DNA from: Phycisphaerae bacterium
GTDB lineage: Bacteria > Planctomycetota > Phycisphaerae > UBA1845 > PWPN01
Direction of reading: 5' to 3'
Assembly: GCA_018003015.1 (NCBI GenBank)
Contig: JAGNEZ010000046.1
Location: 1-53,427 of the forward strand
Length of the DNA stretch: 53,427 nucleotides
Shown: positions 1-53,427 of the stretch, piece after piece
Position numbering within the stretch: position 1 is the first letter of the stretch
How the letters are laid out: each line of letters starts with the position of its first letter
Translations under genes and position numbers: made by a program
The notes under the pieces: model-generated
The model's database searches: none
The model's input: the letters and a program-made list of their open reading frames with translations, nothing else
Told to the model about the DNA's origin: nothing

Positions 1-1
1 C

Positions 2-109
2 AGCCTCCTGAAGCGTCACGCGTCGAAGGATAGCATCAAGTGCAAGAGCCGCATCGCGGGCTGGAACAACCAGTTCCTCATGCAAGTGATTACCGGAACA
101 GGAGTTTAA
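2..109 (+). CDS. transposase, C-terminal fragment (cut by window edge)
   Basis: Frame 2 is open from the window edge to a TAA at 107-109, giving the last 35 residues of a protein whose body lies outside the window. The tail reads SIKCKSRIAGWNNQFLMQV. The K/R-rich stretch followed by AGWN-x-x-FL-x-x-V resembles the extreme C terminus of DDE transposases of the ISAs1 type. This is recognition by eye from a short tail, so the family is uncertain. No terminal inverted repeat can be defined from here, because only one end could be present. It may be an intact upstream insertion sequence or a remnant. Confidence 0.5.
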   Translation, partial: SLLKRHASKDSIKCKSRIAGWNNQFLMQVITGTGV

Positions 110-163
110 TGTGCGCTGGCCCTGGGGTCGGCCGCGGCGCAGTACACTCGCAGGAGTGGGAAG

Positions 164-2242
164 ATGTGCTCCAGCCGCGTGATTCTCATCGTTCTTGCTC
201 TGGTCATAATCTCGCCGATGATGGCGGGCAGTTCCCCGGGCGGGTGCAATGGTGTTGTGCCGATCGGCGCGGATGGCGCTTCGGGTACGCTCAAGGTCTT
301 GATCACCGACAAGCCCTTCCCCTTCGAGTATGTCGAGCAGGCGATAGTCACGGTCACGCGTGTGGAGGTGCGACCGGCCGGCAATGCCGGCGAGGACGAG
401 GACGCGAGCGGTGAAGAGGATGAGGCGGGTGGCGGATTCGTCACCGTGTTCGAGTCGGCGAGTGGCAGGAGCTTCGATCTTCTCAGCCTGCAGAACGGCC
501 GTGTCGATGTTCTGGCCGAGGCCAGGCTGGCGCCCGGTCAGTACTCGCAGATCCGGGTGACGGTCGTGGAGGGTGAGATTCGCCTCCGTGACGGGCGCGT
601 TTTCGCACTTGACGTTCCCAGTGGTGAGCAGACAGGCATCAAGTTGCGCTGTGTTTTCGCGATCGAGGCCGGCGAGGAAGTCGCTCTTCTGCTGGACGTG
701 GATCTGAGCCGGGCTTTCTCGCCGGTTCCGGGCGGGGCAGTGAAGCACCCGGCCGAGATCGTCGGGTTCCGGTTCACTCCGTCGCTAGCCTGCCGCGTGG
801 TTTGCCTCGATCAGGCGGCCAGCATCTCCGGCTGCGTCGAAGATCCAAACGGTTTTCCAATCCCAGCAGTCGCTGTTACCGTTTTTGACCAGGATGTCGA
901 GGTCTCCAGCTCGGTCACCGATGAGGATGGGACGTTTACCCTGGTCGGACTACCCGCGGGCACCTACCGCCTGGAGTTCACGGCCGACGGATATGAGGAC
1001 ACCGAAGTCGGTTCCGTGTCGGTGCAGGCGGGCCAGGCGACCGAGGCCGAGAGCGTGACCCTGCAGCCCATGTCGAGCGTTGCCCCAACCGCTGCACGGA
1101 CGCTAGCCGGCGGCTTGCTCGGTGAGGTCAATCATGCTCTGCACGCGCCGGTCACGCTCCACGGCACGTTCTTCTCCACCGAGTACCACAGTGGGACGGC
1201 GAGTGATGCTCAGACGGTGGTTGACGACGTTTTTCTGCCACGGCGGACGGTGTGGGATCGGAACACGGTCTGGTGGGTGATGGTCGGCGGCTTCATCAAC
1301 GGCCAGTATCTGACCGTGGATCTGGGCGGACCGCGGCCGATCGACAGCTTCGTGGTTCAAGCCAACAGCACGGAATCTCACGTGCTTTCCTACTGGGATC
1401 TCGACGTGGAGGCGTGGGTGGTCGCCTGGAGCGTTCCCCGAGGAGACGTCTACGCGTACGGGATGGAATCTCGCCCCGATCCTCGCGACACGACCGGGCG
1501 CTACGTGCTGCCGAGCCCGATAGTGACTGACCGACTGAAGTTCTCGGGGGCGGCGACCAGCGGCACGCATCTGTACTCGGTCTCGGAGATCCAGGCGTTC
1601 GGGCCGGCTCTGAGTTCGCCGCCCGTGGCCAACGCAGGCGGGCCCTATGCCGTTCGTGACACCTCGTGGGATGGGGCCGTGGTCGTGCTGAACGGCAGCG
1701 GATCTCACGATCCCGACGGCGACTCGCTCCTCTACTCATGGCGGATCGGGGAGCAGGAGATTGGCGCCGCGGCCCAGCTGTCGTGGTCCTTCCCGATCGG
1801 ATCCACACAGGTGTCCCTGACCGTCACCGATCCTGCAGGCCTGAGCGACACGGCCACGACGGCCGTCACCGTCAGCGTGGATGAGGTTCGCATCGACATC
1901 AAGCCGGGTGAGGAGCCCAACAACATCAATCTCAAGTCCAAGGGTAGCCTGCCGGTGGCGTTTCTCACCGACGAGGGGTTCGATGCGGCGACGATCGACC
2001 CTGTCACCGTGAGCTGCGACGGCGGGCTCTTCAGCGGATTCGTCAAGATGCGTGGCAAGGGCGGGCTGACACCCATGGCGAGCATGGAGGATGTTGACGC
2101 CGACGGCGATGCCGACCTGGTTGTGCACCTGGAGACGAGCACCTTGCCCTTGGATGGCGGCACCACGGAATGCACCCTTGGTGCGCTCACGTGGGATGGC
2201 TTCCTGGTCCGTGGCCGTGACAGCGTTCGCATGGTGCCTTGA
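164..2242 (+). CDS. secreted multidomain protein: DUF4382, carboxypeptidase-regulatory-like, discoidin-like and PKD domains
   Basis: A 692-aa exported protein. The N terminus is a hydrophobic signal segment (about residues 5-22) followed by a Gly/Ser stretch with Cys28, which could be a lipid anchor site. Residues about 40-205 match DUF4382 (opening GTLKVLITDKPFPFEYV). Residues about 222-300 look like a carboxypeptidase-regulatory beta-sandwich, with DEDGTFTLVGLPAGTYRLEF. Residues 325-480 resemble a discoidin/F5-8C sugar-binding fold. Residues 488-575 are a PKD repeat, with ANAGGPYAV and a DPDGDSL loop. The last 115 residues begin IDIKPGEEPNNINLKSKG, a C-terminal module I have seen in many environmental secreted proteins. 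The start is ATG 164, with CAGGAG 7 nt upstream. Likely a surface adhesion or matrix protein; no catalytic motif seen. Confidence 0.8.
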   Translation: MCSSRVILIVLALVIISPMMAGSSPGGCNGVVPIGADGASGTLKVLITDKPFPFEYVEQAIVTVTRVEVRPAGNAGEDEDASGEEDEAGGGFVTVFESASGRSFDLLSLQNGRVDVLAEARLAPGQYSQIRVTVVEGEIRLRDGRVFALDVPSGEQTGIKLRCVFAIEAGEEVALLLDVDLSRAFSPVPGGAVKHPAEIVGFRFTPSLACRVVCLDQAASISGCVEDPNGFPIPAVAVTVFDQDVEVSSSVTDEDGTFTLVGLPAGTYRLEFTADGYEDTEVGSVSVQAGQATEAESVTLQPMSSVAPTAARTLAGGLLGEVNHALHAPVTLHGTFFSTEYHSGTASDAQTVVDDVFLPRRTVWDRNTVWWVMVGGFINGQYLTVDLGGPRPIDSFVVQANSTESHVLSYWDLDVEAWVVAWSVPRGDVYAYGMESRPDPRDTTGRYVLPSPIVTDRLKFSGAATSGTHLYSVSEIQAFGPALSSPPVANAGGPYAVRDTSWDGAVVVLNGSGSHDPDGDSLLYSWRIGEQEIGAAAQLSWSFPIGSTQVSLTVTDPAGLSDTATTAVTVSVDEVRIDIKPGEEPNNINLKSKGSLPVAFLTDEGFDAATIDPVTVSCDGGLFSGFVKMRGKGGLTPMASMEDVDADGDADLVVHLETSTLPLDGGTTECTLGALTWDGFLVRGRDSVRMVP

Positions 2243-2366
2243 CCTTCGCCCTGGGGAGCACGCCTACTTCGGGCTGCGCCGCGGTGGTGGCTGGCGGTCC
2301 GGGGGGCGGGATGCGGGGGTCCGGGATGCCCCTGAGAGTGGAGGCTCGCAGGAGGTTGGAGCGGGT

Positions 2367-2396
2367 TTGGACCAAAGCCTCCCTGTCTGCTACAAT
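2367..2396 (+). promoter_or_regulatory. predicted sigma70-type promoter for the 2457 gene
   Basis: TTGGAC (2367-2372), an 18-nt spacer and TACAAT (2391-2396). It gives a leader of about 55 nt before ATG 2457, which has its own AGGAG. It implies that the gene is transcribed separately from the upstream DUF4382 protein. Confidence 0.5.
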
Positions 2397-2456
2397 ACGC
2401 CAGGCTGCCGCGGGTACCCTTGCCGTGAGACCGCTGCTAATCAGGAGAATGTGAAG

Positions 2457-2942
2457 ATGAGTAACCAACGCCTGGTAGGAAATTGGCTGCCGTTCGTGCT
2501 CTGTACCGTGGTGGTGGGCAGCCTGGGCGCGGACTGTGCCAGTCTGATTCCGGACACCACCAACACCGACCCGGTCACCGTTGAACTGGTCAATTACGGG
2601 GCTTACTCACTGGACCCCCGCTTGTACGTATCGCCCAGTCAGAGCATCGGATATGACGGCGAGTTGCTCGCCAGCGTCAATCATGTGGCCGTCACCCCAG
2701 CCGTCGCGGCGGGAGAGACGGTGACGCTGGTTTTCAACTGCGCCGACATCGGCACCATCACGACTGATCACGCCGATCTATATCTGACGGCCAGCACGAC
2801 CAAGGCCAGTGACAATGGTCCCTGGCTCGTGCAGGATCAAGTTTTTTCGTGCGGCGATACGATTACCTTCATCTACATCGATGATTCCGTGGCCGGCTTC
2901 TACACCCGCGTCGAGGTGAACGATACGTTCCTCGAGGATTGA
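2457..2942 (+). CDS. small exported protein of unknown function
   Basis: A 161-aa product with a hydrophobic export signal (residues about 9-25, LPFVLCTVVVGSLGADC) ending near a cysteine. The GADC context is a poor but possible lipobox. The mature part is Asp/Thr-rich and predicted to be mostly beta strand, with two further cysteines (FNCADIG and FSCGDT) that could form a disulphide. I do not recognise a family. The start at 2457 is supported by AGGAG at 2443-2447 and a promoter at 2367-2396. An in-frame extension to 2091 would run back through the end of the previous gene and is not credible. The shared export suggests a surface role like its neighbour's, but this is only inferred. Confidence 0.65.
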   Translation: MSNQRLVGNWLPFVLCTVVVGSLGADCASLIPDTTNTDPVTVELVNYGAYSLDPRLYVSPSQSIGYDGELLASVNHVAVTPAVAAGETVTLVFNCADIGTITTDHADLYLTASTTKASDNGPWLVQDQVFSCGDTITFIYIDDSVAGFYTRVEVNDTFLED

Positions 2943-2977
2943 CCCGGGTGAATGAAGGTCGGGTCTGGCCTGCCCGC

Positions 2978-3532
2978 TCAGGTCAGCATGTGAAGCCCCA
3001 AGCCGCTCCGCAAGCGGTTGGTCTGTGCCCAGAGCTTGTCATCCTGCTTGAGGAAACGCACGAGTTGTCCAGTTGAGATGGCCAGCCGTTCGGCCGCGTC
3101 GCCCACACTGCCGCGGCAAGCGAGGATCAGGTCCAGGAGGTACTGGATGACAAGGAAGTAGTCCTCGTGCCGTGGGCTGATACGCAGGCCGGGGTTTTGC
3201 TGGAGCACACTGGCCAGAAATGGTGGTGGGCCTGCCTGCTGATCGATGGGATTTCGTTGGGTGAGGGCCAAAGCCTCGCGCAGTCGTTTCACTGCTCTGG
3301 TCCGATTCTCATGTTGGGAGCGGCTCTCCGTGGCGGTGACGATGAGGTTAGTCGGCTGGTGGCGGACTCGGACGGCGGACGAGGTCTTGTTGCGTTTCTG
3401 TCCCCCCGGCCCGCTGGCCCGAAAGGTGTCGATTTCGCACTGGGCGAGCAGTTGGTGATCGGCCAGGAGGAGCCAGGCCCGCCCGGGAAGGGGGAGGGCA
3501 GGCTCAGGGGTGTTGTTGTCCGGGGGCTTCAC
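2978..3532 (-). CDS. peptide chain release factor-like protein (GGQ domain, ArfB/ICT1 type)
   Basis: A 184-aa protein carrying the class I release-factor catalytic motif [16 protein letters not shown], with GGQ at about residues 43-45. This is followed by the basic helix region [18 protein letters not shown] seen in the RF-1 domain. It lacks the codon-recognition domains of PrfA/PrfB, so it is expected to hydrolyse peptidyl-tRNA on stalled ribosomes, as ArfB does. The C-terminal half ([19 protein letters not shown] onwards) is a helical extension unlike ArfB's basic tail. The start is GTG 3532: a perfect TATAAT lies at 3561-3566, so an upstream TTG at 3580 would precede transcription, and GAGG sits 8 nt before the GTG. 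Confidence 0.8.
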
Positions 3533-3560
3533 GGTCGATGCCTCGCTTGAGACGCGGAGG

Positions 3561-3588
3561 ATTATACCAGGCCGCGACAAATTGTCCG
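3561..3588 (-). promoter_or_regulatory. promoter of the release factor-like gene
   Basis: On the minus strand, CGGACA (3588-3583), a 16-nt spacer and a perfect TATAAT (3566-3561). The predicted start near 3554 leaves about 22 nt of leader before GTG 3532. It is divergent from the promoter at 3628-3656. Confidence 0.55.
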
Positions 3589-3627
3589 GAAAAAGTGGTC
3601 TAGCCCCGAAAAATGGTGTAAACTGTA

Positions 3628-3656
3628 TGGACAGATCGCGTGTATAACCTTATAGT
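3628..3656 (+). promoter_or_regulatory. promoter of an orphan non-coding transcript
   Basis: TGGACA (3628-3633), a 17-nt spacer and TATAGT (3651-3656). No credible ORF follows before the terminator at 3821-3870, so the predicted product is an RNA starting near 3663. Confidence 0.5.
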
Positions 3657-3662
3657 AGAACA

Positions 3663-3870
3663 GGTCAGCGGAGGTGTTTTGGGCGTTTATGTCTACCGTC
3701 GCGTGCGGTTGTCGCCTGGGATACCGATGGACATTGAAAGCACCTGTCTCGGATCGTGATCCTGTATCAGTCGCTGCTCGAGATGTGAGTTCGGCGACGG
3801 TGTAATGAGCCATTCCCTTTCGCCCGCGCTCTCCGCGACTCTAACCTCCCCTAAGCGCGGGCGTTTTTTT
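3663..3870 (+). ncRNA. candidate structured ncRNA, about 205 nt, with 6S-like long-hairpin layout
   Basis: This protein-less unit lies between a promoter and an intrinsic terminator. Nested pairings can be read: GGAGGT 3671-3676 with ACCTCC 3844-3849; TGGGCG 3680-3685 with CGCCCG 3821-3826; and a 9-bp stem TACCGTCGC 3694-3702 with GCGACGGTG 3794-3802. A small GGAT/ATCC hairpin lies near 3751. Together they form an irregular rod with an internal bubble, the general shape and size of 6S RNA. The second stem competes with the terminator hairpin. The 6S identity is only an architectural inference, since no diagnostic primary sequence was recognised. Confidence 0.4.
3821..3870 (+). terminator. intrinsic terminator
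   Basis: The 10-bp stem CGCCCGCGCT (3821-3830) pairs with AGCGCGGGCG (3854-3863) and is followed immediately by seven T (3864-3870). The loop is long, at 23 nt. No T-run is present in the opposite orientation, so it ends plus-strand transcription. Confidence 0.7.
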
Positions 3871-3933
3871 GCGCTTTTGGAGCAGAGCGCGGAAACTGCG
3901 CCCCAAAGCGCAACTTTAGCTTCAGAAAGAGTT

Positions 3934-3962
3934 TAAAGGAATCTCTGGTGCTCGGTCGATAA
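3934..3962 (+). promoter_or_regulatory. possible flagellar sigma28-like promoter upstream of the 59-aa gene
   Basis: TAAA (3934-3937), 17 nt, then GTCGATAA (3955-3962). The classical sigma28 consensus is TAAA-N15-GCCGATAA, so the -10 matches 7 of 8 positions but the spacer is 2 nt longer. The same arrangement recurs at 4322-4350 upstream of flgM. Confidence 0.3.
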
Positions 3963-4032
3963 GACCATCCGCCAGTTCATCCCCTGGTCTGTATGGAATG
4001 AAGGAAGGTGCCTTTCGAGGCGGGTTGTACCT

Positions 4033-4212
4033 ATGACCAAACGCGAACTGATTGACCAGATCCGCATGCTCAATCCGACTGCCCGCTCTGAGTTTCTTGC
4101 CGACTTCGAGGAGCAGGATTTGCGGGCTTATCTTGAGCAGCTCCGGGAGCTAGCTCGGGAGCGTTCCTGGCGGTTGGAGCGAGCTGAGATGGAGCCGGCT
4201 CTGGTGGCCTGA
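4033..4212 (+). CDS. small helical protein of unknown function (59 aa)
   Basis: A short ORF beginning MTKRELIDQIRMLNPTARSE, then FLADFEEQDLRAYLEQLREL, and ending at TGA 4210-4212. It is strongly charged and predicted to be almost all helix, with heptad-like Leu spacing. No signal peptide or membrane segment. The composition and the NPTAR/FL-x-x-F-x-x-x-DLR-x-YL pattern look like a real small protein, and I have the impression of similar short proteins in other planctomycetes, but I cannot name a family. The Shine-Dalgarno is weak (GAGGCGGG about 10 nt upstream). It lies 400 bp before flgM on the same strand and shares the GTCGATAA upstream motif, hinting at motility-linked expression. Confidence 0.55.
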   Translation: MTKRELIDQIRMLNPTARSEFLADFEEQDLRAYLEQLRELARERSWRLERAEMEPALVA

Positions 4213-4609
4213 TAGGGTGTCTGGCCCCGCCCGGAGGTCCGATATCTAGGGTCGACCCTGCCGGGAGACCCCATATGGACCCCCCTTATAAGACGCGTTT
4301 CCGTCCGGAAACCCGATTCTCTCAAGAATGCGGTAGGCTCAGGTCGATAACAGGGATAGTGCGAAAGCAGTGCGAGAGCGGGCCGATGGACCGGCCCTTC
4401 TGACCGTCCTGGTGGTAGATTCACCCGTATACCGATTCGGAGCTTCACGGATGATGCCCGATTGGGAGAGTGAAGGCTCTCTGCGCTTCCAGGACGTCGA
4501 AGGGCGACGAACGGCCGGTCGGCGTGTAGTTGCGGTAGGATAGGGCCGGTTGCCAGGCTGCTGGTAGTTGGAAACGCTGGCGAGGCAGGGACCGGGCGGG
4601 TGATTCACT
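4213..4609 (+). promoter_or_regulatory. flgM upstream region with a second sigma28-like motif (4322-4350)
   Basis: A 397-nt gap with no credible ORF. TCAA (4322-4325), 17 nt and GTCGATAA (4343-4350) copy the spacing of the motif at 3934-3962. If used, the leader would be about 250 nt. A small hairpin, GTTTCC with GGAAAC, lies just upstream (about 4298-4313). Otherwise nothing recognisable. Confidence 0.3.
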
Positions 4610-4918
4610 ATGAACGACATTAGTTCACTTCAGGGCAACGGGCGGCTGGCAGGCGTTCCTCCCAGCGGCGCCACGCGATCGGATCGGCCGTCGGGGACTG
4701 CGGAAGCGCCCGAGACTTACGCCGAGCCGGTGGATCAGGTTGAGATCTCGGCGATGGGGCAGATGCTCAGCAGCCTGGACGGCGAGGTGGGCATCCGGAC
4801 CGAGAAAGTGGCTCAGGTTCGCCAACAGATCGCTGATGGAACGTATCTGACCGAGGAGAAGCTCTCGATTGCCGCGAGCCGGCTGATGGAGGCGTTGCTG
4901 TCCTCACAAGTGGCCTAG
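4610..4918 (+). CDS. flgM: anti-sigma28 factor FlgM-like protein
   Basis: A 102-aa protein with the FlgM layout: a disordered polar N terminus, then DQVEISAMGQMLSSLDG (about residues 42-58), then IRTEKVAQVRQQIADGTYL and a final amphipathic helix EEKLSIAASRLMEALL. FlgM binds and holds flagellar sigma factor FliA until the hook-basal body is complete. No fliA or structural flagellar gene is visible in the window. The start ATG 4610 follows GGGCGGGTG, a loose Shine-Dalgarno. An intrinsic terminator follows at 4976. The length and the IR-x-EKV-x-x-x-R-x-x-I-x-x-G-x-Y core fit the family well. Confidence 0.8.
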   Translation: MNDISSLQGNGRLAGVPPSGATRSDRPSGTAEAPETYAEPVDQVEISAMGQMLSSLDGEVGIRTEKVAQVRQQIADGTYLTEEKLSIAASRLMEALLSSQVA

Positions 4919-4975
4919 GAGCCACGGTATTCATTCCGAGTTAAGGGGCATGAGCCCCGGCGTAGTCTTCTGACG

Positions 4976-5013
4976 AGCCCGCGACTGTTGGATCGGTCGC
5001 GGGCTTGTGTTTT
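4976..5013 (+). terminator. intrinsic terminator after flgM
   Basis: The 10-bp perfect stem AGCCCGCGAC (4976-4985) with GTCGCGGGCT (4996-5005) has a 10-nt loop and is followed by TGTGTTTT. A smaller GGGGC/GCCCC hairpin lies just before it (4945-4958). Confidence 0.7.
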
Positions 5014-5201
5014 CCTGGTGTCATCGATCAGGTGGTCTCTTGGGATACGGGGTGACGCTGGTGGCCGTGGCCTTGCGGTACGTGGTTGCGTGTTGCTCTT
5101 GCGGGCGAAGAAGGGTACGCTAATGGGTTGGAATCCCGGCCCTGGGGTCGGGACGCATGGACTTTTTTACGTCATCCTGCCCCCATGCAAAGGAGATAGC
5201 A

Positions 5202-6614
5202 ATGGCCAACGGTACGACGCGTCGTGACTTCCTCCGGCACACCACCTACGCCGGAGCGGGAATTTGGATTCTGGGTGGCGGTGCCGTCCAGGCGCTGCAG
5301 ATGGGTGCCAAGCCTCGCAAAGTGTCGGCGAACGAGAAACTCAACGTAGCTGGCATCGGGGCTGGCGGCAAGGGTGGCGGTGATATCTCCAACGCGGGGA
5401 GAAGGGACAACATCGTTGCGGTTTGCGACGTGGACAAGCGTCAGGCCGCGGGGATCATGAAGAATCATCCCAAGGCGAAGTTCTACCAGGACTTCCGCAA
5501 GATGCTGGACGAAATGCACAAGGAGATCGATGCGGTGACCGTGTCGACCCCTGACCACCAGCATGCCGTGGCCGCGATGATGGCGATGAAGATGGGCAAG
5601 CACGTCTATTGCCAGAAGCCGCTGTGCCACGACGTCCACGAAGCCCGAGCCCTGACCGAAGCCGCCAAGAAGTACGGCGTGGTGACCCAGATGGGCAACC
5701 AGGGCACCTCTGAGCCCGGCCTGCGGACTGCGGTTGAGGTGATCTGGTCGGGGGCCATTGGCAAGATCAAGGAGGTGCACGTCTGGACCAATCGGCCGGT
5801 CTGGCCGCAGGGCCAGAAGCGGAAGGCCAAGACGGATCCGGTGCCCGCGGAGCTGGACTGGGATCTATGGCTGGGGACCGCACCGGAACGGCCCTATGTC
5901 GATGGGGCCTATCACACCTTTAACTGGCGCGGCTGGTGGGATTTCGGCACCGGTGCGCTGGGCGACATGGCCTGCCACACCGCGAACATGGCGTTCATGG
6001 CCTGCAAGCTTGGGTATCCGACGAGCGTCATCGCTGAGGTTTCGGATGATTTCAACGATGATTCGTATCCGACCTGGAGCATCATTCGCTACGAGTTCCC
6101 GGCCCGCGGCGATTTGCCCGCGCTGAAGTGGAACTGGTACGATGGCGGCAACAACAAGCCGCCCAAGGCTTTGGACGAAATCAAGCGATATGCGCAGGGT
6201 CTCAAGCTGTCGGACAGCGGCTCCTTACTGGTGGGCGAGAAGGGCACTTTGTTCTCGCCGAACGACTACGGCGCGGACTTCCAGCTCCTGCCCAAGAAGG
6301 ATTTTGAAGGCTACAAGCCACCGACGCCCACGCTGCCGCGTCTCAAGAACGAGAAGAAAGACGGGACAATCGAGATTGTGGGCGGCGATGAATGGCACAA
6401 CAAGGAATGGACCGACGCCTGCAAGGGTAAGGGCAAGACCTTGTCCAACTTCGGTTATGCCGGTCCGCTGACCGAGACGGTTGTTCTCGGATGCGTGGCG
6501 ATGCGGTTCCACGGCCAGAAGCTCGAGTGGGACGGCCCGAACATGAAGGTGACCAACATCGCCGAGGCGAACAAGTTCCTGAAGCGTGAGTATCGCGCGG
6601 GCTGGGAACTGTAA
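5202..6614 (+). CDS. Tat-exported Gfo/Idh/MocA family oxidoreductase
   Basis: A 470-aa NAD(P)-dependent sugar dehydrogenase-type protein. The N terminus carries a twin-arginine signal (TTRRDFLRHT at residues 5-14, then a Gly/Ala-rich hydrophobic stretch), so it is exported folded with its cofactor. The Rossmann motif GIGAGGKGG is at about 51-59, followed by AVCDVD. The family's cofactor/catalytic segment appears as VYCQKPLCHDV (about 145-155), where Lys matches the usual EKP lysine with Gln in place of Glu. The C-terminal half includes GALGDMACHTAN. AAGGAG lies 6 nt before ATG 5202; the longer reading from 5157 has no such signal. Secreted members are abundant in planctomycetes and linked to sugar oxidation; the exact substrate is unknown. 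Confidence 0.9.
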   Translation: MANGTTRRDFLRHTTYAGAGIWILGGGAVQALQMGAKPRKVSANEKLNVAGIGAGGKGGGDISNAGRRDNIVAVCDVDKRQAAGIMKNHPKAKFYQDFRKMLDEMHKEIDAVTVSTPDHQHAVAAMMAMKMGKHVYCQKPLCHDVHEARALTEAAKKYGVVTQMGNQGTSEPGLRTAVEVIWSGAIGKIKEVHVWTNRPVWPQGQKRKAKTDPVPAELDWDLWLGTAPERPYVDGAYHTFNWRGWWDFGTGALGDMACHTANMAFMACKLGYPTSVIAEVSDDFNDDSYPTWSIIRYEFPARGDLPALKWNWYDGGNNKPPKALDEIKRYAQGLKLSDSGSLLVGEKGTLFSPNDYGADFQLLPKKDFEGYKPPTPTLPRLKNEKKDGTIEIVGGDEWHNKEWTDACKGKGKTLSNFGYAGPLTETVVLGCVAMRFHGQKLEWDGPNMKVTNIAEANKFLKREYRAGWEL

Positions 6615-6735
6615 GCGACGGACGATACTCCGGCCGCCAGCGAGCGGGCCCTCTGCCGGGGCAAGGGGCGAGCCCCCGTCAGAAACCCGTGTTCCCGCGA
6701 GCGGTCCTGCCTGCCGGCGCCGGACGGACGACAGC

Positions 6736-6776
6736 GACAGAGGGACGGGTACCATGATGGTGCCTGTCCCTCTGTC
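6736..6776 (+). repeat. 18-bp inverted repeat with GGGAC-x-GG-x-ACC core
   Basis: The left arm 6736-6753 and right arm 6759-6776 pair along all 18 positions with a 5-nt loop (ATGAT). The only two non-Watson-Crick positions are G-U wobbles in plus-strand RNA. There is no T-run, so it is not a standard terminator. The right arm contains GGTGCCTGTCCC, a core I recall from dispersed REP-like elements in several phyla. It lies between the oxidoreductase and the EamA gene. Confidence 0.65.
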
Positions 6777-6851
6777 TGTCGGTGTGCAGGAAGGGGTATC
6801 CGGTGGTCTGTGTGGCCGGGCTTCCCCGCGGTTGCACGAGCAGGGGGTGTG

Positions 6852-7808
6852 ATGGCCCAGACGGCTGATCGTGCATGCGACATTTCCGGCGTTACCGCTG
6901 CAGGCCAGCCATGGCTTGCGGTCGTTGTGCTCGTTGTCACGGTTGCCCTGTGGAGTCTGGGCGGGCCGCTGATCAAGCTACTCAGCGGGGTCGGCGGGCA
7001 CGTGGAGAGCACGTCCGGGGCGGCCATTGCGGTTTCCCGGTCGATGATTGGCGGCTTGCTGCTGCTGCCCATGGCCTGGCGGCGCCGCGATACCCTTCGG
7101 CATGGCTCGCGCGTCTGGATGGCGGCTTGCGTGGTGGCGTTTGCCGTCATGACCGTCTGCTTCGTGGTGGCCACCGCCCGGACGGCGGCCGCCAACGCGA
7201 TCATTCTGCAGAACACCTCAGCGGTCTGGGTCTTCTTGCTCTCCGCCCTGTTCCTGCACGAACGACCGACCTTGGGCGAGTCGGCCGCGCTTCTGCTGGC
7301 CATGGGTGGCGTGGTGGTCATCGTCGTCGGCCACGGATCCGCGGACCTGTCCAGTCTTCTGATCGCCCTGATCAGCGGCTGGGGCTACGGGACGCTGACG
7401 GTGATGATGCGTGGTTTGCGACGGGTAGATTCGGCGGTCGTGGTGTGCATCAACTGCCTGGGCTCCGCTCTGCTCTTGAGTCCGATGCTAATCTGGTCCG
7501 GTGGTCTGCCCACCGGCGCGGCAACGATCGGTCTGCTCGTCATGCTCAGCGTCTTTCAGTTCACCGGCCCCTACGTCCTGTTTTCGTGGGCACTCAAGCA
7601 CATACAAGCCCATCGGGCAGCCTTGATCGTGCTCCTTGAAACGGTTCTGAACCCCATCTTCACTTACCTCATCGTTGGCGAGCAGGTGCCGAAACCCACA
7701 CTTGTTGGCGGGCCCCTGATCATTTTGAGCGTGGCGGTCTCCATACTCATCGCGAAACGGAAGGAAAGCAATGAGTGGCAAGAGGAGTGCCGGGCTCCGC
7801 GGCCGTAG
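6852..7808 (+). CDS. EamA/DMT-family transporter
   Basis: A 318-aa polytopic membrane protein with about ten hydrophobic helices in two repeated halves of five, typical of the drug/metabolite transporter superfamily (EamA, PF00892). Recognisable features are the first helix with LWSLGGPLIKLL, the mid-protein ASALLFLHERPTLGE-like loop (LFLHERPTLGES) and the second-half equivalent LIVGEQVPKPTLVGG. Such proteins export amino acids, nucleotides or metabolites across the inner membrane; the substrate cannot be read from sequence. ATG 6852 is chosen because the hydrophobic domain starts soon after it and GCAGGGGG lies just upstream. It is followed by the convergent DUF4434 gene. Confidence 0.85.
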   Translation: MAQTADRACDISGVTAAGQPWLAVVVLVVTVALWSLGGPLIKLLSGVGGHVESTSGAAIAVSRSMIGGLLLLPMAWRRRDTLRHGSRVWMAACVVAFAVMTVCFVVATARTAAANAIILQNTSAVWVFLLSALFLHERPTLGESAALLLAMGGVVVIVVGHGSADLSSLLIALISGWGYGTLTVMMRGLRRVDSAVVVCINCLGSALLLSPMLIWSGGLPTGAATIGLLVMLSVFQFTGPYVLFSWALKHIQAHRAALIVLLETVLNPIFTYLIVGEQVPKPTLVGGPLIILSVAVSILIAKRKESNEWQEECRAPRP

Positions 7809-7873
7809 CACAGCGATGACGTGTCGACTTGCGTTCCCTTGGCCGCGCGTGCGAATCGGCGCTTGCCTAAGCC

Positions 7874-9238
7874 TTACCGCAGTGTCTTGAGGTACTTTTG
7901 ATAATCCTTATAGAGCTTCACGCTCGCGGGGCCGCCCGGCTGGCGTGACATTTCTGGGCCGCTCATCATGCCGGGGAACTCATAATGGAGGATCTTCTCG
8001 AAATTGGGGAACCGGGTGAAATCGCTGATCAGACCGTCGATCGGCCGGGGGACCAGTGCGCCGCTCTTGGCGAAGTCGAAACTCTCCACGTCCATCCAGA
8101 GATGGCAGCCGGCCTCGTCGCAAAGTGACTGCATGAGAGTGGCGGCCTCCTCGCCCCGCAGATCGTTGGGCGGCATGCGGTGGTAGCCGAAGGGACAGAG
8201 AATGTCCACGTTAGCAAGCAACTTCTTGTAGGCCTCCTCGGCCCCGCGCAGATTGAAGCAGTTAGGCGCCAGCATCACCGGCTTGTCCGGTGCCAGCCGG
8301 CGCACGTAGGGCGTGAACTCGCGGAAGAAGCCGGCGATTTCGTCGCGTTCCTCGGCGTCGCCCAGGCCGCCCTCTTTCTCCGCGCTGACGTACCAGCCGT
8401 AGAACGACGGATGATGGCCGTAGCGCTGCCATAGCTCGTCGGCCACCTGTTTGCACCATCGCAGGGCGCCCGGCGTGAAGTCGAAGAAGGCATAGCAGCC
8501 CACACCGGGCATGACCTGCATCCCCAAGCGGTCGGCCTGGGAGAGGATTGCCTCCAAGGGGTCCGGCGAGGCAATCGGCATGCGTCCGGGGAACAGCCGC
8601 GAGGGATAGTAGGCCTTTCCCTGGTAACCCTCGGTTTCGATCTTGTGCTTGCCCCGGTGCGTGAAGTTCTGGAACATCATGGTGATGACCAGGATGTTCT
8701 GATCGACGTCGTGCATGGCCCAGACCATCTCGCGCCACTGGTCGTCGGTCATCTTGCCGAGTTCGCTGGTGAAGGCGGCCCCGGTCTGGGGGTCGTGGTG
8801 ATAGATGTCTACCCAGGCCCCGCCCAACCGGCGCGTCGACCGCTGCCCGGTAGCCAGGATCTCCAGCGGGCACTCATCTCGGAGCGTCTGATCGCCGGCC
8901 TTGGCCACGAGCAGAATGCGATGCCTTCCGGCCCGTTCCCTGGTCGGCCATCGCAGCCGGAGGCCTTTGGCCTCGCCCGGGGCCGCCTCCGACCGTGCTT
9001 GGTGTAGCAGTGCCCCCGGCTCCTCCCGGTCGAGGTAGACGGCCACATCGTACGTGCGTGGTTCGCTCGTCAGGTTCCGCACGGCTCCACGCACGTCCAG
9101 CGTGATTCGGTCGGTCACCGGCGAAGGCGGGATGACCGTCAGGGCGATGGCCGGTGGCGAGGTTGAATCGGCGGCCCCGTACGCGAAAACATGCATCACG
9201 ACGAGAAGCGGCAAGCTGAGCGTCATGACATGCCTCAT
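7874..9238 (-). CDS. secreted DUF4434-type TIM-barrel protein (putative glycoside hydrolase)
   Basis: A 454-aa exported protein. Signal peptide at residues 1-23 (MTLSLPLLVVMHVFAYGA core). A beta-sandwich of about 110 residues follows, with RTYDVAVYLDREEPGALLH and an extracellular-interaction look. The catalytic-type domain starts at GAWVDIYHHDP (about 143) and runs to the C terminus, with NILVITMMFQNF, a conserved FYGWYVSAEKEGGLGD segment and HLWMDVESFDF, as in DUF4434 barrels. The acidic residues in YVSAEKE and MDVE are candidate catalytic carboxylates. ATG 9238 is used, but an ATG at 9226 has a better-spaced AGG and gives a shorter signal peptide. Probable role in polysaccharide breakdown; substrate unknown. 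Confidence 0.75.
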   Translation of the reverse strand: MRHVMTLSLPLLVVMHVFAYGAADSTSPPAIALTVIPPSPVTDRITLDVRGAVRNLTSEPRTYDVAVYLDREEPGALLHQARSEAAPGEAKGLRLRWPTRERAGRHRILLVAKAGDQTLRDECPLEILATGQRSTRRLGGAWVDIYHHDPQTGAAFTSELGKMTDDQWREMVWAMHDVDQNILVITMMFQNFTHRGKHKIETEGYQGKAYYPSRLFPGRMPIASPDPLEAILSQADRLGMQVMPGVGCYAFFDFTPGALRWCKQVADELWQRYGHHPSFYGWYVSAEKEGGLGDAEERDEIAGFFREFTPYVRRLAPDKPVMLAPNCFNLRGAEEAYKKLLANVDILCPFGYHRMPPNDLRGEEAATLMQSLCDEAGCHLWMDVESFDFAKSGALVPRPIDGLISDFTRFPNFEKILHYEFPGMMSGPEMSRQPGGPASVKLYKDYQKYLKTLR

Positions 9239-9584
9239 TCAAGGTGTGGCATCTGATTTACGCCGGGCTACGCACTCGGCGGGTGCGCTGGCATTGTATC
9301 GCCGTCTCCCGTCGCAACCAGCTTGGTTTCAGTTCGCCTCGTCTGGATCAACCGTAGGCGCCAATGACCTTGTTTGCCGCTGGCGAACGCTGCCACGGAT
9401 GATCCGTCCGAATGCAAGCGCTACGTGCCGGCGCGACTGTGTGGCGGGCGTCGGCCGAGACTTGCGCCCGGGCGAGAGGGCGGTAGTGCTCCACGCTGGC
9501 ATGAGTAGTCGGACGGCGTGTATCATCCGGCGAAACGCCGTTTGGTGCGGCGACGGTCTTGTGCATTCGAAGGCCGTAGGATCC

Positions 9585-9983
9585 ATGCTCAGGTGCGGTC
9601 TGTTGAGTTCCGCTGTTCTGGTCGTGTGTTCGGGAACGCGTCTCGCGCAGATCGACCGTTTCGGTTGCCTCGACGGATTCATCCTGCCACATCGATATGC
9701 CCCGGGCAAAAACAGTTCCGTCGTTCAACATATCCCGCAGGGGCAGAAGGCGACGCTGCTGGAGCTGACCGGTGGCGGTTCCGTGCGGCACATCGGGTCC
9801 ACCTGGCGGGTCGAGCCCGGGCAGGATGCAACGAAAGCCAGACAGGTGCTGATTCGGGTCTACCTGAACGGCGAGTCGCAGCCGGCCATTGAGGGTTCGC
9901 TGGATGAGTTGTTTCGGGCGGCGGAGGCGGTCCGCGCCAAGGGCGAGCCGCTGCCCCGTTGGGGCAGGGTGACTCCCTGGTAG
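9585..9983 (+). CDS. short secreted protein resembling the N-terminal part of DUF2961/GH172 (truncated)
   Basis: A 132-aa product with a signal peptide (MLRCGLLSSAVLVVCSGTRL). The mature part, including ATLLELTGGGSVRHIGSTWR and then LIRVYLNGESQPAIEG-SLDELF, matches the opening strands of DUF2961/GH172 proteins. These continue for several hundred residues past this point, but here the frame ends at RWGRVTPW and a stop. I could not find the continuation in another frame before the convergent gene at 10056. It is therefore a deletion remnant or a genuine one-domain derivative. The in-frame extension back to 9054 overlaps the DUF4434 gene and is not used. The start is moderately uncertain. Confidence 0.45.
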   Translation: MLRCGLLSSAVLVVCSGTRLAQIDRFGCLDGFILPHRYAPGKNSSVVQHIPQGQKATLLELTGGGSVRHIGSTWRVEPGQDATKARQVLIRVYLNGESQPAIEGSLDELFRAAEAVRAKGEPLPRWGRVTPW

Positions 9984-10055
9984 ACGAGGTCACGGGACGG
10001 TTTTGAACGGAATACTCCTCCGATTTGTCGATCCTTCGTTCGCGTGGTGCGAGGC

Positions 10056-11915
10056 TCACTGCGAGAGAATGTATTCCTCCAGATCCCACAACTGCTGGTC
10101 GGTGAGGTTGGTCGTGCGGCCATGGCGATTGTTGGGATTGCAGGTCTTGAGGACGTCGAACAGCGTGGCCGCTCGGCCGTCGTGCAGGTAGGGGGCGGTG
10201 CGCCAACATTCGAGCAGAGTGGGGGTGTCCAGGAGCTTGTCCTGATCCGCACTCGTTCCCGTTCCGACATCGTAGCTCTTCAGGTCGGTTGACTGCGGGC
10301 CGGAATGGCAGGCTGCGCAGCCGGTGTCCGCGAAGAGCTTCTCACCCCGTTTGGCGGCGTCGGACCATTCGCCTTGATGCCGGTATGGGCTTGCGACCGG
10401 GGCGAGCGATTTGAGGTACTCGTCGATGGCCCGGGCGTCGTCCTCGGAGCAGTGGGCGAACTGAATGAACCGCAGGCCGGATCGCACTGCCATTTCGGCC
10501 GTCTCGCGGACTGCCAGGCTCATGACGGGCGGCGTTCGGTGAGACGCGAGCAGGCTCCTGGTGTTCTTCGGGTTGCCCAGCCCATCGTTGGTGAGGTCCC
10601 AGTTCAGACCGTCGGCTCGGGCGTCGGGATGACAACTCGCGCAGCTCTGCCATTGCTGGAGACACAGGCCGGCGTCGTTGAACAGGAGTTCACCCCGGCG
10701 GATGGTGTTCGGTGTGGCCGTTGGCCCCAGGGTGGTGATTCGACCGCCGGTGATCGTCGGCGAGGCCAGGTCGATCGTCTCCAGGTTGTCGCTGAAGTAG
10801 CCGGTGACGTGCAGGGTCGAACCGGCGATGGCGAGGCCGCGGGGGCCGTGGATTCCCAAGGCTCTTCGCGTGCGCAGCGTGCCGAGGAAAGCCAGCGTGT
10901 TGGGGATCTTCTCAACGGACAGCCCCGGGTCGGCGGCGTATTCGTGCCGGATGATCTGATCGATCTTCCTATGCAGTCCGAGACGGTCGATGATGCTGAC
11001 TTCGTGCGTGCCGGCATGGGTGAGGCAGAGCAGTCGGCCGTCCGCGGTGCAGGCGACGGCCCACGGGTTAGCCGCTCCCCGAGCCAGGTCGTCCAGCAGC
11101 ACGGTGGTGAGCAGTGTGCGGGCGGCGACGTCGATGATGCTCACTGCGTTGGTGTTCATCCACCCACGCTCCAACTGCGTGGGCGGCATCGTGTAGCGGC
11201 TCAGCAGGTGGGTCACGTAGACGTACCGGCCGTCGGGCGACACGTCGAGCCCGCGGAGGCTCGACGAACCGTTGGGCAGCGGGATCGAGGTGACCACCTT
11301 GCGTGCGGACGTATCGATGACTTCAACTTCCGCGGAGATGACATCCTGGTCGGCGGTGCCGGCGGGCAGGTGGTTGGCCACGAACAGCAGGGCACCGTCC
11401 GGCGTCAGGCCGCAGGCGACGGGCTCCCGCTTCACCGGGATTTCGGGCGCGACCTGACGCTGCGCCAGATCGATCACCGTGACCTTGTTGGTGAATCGCT
11501 CGCATAGGAACAGTATGTCGCCACGCGGGCCGAGCACGGGCGACATCGGCGTGTGACCTGCTGGGATGGAGTGAAGGACCTGCCTGGTCGTCAAGTCGAT
11601 GACGAACAACTGGCCGTTGGGGGCGTCGCCGGTGACGTAGAGATACTTGCCATCGGCCGACACAACCAGTCCTGATGGGTTCAGCGGCAAGGTGATGGTA
11701 GCCGTAACGCTTCCGGCCTTCGGATCCACAATGAGTAAGCGGCTGGCGGTAGATGCGGCCACATAGAGCGTCTTGCCCGATGCATCGGCGACAACGGCGG
11801 TGGGGGAGAGCGCATCGGCATGACAGAAGGCCGCCGAGAAGAACAGCAAGCCCAGGGCCGGCAGGCATGCGAGCCAACGACGCAGCTTCGAGAAGCCGAG
11901 CGAAACACAGGTCAT
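10056..11915 (-). CDS. YVTN beta-propeller fused to a dihaem CCP/MauG-like cytochrome c domain (HzsBC-like architecture)
   Basis: A 619-aa exported protein. Signal peptide (WLACLPALGLLFFSAAFCHA). Residues about 35-390 are repeated YVTN/NHL-type blades (GKTLYVAASTASRLLIVDP, DGKYLYVTGD, DGRYVYVTHLL). The C-terminal third has two c-haem sites: CASCH at about 424 and CAACH at about 532, the latter within GEKLFADTGCAACHSGP, typical of CCP/MauG-like dihaem domains. This order equals the HzsB plus HzsC fusion of some anammox bacteria, but such propeller/dihaem fusions also occur elsewhere. Its ATG overlaps the TGA of the upstream HzsA-related gene (ATGA), so the two are translationally coupled. An earlier in-frame start at 12014 lies inside that gene. 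Periplasmic electron transfer or peroxidase-like chemistry is the likely role. Confidence 0.8.
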   Translation of the reverse strand: MTCVSLGFSKLRRWLACLPALGLLFFSAAFCHADALSPTAVVADASGKTLYVAASTASRLLIVDPKAGSVTATITLPLNPSGLVVSADGKYLYVTGDAPNGQLFVIDLTTRQVLHSIPAGHTPMSPVLGPRGDILFLCERFTNKVTVIDLAQRQVAPEIPVKREPVACGLTPDGALLFVANHLPAGTADQDVISAEVEVIDTSARKVVTSIPLPNGSSSLRGLDVSPDGRYVYVTHLLSRYTMPPTQLERGWMNTNAVSIIDVAARTLLTTVLLDDLARGAANPWAVACTADGRLLCLTHAGTHEVSIIDRLGLHRKIDQIIRHEYAADPGLSVEKIPNTLAFLGTLRTRRALGIHGPRGLAIAGSTLHVTGYFSDNLETIDLASPTITGGRITTLGPTATPNTIRRGELLFNDAGLCLQQWQSCASCHPDARADGLNWDLTNDGLGNPKNTRSLLASHRTPPVMSLAVRETAEMAVRSGLRFIQFAHCSEDDARAIDEYLKSLAPVASPYRHQGEWSDAAKRGEKLFADTGCAACHSGPQSTDLKSYDVGTGTSADQDKLLDTPTLLECWRTAPYLHDGRAATLFDVLKTCNPNNRHGRTTNLTDQQLWDLEEYILSQ

Positions 11916-14470
11916 CGCTTCGTCTCCATCCAGGCGGTCTGCGTCGTCGGGTACTGTCGCTGTGTGCGGTCCTGATAGTCGGCCCAGAGCGGGCAATTCA
12001 GGTCGATCCAGCATTTCAGGGCGTGCATCTCGTCGCGGCTCAGGCGCACATCGTGATGGCCTTTGTTCAATACGTCGATGACGCGGCTCTTCACCGTGCC
12101 GATGGTCATGGGCACCGTCCGGTCATGGTACTCGCCCCAGCCGCAGTTGGCGTAGTTGACCAGTCCCTTGGTGATCAGCGTTCGGTAGGAGGCCGGGACC
12201 TTGTTCGCGTCCCGGGTGCCGGTCAGATCGATACCCTTTTCGTGGCGGGCGTTGTGGCAACTCGCGCAACGCATGTCAAGAACGGCCTGCACGACCTTCT
12301 CATACGAGAACGGGCCCGATCCCCAGGGCGGCGGCTGCGGCGAATGCGGGGGCGTCTTCATGGCCGCCAGTCGCCGGTTGTCCGGAACATCGTTGCGACT
12401 CTCGTGGCAGCCGATGCAGGATCGCGTTTCGCCCGGCTGCAACTGGACGACGCTGCGCATGCGCTGGAGCTCGTTGAGATTCTCGTCCAATGCCTGGAAG
12501 TAGAGTACCTTGCGGGCCGGGGCGGTAAACCGGGCCGATCCGTCCGGCTCGACCGGGACGAGTCCCTCGACGCCCTTGGCTACGTAGGTCGTCCAGCCGC
12601 ACGGTCCGACCACATCCGTCTGGCCGGCGTTCGGCGAATTGGAGCGGTGGAAGATGGGCGAGGCGTAGAAATCGGTGAACTGCTCGTACTCCTCGCGGAG
12701 CTTGCCGTCGGATCGGACCTGGGCCAGGGACTTCAGTTCCTCGCAGATGCGCAGGTGCTTGACCGCGCCGCGCGGCATGGGCGGCGTGAGCCCCTGGTAC
12801 ACGTCGGTGAGGATGAACTGGCCGGTCGGAGGTTGTTCCGACGTTGAGGCCGAGACGCGTGGCTGCCGGCCGGGCAGGACCGAAGCGATGACCGGCGGGC
12901 GGGGCCGAGGGCGAAGCGGGGTCGGAGCCATGCTGCCGATGTCGAGATCGAGGTAGAGCAGCTCGCGGTTGCCGTATCGATCGATCAGGTACAAGCCGAA
13001 CCGATGCGACGGGCTGTTCCAGTCGCCGGAGGGCGAGTGGCTGACCAGCAGGTAGTCGCGCGAGATGGGAATTGGGTCGCGGAAGCAGCGGCGGTCCGGG
13101 TAGCTGCCGATCTTGTTGCCGAACGAACCCCAGTGGCCGTCGTAGCCGTAGGCCACGTCCGGCGTGATGTTGGTGACCGCGTCCTTGTTGAACTGCCCGT
13201 CCTCGGGATTGATCAGGGCGATGGGTCCGTTGAAGTCGCCGAAGTGGGAGACCATCACGCACGAGATTTCGCCGGTCTCGGGAATCTCGTAGCCGTTCAT
13301 CATGCAGTTGCGGGTGTCGTTGCCGTACACCAGCTCGGGCTGGGTGCCGTCCGGGCGGATCGCCCAGAGCGTATGCCCGAAGTTGGCGCCCTTGTCTTGA
13401 TACTCCGAGTGGGTCCACAGGATCCGGCCGTCGCTCATGATCGACGGTCCCCACTCGCTGATATTCGAGTAGGACAGCGTCTCGATGTTGCCGCCGTCGG
13501 CGTTCGAGCGGTGCAGCGTGAAGGCCATCGGGATGAAGCACAGGAAGCGGCAGCTTATGCGCGTGCTCACGAAGGTCAGCCCGCCGTCGGGCAGCGGGCA
13601 GGGATAGTAGTCGTGGAAACGTCCGCTCGTCAGCTCCTTGGGATCGGTGCCATCGGCCTTCATGCTCATCAGATGCCAGTACACCTCTCCTTTGGAGCCC
13701 GGCGGGCGATAGGCGAAGAAGATCGTCTGGGCATCGAAGTCGGCCACGGGATCACGAGCGATGCCGTTGCCCGCGTCGAACAACAGGGTCGTCTTGGCCA
13801 AGGAGGGCTCCAACCGACCATCGCTACGCGGCATGTCGAGGATGAAGACGCCGCCTCCGCCCTTGAGGGGGCTGTCCATGATGTCGGTGTAGTTGTGCGA
13901 CGGCTCGTAAGGGAATCTCTTGACGAAGAGGATCCGCGTCAGGCAGTTTAGGTCCGGATCGCGCAGCAGGAGCCGGCGTTTGGCCATGCGGACTTCCCGG
14001 TAGACCCGTTCGGCGGAGGCACTGTCCTGGTTGCCCAGGCCTCCGGCGGTCGAAGCCTGGGCCTTACACCGCAGCCTCTCCAGTTCCTCGTGTTCGCTCG
14101 CCACCACCACACCTTTGTCCGCCAGTCGTTCCAGCAGATCCTGCATTTGCCTCAATGCCCGGTCGACCGGACTCATGTGGACCAGTGCGGGCCAGTACGG
14201 TCGGCCGCCGGGCAACGCCGGTTTGTTCAGTGCCACCGGCGAGATCGGGTCATTGGGTGCAATGCGTGCCCACGTCTCCCGTTCCCAGGCGAACGCCCAT
14301 TGCAGCGTATCCTCGTAGGTGGGCGAAGCCGGAAGGTCGATGGTTGGATAAGGGCATGGATTTGCCTCCGCCGTCGGCACGATCGCCAGCGAAGCATGGC
14401 TGATCCAGAACCAGGCGGCGAGTGTCCGCAGACCGCGCGATGTGAAGCCGGTGGCCCTTGGTTTCATCAT
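11912..14470 (-). CDS. HzsA-related multihaem secreted protein
   Basis: An 852-aa exported protein related to hydrazine synthase alpha subunit. N-terminal signal, then an all-helical region (about 60-170). A beta-propeller/PD40-like central part follows, with LMSMKADGTDPKELTSG, FVSTRISCRFLCFIPMAF and WAIRPDGTQPELVYGNDTRN. The C-terminal region has two c-haem motifs: CIGCH at about 683 and CASCH at about 735. HzsA-related proteins are widespread in planctomycetes that do not do anammox. From memory of the anammox structure, the active haem iron is held by a Tyr four residues after the first CXXCH; here that position is Asn (CIGCHESRN). Hydrazine synthesis is therefore unlikely. It is first in a coupled pair with the propeller/dihaem gene and lies 55 bp after an IclR regulator. 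Confidence 0.8.
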   Translation of the reverse strand: MMKPRATGFTSRGLRTLAAWFWISHASLAIVPTAEANPCPYPTIDLPASPTYEDTLQWAFAWERETWARIAPNDPISPVALNKPALPGGRPYWPALVHMSPVDRALRQMQDLLERLADKGVVVASEHEELERLRCKAQASTAGGLGNQDSASAERVYREVRMAKRRLLLRDPDLNCLTRILFVKRFPYEPSHNYTDIMDSPLKGGGGVFILDMPRSDGRLEPSLAKTTLLFDAGNGIARDPVADFDAQTIFFAYRPPGSKGEVYWHLMSMKADGTDPKELTSGRFHDYYPCPLPDGGLTFVSTRISCRFLCFIPMAFTLHRSNADGGNIETLSYSNISEWGPSIMSDGRILWTHSEYQDKGANFGHTLWAIRPDGTQPELVYGNDTRNCMMNGYEIPETGEISCVMVSHFGDFNGPIALINPEDGQFNKDAVTNITPDVAYGYDGHWGSFGNKIGSYPDRRCFRDPIPISRDYLLVSHSPSGDWNSPSHRFGLYLIDRYGNRELLYLDLDIGSMAPTPLRPRPRPPVIASVLPGRQPRVSASTSEQPPTGQFILTDVYQGLTPPMPRGAVKHLRICEELKSLAQVRSDGKLREEYEQFTDFYASPIFHRSNSPNAGQTDVVGPCGWTTYVAKGVEGLVPVEPDGSARFTAPARKVLYFQALDENLNELQRMRSVVQLQPGETRSCIGCHESRNDVPDNRRLAAMKTPPHSPQPPPWGSGPFSYEKVVQAVLDMRCASCHNARHEKGIDLTGTRDANKVPASYRTLITKGLVNYANCGWGEYHDRTVPMTIGTVKSRVIDVLNKGHHDVRLSRDEMHALKCWIDLNCPLWADYQDRTQRQYPTTQTAWMETKR

Positions 14471-14525
14471 GATGCCCTCGTTCGCAGGTCCTCAATGGTC
14501 CTGCTTGCACGCTCGCGATAGACCG

Positions 14526-15344
14526 TCAATCCGTGCCCACAGCAACGAATCCTGTGCCAACCGTCATTCGCTCCTCGGAGGCGCCCATCGTTCTCGATGT
14601 GGCTCGACCGGCCTCCATCACGAGTGGCCCGAGCTCTTTGATCAGTTGCGATGTCGAGTAGTTGAACGTTAACGAAGACAGCCCCAGCGTTCCCACGAGT
14701 TTGTCATCGGAACCGAAAATGGGTACGGCCAGGCAAATCACGCCGTCGACATTCTCCATATCGTCGACGGCATACCCGGCCGCCGCCACGGCCGCCAGGT
14801 GTTCCTTCAACGCACGCTTGTCGGTGATGGTTTTCGGGGTACGTGCGGGAAGGTCCACCTTACCCAACTGCCGAAGAAGGTCGTCTCCCGAATAGGCCAG
14901 CAGTACCTTGCCCGGCGCGCTGGCGTGCAGGTAGTAATGGCCGCCAACCCGGGCCGCGAACCGAAGATCGCCGGTAGCGTCGAGATGCTCGATGCACAGT
15001 GCTCGCCGCTGGTCGAGGATGCAGAGGTAGCAGCTCTGCTGCGTGGCTTCCCACAGATGGCGAAGCGGTTCTGCCGCGGCGACCCGCACATTCAGCCGGC
15101 TCAGAGGCTTACTCGTGTGCTGAAACGGCTGCAGGGTCATCCGGTACTTGAGGGCGTTGTCGTTGTCGGCCACGATCCACCCGAGGTCGCTCAATGTTCG
15201 AACCAACCGGAAGACCATGTTCTTGTTCAGTTCCAGCCGCTGGCTGATCTCAGAGACGCCCATCGGCTGCGGCGATTCGCACAGCAGCTCGATCAGTCTG
15301 ATGACCTTCCGCGCGGCCGGCACGTCGTAGAATCGCTCGGACAT
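14526..15344 (-). CDS. IclR-family transcriptional regulator
   Basis: A 272-aa protein with an N-terminal winged helix (KVIRLIELLCESPQPMGVSE and LELNKNMVFRLVRTLSDLGW, residues about 14-60). It is followed by the IclR effector-binding domain, with YYLHASAPGKVLLAYSG (about 138-154), AAAGYAVDDMENVDGVICLA and a C-terminal LGLSSLTFNYS. IclR proteins sense small metabolites and usually control the adjacent operon. Here it is the first gene of a same-strand run with the HzsA-related and propeller/dihaem genes, 55 bp away, so it probably regulates them and itself. AGAGGA lies 12 nt before ATG 15344. The promoter is at 15391-15418; an imperfect TTTTG/CAAAA inverted repeat between promoter and gene (15362-15380) is a candidate operator. 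Confidence 0.9.
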   Translation of the reverse strand: MSERFYDVPAARKVIRLIELLCESPQPMGVSEISQRLELNKNMVFRLVRTLSDLGWIVADNDNALKYRMTLQPFQHTSKPLSRLNVRVAAAEPLRHLWEATQQSCYLCILDQRRALCIEHLDATGDLRFAARVGGHYYLHASAPGKVLLAYSGDDLLRQLGKVDLPARTPKTITDKRALKEHLAAVAAAGYAVDDMENVDGVICLAVPIFGSDDKLVGTLGLSSLTFNYSTSQLIKELGPLVMEAGRATSRTMGASEERMTVGTGFVAVGTD

Positions 15345-15390
15345 CGGGCGAGGGTCCTCTTTTGTAACACCTGCAAAACGTCGTTCCCTC

Positions 15391-15418
15391 AGTATAACAA
15401 TCGCTTGCGCTGAGGCAA
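15391..15418 (-). promoter_or_regulatory. promoter of the iclR/HzsA-like operon
   Basis: On the minus strand, TTGCCT (15418-15413), a 16-nt spacer and TATACT (15396-15391). The leader to ATG 15344 is about 40 nt. The CTTGC/GCAAG inverted repeat overlapping the -35 could bind a regulator. Confidence 0.6.
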
Positions 15419-15502
15419 GTCGTGTCGAGTCCCGCCGCCTCTGATCGCCCTGCCAAGGGACTGATCGCGGATCACCGAGGCCCGGCTGCCGGTTTGGCTC
15501 TC

Positions 15503-15542
15503 ATGAAGAAAGCGTCCGGAAGGGGGTGCCTTCCGGACGCTT
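15503..15542 (-). terminator. intrinsic terminator of groESL
   Basis: A 14-bp perfect stem (15510-15523 with 15529-15542) has a 5-nt loop and, on the minus strand, is followed by TTCTTC. It lies 55 bp beyond the groEL stop and separates it from the IclR operon. Confidence 0.75.
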
Positions 15543-15597
15543 GGTTGGTCGACGGGCTGAGTCAACCTGGTCGGTTCGATCTTTCAGACCGGTTTCG

Positions 15598-17229
15598 TCA
15601 ATAGGGGGGCATTCCGCCGGGCGGGCCGCCGGCGGGCTTCTTCTCTTCTTTGATTTCGCTGACGGCCGCATCGGTGGTCAGGAGCAGGGCGGCGACGGAG
15701 GCCGCGTTCTGCAGGGCGATACGTTCGACCTTCTTGGGTACGAGCACGCCCATCTTGATCAGGTCGCCGTACTCGCCGGTCAGGGCGTTGTAACCGAAGT
15801 TCTTGTCGCCGCCTTCGAGCACCTTCTGGCAGACGATCGAGCCGTCGAGGCCCGCGTTCTCGGCGATCTGCTTGATCGGGGCGGTGAGGGCCCGGCGAAC
15901 GATGTCCACGCCGGTCTTCTGATCGCCCTTGAGCTTCTTGGCGCAGGCATCGAGGGCCGCCAGGCAGCGCAGGGGGGCGACGCCGCCGCCCGGAAGGATG
16001 CCTTCCTCGACCGCCGCCCGGCACGCGTGCATGGCGTCCTCGACCAGGGCCTTGCGTTCCTTCATTTCGACCTCGGTGGCCGCCCCGACGTTGATCTGGG
16101 CGACTCCGCCGGCCAGCTTGGCGAGGCGTTCCTCGAGTTTCTCGCGGTCGTAGTCGCTGGTCGTGGTCTCGATCTCGTTCTTGATCTGCTGGATTCGGCC
16201 CTTGATGGCGTTGGGTGAGCCGGCGCCCTCGATGATGGTGGTGTTGTCCTTGTCGATGGTGACCTTCTTGGCCTGGCCGAGATCCTTGATGTCCACGGAC
16301 TCCAGGTTGATGCCCAGGTCCTCGAAGATGGCCCGGCCGCCGGTCAGGATGGCGATATCATCGAGCATGGCCTTGCGGCGATCACCGAAGCCGGGGGCCT
16401 TGACTGCGGCCACCTGCAGGGTGCCACGGAGTTTGTTGACCACCAGGGTAGCCAGGGCCTCGCCCTCGACCTCTTCGGCGATGACCAGCAAGGGGCGGCC
16501 GGCCTTGGCGACTTTCTCGAGCAGCGGGATGAGGTCCTTGATGGCGCTGAGTTTCTTCTCATGGATGAGGATGTAGGGCTTGTCCAGCACGACTTCCATC
16601 GACTCGAAGTTATTGACGAAGTGGGGTGACAGGTAGCCCTTATCGAACTGCATGCCCTCGACCAATTCGACGGTGGTCTCGAGGCCCTTGCCCTCCTCGA
16701 CGGTGATGACGCCGTCCTTGCCGACCTTGTCCATGGCCTCGGCGATCTTCTTGCCGATGTGGGCGTCCTGGTTGGCGGCGCAGGTGCCGACCTGGGCGAT
16801 TTGGGCGGTGTCCTTGACGTTGGTCGCCATCTTGGTCAGCTCGTCGACAACGGCGTTGACTCCGGCCTCGATGCCGCGTTTGAGCTCCATGGCGTTGGCG
16901 CCGGCGGCCACATTCTTGAGGCCCTCATCATAGATGGCCTCGGCGTAGATGGTGGCCGTGGTCGTGCCGTCACCGGCCGCAGTGGAGGTCTTGCTGGCGA
17001 CCTCTTTGACCATCTGGGCGCCCATATTCTCGTAGGCGTCCTCAAGTTCGATTTCTTTGGCCACACTGACTCCGTCCTTGGTCACTGTGGGTGAACCGAA
17101 GGACTTTTCCAGAATGACGTTACGGCCGCAAGGTCCCAGGGTCACCTTGACGGCTCTGGCCAGTTGTTTGACGCCCCGTCGGATGGCCTCGCGGGCTTCC
17201 ATTTCGAATGCGATTTTCTTCGCTGCCAT
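15598..17229 (-). CDS. groEL: chaperonin GroEL (Hsp60)
   Basis: A 543-aa 60-kDa chaperonin, the expected length. The ATP site segments [19 protein letters not shown] (residues about 28-46) and the catalytic [14 protein letters not shown] (about 86-99) are intact, as is the apical-domain segment [19 protein letters not shown]. The C terminus ends [10 protein letters not shown], a short variant with only one GGM instead of the long GGM repeat of E. coli. It refolds proteins inside a double ring capped by GroES. It lies 37 bp downstream of groES on the same strand and is closed by a strong terminator at 15503-15542. I saw no CIRCE operator upstream of groES. Confidence 0.98.
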
Positions 17230-17266
17230 AGATCTTCACTCCATGGATTAGTCTTGATTTGAACGC

Positions 17267-17563
17267 TTAACCGATTATCGCCAGGATATCGCTCTCGTCG
17301 AGGATCAGGAGCTCCTCGCCTTCGACCTTGATTTCCGTGCCTGCGTAACTGGAGAAGAGCACCTCATCGCCCTTGGCGACCTGGAGCTTGCTTCGCTGCC
17401 CGTTGTCCAGGAGTTTCCCGTCGCCGGTCGCCTGGACGATTCCGCGCCGGGGCTTCTCTTTCGCGGTGTCGGGCAGGACGATCCCGCCAGCGGTCTTCGA
17501 TTCCGCTTCCACGCGTTTGACCACGACCTTGTCACCCAGCGGACGGATTTTGATCTTTGCCAT
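17267..17563 (-). CDS. groES: co-chaperonin GroES (Hsp10)
   Basis: A 98-aa protein beginning [20 protein letters not shown], with the mobile loop [18 protein letters not shown] (about residues 20-37) that docks on GroEL, and ending [14 protein letters not shown]. Two adjacent ATGs are possible; 17563 is preferred because AAAGGAG then lies 7 nt upstream, whereas 17566 would be only 4 nt away. It forms the heptameric lid of the GroEL cage and is cotranscribed with groEL, 37 bp downstream. The upstream regulatory region (17564-17961) is shared with the divergent RND pump gene. Confidence 0.97.
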
Positions 17564-17961
17564 CATCCAACTCCTTTCTCATGCGATCCGAGTGGCATTC
17601 TACGCACATCATGCCCCATCGCGACGGGCAGTCGGCCACTGGCGGGCGCGGACTTACCGGCGGGAGGGAACCCAACGTCGAGAGAAGAGCAAGCCCAATG
17701 CCAGCACCCTGCAGGGGGCCTGTTTGCCCCAGTCAGCATCTGCTTAAGATCATTATTTACATGATTTTACATCATTAGAGGCGTGGGCGCAGATTGGCGT
17801 CCGGGCTTCTGCCATATTCGGACGCCCCGGGGGATCGGCTGTCAGAATGGCATGCCTCGCCGACGGTCGTCTGGCCCGCGGGTGGGCCGCATTGGGCGCC
17901 GGGACGAGCGGCGAATCTGGCTTTCCCTGCGAGCGCCGGACCGGATATAGTGCGCGTCTCC
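17564..17961. promoter_or_regulatory. divergent groES / RND-pump intergenic region with an AT-rich tandem repeat
   Basis: A 398-nt gap with no credible gene. An AT-rich island at 17744-17776 contains the tandem direct repeats TTTACATGAT (17756-17765) and TTTACATCAT (17766-17775). The centre also forms the inverted repeat ATGAT-TTTAC-ATCAT. This is unlike the surrounding GC-rich DNA and is a plausible regulator-binding site. A TATAGT box at 17946-17951 lies 10 nt before the RND start. No CIRCE sequence (TTAGCACTC and its inverse) was found. Confidence 0.4.
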
Positions 17962-20900
17962 ATGTGGCTTGTTGAACTCGCACTCAGGCGGACCTACACC
18001 TTCATTGTCATGGCGATGCTCATCGCCATTCTTGGCGGGGTCACCCTTGTCCGCATGGCCACGGATATCTTCCCGGAGATCGACATCCCGGTCGTGGCAG
18101 TGATGTGGTCCTTCTCCGGGATGCCGCCGGAGGAAATGGAACAGCGAATCGCCTCTGGTTACGAACGGGCGATGACCACGACGGTTAACGACATCGAGCA
18201 CATCGAAAGCCAGTCGCTCCGCGGCGTGTGTGTCGTCAAGGTGTTCTTCCACCCCGGAGCCAAGATCGAGGCGGCTACCGCCCAGATAACGGCCATCTCG
18301 CAGAGCATCCTGAGAGCGTTTCCACCGGGCATCACACCGCCCCTCATCATCCGCTATAACGCCTCGAATGTCCCCGTGCTTCAGGCGGCCCTGGGGAGCA
18401 ACACCCTGACCGAACAGCAGCTTTTTGACCTCGGCCAGAATTTCATCCGTACCGGCCTGGCGACGGTGCAAGGCGCCCAGATCACCTTGCCGTATGGCGG
18501 GAAGTTTCGCCAGATCATGGTCGATCTGGATCTAGATAAGCTGCACGCATGGGGGCTGTCGCCGGACGACATTTCCGCTGCCGTGAACGCCCAGAACCTG
18601 ATCATTCCGGCGGGAACCGCCAAGGTTGGCTCGCAGGAATACAACGTCCGGCTGAACAGCAGTCCGCCGACGGTCGAGGAGTTCAATGACCTGCCGATCA
18701 AGACGGTGAACGGTGTGACCCTCTACATGCGCGACGTGGCTTATGTTCGCGACGGTTTCACGCCGCAGACGAATGTCGTACATGTGGACGGCAAGCGGGC
18801 CGCTGTCTTGCCGATCCTAAAAGCCGGCGGGGCTTCCACGCTCGACATCGTGGACCGGGTACGGAAGGCGTTGCCGGGAGTACTGGCCACTTTGCCGCGA
18901 GAACTCAAGGTAACGCTGCTGTTCGATCAGTCGGTTTTCGTCCGGGCGGCCATCAACGGTGTCGTCAAGGAGGCTGTCATCGCCGCGGGACTCACCGGCC
19001 TAATGATCATGCTGTTTCTGGGAAGCTGGCGCAGTACGATCATCGTGATCATCTCGATCCCGCTTTCCATTCTCACGTCGATTTCCATCCTGCACGCGCT
19101 TGGTCAGACGCTCAATGTCATGACTCTCGGTGGGATGGCGCTGGCGGTGGGCATCCTCGTCGATGACGCCACGGTCGCGGTGGAGAACATCCACAGGAAC
19201 CTCGGCCAATGCAAGACACTCGTTCGGGCGATTCTCGACGGCTCGCAGCAGATCGCCGTGCCGGCCTTCGTTTCCACGCTGTGCATCTGCATCGTCTTCA
19301 CTCCCATTGCCTTCATCAGCGGAGCCGCCAAGTACTTGTTCACCCCCATGGCGATGGCCGTCGTGTTCGCGATGCTGGCGTCCTACCTCCTGTCGCGCAC
19401 TCTGGTGCCGACGATGGCCTACTATCTTCTTCGTGACGAGTTCCAGGGAGGAGTGAAGCAGGTTCTCGGTGGTGCGGCCGTTGCCGGGGGTCGCGGCATT
19501 CGCGGCGGTTTCCACGGCGTTTTCGAGAGGCAGTTCGAGAAACTGCGACGGTTCTACGGCGGGCTGTTGGCTGGGTGTCTGGAACACCGATTGACTGTTC
19601 TCATGGTCGCGATCCTGCTTGTCGCCGCGTCTACCGGTTTGGCCATGTTGATCGGGCGGGATTTCTTCCCCTCGGTCGATGCCGGCCAGATCCGGCTGCA
19701 CGTGCGATGCCCGCCGGGTACGCGGATCGAAGAGACCGAACGCCACTTCGCGAAGGTGAGCGAGGTGATTCGCGAGATCATCCCGCCGGAAGAGACCGCG
19801 ATGGTCCTCGACAACATCGGGACGCCGGTCAGCTCGCTCAATCTGGCATTGAGCGACGGCACGCTGATTTCGACGGCGGAGGGAGAGGTGCTGATCGCCC
19901 TCAAGCCGGAGCGGCGCTGCACCACGCCCGAGTACGTCAAGCGCCTCAGGCGGGAATTGGCAGCCCGATTTCCCGATCTCATCTTCTTCTTTCAGGCTGC
20001 GGACATCGCTACGCAGGTCCTCAATTTCGGCATTAGCGCGCCGATCGACATCCAGATCGTCGGGCCGAGGGCAAATCAACCCGAGAACCTCCGCATCGCT
20101 CAGGCCATCAGCCGGGAAGTCGCGGCCATTCCCGGTGCGGTCGACGTGCACCTTCACCAGGTCGTGAATGTGCCGGAACTTCGTGTGAACGTTGACCGCA
20201 CACTGGCCGCTCAGCTCGGACTGAGCCAGCGTGATGTGGCCAATGACATGCTGATGTCGCTCAGCGGCAGCGGTCAGACGGCGCCCAATTTCTGGCTTGA
20301 CCCGATACGCGGCGTGCAGTACTCCATCATCGTCCAGACGCCTCAGTACAAAATCAACTCGATCAGCGCTCTCGAGAATACGCCTATCACGGCGACGGGG
20401 CTGAACGAGCCGCGGCTACTGAGTGACGTGGCACAGGTATCGCATTCCACCGGGTTGGCCAACATAACCCACCACAACGTCGCTCGAACGCTCGACGTGT
20501 TGGTCGGCGTTCAGGATACTGACTTGGGCTCGGTCTCCCGGGCGGTCGACGAGATTCTCGACCGTTACCGACCCCAGTTGCCCCGCGGCTCCACCGTGGT
20601 GGTTCGCGGCCAGGTGGAGAGCATGAATAACTCATTCAGTGGTCTCACTTACGGTTTGGTGTTCGCCGTTCTGCTGGTCTACCTACTCATGGTGGTGAAC
20701 TTCCAGTCGTGGGTCGATCCGCTCATCATCCTGATGGCTCTGCCCGGCGCCTTGTCGGGCATTGTCTGGATGCTGTTCGCCACGGGAACGACCCTCAACG
20801 TACCTTCGCTCATGGGGGCGATCATGAGTATCGGCGTGGCCACGGCGAACAGCATTCTGGTTATCACGTTCGCCAACGACCAGCGCCGACTAGGGATGGA

Positions 20901-21165
20901 CGCCCCGCAGGCCGCACTGGCGGCCGGCATGAGCCGCCTTCGACCGGTACTCATGACCGCTCTGGCGATGATCATGGGAATGCTGCCCATGTCGCTCGGC
21001 TTGAGCGAGGGTGGCGAGCAGAATGCACCGCTGGGTCGAGCGGTGGTTGGCGGGCTGGCCGTGGCGACGTTCGCGACACTCTTCTTTGTACCGGTGGTGT
21101 ATAGTGTATTGCGTCGGCGGCCGCCCAAGCCCCACGTCGCCGAACTGGATCGGGAGCGGCCATGA
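17962..21165 (+). CDS. RND-family efflux transporter, HAE1/AcrB-like inner-membrane subunit
   Basis: A 1067-aa protein of normal RND length. First membrane helix at residues about 13-33, then the large periplasmic loop starting DIFPEIDIPVVAV. The second bundle holds GGMALAVGILVDDATVAVEN, with the DD pair (about 397-398) equivalent to the AcrB proton-relay aspartates. The second periplasmic loop starts after LIGRDFFPSVDAGQIRLHV. The C-terminal bundle contains SIGVATANSILVITFAND. It exports drugs or lipophilic compounds by proton antiport. ATG 17962 is chosen because the helix begins right after it; there is no clear Shine-Dalgarno, and a TATAGT lies 10 nt upstream. It overlaps the adaptor gene by ATGA. 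No outer-membrane channel gene is adjacent. Confidence 0.93.
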   Translation: MWLVELALRRTYTFIVMAMLIAILGGVTLVRMATDIFPEIDIPVVAVMWSFSGMPPEEMEQRIASGYERAMTTTVNDIEHIESQSLRGVCVVKVFFHPGAKIEAATAQITAISQSILRAFPPGITPPLIIRYNASNVPVLQAALGSNTLTEQQLFDLGQNFIRTGLATVQGAQITLPYGGKFRQIMVDLDLDKLHAWGLSPDDISAAVNAQNLIIPAGTAKVGSQEYNVRLNSSPPTVEEFNDLPIKTVNGVTLYMRDVAYVRDGFTPQTNVVHVDGKRAAVLPILKAGGASTLDIVDRVRKALPGVLATLPRELKVTLLFDQSVFVRAAINGVVKEAVIAAGLTGLMIMLFLGSWRSTIIVIISIPLSILTSISILHALGQTLNVMTLGGMALAVGILVDDATVAVENIHRNLGQCKTLVRAILDGSQQIAVPAFVSTLCICIVFTPIAFISGAAKYLFTPMAMAVVFAMLASYLLSRTLVPTMAYYLLRDEFQGGVKQVLGGAAVAGGRGIRGGFHGVFERQFEKLRRFYGGLLAGCLEHRLTVLMVAILLVAASTGLAMLIGRDFFPSVDAGQIRLHVRCPPGTRIEETERHFAKVSEVIREIIPPEETAMVLDNIGTPVSSLNLALSDGTLISTAEGEVLIALKPERRCTTPEYVKRLRRELAARFPDLIFFFQAADIATQVLNFGISAPIDIQIVGPRANQPENLRIAQAISREVAAIPGAVDVHLHQVVNVPELRVNVDRTLAAQLGLSQRDVANDMLMSLSGSGQTAPNFWLDPIRGVQYSIIVQTPQYKINSISALENTPITATGLNEPRLLSDVAQVSHSTGLANITHHNVARTLDVLVGVQDTDLGSVSRAVDEILDRYRPQLPRGSTVVVRGQVESMNNSFSGLTYGLVFAVLLVYLLMVVNFQSWVDPLIILMALPGALSGIVWMLFATGTTLNVPSLMGAIMSIGVATANSILVITFANDQRRLGMDAPQAALAAGMSRLRPVLMTALAMIMGMLPMSLGLSEGGEQNAPLGRAVVGGLAVATFATLFFVPVVYSVLRRRPPKPHVAELDRERP

Positions 21166-22460
21166 CTGAGTCAGAGCCCAATCAGAATCCGCGCTCGGCC
21201 GGGCCTGTGGCGGGGTCACCAGATCGTCCTTGTTCGGTGAGCAACGGCGTCGAGGATCTCGTGAACACTGTCCCGCTCTCGAAACCAGGGCCATTGCTTG
21301 TGGCGGTGCTGTTCCTGGCTGGTGCAGGTGTGCTCGTGGCGCTTTTTCTGACCGGATGGCTGCCACGCGTGCATCGCGAGGCGGGCCTTCGCGCCGAGGC
21401 GGATCGCGTCAGACAGGCGTTGCCCGTGGTCAATGTGGCTAAGCCCAAGGTCGGGCCTTCGGTGACTCAACTCGTCTTGCCGGGCAATGTGCAGGCCATG
21501 CGGGAGACGACCGTCTGCGCCAGGGCCGACGGCTACCTCAAACGCTGGTTTTTCGATATCGGTGACGACGTCAAGGAAGGGCAGTTGATCGCTGAGATCG
21601 ATACCCCTGAGATCGACCAGGAGCTGGGTCAGGCTCGGGCCGCCCAAGCGCAGGCCCAGGCCCGGCTGGCCACGAGTGAGTCCGCGGCCAATCTCGCAAA
21701 GACCACGCTGGAGCGGTATAAAAGTCTGTCAGACGGCAAGGCGATCAGCGTGCAGGATCTGGCTGAACGACAGGCGGCGTACGACACCGCCCTGTCGACC
21801 GTGAGGGCGAGCAAGGCGGATGTCGACGCGGCCGAGGCAAATGTGCGCCGGCTCTCTCAGCTGAAGTCGTTCTCCCGGATCCTGGCTCCATTTGACGGCA
21901 CCGTCACGGCTCGGTATGTCGATATCGGCGATCTGATCACGACGGGCGGCGGTAACAGCCCGGCACTTTTCAAGATCGTGCAAGCCCAAGTCGTTCGGGT
22001 GTTTGTTGAGGTGCCCCAGTCCTCCGCTTCTTCGATCAGACCTGGACAGAGGGCGGAACTCACGCTTTCCGGGCAAGGAGACCGCAAGCTGGTTGGCGAG
22101 GTGTCACGCACTGCTCGGGCCATCGAGCCGGAATCGAGGACCATGCGGACCGAAGTCCTGATCACCAATAAGCACGGCTTGCTGTTGCCCGGTATGTACG
22201 TCAAAGTCACGTTCTCCATCACCACCGAGACGCCGCCGCTGCTTCTACCGGTCAGCGCATTAGTGATTGATGCCGCCGGAACACGGGTGGTGGTCGTGGC
22301 TCCGAACGGCCGGCTCCAGTACAAGAAGATTCGACTTGCTGGTGACTATGGAATGGAAATCGGCGTGGCCTCGGGACTGTCTCCGGAAGACGACGTTGTG
22401 TTGAATCCGGATGCCCGTCTCACGGAAGGAATGCAGGTGGCCACGACCGCCCCGGCCTGA
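21162..22460 (+). CDS. RND efflux periplasmic adaptor (membrane fusion protein)
   Basis: A 432-aa adaptor. A single N-terminal membrane helix (about residues 43-65, LLVAVLFLAGAGVLVALFL) anchors it. The lipoyl half-motif GNVQAMRETTVCARADGYL (about 108-126) and its partner ILAPFDGTVTARYVDIGDLI (about 242-261) flank a coiled-coil hairpin rich in Ala/Gln (AQAQAQARLATSESAANLAK). A beta-barrel domain follows, with VFVEVPQSSASSIRPGQRAE. It links the RND pump to an outer-membrane channel. The ATGA overlap with the pump gene shows translational coupling. The gene order pump-then-adaptor is the reverse of the common AcrAB order. Confidence 0.92.
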   Translation: MTESEPNQNPRSAGPVAGSPDRPCSVSNGVEDLVNTVPLSKPGPLLVAVLFLAGAGVLVALFLTGWLPRVHREAGLRAEADRVRQALPVVNVAKPKVGPSVTQLVLPGNVQAMRETTVCARADGYLKRWFFDIGDDVKEGQLIAEIDTPEIDQELGQARAAQAQAQARLATSESAANLAKTTLERYKSLSDGKAISVQDLAERQAAYDTALSTVRASKADVDAAEANVRRLSQLKSFSRILAPFDGTVTARYVDIGDLITTGGGNSPALFKIVQAQVVRVFVEVPQSSASSIRPGQRAELTLSGQGDRKLVGEVSRTARAIEPESRTMRTEVLITNKHGLLLPGMYVKVTFSITTETPPLLLPVSALVIDAAGTRVVVVAPNGRLQYKKIRLAGDYGMEIGVASGLSPEDDVVLNPDARLTEGMQVATTAPA

Positions 22461-22573
22461 GATTGAGCAATGTGCGGCGTGCGGGGCACCTTCTGTCGGG
22501 CAGGGTCAATCGAATCGATCACGGATTCGCAGGCCTAAGTTCACCTACACGAGTCTCCATTTCGGTTTTCGTT

Positions 22574-23350
22574 CTATGCCTGTTCCCTCGACGGCACGTC
22601 GGTTTTCACGCCGCCGAATCGCCGATCGCGGGCGGCATAGGCTCGGATGGCGTCGTTGAGTTCATCCTTGCCGAAATCCGGCCAGAGTACGTCGGTGACG
22701 TACAGTTCCGCGTAGCTGATCTGCCAGAGCAGAAAATTGCTGATGCGCATCTCGCCGGCCGTGCGGACGAGCAGATCGGGGTCGGGAACGCCGGCGGTGT
22801 AAAGGTGGGAGCTGATGCAGGCCTCATCGATTTCGGCCGGATCGAGCCGCCCGGCCTGCGCGTCGGCGACGATGGCCCGGACGGCGTCCACGATTTCGTC
22901 TCGGGAGCCGTAGTTGATTGCCAGGCAGAGCTTGAGGCCCCGGTTGTTGCGGCTCATGGTCTGGGTGACGTCCAGTTCGCGAAGGACGGCCTCGGGAAGC
23001 CGGTCTCGGCGGCCGATCTGGATCAGTCGGACGTCGTGGTCCATGATTTCCTCTCGTTCCTTAATGAGGTACTCGACGTAGAGGTTCATGAGCGCGTCGA
23101 CTTCACGGCGTGGACGTTTCCAGTTTTCGGCGCTAAAGCTGTACAGGGTAAGTGCATCGAGTTTGAGGCGGGCGCAATGGGTGATGATCTCGCGGACGTG
23201 AGCCGCCCCCTCGATATGTCCATGGATGCGGGGCCGGTTGCGGAGGTTGGCCCACCGGCCGTTGCCATCCATGATGATGGCGATGTGCCGAGGCAGCTGG
23301 TCCGGTCGCAGCCCGAGTTCGTCCTGGGGGTCGATGGGCGGTTCGCGCAT
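22574..23350 (-). CDS. uppS: isoprenyl (undecaprenyl) diphosphate synthase
   Basis: A 258-aa cis-prenyltransferase. The catalytic P-loop-like segment is HIAIIMDGNGRWANLR (Asp in MDGNGRWA binds Mg/diphosphate). Other conserved blocks are LTLYSFSAENWKRP and the C-terminal RTAGEMRISNFLLWQISYAE. It condenses isopentenyl diphosphate onto farnesyl diphosphate to make the C55 lipid carrier for cell-wall and glycan assembly. Either ATG 23356 or 23350 could be the start; both lie within 8 nt of the purA stop. No good Shine-Dalgarno is present, so translation probably depends on read-on from purA. The longer reading to 23476 would sit inside purA. Confidence 0.93.
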   Translation of the reverse strand: MREPPIDPQDELGLRPDQLPRHIAIIMDGNGRWANLRNRPRIHGHIEGAAHVREIITHCARLKLDALTLYSFSAENWKRPRREVDALMNLYVEYLIKEREEIMDHDVRLIQIGRRDRLPEAVLRELDVTQTMSRNNRGLKLCLAINYGSRDEIVDAVRAIVADAQAGRLDPAEIDEACISSHLYTAGVPDPDLLVRTAGEMRISNFLLWQISYAELYVTDVLWPDFGKDELNDAIRAYAARDRRFGGVKTDVPSREQA

Positions 23351-23357
23351 GATCATA

Positions 23358-24659
23358 TTATATCGACCGGATGAGGGTTTGGGTTCGATCCGGTCCGACA
23401 CTGAGGATGGCGATTCGCACCCCGACGAGGGACTCGATGCGATCGACGTAGTTGCGTGCTTCTCGCGGTAAGTCATCGAAAGAGCGGACGTTGCGCAGAT
23501 CGCCTTTCCAGCCGGGCATGTACTCCAGCACCGGCTGGGCTTGTTCCATGGTGGGGCAATCGGAGACGAAGCCGGGCAGAGGGCCGTCCGGGGTGCGGTA
23601 GCTGGTGCAGATACCGACGCGATCCAGGCCGCTCAGCGTATCCAGGTGCATGACCGCCAGGTGGGTGATTCCACTCAGTCGGGTGCTGTACTGGGCGGCC
23701 GCGGCGTCGAACCAGCCGCATCGTCTTGGTCGGCCGGTGGTTGTGCCGTATTCGTGCCCACGTTCGCGGATGTACTGGCCGATCTCGTTGTCGAGTTCGG
23801 ACGGGAATGGTCCGGCCCCGACGCGGGTGGTGTAGGCCTTGGTGACGCCGATGCAGCTCGTGAGCGTGCTGGCGGGCACACCGGCCCCGGCCGGTACGCC
23901 CAGGGCACTCGTGGTGCTGCTGGTGACGAAGGGAAACGTACCGTGGTCGATATCGAGCAGGGCTCCGTTGGCTCCTTCGAAGAGCAGTTGCCTGCCGGCC
24001 TGGATGGCTTCGAAGAAGAACCGGGTCGTGTCGCAGACGTTGCCGCGAACGCGGTCCGCGCAGGCCAGGTACTGGTCGGCGATGTCCGTGGCATTGAGCG
24101 GCTCACGGTCGTTGTACAAGGCGGCGAAGGTTTTGTTCTTGAGGTCGACGATGCGCCGGAGTTGTTCACGGAACTTGTCCGGGTGGAGCAGGTCGCCGAC
24201 GCGGATAGCCGTCGCGCGGAGCATCTTGTCGGCGTAGCAGGGTCCGATTCCGCGGGCAGTGGTGCCGATCTTGCTGCTGCCGAGAGCGGCCTCGGAGAGC
24301 AGATCCTGTTTCTTGTGATAGGGCATGACGAGGTGAGACCGGTCGCTGATTCTGAGGTTCGGCCCGACGGTGATGCCGCGCTCGGCCAGGGCAGAGACCT
24401 CCTCGAGCATCCGCTGGAGATCGAGGGCGACGCCCGGCCCGATGGCGGCCGTCTTGCCGGGGCTCAGCACGCCGACGGGCAGCAGGTGGAGGGCGAACTT
24501 CTGCCCGTTGACGTGCACGGTGTGGCCGGCGTTTCCTCCGCCGTTGTAGCGGACCACGATATCGAACTGCTCGGTGAGCAGGTCGACGATTTTGCCCTTG
24601 CCCTCGTCGCCCCAGTGCAGACCGACGACGCACGTATGTCCGAGTTTGCCCAAGTTCAT
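23358..24659 (-). CDS. purA: adenylosuccinate synthetase
   Basis: A 433-aa protein of the expected length. The GTP-binding P-loop appears as HWGDEGKGKIVDLL (residues about 15-28), followed by GGGNAGHTVHV with the catalytic His. GTTARGIGPCYADK, the IMP-binding loop, and EGANGALLDIDHGTFPFVTSS are intact, as is TTTGRPRRCGWFDA near the C terminus. It converts IMP and aspartate to adenylosuccinate in AMP synthesis, using GTP. It is followed on the same strand by uppS within 8 nt, an unusual purine/cell-wall pairing that suggests a shared transcript. The GLHWGDEG variant replaces the more common GAQWGDEG. Confidence 0.97.
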   Translation of the reverse strand: MNLGKLGHTCVVGLHWGDEGKGKIVDLLTEQFDIVVRYNGGGNAGHTVHVNGQKFALHLLPVGVLSPGKTAAIGPGVALDLQRMLEEVSALAERGITVGPNLRISDRSHLVMPYHKKQDLLSEAALGSSKIGTTARGIGPCYADKMLRATAIRVGDLLHPDKFREQLRRIVDLKNKTFAALYNDREPLNATDIADQYLACADRVRGNVCDTTRFFFEAIQAGRQLLFEGANGALLDIDHGTFPFVTSSTTSALGVPAGAGVPASTLTSCIGVTKAYTTRVGAGPFPSELDNEIGQYIRERGHEYGTTTGRPRRCGWFDAAAAQYSTRLSGITHLAVMHLDTLSGLDRVGICTSYRTPDGPLPGFVSDCPTMEQAQPVLEYMPGWKGDLRNVRSFDDLPREARNYVDRIESLVGVRIAILSVGPDRTQTLIRSI

Positions 24660-25080
24660 GAGGCTGTGTCTCTCTGGGAAAGCCCGAGGTTTCAGCCGGC
24701 CGGGGGGAGCTCAACGGCTCTGCCGCCGCGGCTTCAGGCATCGTCCAGCAACGCGGTGACGTAGTGTATCCGGGGTGGGTGGTTGCGTCAACGTGGGGCG
24801 AAAGCCGCGGGCCGGAGAGCGGCGTATAGTGGGGGGCGGAAGGACGGGGAGCCGGTTACGATGTGCTCGTGAGCGGCAAGGCTTGGTCGTGAGTCGCCGG
24901 GGTGAACCGGTGGTTTGGACCGGTGGACAAACGCTTCGGCGTGACGGACAATGCAGTCCGATGCGGGCGCCTTGGAAGTTGTGAGGCCAAGCCAGGAGCT
25001 CAAGCAACGAGCACCAAGATGCCGGGAGTGGATCGGGCAGGTGGGTGCCGGCGTGTCGAGCGTTGCCCGTTCCGCTGGGC
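24660..25080. other. intergenic region, no gene recognised
   Basis: A 421-nt gap between the divergent purA and App1-like genes. The ORFs here lack convincing composition or signals. The only local structure noted is a pair of ACCGGTGG direct repeats at 24906-24913 and 24919-24926. Both flanking promoters should lie here, but I could not assign either with confidence. Confidence 0.5.
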
Positions 25081-26226
25081 ATGACCGTCAAAGGGGGTCT
25101 GTGGATGTGTGGCGTGGTTCTGCTGCCTCTTCTGCTGGCCGCCGCGGATGCGTCGAACATCAAATCGGATGAGCGGGTGTTGTTCTTTCCGACGCTCGGT
25201 CGGTTCCTTCCTGGCGAGGATGCCTGGGAGATTGAGATCCACGCGTGGGTGTTCGAGCCGGAGTCGGACTCGCTGAAGCGAGCGGCCGCATTGGGCGCCC
25301 TCCGGCGAATGCTCGGCCTGCCGGACGATGCGGCCGACACGGCGGTCTTCAAGGAGCGAGCGAGGGCTTTTCTGGTGGACAGCGAGGGGGGTAAGAGGCT
25401 GGTCGTCCGCCTGGCGGGTGCCACTTACAGGCTGCCTGATTCCGAGGCGAATGGTCATGTGGCGGCACGCATTCGGGTGCCCGCTTCCGCGATACGGCGG
25501 TCCGGAGGCACGGCGGCGTCGGGTGATTCGGGAATGACGATCGAGGCGGTGTTACCCGAGGGCGACGGGCGGCGGATGACCGGGTCGGTTCTGTTCCTGG
25601 ATGCGAGGGGTGTGTCGGTCATTTCCGACATCGATGACACGATCAAAGTGAGCCAGGTCACCGACAAGAAGGCCCTGCTGACCAACACCTTTATTCGCGA
25701 GTTCAAGGCGGTGCCGGGCATGGCCGCCGCTTACCGCGCTTTGGCTGACGGCGGAGCTTCGTTCCACTACGTTACCGCCAGCCCCTGGCAACTGTACGAG
25801 CCGCTTGCTGGGTTCATGTCGGTCAGCGGCTTTCCGGCCGGGACATTCCACATGAAGCTCTTCCGGATGAAGGACAGCAGCTTGCTGAACCTGTTCGCCA
25901 GCCCGGAGGAAAGCAAACCGGCGGCGATCGAGCCCATTCTCAGGGCCGGTCCGGACCGGCGGGTTATCCTGGTTGGCGACGCAGGCGAGAAAGATCCTGA
26001 GATCTATGGGGGGATCGCCCGGAGGTTTCCAGGCCAGATTGTCCATGTTTTCATTCGGAACTTCGCCGCGGGGGGCAACTCGAGTCGGCGGTTCGCGATG
26101 GCCTTTGCGGGTGTTCCGAAGGACCGGTGGACGGTGTTCTCCGATCCGCAGGTGGTTTTGGGGCTGATTCGGGAGAAGTGGCTAACGACTCGACCTTTGG
26201 CCACGCGTCCCGGTGGCGGCTTGTGA
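25081..26226 (+). CDS. secreted App1-like (DUF2183) phosphatase-domain protein
   Basis: A 381-aa exported protein with a signal peptide (hydrophobic GVVLLPLLLAAADA). The C-terminal half carries the HAD-type DxDxT motif in VISDIDDTIKVSQV (about residues 181-194), then FHYVTASPWQLYEPL and a late VILVGDAGEKDPEIYGG. These are the hallmark blocks of DUF2183, the catalytic domain of yeast phosphatidate phosphatase App1. It probably removes phosphate from a lipid or other ester outside the cytoplasm. The start is unclear: ATG 25081 gives a signal with a Lys in the n-region, while ATG 25105 has AAGGGGG 7 nt upstream but no basic n-region. The weak GAGG/CCTC hairpin near 26283 might terminate it. Confidence 0.82.
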   Translation: MTVKGGLWMCGVVLLPLLLAAADASNIKSDERVLFFPTLGRFLPGEDAWEIEIHAWVFEPESDSLKRAAALGALRRMLGLPDDAADTAVFKERARAFLVDSEGGKRLVVRLAGATYRLPDSEANGHVAARIRVPASAIRRSGGTAASGDSGMTIEAVLPEGDGRRMTGSVLFLDARGVSVISDIDDTIKVSQVTDKKALLTNTFIREFKAVPGMAAAYRALADGGASFHYVTASPWQLYEPLAGFMSVSGFPAGTFHMKLFRMKDSSLLNLFASPEESKPAAIEPILRAGPDRRVILVGDAGEKDPEIYGGIARRFPGQIVHVFIRNFAAGGNSSRRFAMAFAGVPKDRWTVFSDPQVVLGLIREKWLTTRPLATRPGGGL

Positions 26227-26348
26227 CCGGTCGTGAGGCGCCTGAGTCGGGTGGAACGCGGAGGGTGATGTCTCTGAGGAATGAGGAGCCGAACCTCCTT
26301 CTTTTTCGAAGGTTACCAAGCCGTTGAGAAAAGCGTTTGCTGAATCAC

Positions 26349-26364
26349 CCCCAAAATGTTGGGG
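26349..26364. repeat. imperfect palindrome, copy 1 (CCCCAAAATGTTGGGG)
   Basis: The 16-nt element has CCCCA/TGGGG arms. A near copy lacking one base occurs 200 bp downstream at 26549-26563. Both lie in the region upstream of the ribonucleotide reductase gene, suggesting a paired operator or regulatory hairpins. Confidence 0.45.
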
Positions 26365-26423
26365 TCGGACGGTTTTCCGTGCCGATATATTGGGTGTTTC
26401 TTCGACGTTGAATGGCCTGTGAG

Positions 26424-26513
26424 ATGAAAAAAAGGTATGTTGTAACTGCTTTGGTGCTTGGGAGTTGTGTCGACGTCCAGAAATCGGCGAGTTTAAGGGG
26501 AAGATTCCGTTGA
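26424..26513 (+). CDS. possible 29-aa lipoprotein-like micropeptide
   Basis: A tiny ORF, MKKRYVVTALVLGSCVDVQK followed by nine residues, ending at TGA 26511-26513. The first 15 residues are a textbook lipoprotein signal in miniature: KKR, a hydrophobic stretch, then the lipobox LGSC. The remaining tail is short and basic. The stop overlaps the -35 box of the downstream promoter. The Shine-Dalgarno is weak. A 29-codon frame can arise by chance, so it is listed with low confidence; size and signal recall entericidin-like small lipoproteins, but homology is not claimed. Confidence 0.25.
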   Translation: MKKRYVVTALVLGSCVDVQKSASLRGRFR

Positions 26514-26538
26514 CAGGGGCTACTTCTTGGGGTATTAA
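26510..26538 (+). promoter_or_regulatory. strong sigma70-type promoter of the ribonucleotide reductase gene
   Basis: A perfect TTGACA (26510-26515), a 17-nt spacer and TATTAA (26533-26538). The predicted start near 26545 leaves a leader of about 210 nt to GTG 26756. The palindrome at 26545-26565 sits exactly over the predicted start. Confidence 0.75.
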
Positions 26539-26544
26539 GATATT

Positions 26545-26565
26545 CGCCCCCCACATGTTGGGGCG
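26545..26565. repeat. palindrome over the nrdJ transcription start (copy 2)
   Basis: CGCCCC (26545-26550) and GGGGCG (26560-26565) flank an ACATGT centre. The internal CCCCACATGTTGGGG matches copy 1 at 26349-26364 with one deletion and one substitution. Its position at +1 fits a repressor site or a 5' mRNA hairpin. It does not match the NrdR box I know. Confidence 0.5.
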
Positions 26566-26755
26566 TGAATCAGGTCGGGCTTAGTATCTTCTGGACGCAA
26601 GAGAGTGATTTCTTTTGCGGAGCGGTTAGGGCGCATCCGGCGTGTGGGGGTGCGCGCCAAACGGCTAGGACGGGGTTTGCAGGCAGGTTGGGTTGGCCGG
26701 GTGAGCTGTTGGGCGGATCGGGCATGAGGCCGGTTTGCCTTCGGGAGTTTGGACA

Positions 26756-29548
26756 GTGGCGTCAATCAAGGATGAGACCATCGGAACGGATGCCCATGAG
26801 GACGATGCGAACGTCGGGCTGAGCGAGAACGCTCTGCGCGTACTTCGGGCGCGGTATCTCAAGAAAGATGAGAACGGCCAAGTGACAGAGACGCCGAAAG
26901 CCCTGTTCGATCGAGTGGCTGGCACGATTGCCGACGTTGAGTTGTCCTACGGCGACCAAGCGCAGCGGGACCACTGGGCGAGTCGTTTTTACGATCTGAT
27001 CGTCAGCGGGCGCTTCATGCCCAACAGTCCGACGCTGATGAATGCCGGGCGTGAGATGGGTATGTTGAGTGCCTGTTTCGTGCTTCCGGTGCGAGACAGC
27101 GTGGCGGAGATCTTCGACTCGATCAAGAACACGGCTCTCATTCAGAAGGCTGGCGGCGGGACCGGATTCGCCTTCGACGAACTCCGTCCCACCGGGGACT
27201 ACATCCGCAGTTCGGGCGGCACGACGTCGGGTCCGATCAGTTTCTGGCGAGCGTTCAGCGAGGCGACGAACGCGATTCAGCAGGGTGCGTTCCGTCGCGG
27301 GGCGAACATGGGGATGATGTACATTCATCATCCCGATATTCTCAAGTTTCTGTTCGCCAAGCAGGACCTCACCCAGTTCACCAACTACAACATCTCGGTC
27401 AAGTTGACCGATCCATGGATGGAAGCGTTTCTGAGAGATGCGGATGCCCCGCATGTCGTTCGCAATCCGCGGAGTGGGCAGGAGTACTTGATTCCCAAAT
27501 CCGTGGAGATTGCCAAGTACGATGTGCGGTCACTGATCCCTATCAGGCGCGGTCAGGACGGCGAGCTGCGGGTTGAAGACTCGGATGGCAACGCCACGGC
27601 CGAGACGGTCGCCCGCGGCTCGTCGTTCGCTATTCCCGTCTACAGCATGCGTGACATCTGGGACATTATCGTCAAGAACGCCCACCAAACGGGCGAACCC
27701 GGTGTGGTCTTCATCGACCGGATCAACGAGTTCAATCCAACGCCGAAGCTTGGCCGGATCGAGGCCACCAATCCGTGCGGCGAGCAACCTTTGCTGCCGT
27801 ACGAGGCGTGCAACCTCGGCAGTATTAATCTCGCCGCGTTCGTGCGCGACGCAGGCACGGGCAAGGCGGACGTGGACTGGGACGCTCTTCGCGAGACGGT
27901 TTACGACGCGGTGCGCTTTCTGGACAATGTGATCGACGCAAACAACTACCCGCTGCCTCAGATCGAAGCCATCTGCAAGGCGAACCGCAAGGTCGGCCTG
28001 GGTGTCATGGGCTTCGCCGACGCTCTGTTCAGGCTCGGGGTGTGCTATTCCTCCGAGGATGGCGTGGCCTGGGGCGAGCGGTTCATGAAGTTCATCAACG
28101 ACGAGGGGCACGACTACAGTGAGAAGCTGGCCGCCGAGCGAGGTTCGTTCTCCAACTGGGCGGGCAGCATTTGGGACACGCAGCATCATCGTCCGATGCG
28201 GAATGCGGCGGTGACCACGGTCGCTCCGACCGGCACGATCAGTATCATCGCCGGTTGCTCCGGCGGCATCGAGCCCATGTTCAGTCTTGCCTTCTTCCGC
28301 AACGTGCTCAAGGGTCAGGATGAAGGCAAGAAGCCCATGGTTGAAGTCAACCCAATCTTCGCCGCCTATGCTGCGGCGAGAGGTCTCGACAGCGAGGGTC
28401 TGATGGATCGTCTTGCCAGGGATGGCACCCTCGCTGGAATACCTGGCGTGCCCGACGACGCCAAGCACATCTTCGTCTGTGCCCATGACATCTCACCGGA
28501 TTGGCACGTGAGGATGCAGGCGACGTTCCAGCGGCACTGTGACGCGTCCATCTCGAAAACGATCAACTTCCCCCACGATGCCTCGGTGGCGGACGTAGAC
28601 ACGATCTATCGACTGGCTTACCAACTGCGGTGCAAAGGGGTCACCGTCTATCGAGATGGGTGCCGGACCGAGCAGCCCATGGCTCTGAAGAAGGTCGACA
28701 AGGGTGAAGCAACCCAGGCCAAGTCCGCCACCGAGGTAAAGAATGCCAGCAAGGAGCTGACTCCCATGGCGACGCCCCCATCTGCCCCTGGGAATGGAGC
28801 CTCCAAAAGCCCTGAGGTGTGCGTCCGCAAGCCGGTCGCCGAGCCGCCGACCATTGAACCGCGCGACATTCCCGAGATTGTCAGCGGATTCCGGATCCGG
28901 CAGATGACGCCGTTCGGCAACATGCACGTGAAGATCACCGTTGATCCGCGCAGCGAACGCGAGCTTGAGGTTTTCGCCCAGCTCGGCAAGGGTGGTGACA
29001 TCGCCAACAGCGATCTCGAAGCGATCTGCAGGTTGATTTCGCTCTGGCTTCGAGCCGGGGGGGCACTCCGGCATGTGATCCGCCAGCTTCGGGACATCGG
29101 CTCCAGCCTGCAGGTGCCGACCAAGGACGGCAAGATCATGAGCCTCGGCGACGGTCTGGCTCGGGCCCTGCAAAAGTACACTCGGGCCAAGGAACGATTC
29201 GGCCTGCGGGCTCTGCTGCTGGGTGAGTGCGATCTCGCCTCGCTGGATCGGCCTGTCGAGGGCCATGCCGGTCCGATAGTACCTCCGACCAGCGTTAATC
29301 CTCATCCGGGCAACGGCAATGGCAATGGGAACGGGAATGGCAAGAATCACGCGCAGGTGACGGAAGTGCGCCACGCTGTCGTGGCAGGTGCTGGATCGAG
29401 CATGGATTCCCATTCGTCCGCTTCCGGCACAAGTGTCCTGACGCCGATCCGTCTTGCGTTCAAGGTGAAGTGTCCTTCCTGCGGTGAAGGGTTGGTTTTT
29501 GCGGAAGGCTGCAACAAGTGCCATCATTGCGGGTGGGCCCAGTGTTGA
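26756..29548 (+). CDS. nrdJ: class II (adenosylcobalamin-dependent) ribonucleotide reductase
   Basis: A 930-aa NrdJ-type enzyme that makes deoxyribonucleotides using a B12-derived thiyl radical, so it works with or without oxygen. Visible signatures are FMPNSPTLMNAGREMGMLSA with a redox Cys just after (about 107), QKAGGGTGFAFDELRP, NPCGEQPLLPYEACNLGSIN with the thiyl-radical Cys (about 341), VAPTGTISIIAGCSGGIEPM, and a C-terminal zinc-ribbon-like CPSCGEGL...CNKCHHCGWAQC. Residues 640-720 and 840-890 are less conserved linkers, the second containing a Gly-Asn dipeptide repeat. The GTG at 26756 is chosen over TTG 26735 because GGGAG lies 8 nt upstream. No R2 partner is needed or present. Confidence 0.95.
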   Translation: MASIKDETIGTDAHEDDANVGLSENALRVLRARYLKKDENGQVTETPKALFDRVAGTIADVELSYGDQAQRDHWASRFYDLIVSGRFMPNSPTLMNAGREMGMLSACFVLPVRDSVAEIFDSIKNTALIQKAGGGTGFAFDELRPTGDYIRSSGGTTSGPISFWRAFSEATNAIQQGAFRRGANMGMMYIHHPDILKFLFAKQDLTQFTNYNISVKLTDPWMEAFLRDADAPHVVRNPRSGQEYLIPKSVEIAKYDVRSLIPIRRGQDGELRVEDSDGNATAETVARGSSFAIPVYSMRDIWDIIVKNAHQTGEPGVVFIDRINEFNPTPKLGRIEATNPCGEQPLLPYEACNLGSINLAAFVRDAGTGKADVDWDALRETVYDAVRFLDNVIDANNYPLPQIEAICKANRKVGLGVMGFADALFRLGVCYSSEDGVAWGERFMKFINDEGHDYSEKLAAERGSFSNWAGSIWDTQHHRPMRNAAVTTVAPTGTISIIAGCSGGIEPMFSLAFFRNVLKGQDEGKKPMVEVNPIFAAYAAARGLDSEGLMDRLARDGTLAGIPGVPDDAKHIFVCAHDISPDWHVRMQATFQRHCDASISKTINFPHDASVADVDTIYRLAYQLRCKGVTVYRDGCRTEQPMALKKVDKGEATQAKSATEVKNASKELTPMATPPSAPGNGASKSPEVCVRKPVAEPPTIEPRDIPEIVSGFRIRQMTPFGNMHVKITVDPRSERELEVFAQLGKGGDIANSDLEAICRLISLWLRAGGALRHVIRQLRDIGSSLQVPTKDGKIMSLGDGLARALQKYTRAKERFGLRALLLGECDLASLDRPVEGHAGPIVPPTSVNPHPGNGNGNGNGNGKNHAQVTEVRHAVVAGAGSSMDSHSSASGTSVLTPIRLAFKVKCPSCGEGLVFAEGCNKCHHCGWAQC

Positions 29549-29580
29549 CCAAGTCTCACGAAAAACGGGTTGCTTTGGGC

Positions 29581-29609
29581 TTGATGTTGTCCGAGTCCTG
29601 TGATATAGA
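29581..29609 (+). promoter_or_regulatory. promoter of a second orphan transcript
   Basis: TTGATG (29581-29586), a 17-nt spacer and TATAGA (29604-29609), preceded by TGA to form an extended -10 (TGATATAGA). It lies 33 nt after the nrdJ stop and no coding gene follows on this strand. Confidence 0.55.
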
Positions 29610-29615
29610 TACCGC

Positions 29616-29935
29616 TTGGCGCGACGTAGGTGATGACGAGGTCCGATACAACGCTTCTTGCCAGTAGTGAGAATGGGGTGAAAACGCGAGATTGCTCGCT
29701 AGCATGGTTTGGGATCCCCGTGTAGACTTCTTACGAGCCAGAGCAAGCCGCGATTCGCCTGCAAGCCCGACTGGGGTGCAAAAAAAAGATGCAAGATTAT
29801 TCGCGGCTTAGCCGACAATAAAAACGTGGTGTCATCGGAGGGTCTGTGGCCCTGGCATGACAGGGCGATTCAGTTTGGCTTCTTTCCCCTCCGGAAAGCA
29901 CCGGGCCAGCCTTAGGCACCTGGTGCTTTCTTTTT
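29616..29935 (+). ncRNA. candidate structured ncRNA, about 320 nt
   Basis: The unit lies between an extended -10 promoter and a strong terminator, and is convergent with rnpA. It contains several perfect hairpins: GCGAG/CTCGC (29686-29699), a long-range 9-bp AAGCCGCGA/TCGCGGCTT (29745-29753 with 29801-29809), GCCCTG/CAGGGC (29849-29866) and the terminator stem. A poly-A stretch lies inside the long loop (29780-29788). I searched by eye for tmRNA, RNase P and SRP signatures and found none. The 68-aa frame across it looks unlike a protein. The family is unknown. Confidence 0.4.
29893..29935 (+). terminator. intrinsic terminator, plus strand, overlapping the rnpA 3' end
   Basis: GAAAGCACC (29894-29902) pairs with GGTGCTTTC (29922-29930), extended inward by GGG/CCT, and is followed by TTTTT (29931-29935). 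The T-run coincides with rnpA lysine codons on the other strand, so part of the signal could be coincidental, but the stem is not explained by coding. Confidence 0.6.
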
Positions 29936-30451
29936 GCGCGCCTTCTGCTGCCGGGGAACCGGCGCGGGGACGAGGCCGCGTCGTTCGGAGGCCGTGGGTC
30001 CGCTTTCCTTGGTGGTATCAGACCCCTGTGAGTTCTTCGCTGCGTTGGTCGCCTCCACCGCTCTTCGGCTTGCCTCGATTCTCTCCGCCAGCTGTCTAGC
30101 CAGGTTGATGATCGAGACCTGGAGACTGCGGGAAGCCATCTCAGCGCCGGCTCTGGGAACGACGACCCAGTCGGTTTTTGACGGAAGCGTGTTTCGGACG
30201 CGGCGGAATGCTTCCCGGATCAGGCGTTTGGTTCGGTTGCGCACGACGGCATTTCCGAGGCGGCGTCCGGCGGCGATGCCGAGTCTGGCCAGGACACGGT
30301 CGGAAGGGGCGCCGTACAGGGTGATCGTGGCATCCGTGGCCCGAATCTTGAGGTCGAACACGCGTTCGAAGTCTCGGCGGGATCGAATCCTGACACTGCG
30401 GGGCAGCGTTTCACGTGGGCGGCTGATGGCGTCTGGTGGGCGGTTGGTCAT
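29912..30451 (-). CDS. rnpA: ribonuclease P protein component
   Basis: A 179-aa protein. The conserved core is SRRDFERVFDLKIRATDATI near the N terminus and, later, RLGIAAGRRLGNAVVRNRTK followed by RLIREAFR, the RNR motif that binds RNase P RNA. It assists the catalytic RNA in maturing tRNA 5' ends. The C-terminal extension of about 60 residues is low-complexity, charged and Lys-rich (ending ARKKKAPGA), longer than usual (most RnpA are 110-130 aa). ATG 30451 is chosen; the open frame extends far upstream but antisense to mazG. Normally rnpA directly follows rpmH; here rpmH is 3.6 kb away. Confidence 0.92.
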   Translation of the reverse strand: MTNRPPDAISRPRETLPRSVRIRSRRDFERVFDLKIRATDATITLYGAPSDRVLARLGIAAGRRLGNAVVRNRTKRLIREAFRRVRNTLPSKTDWVVVPRAGAEMASRSLQVSIINLARQLAERIEASRRAVEATNAAKNSQGSDTTKESGPTASERRGLVPAPVPRQQKARKKKAPGA

Positions 30452-30547
30452 GACCCGCCGATTATAGCCGCGAATCCGTCTGTTGCCCCGTTGCCCGGCG
30501 GGCATGCCCGAGATATCCTGGCCGCCTGATCTGACAGGAGATCCCCG

Positions 30548-30853
30548 TTGGCTTCCATGGACTTGCAGGACTTTCAGCAACTTATCGAGAAGATGTACTC
30601 GCACAAGGACCGGGCACGTGGCCCGACGGGTACGTTCATGTGGCTCATGGAGGAGATCGGGGAGTTGGCGGCGGCCGTTGCGGAGAACAACGACCGGGCC
30701 AACCTTGAGGAGGAGTTCGCCGACGTCCTGGCCTGGCTGGCGACCTTGGCGAATGTGATGGACGTGGACCTCAGTGCCGCGATCCGGCACAAGTACGGCG
30801 AGGGGTGCCCCGGCTGTGGCCGGATGGTGTGCACCTGCAACGTGAAGCCTTAA
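30548..30853 (+). CDS. MazG-like nucleotide pyrophosphohydrolase
   Basis: A 101-aa all-alpha NTP pyrophosphatase of the MazG-like fold. The metal-binding motif is seen as WLMEEIGELAAAVAENN (EExxE-type, residues about 32-48) followed by LEEEFADVLAWLATLANVMD (ExxD). The C terminus adds YGEGCPGCGRMVCTCN, a four-Cys cluster probably binding zinc. Members hydrolyse (d)NTPs to monophosphates, cleaning damaged nucleotides. TTG 30548 is preferred as start because AGGAG lies 7 nt upstream; ATG 30557 would be 16 nt away. The next gene starts 10 nt after the stop, so the two form an operon. Confidence 0.85.
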   Translation: MASMDLQDFQQLIEKMYSHKDRARGPTGTFMWLMEEIGELAAAVAENNDRANLEEEFADVLAWLATLANVMDVDLSAAIRHKYGEGCPGCGRMVCTCNVKP

Positions 30854-30863
30854 GGAGCGTCGC

Positions 30864-31067
30864 ATGAAACGCGGAATCCGGCCCTGGTGCCGAAAGCTCG
30901 CGATCCCGATCCTGGTTCTCCCGCTGATGGAGGTGAACTGCTTCCGCATCCTTCAGCAGGAGACCGAGGTTCTTTTCAGCCCTCAGTCCAGCCCGAGCCT
31001 GATCTACCAGAGCGTCCTATTCAGCAAGTTGGGTCCGGTGATCTGGCAGATCATCAAACCGGGGTAG
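30864..31067 (+). CDS. small exported or lipoprotein-like protein (67 aa)
   Basis: The basic N terminus MKRGIRPWCRK is followed by a hydrophobic stretch (LAIPILVLPLMEV) and NC, a signal peptide with a possible but non-canonical lipidation cysteine at about residue 26. The rest (FRILQQETEVLFSPQSSPSL and a hydrophobic tail) is not recognised. A strong AAGGAG 7 nt before ATG 30864 and the 10-nt spacing from the mazG-like gene support it as a real second gene of the operon. Small envelope proteins with this layout are common in planctomycetes, but no function can be named. Confidence 0.65.
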   Translation: MKRGIRPWCRKLAIPILVLPLMEVNCFRILQQETEVLFSPQSSPSLIYQSVLFSKLGPVIWQIIKPG

Positions 31068-31177
31068 AGCGGGGAAGCCGTGTGGCGGGAGGAGCAGAGT
31101 CGGAAGGATGTGGGATGTGGCCATCCTGCAAGTTTCGCGGCGCTGCGGGGTGGGGCCTCGCCCACGAAGGGGTCATC

Positions 31178-31408
31178 CTACGGACCGTTCTGCCGCGACA
31201 ACCGCTCTCGGATTGGCTGGGGGATTGCGGTACCGCATTCCGAACAGACGCCGTTGGTGCTCGCTCGCAGGTTGTAGTCGCACACCGGGCAGAAGATCGC
31301 GCAGGCGAAGTTGGTCCTGAAGTAGGCGAAAGACAAGAGGGATGCAGCCGGACATGGCTCTTTGGAGGGGGTGCGAGGTGTCGCCAGAGATCCATGGTGG
31401 TCTCCCAT
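31178..31408 (-). CDS. small zinc-ribbon protein or fragment (CPxCxYxLRA type)
   Basis: Within this minus-strand frame is FCPVCDYNLRASTNGVCSEC, the two-CxxC zinc ribbon (CPxCGYDLRx...CPECG) so common in planctomycete proteins, near the C terminus of the frame, which ends RLSRQNGP. The start is unclear: ATG 31408 gives 76 aa, and the sequence before the ribbon looks non-conserved. It may be a short stand-alone ribbon protein starting later, or the remnant of a larger gene. No Shine-Dalgarno decides between these. The rest of the 31068-31740 gap shows no other gene. Confidence 0.35.
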   Translation of the reverse strand: MGDHHGSLATPRTPSKEPCPAASLLSFAYFRTNFACAIFCPVCDYNLRASTNGVCSECGTAIPQPIRERLSRQNGP

Positions 31409-31673
31409 CGTTCGCTGCCGTGGGAATGCTATTGCGGTAGGAAGAGTCGCGACAAGGGCTTCTGCCATCGAGGGCAGATCTGAACGAGGGATGCGGCCGA
31501 AGCAACGTTGTGAAACGCTTTCAGCGTTTGCGGACGGGAACGGTGGGCATGTCACCCAGGGTGCGCTTCGCGACTCTGGGCTGAATTCTGGAACCGCGTT
31601 GCGGTTCAATTTGAATCGTACGACTCGCATCGAGGAGGGAGCTGCATGGGGGTCCTCGTCGAGATGGGGCTAA

Positions 31674-31718
31674 ACAGCATCGCCCGTCCCGGTTGCCTGC
31701 CGGGGCGGGCGATGTTGT
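31674..31718. terminator. 19-bp hairpin after the metal ATPase gene
   Basis: Arms 31674-31692 and 31700-31718 pair over 19 positions. In plus-strand RNA the two exceptions are G-U wobbles; in minus-strand RNA they are mismatches, yet TGTTTAG follows there. It lies 23 nt past the ATPase stop and may terminate it, or be a REP-like element comparable to 6736-6776. Confidence 0.45.
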
Positions 31719-31740
31719 GCAAAGGGCTTGCGGTTCGGAC

Positions 31741-33735
31741 TCAGGCCGGGACTGCGGCGACCGGGCCGCTGGTCTGCTGTGCCGCAGAAGCGAGGCGGCC
31801 TTCGCGCTCCACGAAGGCTGACGGCAGTGGGGTTGATTCCAGATGCTCACCGAAGCGGACCAGACGGGCCGAGTTGAAGATCACGACCGCGCCGGCGACC
31901 ATGTGCAGGAACGCGGCCAGCATGGGGTTGATCTCACCCATCGCGCCCAAGATCAACAAGATCACGATGAACGCGATGCCGAAGGCCATGTTCTGCCAAA
32001 TCACCTTGGTGGAAGCTCGCGAGAGGCGGATCAGGAACGGCAGGCGGCGGAGGTCGTTGTTCATCAGGGCAATGCTGGCCGAGTGGATGGCCACGTCGCT
32101 GCCGGCGGCCCCCATGGCGATACCGAGATCACCGGCGGCCAGAGCCGGGGCATCGTTCACACCGTCACCGATCACTGCCACGCGGTGGCGCCGGCTCTTG
32201 AGCTGATCGACGATCTGGAGTTTCTGGGCGGGCAGCACTTCGGCGTGAACGTCGGTGCAGCCCATCTCGGCCGATACTCGGCGGGCCACGGACCACTTGT
32301 CGCCTGTGACCATGATGAGGCTGCGGACGCCCAGCTGCCGCAGATCCTCGATGGCCTCGCGGGCTTCGTCGCGGGTCCGGTCCTCGAGACCGACCCAGCC
32401 GATGAGCTTGCCATCGCGGGCGACGCACAGCACGCTCAGACCCTCGGGTTCCTTGAAATCGGGATCGTTGAGCCTGCTCAGGTCCACCCCGCAGTCCGCC
32501 AGCCAGCTTGCCCGTCCGACCAGGACTTCGCGGTCGTTGATCGTCGCGGAGACACCCTTGCCGATGGTCTCCTTGAACGCTTGCGGTTTGATGAGCCCGA
32601 TCCGGGCCTTGCGGGCGACCGAGACCAGGGCCTGGGCACTGGGGTGCTTGGAGAGCTGATCCGCCGAGGCGGCCGCTTGGAGGAGGTCAGTTCCTTCGAT
32701 GCCCGGCACCGGCTTCATCTGGGTGACCGACAGCTCGCCAGTGGTCAGCGTACCGGTCTTGTCGAAAACCACGGCCGACAGGTTGCGGGCGCCTTCCAGG
32801 GTGACGACGTTCTTGACCAGGATGCCGAGGCGGGCGGCACAGGAGAGAGCCGCGACCATGGCCGTCGGGGTGGCGAGGACCAAGGCGCACGGGCATGCGA
32901 CCACGAGCATGGTAATGGCGCGGGTGATGCCATCGGTATCGGCTTTGAAGAACCAGACAATGAGGGCGAGCATGAGCACGGTCGGCGTGTACCACGCGGC
33001 GTATTGATCGATTAGCCGCATGAGCGGAATGCGGGTCTTCTCGGCTTCGAGGATCATCTTCTGGACCCGGCCGATGGTCGTGTCTGCCCCGGCCTTGGTC
33101 ACGCGGATGTCCATGGAGCCGGTGAGGTTGCTGGTGCCGCCGTAGACCTCGTCGTTCGGGCCCTTATCGACCGGCATGGACTCGCCGGTGATACTGGCCT
33201 GGTTGACCGACGACTGGCCGGTGACGACCACGCCGTCGGCGGCGATGTTATCGCCCGGCCGGACGCGGATGATCTCGCCGGGCTGGAGGAGGCGGGATTC
33301 GACCTCCTCCTCGCGGCCGTCCGCGGAGATCCGGTGGGCGCGGGTGGGCGTGAGGCGGATCAGGCCTTCAATCGACGCCCGGGCGCCAAGGGCGGTTCGG
33401 GTTTCGATCAGCGTCGAGATGATCATGAAGAAGGCGATGACGCCTGCTTCCTGGTACTCGCCGATCGCAATGGCGGCCATGACCGCGATGGCGACCAGCT
33501 CGTCCATGTGCATGTGGCCCTGGAGAAGGTGCTTGACGGCGTGGACCACCAGCGGAGCTCCCAGCAGCAGGGCTCCGAGCAAGGCGAAAGTGTCCGTGTA
33601 TTCTGGCTGTTTGAATACACCTTCGGCGAGGAACGAGTTCAGGACGAGGATGCCGCCCATCAGTGTGGCGATGAGGAGGATGCTGGATCGCCCGGTCTGG
33701 GCCTCGATGGATTCCTTCAGATAGTCATGAGCCAT
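31741..33735 (-). CDS. heavy-metal translocating P-type ATPase (CPC type)
   Basis: A 664-aa P1B ATPase. The membrane metal site is VVACPCALVLATPTA, the phosphorylation site is FDKTGTLTTGELSVTQ, the actuator loop is ITGESMPVDKG, and the hinge is VAVIGDGVNDAPALAAGDLG. There is no N-terminal metal-binding (HMA) domain, and the N terminus starts directly with membrane helices. The last helices read EINPMLAAFLHMVAGAVVIF, with NP and His. CPC plus these features fit Cu/Ag or Zn/Cd/Pb pumps; I cannot decide which. It exports metal cations from the cytoplasm. ATG 33735 is chosen over an upstream frame start at 33786 because AGGTG lies about 12 nt upstream and the extra residues look non-coding. It sits between rpmH and rnpA on the same strand. 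Confidence 0.93.
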   Translation of the reverse strand: MAHDYLKESIEAQTGRSSILLIATLMGGILVLNSFLAEGVFKQPEYTDTFALLGALLLGAPLVVHAVKHLLQGHMHMDELVAIAVMAAIAIGEYQEAGVIAFFMIISTLIETRTALGARASIEGLIRLTPTRAHRISADGREEEVESRLLQPGEIIRVRPGDNIAADGVVVTGQSSVNQASITGESMPVDKGPNDEVYGGTSNLTGSMDIRVTKAGADTTIGRVQKMILEAEKTRIPLMRLIDQYAAWYTPTVLMLALIVWFFKADTDGITRAITMLVVACPCALVLATPTAMVAALSCAARLGILVKNVVTLEGARNLSAVVFDKTGTLTTGELSVTQMKPVPGIEGTDLLQAAASADQLSKHPSAQALVSVARKARIGLIKPQAFKETIGKGVSATINDREVLVGRASWLADCGVDLSRLNDPDFKEPEGLSVLCVARDGKLIGWVGLEDRTRDEAREAIEDLRQLGVRSLIMVTGDKWSVARRVSAEMGCTDVHAEVLPAQKLQIVDQLKSRRHRVAVIGDGVNDAPALAAGDLGIAMGAAGSDVAIHSASIALMNNDLRRLPFLIRLSRASTKVIWQNMAFGIAFIVILLILGAMGEINPMLAAFLHMVAGAVVIFNSARLVRFGEHLESTPLPSAFVEREGRLASAAQQTSGPVAAVPA

Positions 33736-34022
33736 GGGTTTACGTTCACCTCGGGACACGGGAAAAGGGAAATCCGGACAGGGCATTGTATCCCATACGA
33801 GTCATACGGTCGATAGTCGGTACCGGTTTGGGGGCGAGGTCCGAAACGCGCCGAAATGCTGGGTCGGGCCGGATCCCGCTCGGCCTTGGGCAGCCAGATC
33901 ACGGGGCGGTCGCGCGCGGGAGCCGCGGAGCGCGTCACAGCGATCCTGGTAAGGGTGCGGATCCTGTCAGACCTTGATGGGAGATCACTCCGGGGACGGG
34001 GCCGGCTTGCCCTGGCCACAGT

Positions 34023-34163
34023 TCAACGGGCGGTGGAGAAGGAAGTGCGGCCGATGCGTCGCTGGCGCTGGAGTACCTTGCGGCCACCGGCGGTCCGCAT
34101 CCGCGCGCGGAATCCGTGTTTCCTTATCTTCTTGATCCGACTCAACTTACGAGGATAATGCAT
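34023..34163 (-). CDS. rpmH: 50S ribosomal protein L34
   Basis: A 46-aa basic protein: [20 protein letters not shown], then [20 protein letters not shown] and a short tail to TGA. The KHGFRARM...GRKVL core is diagnostic for L34. AAGGA lies 8 nt before ATG 34163. It is part of the large ribosomal subunit. In most bacteria rnpA follows within a few bases; here the next minus-strand gene is a metal ATPase, and rnpA lies 3.6 kb further on. The N terminus MHYP replaces the usual MKRTYQP, shortened as in some planctomycetes. Confidence 0.92.
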
Positions 34164-34199
34164 CGTTCGGTTCCTTCTCTACTGAATCCAAGAGCCCGC

Positions 34200-34229
34200 A
34201 TTTTAACACGACTCGGGGCGATGATGCAA
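34200..34229 (-). promoter_or_regulatory. possible rpmH promoter
   Basis: On the minus strand, TTGCAT (34229-34224), 18 nt and TAAAAT (34205-34200), 37 nt before ATG 34163. The -35 is weak and the -10 is good. The remainder of the 34164-34398 gap shows nothing recognisable. Confidence 0.4.
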
Positions 34230-34398
34230 GTGCGCGTCAGCGGTCGGCGGGGTGTGCGCGGCGTTGCACCTTCTCTGATGGGCCTGGGTCAGGTCCTCCC
34301 TTGCCGCCTGGTCTCGTTTGAGGGTAGGGTGTGCCGTCGTTGTCGCAAGTACGTTCTGATGTCCATGGTGCAGGTTGCCTGACCTCACGAGGAAGACC

Positions 34399-36741
34399 AT
34401 GAGTCCAAGAGATGTCCTCGGCGGTGTCGCGTCGGTTGTCCTGACGGTGCTCACCACCTCGGTCCCGTGCGTTGCAGTCTCGGCGCCGGGTGAGAAGTCG
34501 CCTGTCGAATGGCGGTTCGGGTTGTCGCTGGGGTGGAACGGCTGGAGGCCGAGTGGCGACGTCAGCGACGTCGGCTTCGAGTCCGACGCCGTGGTCTTCA
34601 CTGCCGTGGGGTCCGATCCGATTATCACCGGTCCTTCCTTCGAGTTGCCCAAGGCAACCAACGATCAGTGGGTTGAGATTGACCTGGACTGTTCCGCTGC
34701 CGGGCGGGGCGAACTCTTCTATACCAACAAGACGACGGGCCAGTACGGCGGCTTCGAACCTGGGTGGATGAGCACGGTCCTGGTGCCTGGTTCCGGTCGT
34801 CAGACGATCGTGGTCTGGCCATTCTGGGGCGAGCTTGAACGTATGGTTCGCCTTCGATTCGACCCGCCTTCGGGGATCAGGTGTCGGCTTCATGCGATTC
34901 GTATCAGGGAGATGGCCGGTGATCTGCCGGCTCCCGATTGGGATTTCCGCAAGGGGGCCGGGTCGTGGCGTCCGCTCTATGCGGCCACGGTCAAGGAGTC
35001 GTCGGACGGTCTCCAGGTCATCGCCCATGGTATGCAGGCAGTGGTCATTAGCTCGGTGAGACCGTTTGACGCCGCGCGGCGTTCGGTACTCCGCCTCGAT
35101 GTGGCTTGTCCGGGCGAGGATGTGATCGGACTGCATTGGGCGACCCAGGAGGAGCCCGGGCTGTATGGGGAGGCGATTCACCTCAGGGACCCAGGTCATT
35201 CCGGTCCGATCGAACTGGATCTCCGGCAGTTCCTCGGCTGGACAGGGACGGTGACGCATCTGGCGATCTCGTTCGGCAATTCGCCGACCGCGACGCTGAG
35301 TTTGTGCAAGCTTGTGATCGAGGAGAACGACGTCAGCAAGCCGTTCGCGCGGCTGCGTCACCTGGTCTTTGCCCGGCCGGTCAACCGGGCGGGTAGTCAA
35401 GCCACACTGCGGGCGGTTCTCGAACATGCGGGTGGGCCAGCCGTACCGCCGGGGACGGCGGTCTTCAGAGTCAACGAGCGTGGTCAGGTTGCCGCTGAGC
35501 CGATTGCATTCAAGGGGATCGAGCCTGGCGAGCGGCATGAGTTGACCCAGGCGATTCTGCTGAAGAGTGCCGGGGACCTGGTCATCGAATTGACCGTCAA
35601 CGGGCAGCGATTCACCCGCACACTCCGGATCGACGAGCCGGTCATCGACGCCAGGCGGCTCGAGCGCCCGGTTGACGGCTACGACGTCCCTGAGCCGCAG
35701 GCGGTGCGAACGGGTTACGACATCGGGGTTTACTACTTTCCCGGGTGGTCGCCCGATCAGTTGGTTCGCTGGCGGAAGCAAGCGGACTTCCCGGAGCGCG
35801 ATTCGCTGCTTGGCTGGTATGCGGAGGGCAGCCCCAAGGTGGCTGACTGGCACATCAAATGGGCGGTCGAGAACGGGTTGACGTTCTTTCTGTACGATTG
35901 GTACTGGCGAGAAGGGAAGGAAGAACTGTCCGCCGGTTTGAACGCCGGTTTCCTCAAGGCCCGCTACAATGACCGGATGAAGTTTGCCTTGATGTGGGCC
36001 AACCATGCCCCGTACGACGGTCACACGCCCGAGCAGTTGCTGGCCGTCACCGATTACTGGATCGAGCACTACTTCCGCCGGCCGAACTACTTGACCGTGG
36101 AGGGCAAGCCCTACGTGAGTTTCTTTGCCGGCTCGCGGGTTATCACGCAGCTAGGCTCGGCGGAGAAGACCCGGGCGGTGTTCGAGGCGATGCGAGCGCG
36201 GGTTCGGAATGCTGGCTTGCCCGGGCTGCACATTGGGGCGTGTGCTGGACCGGACGCCTCGGTTCTCGAGCCACACCGTCGTGCCGGCTACGACTCGGTT
36301 ACCGGCTACAACTACGCGGAGGTGGGCGGCTCGACGCTCCAGTTCGCCTACCGCAGTCATGTCTTGGCTCACGAGGAGGTATGGAAGGCCATGGCCGCCG
36401 CCGAGGGAGCGGCCTACATTCCGCTGCTGACGGTTGGCTGGGATGACCGGCCATGGGCCGGCCCGCGTTCCCGTCAGCGGTTCGCCCGCGGCACGCAAGA
36501 TCTCAAAGATGCTCTTGGCCGGCTGAAGACTCACCTTGATACCACGGGCAAGAAGATGGCGCTTTTGGAGGCATGGAACGAATGGGGGGAAGGCTCATAC
36601 ATTGAGCCCAACGCTCAGTTTGGATTCCGTGACATCGAAGCGATCCGTGAGACGTTCGCGCCGGGTGGACCCTGGCCGGCCAATGTTGCCCCCCAGGACG
36701 TAGGGCTCGATGCGCCGTACGATCTGCGTCGGCATCCATGA
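34399..36741 (+). CDS. secreted GH99-like / WbsX-type glycoside hydrolase-like protein
   Basis: A 780-aa exported protein with a signal peptide (VLGGVASVVLTVLTTSVPCV). The first 400 residues are beta-rich, with ancillary sandwich domains. From about residue 440 a GH99-like barrel begins: YDIGVYYFPGWSPDQLVRW, then LGWYAEGSPKVADWHIKWAV, FFLYDWYWREGKEEL, and finally LLEAWNEWGEGSYIEPNAQF, the hallmark WNEWGEGxYIEP of the WbsX/GH99-like group. The Glu residues there are likely catalytic. Relatives cleave alpha-mannan-type or other bacterial and algal polysaccharides. ATG 34399 has AGGAAG 5 nt upstream; an earlier frame start at 34375 lacks this. Single gene, convergent with the next. Confidence 0.85.
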   Translation: MSPRDVLGGVASVVLTVLTTSVPCVAVSAPGEKSPVEWRFGLSLGWNGWRPSGDVSDVGFESDAVVFTAVGSDPIITGPSFELPKATNDQWVEIDLDCSAAGRGELFYTNKTTGQYGGFEPGWMSTVLVPGSGRQTIVVWPFWGELERMVRLRFDPPSGIRCRLHAIRIREMAGDLPAPDWDFRKGAGSWRPLYAATVKESSDGLQVIAHGMQAVVISSVRPFDAARRSVLRLDVACPGEDVIGLHWATQEEPGLYGEAIHLRDPGHSGPIELDLRQFLGWTGTVTHLAISFGNSPTATLSLCKLVIEENDVSKPFARLRHLVFARPVNRAGSQATLRAVLEHAGGPAVPPGTAVFRVNERGQVAAEPIAFKGIEPGERHELTQAILLKSAGDLVIELTVNGQRFTRTLRIDEPVIDARRLERPVDGYDVPEPQAVRTGYDIGVYYFPGWSPDQLVRWRKQADFPERDSLLGWYAEGSPKVADWHIKWAVENGLTFFLYDWYWREGKEELSAGLNAGFLKARYNDRMKFALMWANHAPYDGHTPEQLLAVTDYWIEHYFRRPNYLTVEGKPYVSFFAGSRVITQLGSAEKTRAVFEAMRARVRNAGLPGLHIGACAGPDASVLEPHRRAGYDSVTGYNYAEVGGSTLQFAYRSHVLAHEEVWKAMAAAEGAAYIPLLTVGWDDRPWAGPRSRQRFARGTQDLKDALGRLKTHLDTTGKKMALLEAWNEWGEGSYIEPNAQFGFRDIEAIRETFAPGGPWPANVAPQDVGLDAPYDLRRHP

Positions 36742-36915
36742 TGCCGCCGGACGGTCTTGCCGGATCGGGCCAGGAGTTCAGGAAGTGTCGGCAGCCACAG
36801 CCTGACGGCGGGCGAAGGCCGCCGAAGCCGGTGTCCAGCAGCAGGGGCCATGTCCGCCGACGATCCCTGTCCGGGAGATGAGCAGGCGGGGGTGGGAGAG
36901 GGTTTCTCCGCGGCG

Positions 36916-39147
36916 TCACGAATCCAGGTCAAACAGATCTGGCGTGACCGGCTCGGTCGTTATGTTCGACTTCGCCGGTGTCTGTGGTGTGTCCGAGGGC
37001 CGCGCGGTGGTCGGGGTCGAGGCGTTGGGCTGCGTGCCTGAAGAGGGGGTTGCAGGGCTTTTCGGCACCAGTGGGACCCACTGTTGCTGAGGCGGAACGG
37101 GTTTGACCTCCTTCGGCGTGGGTGGGAGTGCGGGGGTCGGCGCTGTGGGTGGCTGAGATGGAAGGGATTGTCCGGTCTGGCCCGAGGGCTCGGTCTGGCT
37201 CGGCTGGCCGGCGCCCTGTTCGGCAGCCTCCTGCTGCTGGATCTCGGCCAGCGGCTTTGCCTTGATGAAAACCTCGGCCAGGTCGGCATCCGAGGGGAAG
37301 CGCTGCTTGATGTCCTTGAAGGTCTCCACAGCCTGATCGCGCTGACCGGTGAAGTGCTGGGCAAAGCCCAGGGACACGAGTCCGTCAGCGTTGTCGGGTC
37401 GCTGGGAGACGAAGTTGACCAGCAACCTGAAGTGGCGGTCGAAGTCCTCCTTGTTGGTATAGCGTTCGCGGATGTCGAACCCGGAGTTCACGACTTCTTT
37501 GAACTGGCGCACGCCGCGCCGGATGGCGATGGCCGAGATCGCGTAGTCACCGGTAGCGATTCGGGCGACCGCGTAGGCGAGAGCGGCATCCGCGTTCTCG
37601 GGGTCCTGCATGGTGACCTGGAGGAACATGCGAGCGGCGGCGTCATATTCGCCCTCGGCGAAGGCCTTGGTTCCCTCAAACATGAGGGTGTAGAGCTCCT
37701 CGCCCTTGGGGTCCACTCGTTCGGTGTCCGGCGCGGGCTGGCCCGCCAGGCCGGTGATATTCTCGGCGGCCGGTGTCGGCGATGTCGTCCCGCTGTCGGT
37801 CGGGCTTGCCGTTGTGGGCTGAGGCGAAGGTTCGCTGGTGTAGGGTGAGGTGGCATCCGACGACGGCATGGTCGGCGAAGTTGAGTACAGCGTCGAAGCG
37901 GCATAGCCGGTGGTGTAGGCGGGCTGCTGATAGTACACAGGCTGCGGGACGACCACGGTTTCCTGCACGATGGTTGGCGAAGTCACATAGTAGGACGCCA
38001 GCGGGTAGGCGAAGAACCGTGTGTAGTATACCGGGCAGTAGTGTCGGCTGCGGTAGAAGCCGAAACCGCAGGGTGGGGGACGATGGCCGTGGTGAACCAC
38101 CGTTGGGCGTGGTCCGTGGTAGGCCGGGCGGTCGAGATGTCCGCCGCGTGAGAGCGATGGCCAATAGCCGGGATCGCCGATTCTCGGGGTCCGGGCCGGA
38201 TCATAATTGGGGTTGGGACGGAGTACACTGCCGCCGGAGGTTCCTCGTCGCACGGGTGAGCCGGTTGCGGCGCCCGGCGCTCGGCTTATACCGAGGGGTA
38301 GCGAGCGGGCTCCACCGGCACCGGGGCTGGCGGAGGGCGGACCTTGTGGTCGCGGTGTCGAGGAAGACCGATCGGGAGGCACGACGGCCGTGGTTCCGCT
38401 GGATGCCGGTTTCCGCGTCGAGGTGAAAGTGATCGGCCGCGAAGTATCGACTGAGCCGAGCTGTGTGGTCTTGGTGCCGGTGGTGATGTCTGGGAGGCGG
38501 AGGGGTGTTTGGGCGGACGTCAGCGGGTTGGTTGTGGTGGGTCCTCCCGAAGACGGACTAGCGCCCGGCCGTCGGTAAGTGGAGACCTGTGGCGAGCTCG
38601 GCGTCGAGCGGCCGGTGAAGGAGGGCAGCGATCCGGTGTTCCCAATGCCCCTGTTGAAGGAGATCGACGGGGGCGACGAATTGGCGCTCGGAAGCGATCG
38701 GAGAATACTGGTCGGGGCACTGGATCTAGCTGAGCTCATCGTTGCCCCGTCGCGCCCGCCGGAAGGGCTCGCGGAAGAGGCTCGAGGGCCGAACATCCTG
38801 GGGATCGAGGTGACTCCGCCGGATCCGCTGCCTCGGGAGAAGGTACTTGGTGAAGGTGCGGCAACGGAAGGTGTTGAACGCGTGATCGCCGGAGCGGGTG
38901 AAGGGGAACGGCCGGAGAACGACGGGGCTGCGGACCTGCTTGGTGCGGAGATTCGCGGCGAGGCGACGCGGGCGGTTGCCGAGCCTGAAGATCGGTTGAT
39001 GGATCGAGGTGCCGGTGCTGCGCTCCGACTGATCTGAGGGGCGGCGCCCCTGGAGGGCGATCTGGAGGCCGCGATGGAGTCCGGAGTGAGAGTCGCCAAC
39101 AGGGCGATGACCCCCAGGCACGTCAGGCGTCGGATAGCGGAAAACAT
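36916..39147 (-). CDS. exported low-complexity Ser/Pro/Thr-rich protein with TPR-like region
   Basis: A 743-aa protein. Signal peptide MFSAIRRLTCLGVIALLATL. Residues about 27-320 are Ser/Pro/Arg/Gly low complexity, then a His/Tyr/Pro-rich stretch (HHGHRPPPCGFGFYRSRHYC and YYVTSPTIVQETVVVPQPVY). Residues about 485-625 form TPR-like helices: LYTLMFEGTKAFAEGEYDAA, MQDPENADAALAYAVARIAT and VSLGFAQHFTGQRDQAVETF. A Pro/Gln/Thr tail follows. The disordered stretches suggest a wall-associated or extracellular linker protein; the TPR part may bind partners. AAGGA lies before ATG 39147. No enzyme motif was seen; the coding assignment is supported by the long open frame and the signal peptide. Confidence 0.75.
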   Translation of the reverse strand: MFSAIRRLTCLGVIALLATLTPDSIAASRSPSRGAAPQISRSAAPAPRSINRSSGSATARVASPRISAPSRSAAPSFSGRSPSPAPAITRSTPSVAAPSPSTFSRGSGSGGVTSIPRMFGPRASSASPSGGRDGATMSSARSSAPTSILRSLPSANSSPPSISFNRGIGNTGSLPSFTGRSTPSSPQVSTYRRPGASPSSGGPTTTNPLTSAQTPLRLPDITTGTKTTQLGSVDTSRPITFTSTRKPASSGTTAVVPPDRSSSTPRPQGPPSASPGAGGARSLPLGISRAPGAATGSPVRRGTSGGSVLRPNPNYDPARTPRIGDPGYWPSLSRGGHLDRPAYHGPRPTVVHHGHRPPPCGFGFYRSRHYCPVYYTRFFAYPLASYYVTSPTIVQETVVVPQPVYYQQPAYTTGYAASTLYSTSPTMPSSDATSPYTSEPSPQPTTASPTDSGTTSPTPAAENITGLAGQPAPDTERVDPKGEELYTLMFEGTKAFAEGEYDAAARMFLQVTMQDPENADAALAYAVARIATGDYAISAIAIRRGVRQFKEVVNSGFDIRERYTNKEDFDRHFRLLVNFVSQRPDNADGLVSLGFAQHFTGQRDQAVETFKDIKQRFPSDADLAEVFIKAKPLAEIQQQEAAEQGAGQPSQTEPSGQTGQSLPSQPPTAPTPALPPTPKEVKPVPPQQQWVPLVPKSPATPSSGTQPNASTPTTARPSDTPQTPAKSNITTEPVTPDLFDLDS

Positions 39148-39371
39148 GGTCGGCGTCCTTCTCCGCGTGGGGCAGGTGAATTGTGCCGCCTGGCGAGAAT
39201 CACCGTCCCAAGCTGGATGCTACGAGAAACGTACCCCGGCCACAAGGAACGTTAGGAGTTGTCAACGCATGGCCGGAGAGGGATCCTCTATGCACGATCA
39301 GACACGCGATTCGGTCGATCGTTAGTCTGGAATCGCGGGTTGGCGGGGCGGGGAGGGGGTAAATGCCCCAT

Positions 39372-40067
39372 TTAGCGACGGGTCAGGATTTCGATCAGCA
39401 GGCGGATTGTCCCCTGGGCGAACTCGAGGCTGGCGTGGCTGGGGATGTTCAGCGGGCGGACCATGGCGAAGCCGACGGCCGCATGGATGATCTGCCAAGC
39501 GAGCCACTCGGCGGGCACGTCGGAGCGAATCAGTCCGGTCTTCTGAGCCTCGGCCATGACGGAGGCAAGGGACTTGACGTAGCGGTCGTAATGATCGCGA
39601 ATGGCCTGCTGGATGGCGGGCTCGGAGGTCTCGGTGGAAGCGTGGAACAGGAGTCGGTAGACGCCGGCGGTGCGCGGGTCGAAGGTGGCCGGGTTCTGGT
39701 ACATGAGGACCTGGAGTTTCTCCAGCGGGCTCTTGGCATTGCGGGTGGCCTTCTGCCAGTTGTCGAACACTTCGTCGGCGACCTTCTCGATGAGGGCAAT
39801 GAACAGATCGTGCTTGGTTTTGAAGTGGCGGTAGATGATTGGCTCGGAGATACCGGCCTTGGCGGCGATCATGGCCGTCGTGGTGCCGCGGTAGCCGTGT
39901 TCTGCGAAGCATCTGGCTGCGGAGTCGAGCAACTGCCTGCGCCGGTCGGCGGCTTTCATGCGGTGGCCGTTGGCTTTTCGAGGGCGAAGTGTCGAGGCAC
40001 GGTTCACGGCTTTCGCGGGGGCGGCTCGTCGCGATCGGGGAACATGCTCAGGTCTGTGGGTAGTCAC
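39372..40067 (-). CDS. TetR/AcrR-family transcriptional regulator
   Basis: A 231-aa protein. The DNA-binding helix-turn-helix starts RRQLLDSAARCFAEHGYRGT and includes AMIAAKAGISEPIIYRHFKT (about residues 65-84), diagnostic of TetR. The C-terminal helical ligand domain includes RLLFHASTETSEPAIQQAI and WLAWQIIHAAVGFAM. There is an unusual 36-residue basic extension before the core: GTG 40067 overlaps the preceding gene's TGA (GTGA), which supports it, though ATG 39959 would give a standard TetR. Its target is unknown. Coupling to the upstream membrane-protein gene suggests they act together. Confidence 0.85.
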   Translation of the reverse strand: MTTHRPEHVPRSRRAAPAKAVNRASTLRPRKANGHRMKAADRRRQLLDSAARCFAEHGYRGTTTAMIAAKAGISEPIIYRHFKTKHDLFIALIEKVADEVFDNWQKATRNAKSPLEKLQVLMYQNPATFDPRTAGVYRLLFHASTETSEPAIQQAIRDHYDRYVKSLASVMAEAQKTGLIRSDVPAEWLAWQIIHAAVGFAMVRPLNIPSHASLEFAQGTIRLLIEILTRR

Positions 40068-40669
40068 TGGGTTTTCTGATTGAAGTAGGCATTGATGTTC
40101 GTGGTCTGCCGCTCCAGGAGATGGATCAATTCGAGGGAAGGCATGAGCGACACTTCGATCCTGCCCTTCTCACAGGTCATGACGATCCGCGACTTGTTAG
40201 CCAAGTACAGGCTGATGGCAGCGCCGTGTGCGATGACGAGTTTCTCGCGGCATTGGCGGGCATACTCTCGGTCGCCCGGGTCGGAGAACAAGTAGTACAG
40301 GCCGGCCTTGTCGAGTTCGGCTGCCTCTGCGGGCAGGAGGCCCAAGTGGTCGATGCGGCTCTGGAACGCGGCCTGGGCCTCGCGTGCCGGGCGCAGGCGG
40401 ACCAAGACGGTGGTCCGGTCTCGCGACCACATGACCAGCAGGCAGAGCGGGACAGCGGTGACTACCAGCACCAACAGCATGCCCAGGACCTGGCGGCGGC
40501 GTTGCCGGACGCGATCGGGCGGCAGAGGGTGCTCCAGCCGTTCGGTTGTTGCCAGCCATGGCGGAGTGGAAGGCCCATGTAGGCTTGCCTCCTGGGACCC
40601 GAGGGGGCGCCGACCGGCGTTCTCCCTGGTCTTGGGGACTGAGGTCGAGGAGTCTCCGACGAAGGCCAT
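40064..40669 (-). CDS. single-pass membrane protein of unknown function
   Basis: A 201-aa protein with a cytoplasmic-looking polar N terminus of about 60 residues (Arg-rich just before the membrane, RVRQRRRQ), one membrane helix (VLGMLLVLVVTAVPLCLLVM) and an external C-terminal domain of about 115 residues (from RDRTTVLVRLRPAREAQAAF to NINAYFNQKTQ). I do not recognise a family. It is translationally coupled (GTGA) to the downstream TetR regulator. ATG 40669 is the chosen start; a TTG one codon earlier is possible. The external domain has Cys residues (RQCREKL and TCEKGR) that could pair. Confidence 0.6.
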   Translation of the reverse strand: MAFVGDSSTSVPKTRENAGRRPLGSQEASLHGPSTPPWLATTERLEHPLPPDRVRQRRRQVLGMLLVLVVTAVPLCLLVMWSRDRTTVLVRLRPAREAQAAFQSRIDHLGLLPAEAAELDKAGLYYLFSDPGDREYARQCREKLVIAHGAAISLYLANKSRIVMTCEKGRIEVSLMPSLELIHLLERQTTNINAYFNQKTQ

Positions 40670-40794
40670 CAACCTTATTCTACCGCGCTTTGAAGAGACC
40701 CGGCAAGCGAGATAGGCCGCAGATTCGGGCGGGTTCCGGCGGTTCTTGGGGGGAACGTCCCTTTAACTCGGTGGAACACCGTGGTGAGGGTGGT

Positions 40795-40823
40795 TTGACG
40801 ACCTGGGCCATGGTGTTTATATT
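40795..40823 (+). promoter_or_regulatory. strong promoter immediately before the aminotransferase gene
   Basis: TTGACG (40795-40800), a 17-nt spacer and TATATT (40818-40823). The predicted start near 40830 is 2 nt before ATG 40832, implying a leaderless mRNA. GAACAC repeats at 40774, 40825 and 40834 flank and overlap it and may be the binding site of the DeoR regulator encoded downstream. Confidence 0.6.
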
Positions 40824-40831
40824 GAACACAA

Positions 40832-42211
40832 ATGAACACGAGGCGATTGGGCGAGCTGGGTGGCAGGTTGGGGCCTGGAGGGGCGCGGATCCGGGATGCG
40901 ATGCGCGCCGGGTTGCGGTTTCTCGATGGCGAGTCGCCGGCCGGGCTTTGCCGGCGCGTGGGCTCCGTGATCGAGGAGGTGCCGGTCGTTCAGCCGATCG
41001 ACAGGTCGGCCCTGCAGGACTCCTACGGCGGAGACAAGAGCAGCCTGTCCGACGATTTCCTTACCGGACGGGGGGTATTCTACCTCACCGAGCAGCGGCG
41101 GCTGTACCTGGACTGTACCGCGGGGCACTACCAGATGCTCTTCGGCTACAACCAGCCGGAGTTGCTCGCGGCGGTCGAGGAGGCGGTCGAGGCCGGCATT
41201 GTCTGGGATAACCACGCGGACATTCCCCAGGTGCCGGTGAAGTGGCTGGCTCATCGTCTGGTCGCCGTGGCCAACGCAGCGGAGGAGCGTGAACGGCTGG
41301 ATACCGTGCTGCTCGGCATCTGTACGGGATCGGTCGCATGCGAAGCGGCCCTGAAGATTCAGCTATGTTGCTGGGAGCGGCGTAACGCCGCGACGGCCAC
41401 ACCTGCGTTGATCGTCCTTGACGGTCATTATCACGGTACGGACATGGTGCCGCAGTACATGAGGGGCATGTGGAAGCGCTACATTCGCAACCTGGAGATT
41501 GTGACGGTTGAGCCGAACGACCCGGACCAGTTGGAGGGGGTCTTTCGGGCGTATGGCTCGCGGGTGGCCGCGTTATGGGCGGAGCCGATCCTGATGAACC
41601 GCGAGGCGCTCGCCCTCGAGCCGACCTACCTTCAGCTGGCCCGCCGTTGGTGCAGCGAGACCGGGGCGCTGATGTGTGTCGACGAGATCCAGACCGGCTT
41701 CTGGCAGCCTGAGGTTTTTGCCTATCGGTCGCTCGGTTTCACGCCTGACATGGTCATAGTGGGCAAAGGCATGACCGCGGGGTTCCACCCCTTGGCGGCG
41801 GTGATCTACAGGAGCCGCAACGATGTGCTCAAGCAGTATGATGCGATCAACACCAACGGCAGTGCCCCGCTGGCCAGCTACGTAGGGTTGCGTTGCCTGG
41901 AGATGATTGCTGCCGACGCTCCCCGTTTTGCGGCGGTCGGAGACCGGTTCATGGCCGGCCTCAGAGCGTTGGTGAGCCGCCGTGGCGACGTGATGGCGGA
42001 GGTCCGCGGCAAGCGGCACTTGGCCGGCATCAAGTTCAAGCGTGCCCAGGAGGCGATAGACTTCCATCGCCGAGCGTTGGCCGGCGGGCTCTGGACCCGC
42101 GTTCATGCCTCGCGTCCCGGGCACAGCACGGTTCTCATGAAGCTGGCCCTGCCGGCGGACGATGTGATCGTGGACTACCTGCTCGGCAGGCTGGAAGACC
42201 TGCTCCCATGA
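40832..42211 (+). CDS. class III pyridoxal-phosphate aminotransferase
   Basis: A 459-aa aminotransferase of the acetylornithine/GABA class III group. Key segments are YLDCTAGHYQMLFGYNQPEL (about 91-110), CTGSVACEAALKIQLCCW for phosphate binding, VDEIQTGFWQPEVFAYRSLG with the PLP-pairing Asp, and VIVGKGMTAGFHPLAAVIY with the Schiff-base Lys at about 312. It transfers an amino group between an omega-amine and a keto acid; the substrate is unknown. ATG 40832 begins within 9 nt of a strong -10 box, so the mRNA is probably leaderless; ATG 40901 (MRAGLRFLDG) is the alternative. It overlaps the DeoR regulator gene by ATGA. Confidence 0.88.
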   Translation: MNTRRLGELGGRLGPGGARIRDAMRAGLRFLDGESPAGLCRRVGSVIEEVPVVQPIDRSALQDSYGGDKSSLSDDFLTGRGVFYLTEQRRLYLDCTAGHYQMLFGYNQPELLAAVEEAVEAGIVWDNHADIPQVPVKWLAHRLVAVANAAEERERLDTVLLGICTGSVACEAALKIQLCCWERRNAATATPALIVLDGHYHGTDMVPQYMRGMWKRYIRNLEIVTVEPNDPDQLEGVFRAYGSRVAALWAEPILMNREALALEPTYLQLARRWCSETGALMCVDEIQTGFWQPEVFAYRSLGFTPDMVIVGKGMTAGFHPLAAVIYRSRNDVLKQYDAINTNGSAPLASYVGLRCLEMIAADAPRFAAVGDRFMAGLRALVSRRGDVMAEVRGKRHLAGIKFKRAQEAIDFHRRALAGGLWTRVHASRPGHSTVLMKLALPADDVIVDYLLGRLEDLLP

Positions 42212-42993
42212 ATGCCTCGTCGCGTCAGAGTCAGGTGATCGAGATGCTGACCACTCGTGGCGAGTGCTCGGTGGGCTTTCTGGCCCGGCGGCTGCAGGTC
42301 AGCGGGATGACGATCCGTCGCGATCTGCGGGGACTGGCGGCGGCGGGGCGGGTGGTTCGCACCCATGGGGGGGCTACTCTCGCGCAGCGGATTTCATTCG
42401 AGTTCCAGTTTCTGAATCGCGCCCATCGGCATCAGGAGGCCAAGCTGGCGATTGCCGCTGTGGCGGCCGAACTGGTGCATGACGGCGACTCAGTCATCAT
42501 CGATTCGGGAACCACGACCCTGGCCTTGGCGACACGCCTCAAGGAGAGGAAGGACCTCACGGTCATCACCACCTCCCTGCCGATCGTGTCCGAACTGCAG
42601 TTCTGCTCGAACGTGCAGGTCCTGCTGCTCGGCGGCCTGCTTCGTCACGGCACCCCTGATTTGGTGGGAACGTTGACCGAGACCAATCTGGAGCATCTTC
42701 GGGCGGATGTTGCCTTCCTTGGAGCGGATGCGGTCGACAGCCAGGGTCATGCGTACATCGATTCGATTGAAGTTGGCCGAATACTGACCAGGATGGCCGC
42801 CTCGGCCCAGCGAACCTACGCTGTAGCCGACAGCTCCAAGCTGGGGCGGACCGCCCTGATGCATTTTGGAGACGCCGGGAGTTGGGAGGGACTCATCACC
42901 GACGAGGGCATTCAGAGGAATCTGGCCACGGACCTCAGGCGGGCTGGAGTGCGGGTCATCAAGGCCGGCAACGGGAGAGACAGGACGAGATAG
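42208..42993 (+). CDS. DeoR-family transcriptional regulator
   Basis: A 261-aa protein with the DeoR winged helix at the N terminus (VIEMLTTRGECSVGFLARRL, then VSGMTIRRDLRGLAAAGRVV and RTHGGATLAQ). The C-terminal sugar-phosphate-binding domain follows, with DSVIIDSGTTTLALATRLKE, VLLLGGLLRHGTPDLVG and AVADSSKLGR. DeoR proteins are usually repressors released by a phosphorylated sugar. ATGA overlap with the aminotransferase indicates coupled translation and likely autoregulation of the pair through the promoter at 40795. A longer frame begins upstream inside the aminotransferase but has no support. Confidence 0.9.
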   Translation: MNASSRQSQVIEMLTTRGECSVGFLARRLQVSGMTIRRDLRGLAAAGRVVRTHGGATLAQRISFEFQFLNRAHRHQEAKLAIAAVAAELVHDGDSVIIDSGTTTLALATRLKERKDLTVITTSLPIVSELQFCSNVQVLLLGGLLRHGTPDLVGTLTETNLEHLRADVAFLGADAVDSQGHAYIDSIEVGRILTRMAASAQRTYAVADSSKLGRTALMHFGDAGSWEGLITDEGIQRNLATDLRRAGVRVIKAGNGRDRTR

Positions 42994-43344
42994 CGGTCTT
43001 CGCCGGTCGTGGCAGCTCGCGGTTGGACCGGCCCGAGCCTCGGTCGATGACCGACCTCAGCGAGGTCCGGCACGTGTTGCACCGCGCGTGGCCGTCCCCG
43101 CGAGACGGGGCCCCGCACACTGGTGCCGCGCCAGTCCGAGCCTCCGTCGGTGCCAGCGGTTGACGCATCGCCCCAGAATGGGTGGAACCAGAGACCATGG
43201 TGGTGTCCGCACCAGCGTTGAGCTGAACTTCATCGAAGCTGACCGGCGAATCCACGCCTTCTTCCTTCTCCATGGTCGATTCTCAAGTTGAGGCTGGTCG
43301 ATTCAGGCCTACAGGTTGCCGCGCCGGTCGGATATGATTTCCCC
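42994..43344. other. intergenic region, no gene recognised
   Basis: A 351-nt gap. An antisense frame of about 104 aa (42959-43273) overlaps the deoR end and has no family match by eye. A TATGAT box at 43333-43338, just 6 nt before the next start, is the only notable signal. Confidence 0.45.
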
Positions 43345-44703
43345 ATGCTCAAAACCACAGTCTATCCCACGTTGCTCTTCACCATCCTTGCCGCAGCCCC
43401 CCTGCCGGCCGCCGTTTCGCAATTGGCCCCGGCCGAGCCGGTCGTCGAGCAGACGCTGGAACTCGGGCCGGTGTGGTCCGGGCATCCGGTGGCGTTCTGC
43501 CTGCTCACTCATGAGGGTCGCCAGTATACCGCCTACTACGACGATCAGCGGCAGATGACCGTGGCCGCGCGGCGGTTGACCGAAAAGGAGTGGAGCTACA
43601 CCCGGCTGCCTGAGACGATTAAGTGGGACAGCCACAACTACGTGACCATGGCGGTCGACGCGACCGGTCATCTGCACCTTTCGGGCAACATGCACTGCGT
43701 TCCGCTGGTGTACTTCCGCACGGAGAAGCCCGGCGACATCCAGACCTTCAGGCGGATTGCCGGGATGGTGGGCAGCGAGGAGAAGCGGGCCACCTATCCG
43801 CGGTTCCTCAAAGGATCCAAGGGCGAACTGATCTTCACCTATCGCGACGGCGGCAGCGGCAACGGCAACCAGATCTTTAATGTGTATGATCCGCGAATGC
43901 GAACCTGGCGGCGGCTCCTGGATACGCCGCTGACCGATGGTGAGGGTCAGATGAACGCGTATCTGGATCTGATCCAGCGCGACCGAAGGGGGGTGTTTCA
44001 CCTCTGCTGGATCTGGCGCGATACGCCGGACTGTGCCACCAATCATGACATCTGCTACGCTCGCAGCCGCGATCTCGTCCACTGGGAGCAGAGCGACGGT
44101 ACGCCGCTGAAGCTGCCGATCATGCTCAGAGCGGCCGAAATCGTCGATCCCGTGCCTGCGGGCGGCGGGGCCCTCAACGGCAACGTCCGGCTCGGCTTCG
44201 ATGCCGAGGACCGGCCGGTCATCAGTTTCTACAAGTTCGACGAGAAGGGCATTACCCAGACTTACAACGCTCGCAAGGAAAGCGGCCGTTGGCAGGCTTT
44301 CCAGGTGAGCGAATGGGATTACCGCTACGTTTTCAGCGGGGGCGGCTCGATTGGCTCCGAGATCCGCATCGGCCCGGTGAAGGCCGAGCCCGACGGTCGG
44401 CTGGTCCAGACGTTCCAGCACTCCAAGGCCGGCTCCGGCCGATGGGTCTTGGAGTCGGAGACCCTCAAGCGGATTGCCACCCTGCCGGCCGTGCCCAAGG
44501 CAGGGGCTGCGTTATCCCGGGTGGAGTCGAGGGATTCGGGTATGTCCATTCGTTGGGCGGATGATGAAGGTCGGTCTGGTGAGCCCGGCGTGGGCTACAT
44601 GCTGCGATGGGAGACTTTGCCCGCCAATCGCGACAGAGCCAGGGAAGGGCCGCCGCCGGCGCCGACGATGTTGAGGCTGGTGAAGGTGCGGGAGGTGGAA
44701 TGA
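43345..44703 (+). CDS. secreted BNR_4-family beta-propeller protein (possible polysaccharide lyase or sialidase-like)
   Basis: A 452-aa exported protein. Signal peptide MLKTTVYPTLLFTILAAAPL. The body is a BNR_4-type propeller (PF15892), recognised by WDSHNYVTMAVDATGHLHLS followed by GNMHCVPLVYFRTEKP, then TYPRFLKGSKGELIFTYRDG, QMNAYLDLIQRDRRGVFHLC and TNHDICYARSRDLVHWEQSD. Proteins of this fold include ulvan lyases (PL24/PL25), whose catalytic His residues lie in the DSHNY...GNMH region conserved here. Polysaccharide cleavage is likely but the substrate is unproven. There is no Shine-Dalgarno; a TATGAT box lies 6 nt before ATG 43345, suggesting a leaderless transcript, though no -35 was found. 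Confidence 0.8.
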   Translation: MLKTTVYPTLLFTILAAAPLPAAVSQLAPAEPVVEQTLELGPVWSGHPVAFCLLTHEGRQYTAYYDDQRQMTVAARRLTEKEWSYTRLPETIKWDSHNYVTMAVDATGHLHLSGNMHCVPLVYFRTEKPGDIQTFRRIAGMVGSEEKRATYPRFLKGSKGELIFTYRDGGSGNGNQIFNVYDPRMRTWRRLLDTPLTDGEGQMNAYLDLIQRDRRGVFHLCWIWRDTPDCATNHDICYARSRDLVHWEQSDGTPLKLPIMLRAAEIVDPVPAGGGALNGNVRLGFDAEDRPVISFYKFDEKGITQTYNARKESGRWQAFQVSEWDYRYVFSGGGSIGSEIRIGPVKAEPDGRLVQTFQHSKAGSGRWVLESETLKRIATLPAVPKAGAALSRVESRDSGMSIRWADDEGRSGEPGVGYMLRWETLPANRDRAREGPPPAPTMLRLVKVREVE

Positions 44704-44769
44704 GGAAGGCGTGACGGGGAGGGCGGGGCTTCGACGCTGACTTCTGAAAGCCTGCGTCAACACCTCATT

Positions 44770-45918
44770 TCAGACCAGTGACACGCCCTTGCTCTTGCCG
44801 TTGCCGGCGGCTCGGCCCCAGCCCTTGCCGGCGGCCCAATCGAAGAGCATGAGCACGCGTTCCCGGGTGAGGGGAGGCAGTTCGATGCCGCGTTCGGTCA
44901 TAAGCCGGCGGGTGTTAGTGGTGTCGAAGTGTGGGGTGTGTACCACGCGGGGCGTCAAGAGGTGATACTGGTCCCAGAGCATCGATTCGGCCTGGGTGCA
45001 CTTGCCGACGACCTCGTTCGGGTCGGTGAAGTAGCCGCCGTACAGGCCGTAGTAGTCCTCGTAACATCGCTTCATGAAGTCGTTGGTCGGTGGCTCGGGG
45101 TTGGTCAGGTGGTAGATCCTGCCGTGGTACTGAGGGGCGAGGATGACCTCGGCGATGATCCGGGAGACAAAGTCGACGGTAATGAGGTTCTGCACATCAT
45201 CGGGTTTGCCGGGGACGCGGAGGGGGATGAAAGTGCGGGCTCCATTGTTGGGGTTGAAGTACCGCTGCTTGAGCACACCGACCAGCCGGGCGAACTGGTA
45301 GAAGCCGCCGAACTGGGTCGTATAGCCGGTTTCGGAGTCGCCGACCAGGAAGCTCGGTCGGAAGACGGTGAGGGTCCGGCCGTTCTGTTCGCCCCACTGT
45401 TTGAAGAGGATCTCCGCCTGCCACTTGGTTCGTTCATAGTCGGTCTGGAATTCGGGCTCGGGTTCGTGGAACTGTTCCAGGATGACGCCGGTGTTCCATC
45501 CGCAGGTGTAGGCGGTACTGACCGTGTGGATGCGGCGGACGCTGTGGGCTTCCGCCCAGCGAACGATGGCTTCGGCGCCGCCCACGTTGGTCTTATGCGG
45601 GTCGCCGTTGCCGTTGGAGAAGAGCTGGAGGCTGGCGGCGTTATGGAGGATGTCGTCGGTTGGTCCCCAGTAAGGTTCGGGCAACCTGTCGGGGAGCGAG
45701 CCCTCGACGAGCACGAGTCGGTCCTGTTCGATGAGCGGGCCCGCGTCCAGGCCGACTTCTGCGAGCAGGGCCAGGAGGCGCCCGGAACTGTCGGCCAGCG
45801 GGGCACGAATGACGGCTACCACCCGATGGCCTCGGGTCAGCAAGTCGCGGAGGACGTAGTGTCCGAGGAAACCGGTGCTCCCGGTCATGAGCGTAGTACG
45901 TGGATGCTCGGCTCTCAT
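44770..45918 (-). CDS. extended SDR-family NAD(P)-dependent protein (thioester-reductase/male-sterility-like)
   Basis: A 382-aa Rossmann-fold protein. The dinucleotide-binding motif TLMTGSTGFLGHYVLRDLLT lies close to the N terminus. The active-site pair is YERTKWQAEIL (YxxxK), with upstream HTVSTAYTCG. It also has DDILHNAASLQLFSNG and DVQNLITVDFVSRIIAEVIL, typical of the NAD_binding_4/thioester reductase-type extended SDR group. It could be a nucleotide-sugar epimerase or an acyl reductase; the architecture is nearer the latter. ATG 45918 is chosen since the Rossmann motif follows shortly; the frame extends to 46005 without a plausible Shine-Dalgarno. Same strand as the upstream GT-C-like membrane protein. 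Confidence 0.8.
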   Translation of the reverse strand: MRAEHPRTTLMTGSTGFLGHYVLRDLLTRGHRVVAVIRAPLADSSGRLLALLAEVGLDAGPLIEQDRLVLVEGSLPDRLPEPYWGPTDDILHNAASLQLFSNGNGDPHKTNVGGAEAIVRWAEAHSVRRIHTVSTAYTCGWNTGVILEQFHEPEPEFQTDYERTKWQAEILFKQWGEQNGRTLTVFRPSFLVGDSETGYTTQFGGFYQFARLVGVLKQRYFNPNNGARTFIPLRVPGKPDDVQNLITVDFVSRIIAEVILAPQYHGRIYHLTNPEPPTNDFMKRCYEDYYGLYGGYFTDPNEVVGKCTQAESMLWDQYHLLTPRVVHTPHFDTTNTRRLMTERGIELPPLTRERVLMLFDWAAGKGWGRAAGNGKSKGVSLV

Positions 45919-46037
45919 GCTCAAGGCGCGTCCAACTCCGAACACATGGGGAAGCCCACACCCCACAGAGGGCCCCCTACGCGGGGTGCCGGGCCAATCT
46001 AGCAATCTTAACCGAAGGTCAGCGACACGCCAACCTT

Positions 46038-48314
46038 TCAGTGGGGTCCTGGAAACGGAGGCCCCGTCAAGTACAAGTCACTCCGAATGATGTAGCTCGC
46101 GGTCTGGCGGATTCGGAACAGCCGGTCCCGACTCCAACGCAGGGCGGCGAAGTGCTCGCTGTCCCGACTCCGGGCCAGGAGCGTGTCCTCGCTGACGTTC
46201 TCGTGCCACCAAGCCCGGAAGCGATCCGGTGGGGCGACGATGACCGGGCAGCCCTGTCGGCGAGCGATTGGTTTGATGACCGTGGCGATCGCATGCCGGG
46301 CCGCTGTCTGGATTTCTCTGTTATCGGAGACTGAGCCCGCAAAGACGAGATCGGCGGCCTGGGTTTGCCCAGCCTCGATCAGCCGGATGGCTGCCTCGAT
46401 GTCCGCCGGGCTCGTGACCTGGGCGGTCAGTGGCGTGGCGGGTGGCGGGCCGCCGGGCCCCCAGAAGCGCACCCGGGCCGCGGCACACTCGGTGGTACCC
46501 AGGTAGAAGGTGAACCGGTCACTGGCCAAAGGTTGGTGGAAGCGGAACTTGAGTTGCCAGACGCCCTGTTCGTCGGCCTGGGCGATGGTCACCTGGAAGT
46601 GCTCGGTCTTGAAGGTCTGGCCACGCTGGAATCGGCCGTGGTCGGTCATGCCCTCGATCAGGAATCGGCCGAGTGCTCCGCTGAAGTAGGCTCGCTCCTC
46701 GACGGTCAGGGTGAAGGTGTGGGGGTCAAGTTGCTCCAACCGGCAGGGGCGGTCCATCCGCAGCAGGTCTGGGCAATAGGTCAGAGCGTGGCAGAGGAAC
46801 GGGCTTGATGGGCCCTGGTCGAGGAGATCCGGCCGAAAGGAGGGCCCAACGGTTCCCAGGTAGTCGGCGGCCGCACCGCGCTGGAGTCCGTCCTTACCCC
46901 AGGCATGCTGGAGGTGGAGACGGGCGTAGATGTTGGTGAATGGCAGGTTGAGGAAGAAGAGGTCGGTGGCGGTCTTGGGCGGCGGGTCGTTGAGGACGTA
47001 CTGGACGGTGCTTCTCTCGGCGGCCAGGTGCGAGTACCACATCGGCCGGTAGATGGGCATGTAGATGGTCGTCGCGATGAGGAACCAGATGGCCACCCCT
47101 TTGCTCCACCTTGTGACCCTGCTGGAAGGAGCCTCCTGGCGGAGCGCTGGGCCGAGGATCATACCCACCGCGAAGCCGATGCTGGGCATGTAGCCGACGT
47201 AGGGTGTGGCCACGACCTGGACGACCGGCAACAGCGAGAGCAGGATCCACAACGGCCAGATCCACCAGCCGCGGGTCCGACGGCAGGCGAGGTAGTAGCC
47301 ACTGCCGAGGATGCCCAAGATCGCCAGCATGAGGGCACAGTCGCCGGGCACCTCGGTGAACGGGTTGTAGCGTCCGCTGGGGCCGATGGTCATGGGTGAG
47401 AGCCAGACGGCCGCGGTAAAGAAGTGCAGCAGTTTGGCCAGCAGCCACAGGCCGTACTCAAGGGTGTCCCCGTCCAACCGGCGAACGTAGAAGTCCGGCA
47501 TGGGGTGATAGTAGAGGACCATCCGCCCATACAGGAATGCGATGCCGAGCAGAGCCATGGCCGTGTAGCCGGGCAGCCGGGCCCGCACGTGGTGCCGTCC
47601 GCCGAAGCACAGGTCGAACGCCACGCAGAAGACCGGCAGGACGATGGCGTTCTCGCGCGAGAGCAGGCCGAGGCACCAGAGGAGAATGGTGGCGGCGAGG
47701 AAACCGCGGTGCAATGGCGGGCGTGCGGGTGAGCGATCGGGGTCGCTGGGCACGCACCGACCGTAGTGTTTTGGTCTGCTTCCACCGAAGACATCGAGGC
47801 CCGAGGCCTTGATGTAGCACAGCAAGGCGGCCAAGGTGAGGGAGGTTTGCAGCACGATGTTCTGGGCGGCCAGCCAGGCGACGGCGAACACGTTGTGCGA
47901 GTAGACGATGAACAGGAGTGCCCCGACCACGGCCCAGGATCGCCGGCGAGTGGTCCAGAGGCACAAGCGATGAACCATGAAGGCGTTGGCCAGATGGAGA
48001 ACGAGGCTGATCGCATGCCATGCCTTGACGCTCCCACCGGAAAGCTGGTATACGGTTTTGGCCACGAGGATGGCGAAGGGGCGAAGGTACTGCCAGAAGA
48101 TCGGCTTTTCTTGCCACCAGGAGTCGATGAACTCGTCCGGTTTGATCGTGGCCGCGTCGAGCAGGGCGGCCGGTGACCAGTTGTGGTCGGCCAAGCGTAG
48201 CCGGTGCAGGTGATCGTCCAGATAGAGTCCGTCGAAGAGGGACCAGCCGTGGGCGGCCAGCGTGGCCGCGGTGAGGATGAGGATAACGAGCAGGTTGTAG
48301 GTGAACGTGGACAT
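46038..48314 (-). CDS. polytopic membrane protein with GT-C glycosyltransferase-like N-terminal region
   Basis: A 758-aa protein. The first half has about ten membrane helices (TYNLLVILILTAATLAAHGW, LLFIVYSHNVFAVAWLAAQN, IWPLWILLSLLPVVQVVATP and others). The first external loop contains FDGLYLDDHLHRLR, an acidic DD motif like that of PMT/ArnT-type GT-C glycosyltransferases that use lipid-linked sugars. The C-terminal 300 residues are soluble and contain a beta-rich stretch and a HEAT-like helical end. Probable cell-surface glycan transfer; substrate unknown. ATG 48314 is chosen because the first helix begins 5 residues later, but GAGAGG is only 1 nt upstream; an ATG at 48377 would add a polar N terminus and overlap the divergent gene. 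Confidence 0.72.
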   Translation of the reverse strand: MSTFTYNLLVILILTAATLAAHGWSLFDGLYLDDHLHRLRLADHNWSPAALLDAATIKPDEFIDSWWQEKPIFWQYLRPFAILVAKTVYQLSGGSVKAWHAISLVLHLANAFMVHRLCLWTTRRRSWAVVGALLFIVYSHNVFAVAWLAAQNIVLQTSLTLAALLCYIKASGLDVFGGSRPKHYGRCVPSDPDRSPARPPLHRGFLAATILLWCLGLLSRENAIVLPVFCVAFDLCFGGRHHVRARLPGYTAMALLGIAFLYGRMVLYYHPMPDFYVRRLDGDTLEYGLWLLAKLLHFFTAAVWLSPMTIGPSGRYNPFTEVPGDCALMLAILGILGSGYYLACRRTRGWWIWPLWILLSLLPVVQVVATPYVGYMPSIGFAVGMILGPALRQEAPSSRVTRWSKGVAIWFLIATTIYMPIYRPMWYSHLAAERSTVQYVLNDPPPKTATDLFFLNLPFTNIYARLHLQHAWGKDGLQRGAAADYLGTVGPSFRPDLLDQGPSSPFLCHALTYCPDLLRMDRPCRLEQLDPHTFTLTVEERAYFSGALGRFLIEGMTDHGRFQRGQTFKTEHFQVTIAQADEQGVWQLKFRFHQPLASDRFTFYLGTTECAAARVRFWGPGGPPPATPLTAQVTSPADIEAAIRLIEAGQTQAADLVFAGSVSDNREIQTAARHAIATVIKPIARRQGCPVIVAPPDRFRAWWHENVSEDTLLARSRDSEHFAALRWSRDRLFRIRQTASYIIRSDLYLTGPPFPGPH

Positions 48315-48375
48315 ACCTCTCGCCGCAGGGCCGGGCAGGCAGCTTGTGCTAGGTTGGGAGGGAAGGTCGGAAGAC

Positions 48376-49911
48376 ATGCTCAACGGTTGGACTCAGCCTC
48401 GGTACGTTGCGGCGTTCAACACGGCCGGCGCTGCAGGGCATAGTGTACCTCTCGGTACGGCCGGCCGCAACGGCGGAGATCGGGGCGGAGTATTGGGCGT
48501 AAAGGTCTCGCGATCGGGTTTGTTCTTGGCCGCCCTGGCCTTGGTCGTGGCTGGCTCGGGCTGTTTTGCCGAGAAGTCGTTTCCGCTTGATTCGGCGAAG
48601 GTGGTCCGTATGACCGGCTCGGCGGGTTTGAATCCGGGGGCGGCCCCCCCCCTGTCAACCCGCGCATGGCTGGCGCGGTGCCATGGGCGTCTTGAAGGCC
48701 TGCTGACCCGACGGGGGCGACGTGTATTGCTGACCGAGCGGATGACCGATGCGAGCGGTCTGCCGGTGGACGTCTATGCCGCCCTGGGCAAGCGGCGCTC
48801 GGACCTGGGTCTCATTCTGAGGAACTTCAACGCCCTGGTGCATTCCTACCAGGCGGCTGCGCCCGGGTACGCGATCGACAACCCGGCGGCGCCATGGCCG
48901 GGCTTCGAGGACCGATGGATTCCCGTGACGGACGGGGTGCGATTGTGCGGGCGGTTGGGTTTCGCGGAGCGGAACGGGCAGATCAGGACCGCAGACTGCA
49001 TTGTGCTGCTGCCGGGGATCTGGGGCGACAATGGCGTGGTCCGAACCCGCGATCTGGCGATGGGCTTGCGGGCCTGCGGTTTCCACGTCCTGGCCCTGGA
49101 GATCCGCGGGCACGGTCAGACCGAGGCCCGGTACCCGGAGGTCAGCTACACGTTCGGCGTGCTCGAGACGCTTGACCTGCTGAAGGTGTCGGAGTGGCTG
49201 CAAGACACGTACCCCCAGGTCCGGCGCACGGGTCTGATCGGCTTCTGCTGGGGGGGCAACATCGCCCTGCTGGCCGCCTGGTACGAGGGGTGTGGTGGAC
49301 ATCATCCGAGCATTACCGACGAGATGTCTCGCCGCCTTGATCCGGTGGCGCCGCGGGCCCATTTCGAGGCCGGGGTCATCACCTTCTCGACGGTGCTGGA
49401 TTGGGAGCGGATCGTGGACGAGGCTGATCGCCCGCACAGCAAATGGCTTTCTCTTTCCCTGTATGCGATGCAGACGGTCATGGCCGATCGGATGCGTATG
49501 AAAGAGCATCCCGAGGTCAACGGCAACCTGCGCCGGCTGATTGCCTATGAGTATGCCGAGTCGCCGCTGAGTTCGGGAATGCCGATTGTGGACGGATATC
49601 GTTTTCTGCGTTTCGTGCCGCATTGCGACCTGCCGTGGGACGACAAACTGTCCTCGGTCCGTGTACCGACACTGATTGTCCACGCGATCAACGATCCGTT
49701 CACCATGGCCCAGAGCGTGGCCGACGTGATGGCCACGACGGACAATCCGAACGTGGCGGCCCTAATCCTTCGCGGCGGGGGGCATATCGGGTTCTTTCCG
49801 TACAACAGGGACTACGCGTGGAGCCTGATTGTCAGTTTCTTTGATCCGGAGACGGGGGCGGCGGCGAATCATCAACGCCTTGCTGAGGTGAGAGTGCTGC
49901 GGACCCCGTGA
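48376..49911 (+). CDS. exported alpha/beta-hydrolase, YheT-like, with Cys in the nucleophile elbow
   Basis: A 511-aa protein. A hydrophobic segment LFLAALALVVAGSGC (about residues 50-64) looks like a lipoprotein signal; a TTG at 48493 would make it a short textbook one, but GGAG is only 3 nt away, so ATG 48376 is used. The hydrolase domain includes CIVLLPGIWGDNGVVRTRDL, LEIRGHGQTEARYPE, the nucleophile elbow GLIGFCWGGNIALLAAWY, an acid in VHAINDPFTMAQ and the His in LRGGGHIGFFPYNR. The elbow is G-F-C-W-G-G rather than the GxSxG of esterases; Cys also occurs in dienelactone hydrolases and PHA synthases. Substrate unknown. It overlaps nothing downstream and is divergent from the GT-C-like gene. 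Confidence 0.78.
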   Translation: MLNGWTQPRYVAAFNTAGAAGHSVPLGTAGRNGGDRGGVLGVKVSRSGLFLAALALVVAGSGCFAEKSFPLDSAKVVRMTGSAGLNPGAAPPLSTRAWLARCHGRLEGLLTRRGRRVLLTERMTDASGLPVDVYAALGKRRSDLGLILRNFNALVHSYQAAAPGYAIDNPAAPWPGFEDRWIPVTDGVRLCGRLGFAERNGQIRTADCIVLLPGIWGDNGVVRTRDLAMGLRACGFHVLALEIRGHGQTEARYPEVSYTFGVLETLDLLKVSEWLQDTYPQVRRTGLIGFCWGGNIALLAAWYEGCGGHHPSITDEMSRRLDPVAPRAHFEAGVITFSTVLDWERIVDEADRPHSKWLSLSLYAMQTVMADRMRMKEHPEVNGNLRRLIAYEYAESPLSSGMPIVDGYRFLRFVPHCDLPWDDKLSSVRVPTLIVHAINDPFTMAQSVADVMATTDNPNVAALILRGGGHIGFFPYNRDYAWSLIVSFFDPETGAAANHQRLAEVRVLRTP

Positions 49912-50075
49912 GGAAGGACACGAGCATTGGGTTGGCGACGTCGAACTCCGTGGGGGCGAGTTCACGATGTCGCGGGGTGTTCGCGGATCTGGTGTCGTAG
50001 GATTCGTCCGCCTAGAATCGCGGCCGCACTGAGCCGCTGGGCTTTCGTTCGCCGACCTCAAGGAGGTTCACTCGC

Positions 50076-52103
50076 ATGTCGTTGGATCACCTGCTCCCGA
50101 GCCGCCACGGGAAGATTTCGTGCGTTTGCGGACTCAGCCTGGCCCTGGCGTGTTTCGGGCCGGTGCGTGCCGCCGATCCGAGGCCTGACTGGCCGGCCAC
50201 ATGGCTTCAGGCATGGGCGGATCCGCCTGCCGAGTTGCGCCCTCTACAGATCATCCACGGGCCGTCGGCCCAGATGGCGAGCCTCGAGGGGATGAAACGG
50301 GTGCAGCAGTCCGGGCTGGGCGGCATCGTCTGCAATGTCAACTTCAACCGGTACATGAACTCGGAGCCGCACTGGAAGACATTGATCGACACGGTCGAGG
50401 CCTGCCGCAAGCTGGGCATGGTGGTCTGGCTGTACGACGAGGACGGTTACCCCAGCGCGGCCGCCGGCGGGCTGGTGCTCAAGAGAAACGCTGACTGGGA
50501 ATCGCTTGCCCTAGCCTATGATCCCACCGGCGCGGAGCCGTTCATTGTACGGCGGTCGTACGAGCATACCCACGCCTCGAACAACTTCTACGCGGCCCGG
50601 CGGTATCCCAATCTGCTCGACGCGGATGCGATGCGCTGCTTCATCGATTTGACCCACGAGGCGTACTACGCACGACTCGAAGCCTACTTCGGCAAGACCA
50701 TTCGGGCAACATTCACTGATGAGCCGTCGCTTATGACGGTCAACCTCGGCCAGTTGGGCGAGCAGGTTCGCAAGAAGGTCCGCGTGGTCGACCCGATGGA
50801 CGAGCGCGTCAAGCCGCTGCCCTCGGTTCCGTGGGCGAGCGATTTGCCGGATCAGTACCGCGAATGCTACAACGAAGACCTGATGGCGGCCAGAAAGAGC
50901 CTGTTTGAGGGTGACAGCGACGCGGATCGCCGGGTCCGGCGACAATACTGGGCGATGATCGCGGACCTGCTGGCCGACCGGTTTTACGGGCCGATCCAGG
51001 ATTGGTGCGGCAAGCACGGAATAGCCTCCTCCGGACACATTCTCCACGAAGAGCAGCTGGTGGCTCATCCCGCCCTAGAAGGCAACAGTCTGAAGATGCT
51101 CGGGCGGATGGACATTCCCGGCTTGGACATGCTGAGTTCCGATCCGACCACTGTGCTCCATGGCGGCTGGCTGACGGCTTCGCTGCCTTCGTCGGCGGCT
51201 TGGCTACACGGACGCCGGAAGGTCATGACCGAGGTGAGTGATTTTGCGCAGACACTGGGGGGCGGCAAGCCGGTTCCTTTGGCGGGCCGACAGGCAACGG
51301 CCGCATGGCAGGCGGCGTTGGGCGTGACCGAGTTCACGCTCTACTATGGAACACTGGGAGCGATTGTGGCGGATCACGCGCCGGAGCAGGACCAGGCGGA
51401 CTACCGTGCGTACTGCGAGTATGTGGGCCGGCTTAACGCCTTGCTTCGCGAGGCCGAGCCGACCGTGCGTGTGGCCCTCTACTACCCCATCTCCGATCTG
51501 TGGGCCGAATACAAGCCAGTTGCTCAGCCAATCAAGATCGAGGCGCAGTCTCCACGCATGCAGAAGATCGTCGGTTCGTTCGGTGAGTTGGGCCGGCGGA
51601 TGCTGACCTCGCAGATTGGCTTCGTGCTGGCCGATCACGAGCTGCTGGCCGGCGCGGAGGTGCGAAACGGCAGTATGGTCATAGGTGGTCAGAAGATCCA
51701 GGCGCTGGTTCTACCCGAGGACGTCGCCCTGCCCTCGGCGGCCGCGGCCGTGGTGGAGGCATTCGCCAAGACTGGCGGCCTGGTCATGGAAGGCGGCGCC
51801 TCCCCACGACCGTTCCAGATGACTCGTCTGCAGGAGTTGTACCGGGACGGCCGGCTTGACCCGCCTTCCACGCAAATCGTCGTGGGCCGATTCGAACGCG
51901 AGGGGCGGAGGATTCTGCTTGTGGCCAACGCCGGCCACGAGGCATATCAGGGAGCCGTTCGTCTGGGAGAATCGGTTGGGGGGTGGTTGGCCGATGCGGA
52001 TCGGGGTCGGGTCGATGTGGCAGCTGAAGTCAGCGGGGGTCAGTATCGCATCGCGTTGCCGGCTCACAGCTCGCGTTTTCTGATCGTCGGCGGACGCCGG
52101 TGA
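50076..52103 (+). CDS. secreted GH106-like glycoside hydrolase
   Basis: A 675-aa exported protein. Signal peptide LSLALACFGPVRAA. The barrel contains VVWLYDEDGYPSAAAGGLVL (about residues 111-130), like the DExGxPSG...AGG block of GH106 alpha-L-rhamnosidases. Also TFTDEPSLM and GIASSGHILHEEQLVAHPAL, where Glu/His are candidate active-site residues, and DIPGLDMLSSDPTT. The C-terminal 200 residues look like accessory beta domains. The family length is usually larger (about 900-1100 aa), so this is a shorter relative, and GH106 membership is tentative. A perfect AAGGAGG lies 9 nt before ATG 50076. It acts outside the cytoplasm, probably on rhamnose-containing or related glycans. Confidence 0.72.
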   Translation: MSLDHLLPSRHGKISCVCGLSLALACFGPVRAADPRPDWPATWLQAWADPPAELRPLQIIHGPSAQMASLEGMKRVQQSGLGGIVCNVNFNRYMNSEPHWKTLIDTVEACRKLGMVVWLYDEDGYPSAAAGGLVLKRNADWESLALAYDPTGAEPFIVRRSYEHTHASNNFYAARRYPNLLDADAMRCFIDLTHEAYYARLEAYFGKTIRATFTDEPSLMTVNLGQLGEQVRKKVRVVDPMDERVKPLPSVPWASDLPDQYRECYNEDLMAARKSLFEGDSDADRRVRRQYWAMIADLLADRFYGPIQDWCGKHGIASSGHILHEEQLVAHPALEGNSLKMLGRMDIPGLDMLSSDPTTVLHGGWLTASLPSSAAWLHGRRKVMTEVSDFAQTLGGGKPVPLAGRQATAAWQAALGVTEFTLYYGTLGAIVADHAPEQDQADYRAYCEYVGRLNALLREAEPTVRVALYYPISDLWAEYKPVAQPIKIEAQSPRMQKIVGSFGELGRRMLTSQIGFVLADHELLAGAEVRNGSMVIGGQKIQALVLPEDVALPSAAAAVVEAFAKTGGLVMEGGASPRPFQMTRLQELYRDGRLDPPSTQIVVGRFEREGRRILLVANAGHEAYQGAVRLGESVGGWLADADRGRVDVAAEVSGGQYRIALPAHSSRFLIVGGRR

Positions 52104-52289
52104 CGGATCGTCCAACCCCACGCTTTGCCCCCAGTTCTCCCATCGCTGGTGGCTGTATCCCCTTGAACAGTCTTGGGTTATGATTGGCTGTGTGCTCCAG
52201 GCTCCCGGCATGTCTTCGTTTCCCTGGTCGAAAGCCAGGAGCAGCAGGGCGGTGCCTGCGTAAAGACCTGTAAAGAGACGGCTTCTTCC

Positions 52290-52318
52290 TTGATTCGAGG
52301 GAATTAGTCCTATATAGA
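52290..52318 (+). promoter_or_regulatory. promoter of the Cys-Pro repeat protein gene
   Basis: TTGATT (52290-52295), 17 nt and TATAGA (52313-52318). The leader is about 105 nt to ATG 52431. The rest of the 52104-52430 gap has nothing recognisable. Confidence 0.5.
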
Positions 52319-52430
52319 TGGCAATAGAAGTCTCAGAGGTAGGTGTTTTCAATTCGGCCATCATCTCCCTGCCGAAGGAGTCTGCGGCATTCTCTGGAGG
52401 TTGTGGTACACGCACGTAAGCAGGCCAATC

Positions 52431-52715
52431 ATGAGACTGGAGAAGTGGCTCTGTATGTGTTGTTGCCTGGTGGTAGTCTCCGCCCTGGGCGTCAGTACGG
52501 CCAGGGGAGACAGCGGGCTGTATGCCAGCACGCTGGACGACACCTTGGCCTCGATGCGGAGTTCGTGTGGCGTGTATGCGACGGCCAACCCGCCGGTGGT
52601 GACCGCCACAGGCGCGGTCGAACCCACTCGTTGTCCGGTTGTGGAAACGAAGTGTCCGACGGCGGAGACCCAGTGTCCCACGTTGAACACGATCTGTCCG
52701 ACGGCCTCAGGTTGA
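52431..52715 (+). CDS. small secreted protein with Cys-Pro heptad repeats
   Basis: A 94-aa product. The signal segment MRLEKWLCMCCCLVVVSALG is hydrophobic and Cys-rich. After a linker the C terminus has four CP units exactly seven residues apart: RCPVVETKCPTAETQCPTLN and then ICPTASG. At the DNA level these are 21-bp near-repeats starting TGTCC. Regular CPT-x-x-x-x spacing suggests a small disulphide- or metal-binding surface peptide; I recall similar CPT repeats in planctomycetes but cannot give a function. A promoter at 52290 and an intrinsic terminator at 52751 show a single-gene unit. The Shine-Dalgarno is weak (CAGG 7 nt upstream). Confidence 0.6.
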   Translation: MRLEKWLCMCCCLVVVSALGVSTARGDSGLYASTLDDTLASMRSSCGVYATANPPVVTATGAVEPTRCPVVETKCPTAETQCPTLNTICPTASG

Positions 52716-52750
52716 CCTGGACCTGACCGTGGTCATCGTGTAGAACGATT

Positions 52751-52787
52751 AGGGGGGCGGTCCGCACAAGACCGTCCCCCCTTTTTG
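52751..52787 (+). terminator. intrinsic terminator
   Basis: GGGGGGCGGTC (52752-52762) pairs with GACCGTCCCCCC (52770-52781) with a single bulged base, followed by TTTTT. It closes the Cys-Pro repeat gene. Confidence 0.75.
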
Positions 52788-52844
52788 TGAATGCGTGGGG
52801 CGAGTGTGTGGTCTGTCTCGCGCCGGTGATAGAAGCGAACGCGC

Positions 52845-53318
52845 ATGATTCCAAGACCTCGTGACAACGCTGCTTCGTGGGCCGAACCTGGGCACGGATT
52901 GGTGCCGGTCGCGACGGCGGGTCTGGCGGCTGCGTGGCTGGCGGCTGGCTCGACGGGCCTACTAGCTCACCCGCTGCGCCACGTGTTGACCTGGATCCTG
53001 CTGGGAGCGGCAGTGGCGTGGGCCTGGCCCCTTCGGGGCGGAACGGCGGCGAGATGCGTGCTCGCGGCGGCGGCCGTCATTCTGGCAGCAGCCCTGAGCT
53101 GCTCTTTGCTGGGCTGGGTGAACGTCTTGGTCGCGGCGGTGGTGCTGGCCTTACTGGCTGCGGGGCGTCTGGAGCATGACCGACGAGTTATCCTGTCGGT
53201 GGCGGCGGCCGTGACACTCTTCGCCGTGTACCGGCTAGCCATGCATGGGATCGCCCCGGTGTGGCTGGCGGTGGATTGGGTCGGGTGCAGCCTGGGGCAG
53301 CTAGTACTACAACGCTAA
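52845..53318 (+). CDS. small polytopic membrane protein of unknown function
   Basis: A 157-aa protein with about five hydrophobic helices (PVATAGLAAAWLAAGSTGLL, WILLGAAVAWAWPL, AAAVILAAALSCSLLGWVNV, LVAAVVLALLAAG and a C-terminal pair). Short charged loops separate them (RRVILS between two helices). I do not recognise a family. There is no good Shine-Dalgarno before ATG 52845, so the start is uncertain; the frame stays open for only a few codons upstream. It precedes the partial gene at 53392 by 73 nt on the same strand, so they may be cotranscribed. Confidence 0.55.
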   Translation: MIPRPRDNAASWAEPGHGLVPVATAGLAAAWLAAGSTGLLAHPLRHVLTWILLGAAVAWAWPLRGGTAARCVLAAAAVILAAALSCSLLGWVNVLVAAVVLALLAAGRLEHDRRVILSVAAAVTLFAVYRLAMHGIAPVWLAVDWVGCSLGQLVLQR

Positions 53319-53356
53319 GAAAGCTCAAGAAACCTCATGCGACCAGCCGATGGGTA

Positions 53357-53375
53357 GTTCGAGTGGAACTCGAAC
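53357..53375. repeat. 8-bp perfect inverted repeat before the 53392 gene
   Basis: GTTCGAGT (53357-53364) and ACTCGAAC (53368-53375) with a 3-nt spacer, 3 nt upstream of AGGAGG (53378-53383). It could be an operator or an RNA hairpin controlling access to the ribosome-binding site. Confidence 0.45.
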
Positions 53376-53391
53376 ACAGGAGGCCCTGGGC

Positions 53392-53427
53392 ATGGACGCC
53401 GACACGATTCTCCGGATAAGGCCGGCA
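53392..53427 (+). CDS. start of a further gene, cut by window edge
   Basis: ATG 53392 with a perfect AGGAGG 8 nt upstream opens MDADTILRIRPA before the window ends. Too little is visible to assign a function. Confidence 0.5.
   Translation, partial: MDADTILRIRPA

Follow-up and report, generated by a model that had tools for sequence, protein, structure and literature searches.

Anti-Shine-Dalgarno small RNAs (sRNAs) have been described in Alphaproteobacteria, where alpha-r14, or "cuckoo RNA", is reported in a summary (PMC10746234, citing Reinkensmeier and Giegerich 2015) to carry the ultraconserved sequence CCUCCUCCC, and where NfeR1 silences ntrB by pairing at its ribosome-binding site (PMC10746234). 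Transcription of sRNAs by flagellar-type sigma factors is known from E. coli, whose UhpU, MotR, FliX and FlgO are σ28-dependent and in some cases come from 3′ UTR regions (PMC10578931), and from Campylobacter jejuni, whose FliA-dependent CJnc170 (FlmR) has a role in motility (PMC11187230). Flagellar-clade sigma factors share the promoter consensus TAAA / GCCGATAA, and the regulons of WhiG-type members include sporulation and type IV pilus genes (PMC8325347).

Here we analyzed a 53,427-nt stretch of DNA (the window), contig C46 of the 6.86-Mb genome of a Phycisphaerae bacterium. On balance, we favor the reading that a multi-copy family of trans-acting sRNAs has one of its members at the end of the interval between the nrdJ and rnpA genes; the C-rich motif of this family would block ribosome-binding sites, and its transcription would ancestrally depend on a FliA/WhiG-type sigma factor. 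As far as the alpha-r14 sRNAs, NfeR1 and cuckoo RNA are portrayed in that summary, both they and the Phycisphaerae RNA combine an anti-Shine-Dalgarno motif (CCUCCUCCC and CCCCUCC, respectively) with an otherwise variable RNA; however, cuckoo RNA is characterized there by three hairpins each bearing CCUCCUCCC, whereas the Phycisphaerae RNA has a single CCCCUCC between a variable 5′ part and a terminator. It also differs in phylum, in promoter type and in having no Rfam sequence match. UhpU, MotR, FliX and FlgO are made by the FliA holoenzyme, which for the Phycisphaerae RNA is a prediction, and the likeness to CJnc170, that of an sRNA under FliA, is predicted in the same sense. A further likeness to the E. 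coli sRNAs is the origin of some of them in 3′ UTR regions, with the promoter within or close to the preceding gene, but these are Hfq-bound, derive from flagellar operons or uhpT and do not form one family, whereas the Phycisphaerae copies lay outside flagellar operons at the loci inspected. WhiG-type regulons show the same TAAA / GCCGATAA consensus and the use of a flagellar-clade sigma factor on non-flagellar targets, although the targets differ.

Results

The interval is bounded by nrdJ (26735–29548, + strand; B12-type ribonucleotide reductase; PF02867, PF00317, PF12637) and the convergent rnpA (29912–30451, − strand; RNase P protein; PF00825), both confirmed by Pfam. A preliminary description, made from the letters alone, had placed here a protein-less transcription unit of about 320 nt. 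Its 12-bp intrinsic terminator (29894–29935, + strand) was confirmed by a terminator scan and by RNA-level covariation across relatives: GAAAGCACCGGG (29894–29905), with an inner GCC/GGC, pairs with CCTGGTGCTTTC (29919–29930) through 12 bp including one G-T and is followed by TTTTT (29931–29935). The reported overlap with the 3′ end of rnpA was also seen, the terminator covering the stop codon (29912–29914) and the last codons of that gene; 29912–29935, which holds terminator sequence and T-tract, reads in antisense as the rnpA stop and last codons (KKKAPGA). The small open reading frames of the interval had no Pfam match, loop lengths of different copies differed by numbers not divisible by 3 and none of the frames stayed open, in agreement with the absence of a protein. 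An Rfam search that included 6S, tmRNA, RNase P and SRP gave no match above the gathering threshold in the window, and a permissive search of 29500–30000 gave one chance match only, in agreement with the reported lack of tmRNA, RNase P or SRP hallmarks. The earlier proposal of a hitherto undescribed RNA that encodes no peptide and ends at a terminator of its own was upheld. A minus-strand RNA folded no better than shuffles.

When 29549–29940 was compared as DNA with 101 relatives, the sister species aligned over the full length at 94% identity; in the other relatives the match was restricted to the last ~60–70 bases. The sister species showed 25 differences in total, none of them within 29845–29940 or 29773–29821. 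The confinement of matches to the 3′ end, together with the location of the sister-species differences elsewhere, indicated that the 3′ end is the conserved unit, and the substitution-free 29773–29821 formed a conserved block at the expected promoter position. Judged by sequence comparison, the 3′ third of the reported interval is genuine, far beyond chance. We therefore replace the ~320-nt extent, whose 5′ 230 nt matched only the sister species, with a predicted sRNA of ~111 nt (29825–29935, + strand), its 5′ end placed from the promoter box described below.

Within this unit, a near-invariant C-rich motif, GGCTTCTTTCCCCTCCGG (29877–29894, + strand), was recognized by its identity across copies and is the proposed seed; its near-invariant form GGCUUCUUUCCCCUCCGG includes CCCCUCC, an anti-Shine-Dalgarno sequence. 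In the predicted fold of 29825–29935, a 5′ arm CGGAGGG (29836–29842) pairs with CCCTCCG (29887–29893), the invariant 3′ arm, and the resulting helix encloses a variable hairpin GCCCTG/CAGGGC (29849–29866), identical in the sister species, and stacks on the terminator. CGGAGG occurred in 32/96 upstream regions compared to 7 control windows. Across 55 copies, the mean unpaired probability in the predicted fold was ~0.65–0.7 for UUUC and ~0.3–0.5 for CCCUCC, the motif being largely masked in many copies, a point against the favored reading.

It is unlikely that the functional product is instead a ~320-nt RNA starting at about 29616, with long-range structure of its own and perhaps acting on rnpA. 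The extended −10 promoter reported for it, TTGATG-N17-TATAGA (29581–29609, + strand), a possible start of a longer form, does exist and has the TG extension, but it matches only 8 of 12 consensus bases; an equally good site arose in 11% of shuffles with TG and in 67% regardless of TG, and a 9-of-12 scan returned no site. In favor of the long form, only 2 substitutions separate 29574–29655 from the sister species. Among the reported stems, the hairpin at 29849–29866 and the 9-bp long-range stem 29745–29753/29801–29809 are present, the latter overlapping the putative promoter of the shorter RNA and preserved in the sister species apart from a single G-U change; however, the fold of the whole 326 nt is unremarkable (z −1.5; 8 of 100 shuffles as good). 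Against the long form also stand the absence of any match to the 5′ 230 nt beyond the sister species and the confinement of rnpA linkage to a few genomes. Conserved structure in relatives, whose absence had been named as a refutation of the preliminary description, was found for the 3′ third.

The distribution of the ~111-nt RNA was determined with a covariance model of 62 positions, built from ninety copies found largely by sequence pattern. The sRNA was detected in 96/101 relatives at 1–6 copies each, also supported by BLAST, and three copies were found in the window genome. In the class Phycisphaerae, 119/298 genomes carried it (E ≤ 1e-6), 55 of the 119 lying outside the order with one copy each; ~25 of these 55 copies were inspected, the weakest being left out. 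A phylum sample beyond the class contained no convincing copy by the covariance model, and weak matches at this level (E ~1e-4) proved to be generic terminators or other motif-free sequence. Motif-pattern matches in Bacteroidota and Bacillota had no terminator and were set aside; several lay in a recurring sequence context, which we interpret as the antisense strand of SGGE codons in ABC-ATPase genes.

The terminator stem covaried both within the order (one pair A-U in 68 and G-C in 21 copies) and class-wide (G-C 35/A-U 24 and C-G 32/U-A 23), so that a G+C stem with a T-tract is conserved at the RNA level, as in an independent unit with an intrinsic terminator. TTTCCCCTCCGG was identical in 99–100 of 100 copies selected without the exact pattern, and TCCCCTCCGG was invariant class-wide, including outside the order. 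The conserved CCUCC-containing motif lies outside the terminator stem, as in anti-Shine-Dalgarno sRNAs, and was found before other hairpins too. At six loci, four of them in different genomes of one genus, g18 (L269–L272, L277, L278), TTCTTTCCCCTCC precedes a different long hairpin; these may be diverged members. Taken together, these features almost certainly define a genuine RNA gene family. The family is well supported and new, no Rfam family matching it, and by analogy it would be a known kind of regulator; a literature search for Phycisphaerae and small regulatory RNA found nothing.

Upstream of the copies, two promoter types were enriched. TATAAT was present in 36/96 non-redundant upstream regions and GCCGATA in 28/96, compared to 2 and 0 control windows, respectively. 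Alignment anchored on CGATA placed an nAA(A/G) element at essentially one offset (19/44), revealing a σ28-type box TAAA-N16/17-GCCGATA. Scores of at least 10 of 11 for TAAAG-N16/17-GnCGATR were obtained in 30/96 regions, 0/96 controls and 36/1920 shuffles, and the score peaked only at a spacing of 16–17. A second set, which overlaps the first and likewise consists of related genomes, so that the counts are not independent trials, gave scores of at least 9 in 68/141 regions compared to 4/141 controls, and upstream TATAAT in 37 compared to 0. Outside the order, 21/23 loci scored at least 10 of 13, with seven perfect TAAAG/GCCGATAA boxes. The family thus carries the lineage equivalent of TAAA-N15-GCCGATAA, at a spacing of 16–17 rather than 15. 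The box ended 13–45 nt (mostly 18–31) 5′ of CTCCCC outside the order, which suggests an RNA of roughly 55–80 nt there, with the motif near its 5′ end.

The corresponding candidate at the window copy, GCAA-N16-GCCGACAA (29791–29818, + strand), is degenerate, with spacing and distance as in relatives. Its score of 8 of 11 is the highest in 29561–29880, is shared by two further sites and is not significant alone; all three copies of the window genome scored only 7–8.

FliA was above the cut-off in 96/101 relatives and in 273/298 genomes of the class. The sRNA was present in 115/273 genomes with FliA compared to at least 4/25 without (odds ratio 3.8, p 0.01, uncorrected for relatedness). Genome G075, which has neither FliA nor flagellin, has an sRNA copy that nevertheless retains a σ28-type box. 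Flagellin leaders of the same groups contained TAAAG-N16-GACGAT or T(A/T)AAG-N15-nnCGATAA boxes; six of them in the order (L188, L193, L194, L195, L203, L206) had TAAAG-N16-GACGATG/GACGAAA, a variant of the σ28 consensus. Outside the order the sRNA box had a spacing of 17 and the flagellin box mostly 15, a difference suggesting that a different sigma paralogue may use the sRNA box. Many genomes of the order encode a second FliA/WhiG-like sigma factor just below the curated cut-off (~185 bits), for example G000:C32:56497–57168. We consider it quite likely that the family was ancestrally read by a FliA/WhiG-type sigma factor; for the window copy we give its continued use somewhat less than an even chance.

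The genomic context was consistent with independent transcription. In the first set, 36/109 copies followed nrdJ and 15/109 followed mnmE on the same strand; the preceding gene was on the other strand in 27/109, and both neighbors were on the opposite strand in 21/109, copies that would need their own promoter. In the second set, 65/94 genomes had exactly one copy just downstream of nrdJ. The gene 3′ of this copy varied (rpsP, rnpA and others), suggesting that the linkage to rnpA is incidental; the proposed control of rnpA is accordingly not supported, as the family occupies many loci and lies next to rnpA only in a few genomes of the same taxonomic family. One copy (L314, G017:C1:2168339–2168400) is ~2 kb from fliA (2170379). 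The recurrence after nrdJ, in those 65/94 genomes, and after mnmE, in 12 or more, would also suit an element that serves solely as a conserved intrinsic terminator for the gene before it and specifies no RNA of its own, as would the little promoter room between the nrdJ stop and the motif at one locus (L117). This explanation is improbable given the 27/109 copies that follow an other-strand gene, the promoter boxes between gene and motif, and an invariant motif that is not part of the terminator stem and is also found next to other hairpins. For an independently transcribed sRNA, the position after nrdJ suggests a possible additional role in terminating the nrdJ transcript.

Discussion

We propose that the RNA consists of a short 5′ part, followed by UUUCCCCUCCGG, the C-rich motif that hardly varies, and then by a Rho-independent terminator. 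It would be transcribed independently, ancestrally by a FliA/WhiG-type σ28 holoenzyme, with the housekeeping sigma factor probably acting in addition to or in place of σ28 at many copies. CCCCUCC would then block translation of target mRNAs by base-pairing with their Shine-Dalgarno regions, in the manner of NfeR1, and in window-type copies the upstream CGGAGGG arm may partly mask the motif, tuning its availability. By this analogy, we lean slightly towards action of the motif through mRNA pairing. At 355 start sites no excess pairing was observed, the real motif performing no better than flank-shuffled controls in this small, low-power sample with crude start calls. nrdJ was rejected as a target, its 26 leaders having no complementarity. 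The extended complement DGGAGGGGAAAGAA gave about 30 matches in 101 genomes compared to 2 for the reversed control, several of them diverged sRNA-like loci or ordinary sequence and not leaders; flagellin leaders had the Shine-Dalgarno GGAGG and not the extended complement.

Titration of a protein such as CsrA through GGA motifs, instead of pairing with mRNAs, would draw on the GGA in CGGAGGG and CCUCCGGA and on the strong GGAGG leaders of flagellin genes in these genomes. However, the predicted fold has both GGA sites base-paired, the short forms outside the order lack the 5′ GGA and invariance is centered on CCCCUCC, all of which make this quite improbable. A dispersed REP- or MITE-like DNA repeat with no RNA function, suggested by several copies per genome, is very improbable: copies number only 1–6, many of them occupy conserved loci, and they have oriented promoters, a T-tract and compensatory changes in the stem.

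The pairing sRNA outlined above is, on the sequence features described here, unusual in promoter class and lineage. Flagellar-type sigma factors and anti-Shine-Dalgarno sRNAs are each known, and their combination was not met in the literature searched. Four genomes (G399, G463, G491 and G519, with loci L414, L419, L417 and L407) had no flagellin match, kept FliA (E about 1e-75 to 1e-79) and carried the sRNA with a near-perfect σ28-type box. On this basis it is possible, though doubtful, that the sRNA is class-wide a core non-flagellar member of the FliA/WhiG-type regulon, through which the sigma factor would tune translation broadly in cells that swim or not. The covariance model can be used for annotating Phycisphaerae genomes, and the class would gain a defined, conserved sRNA with a candidate promoter and seed.
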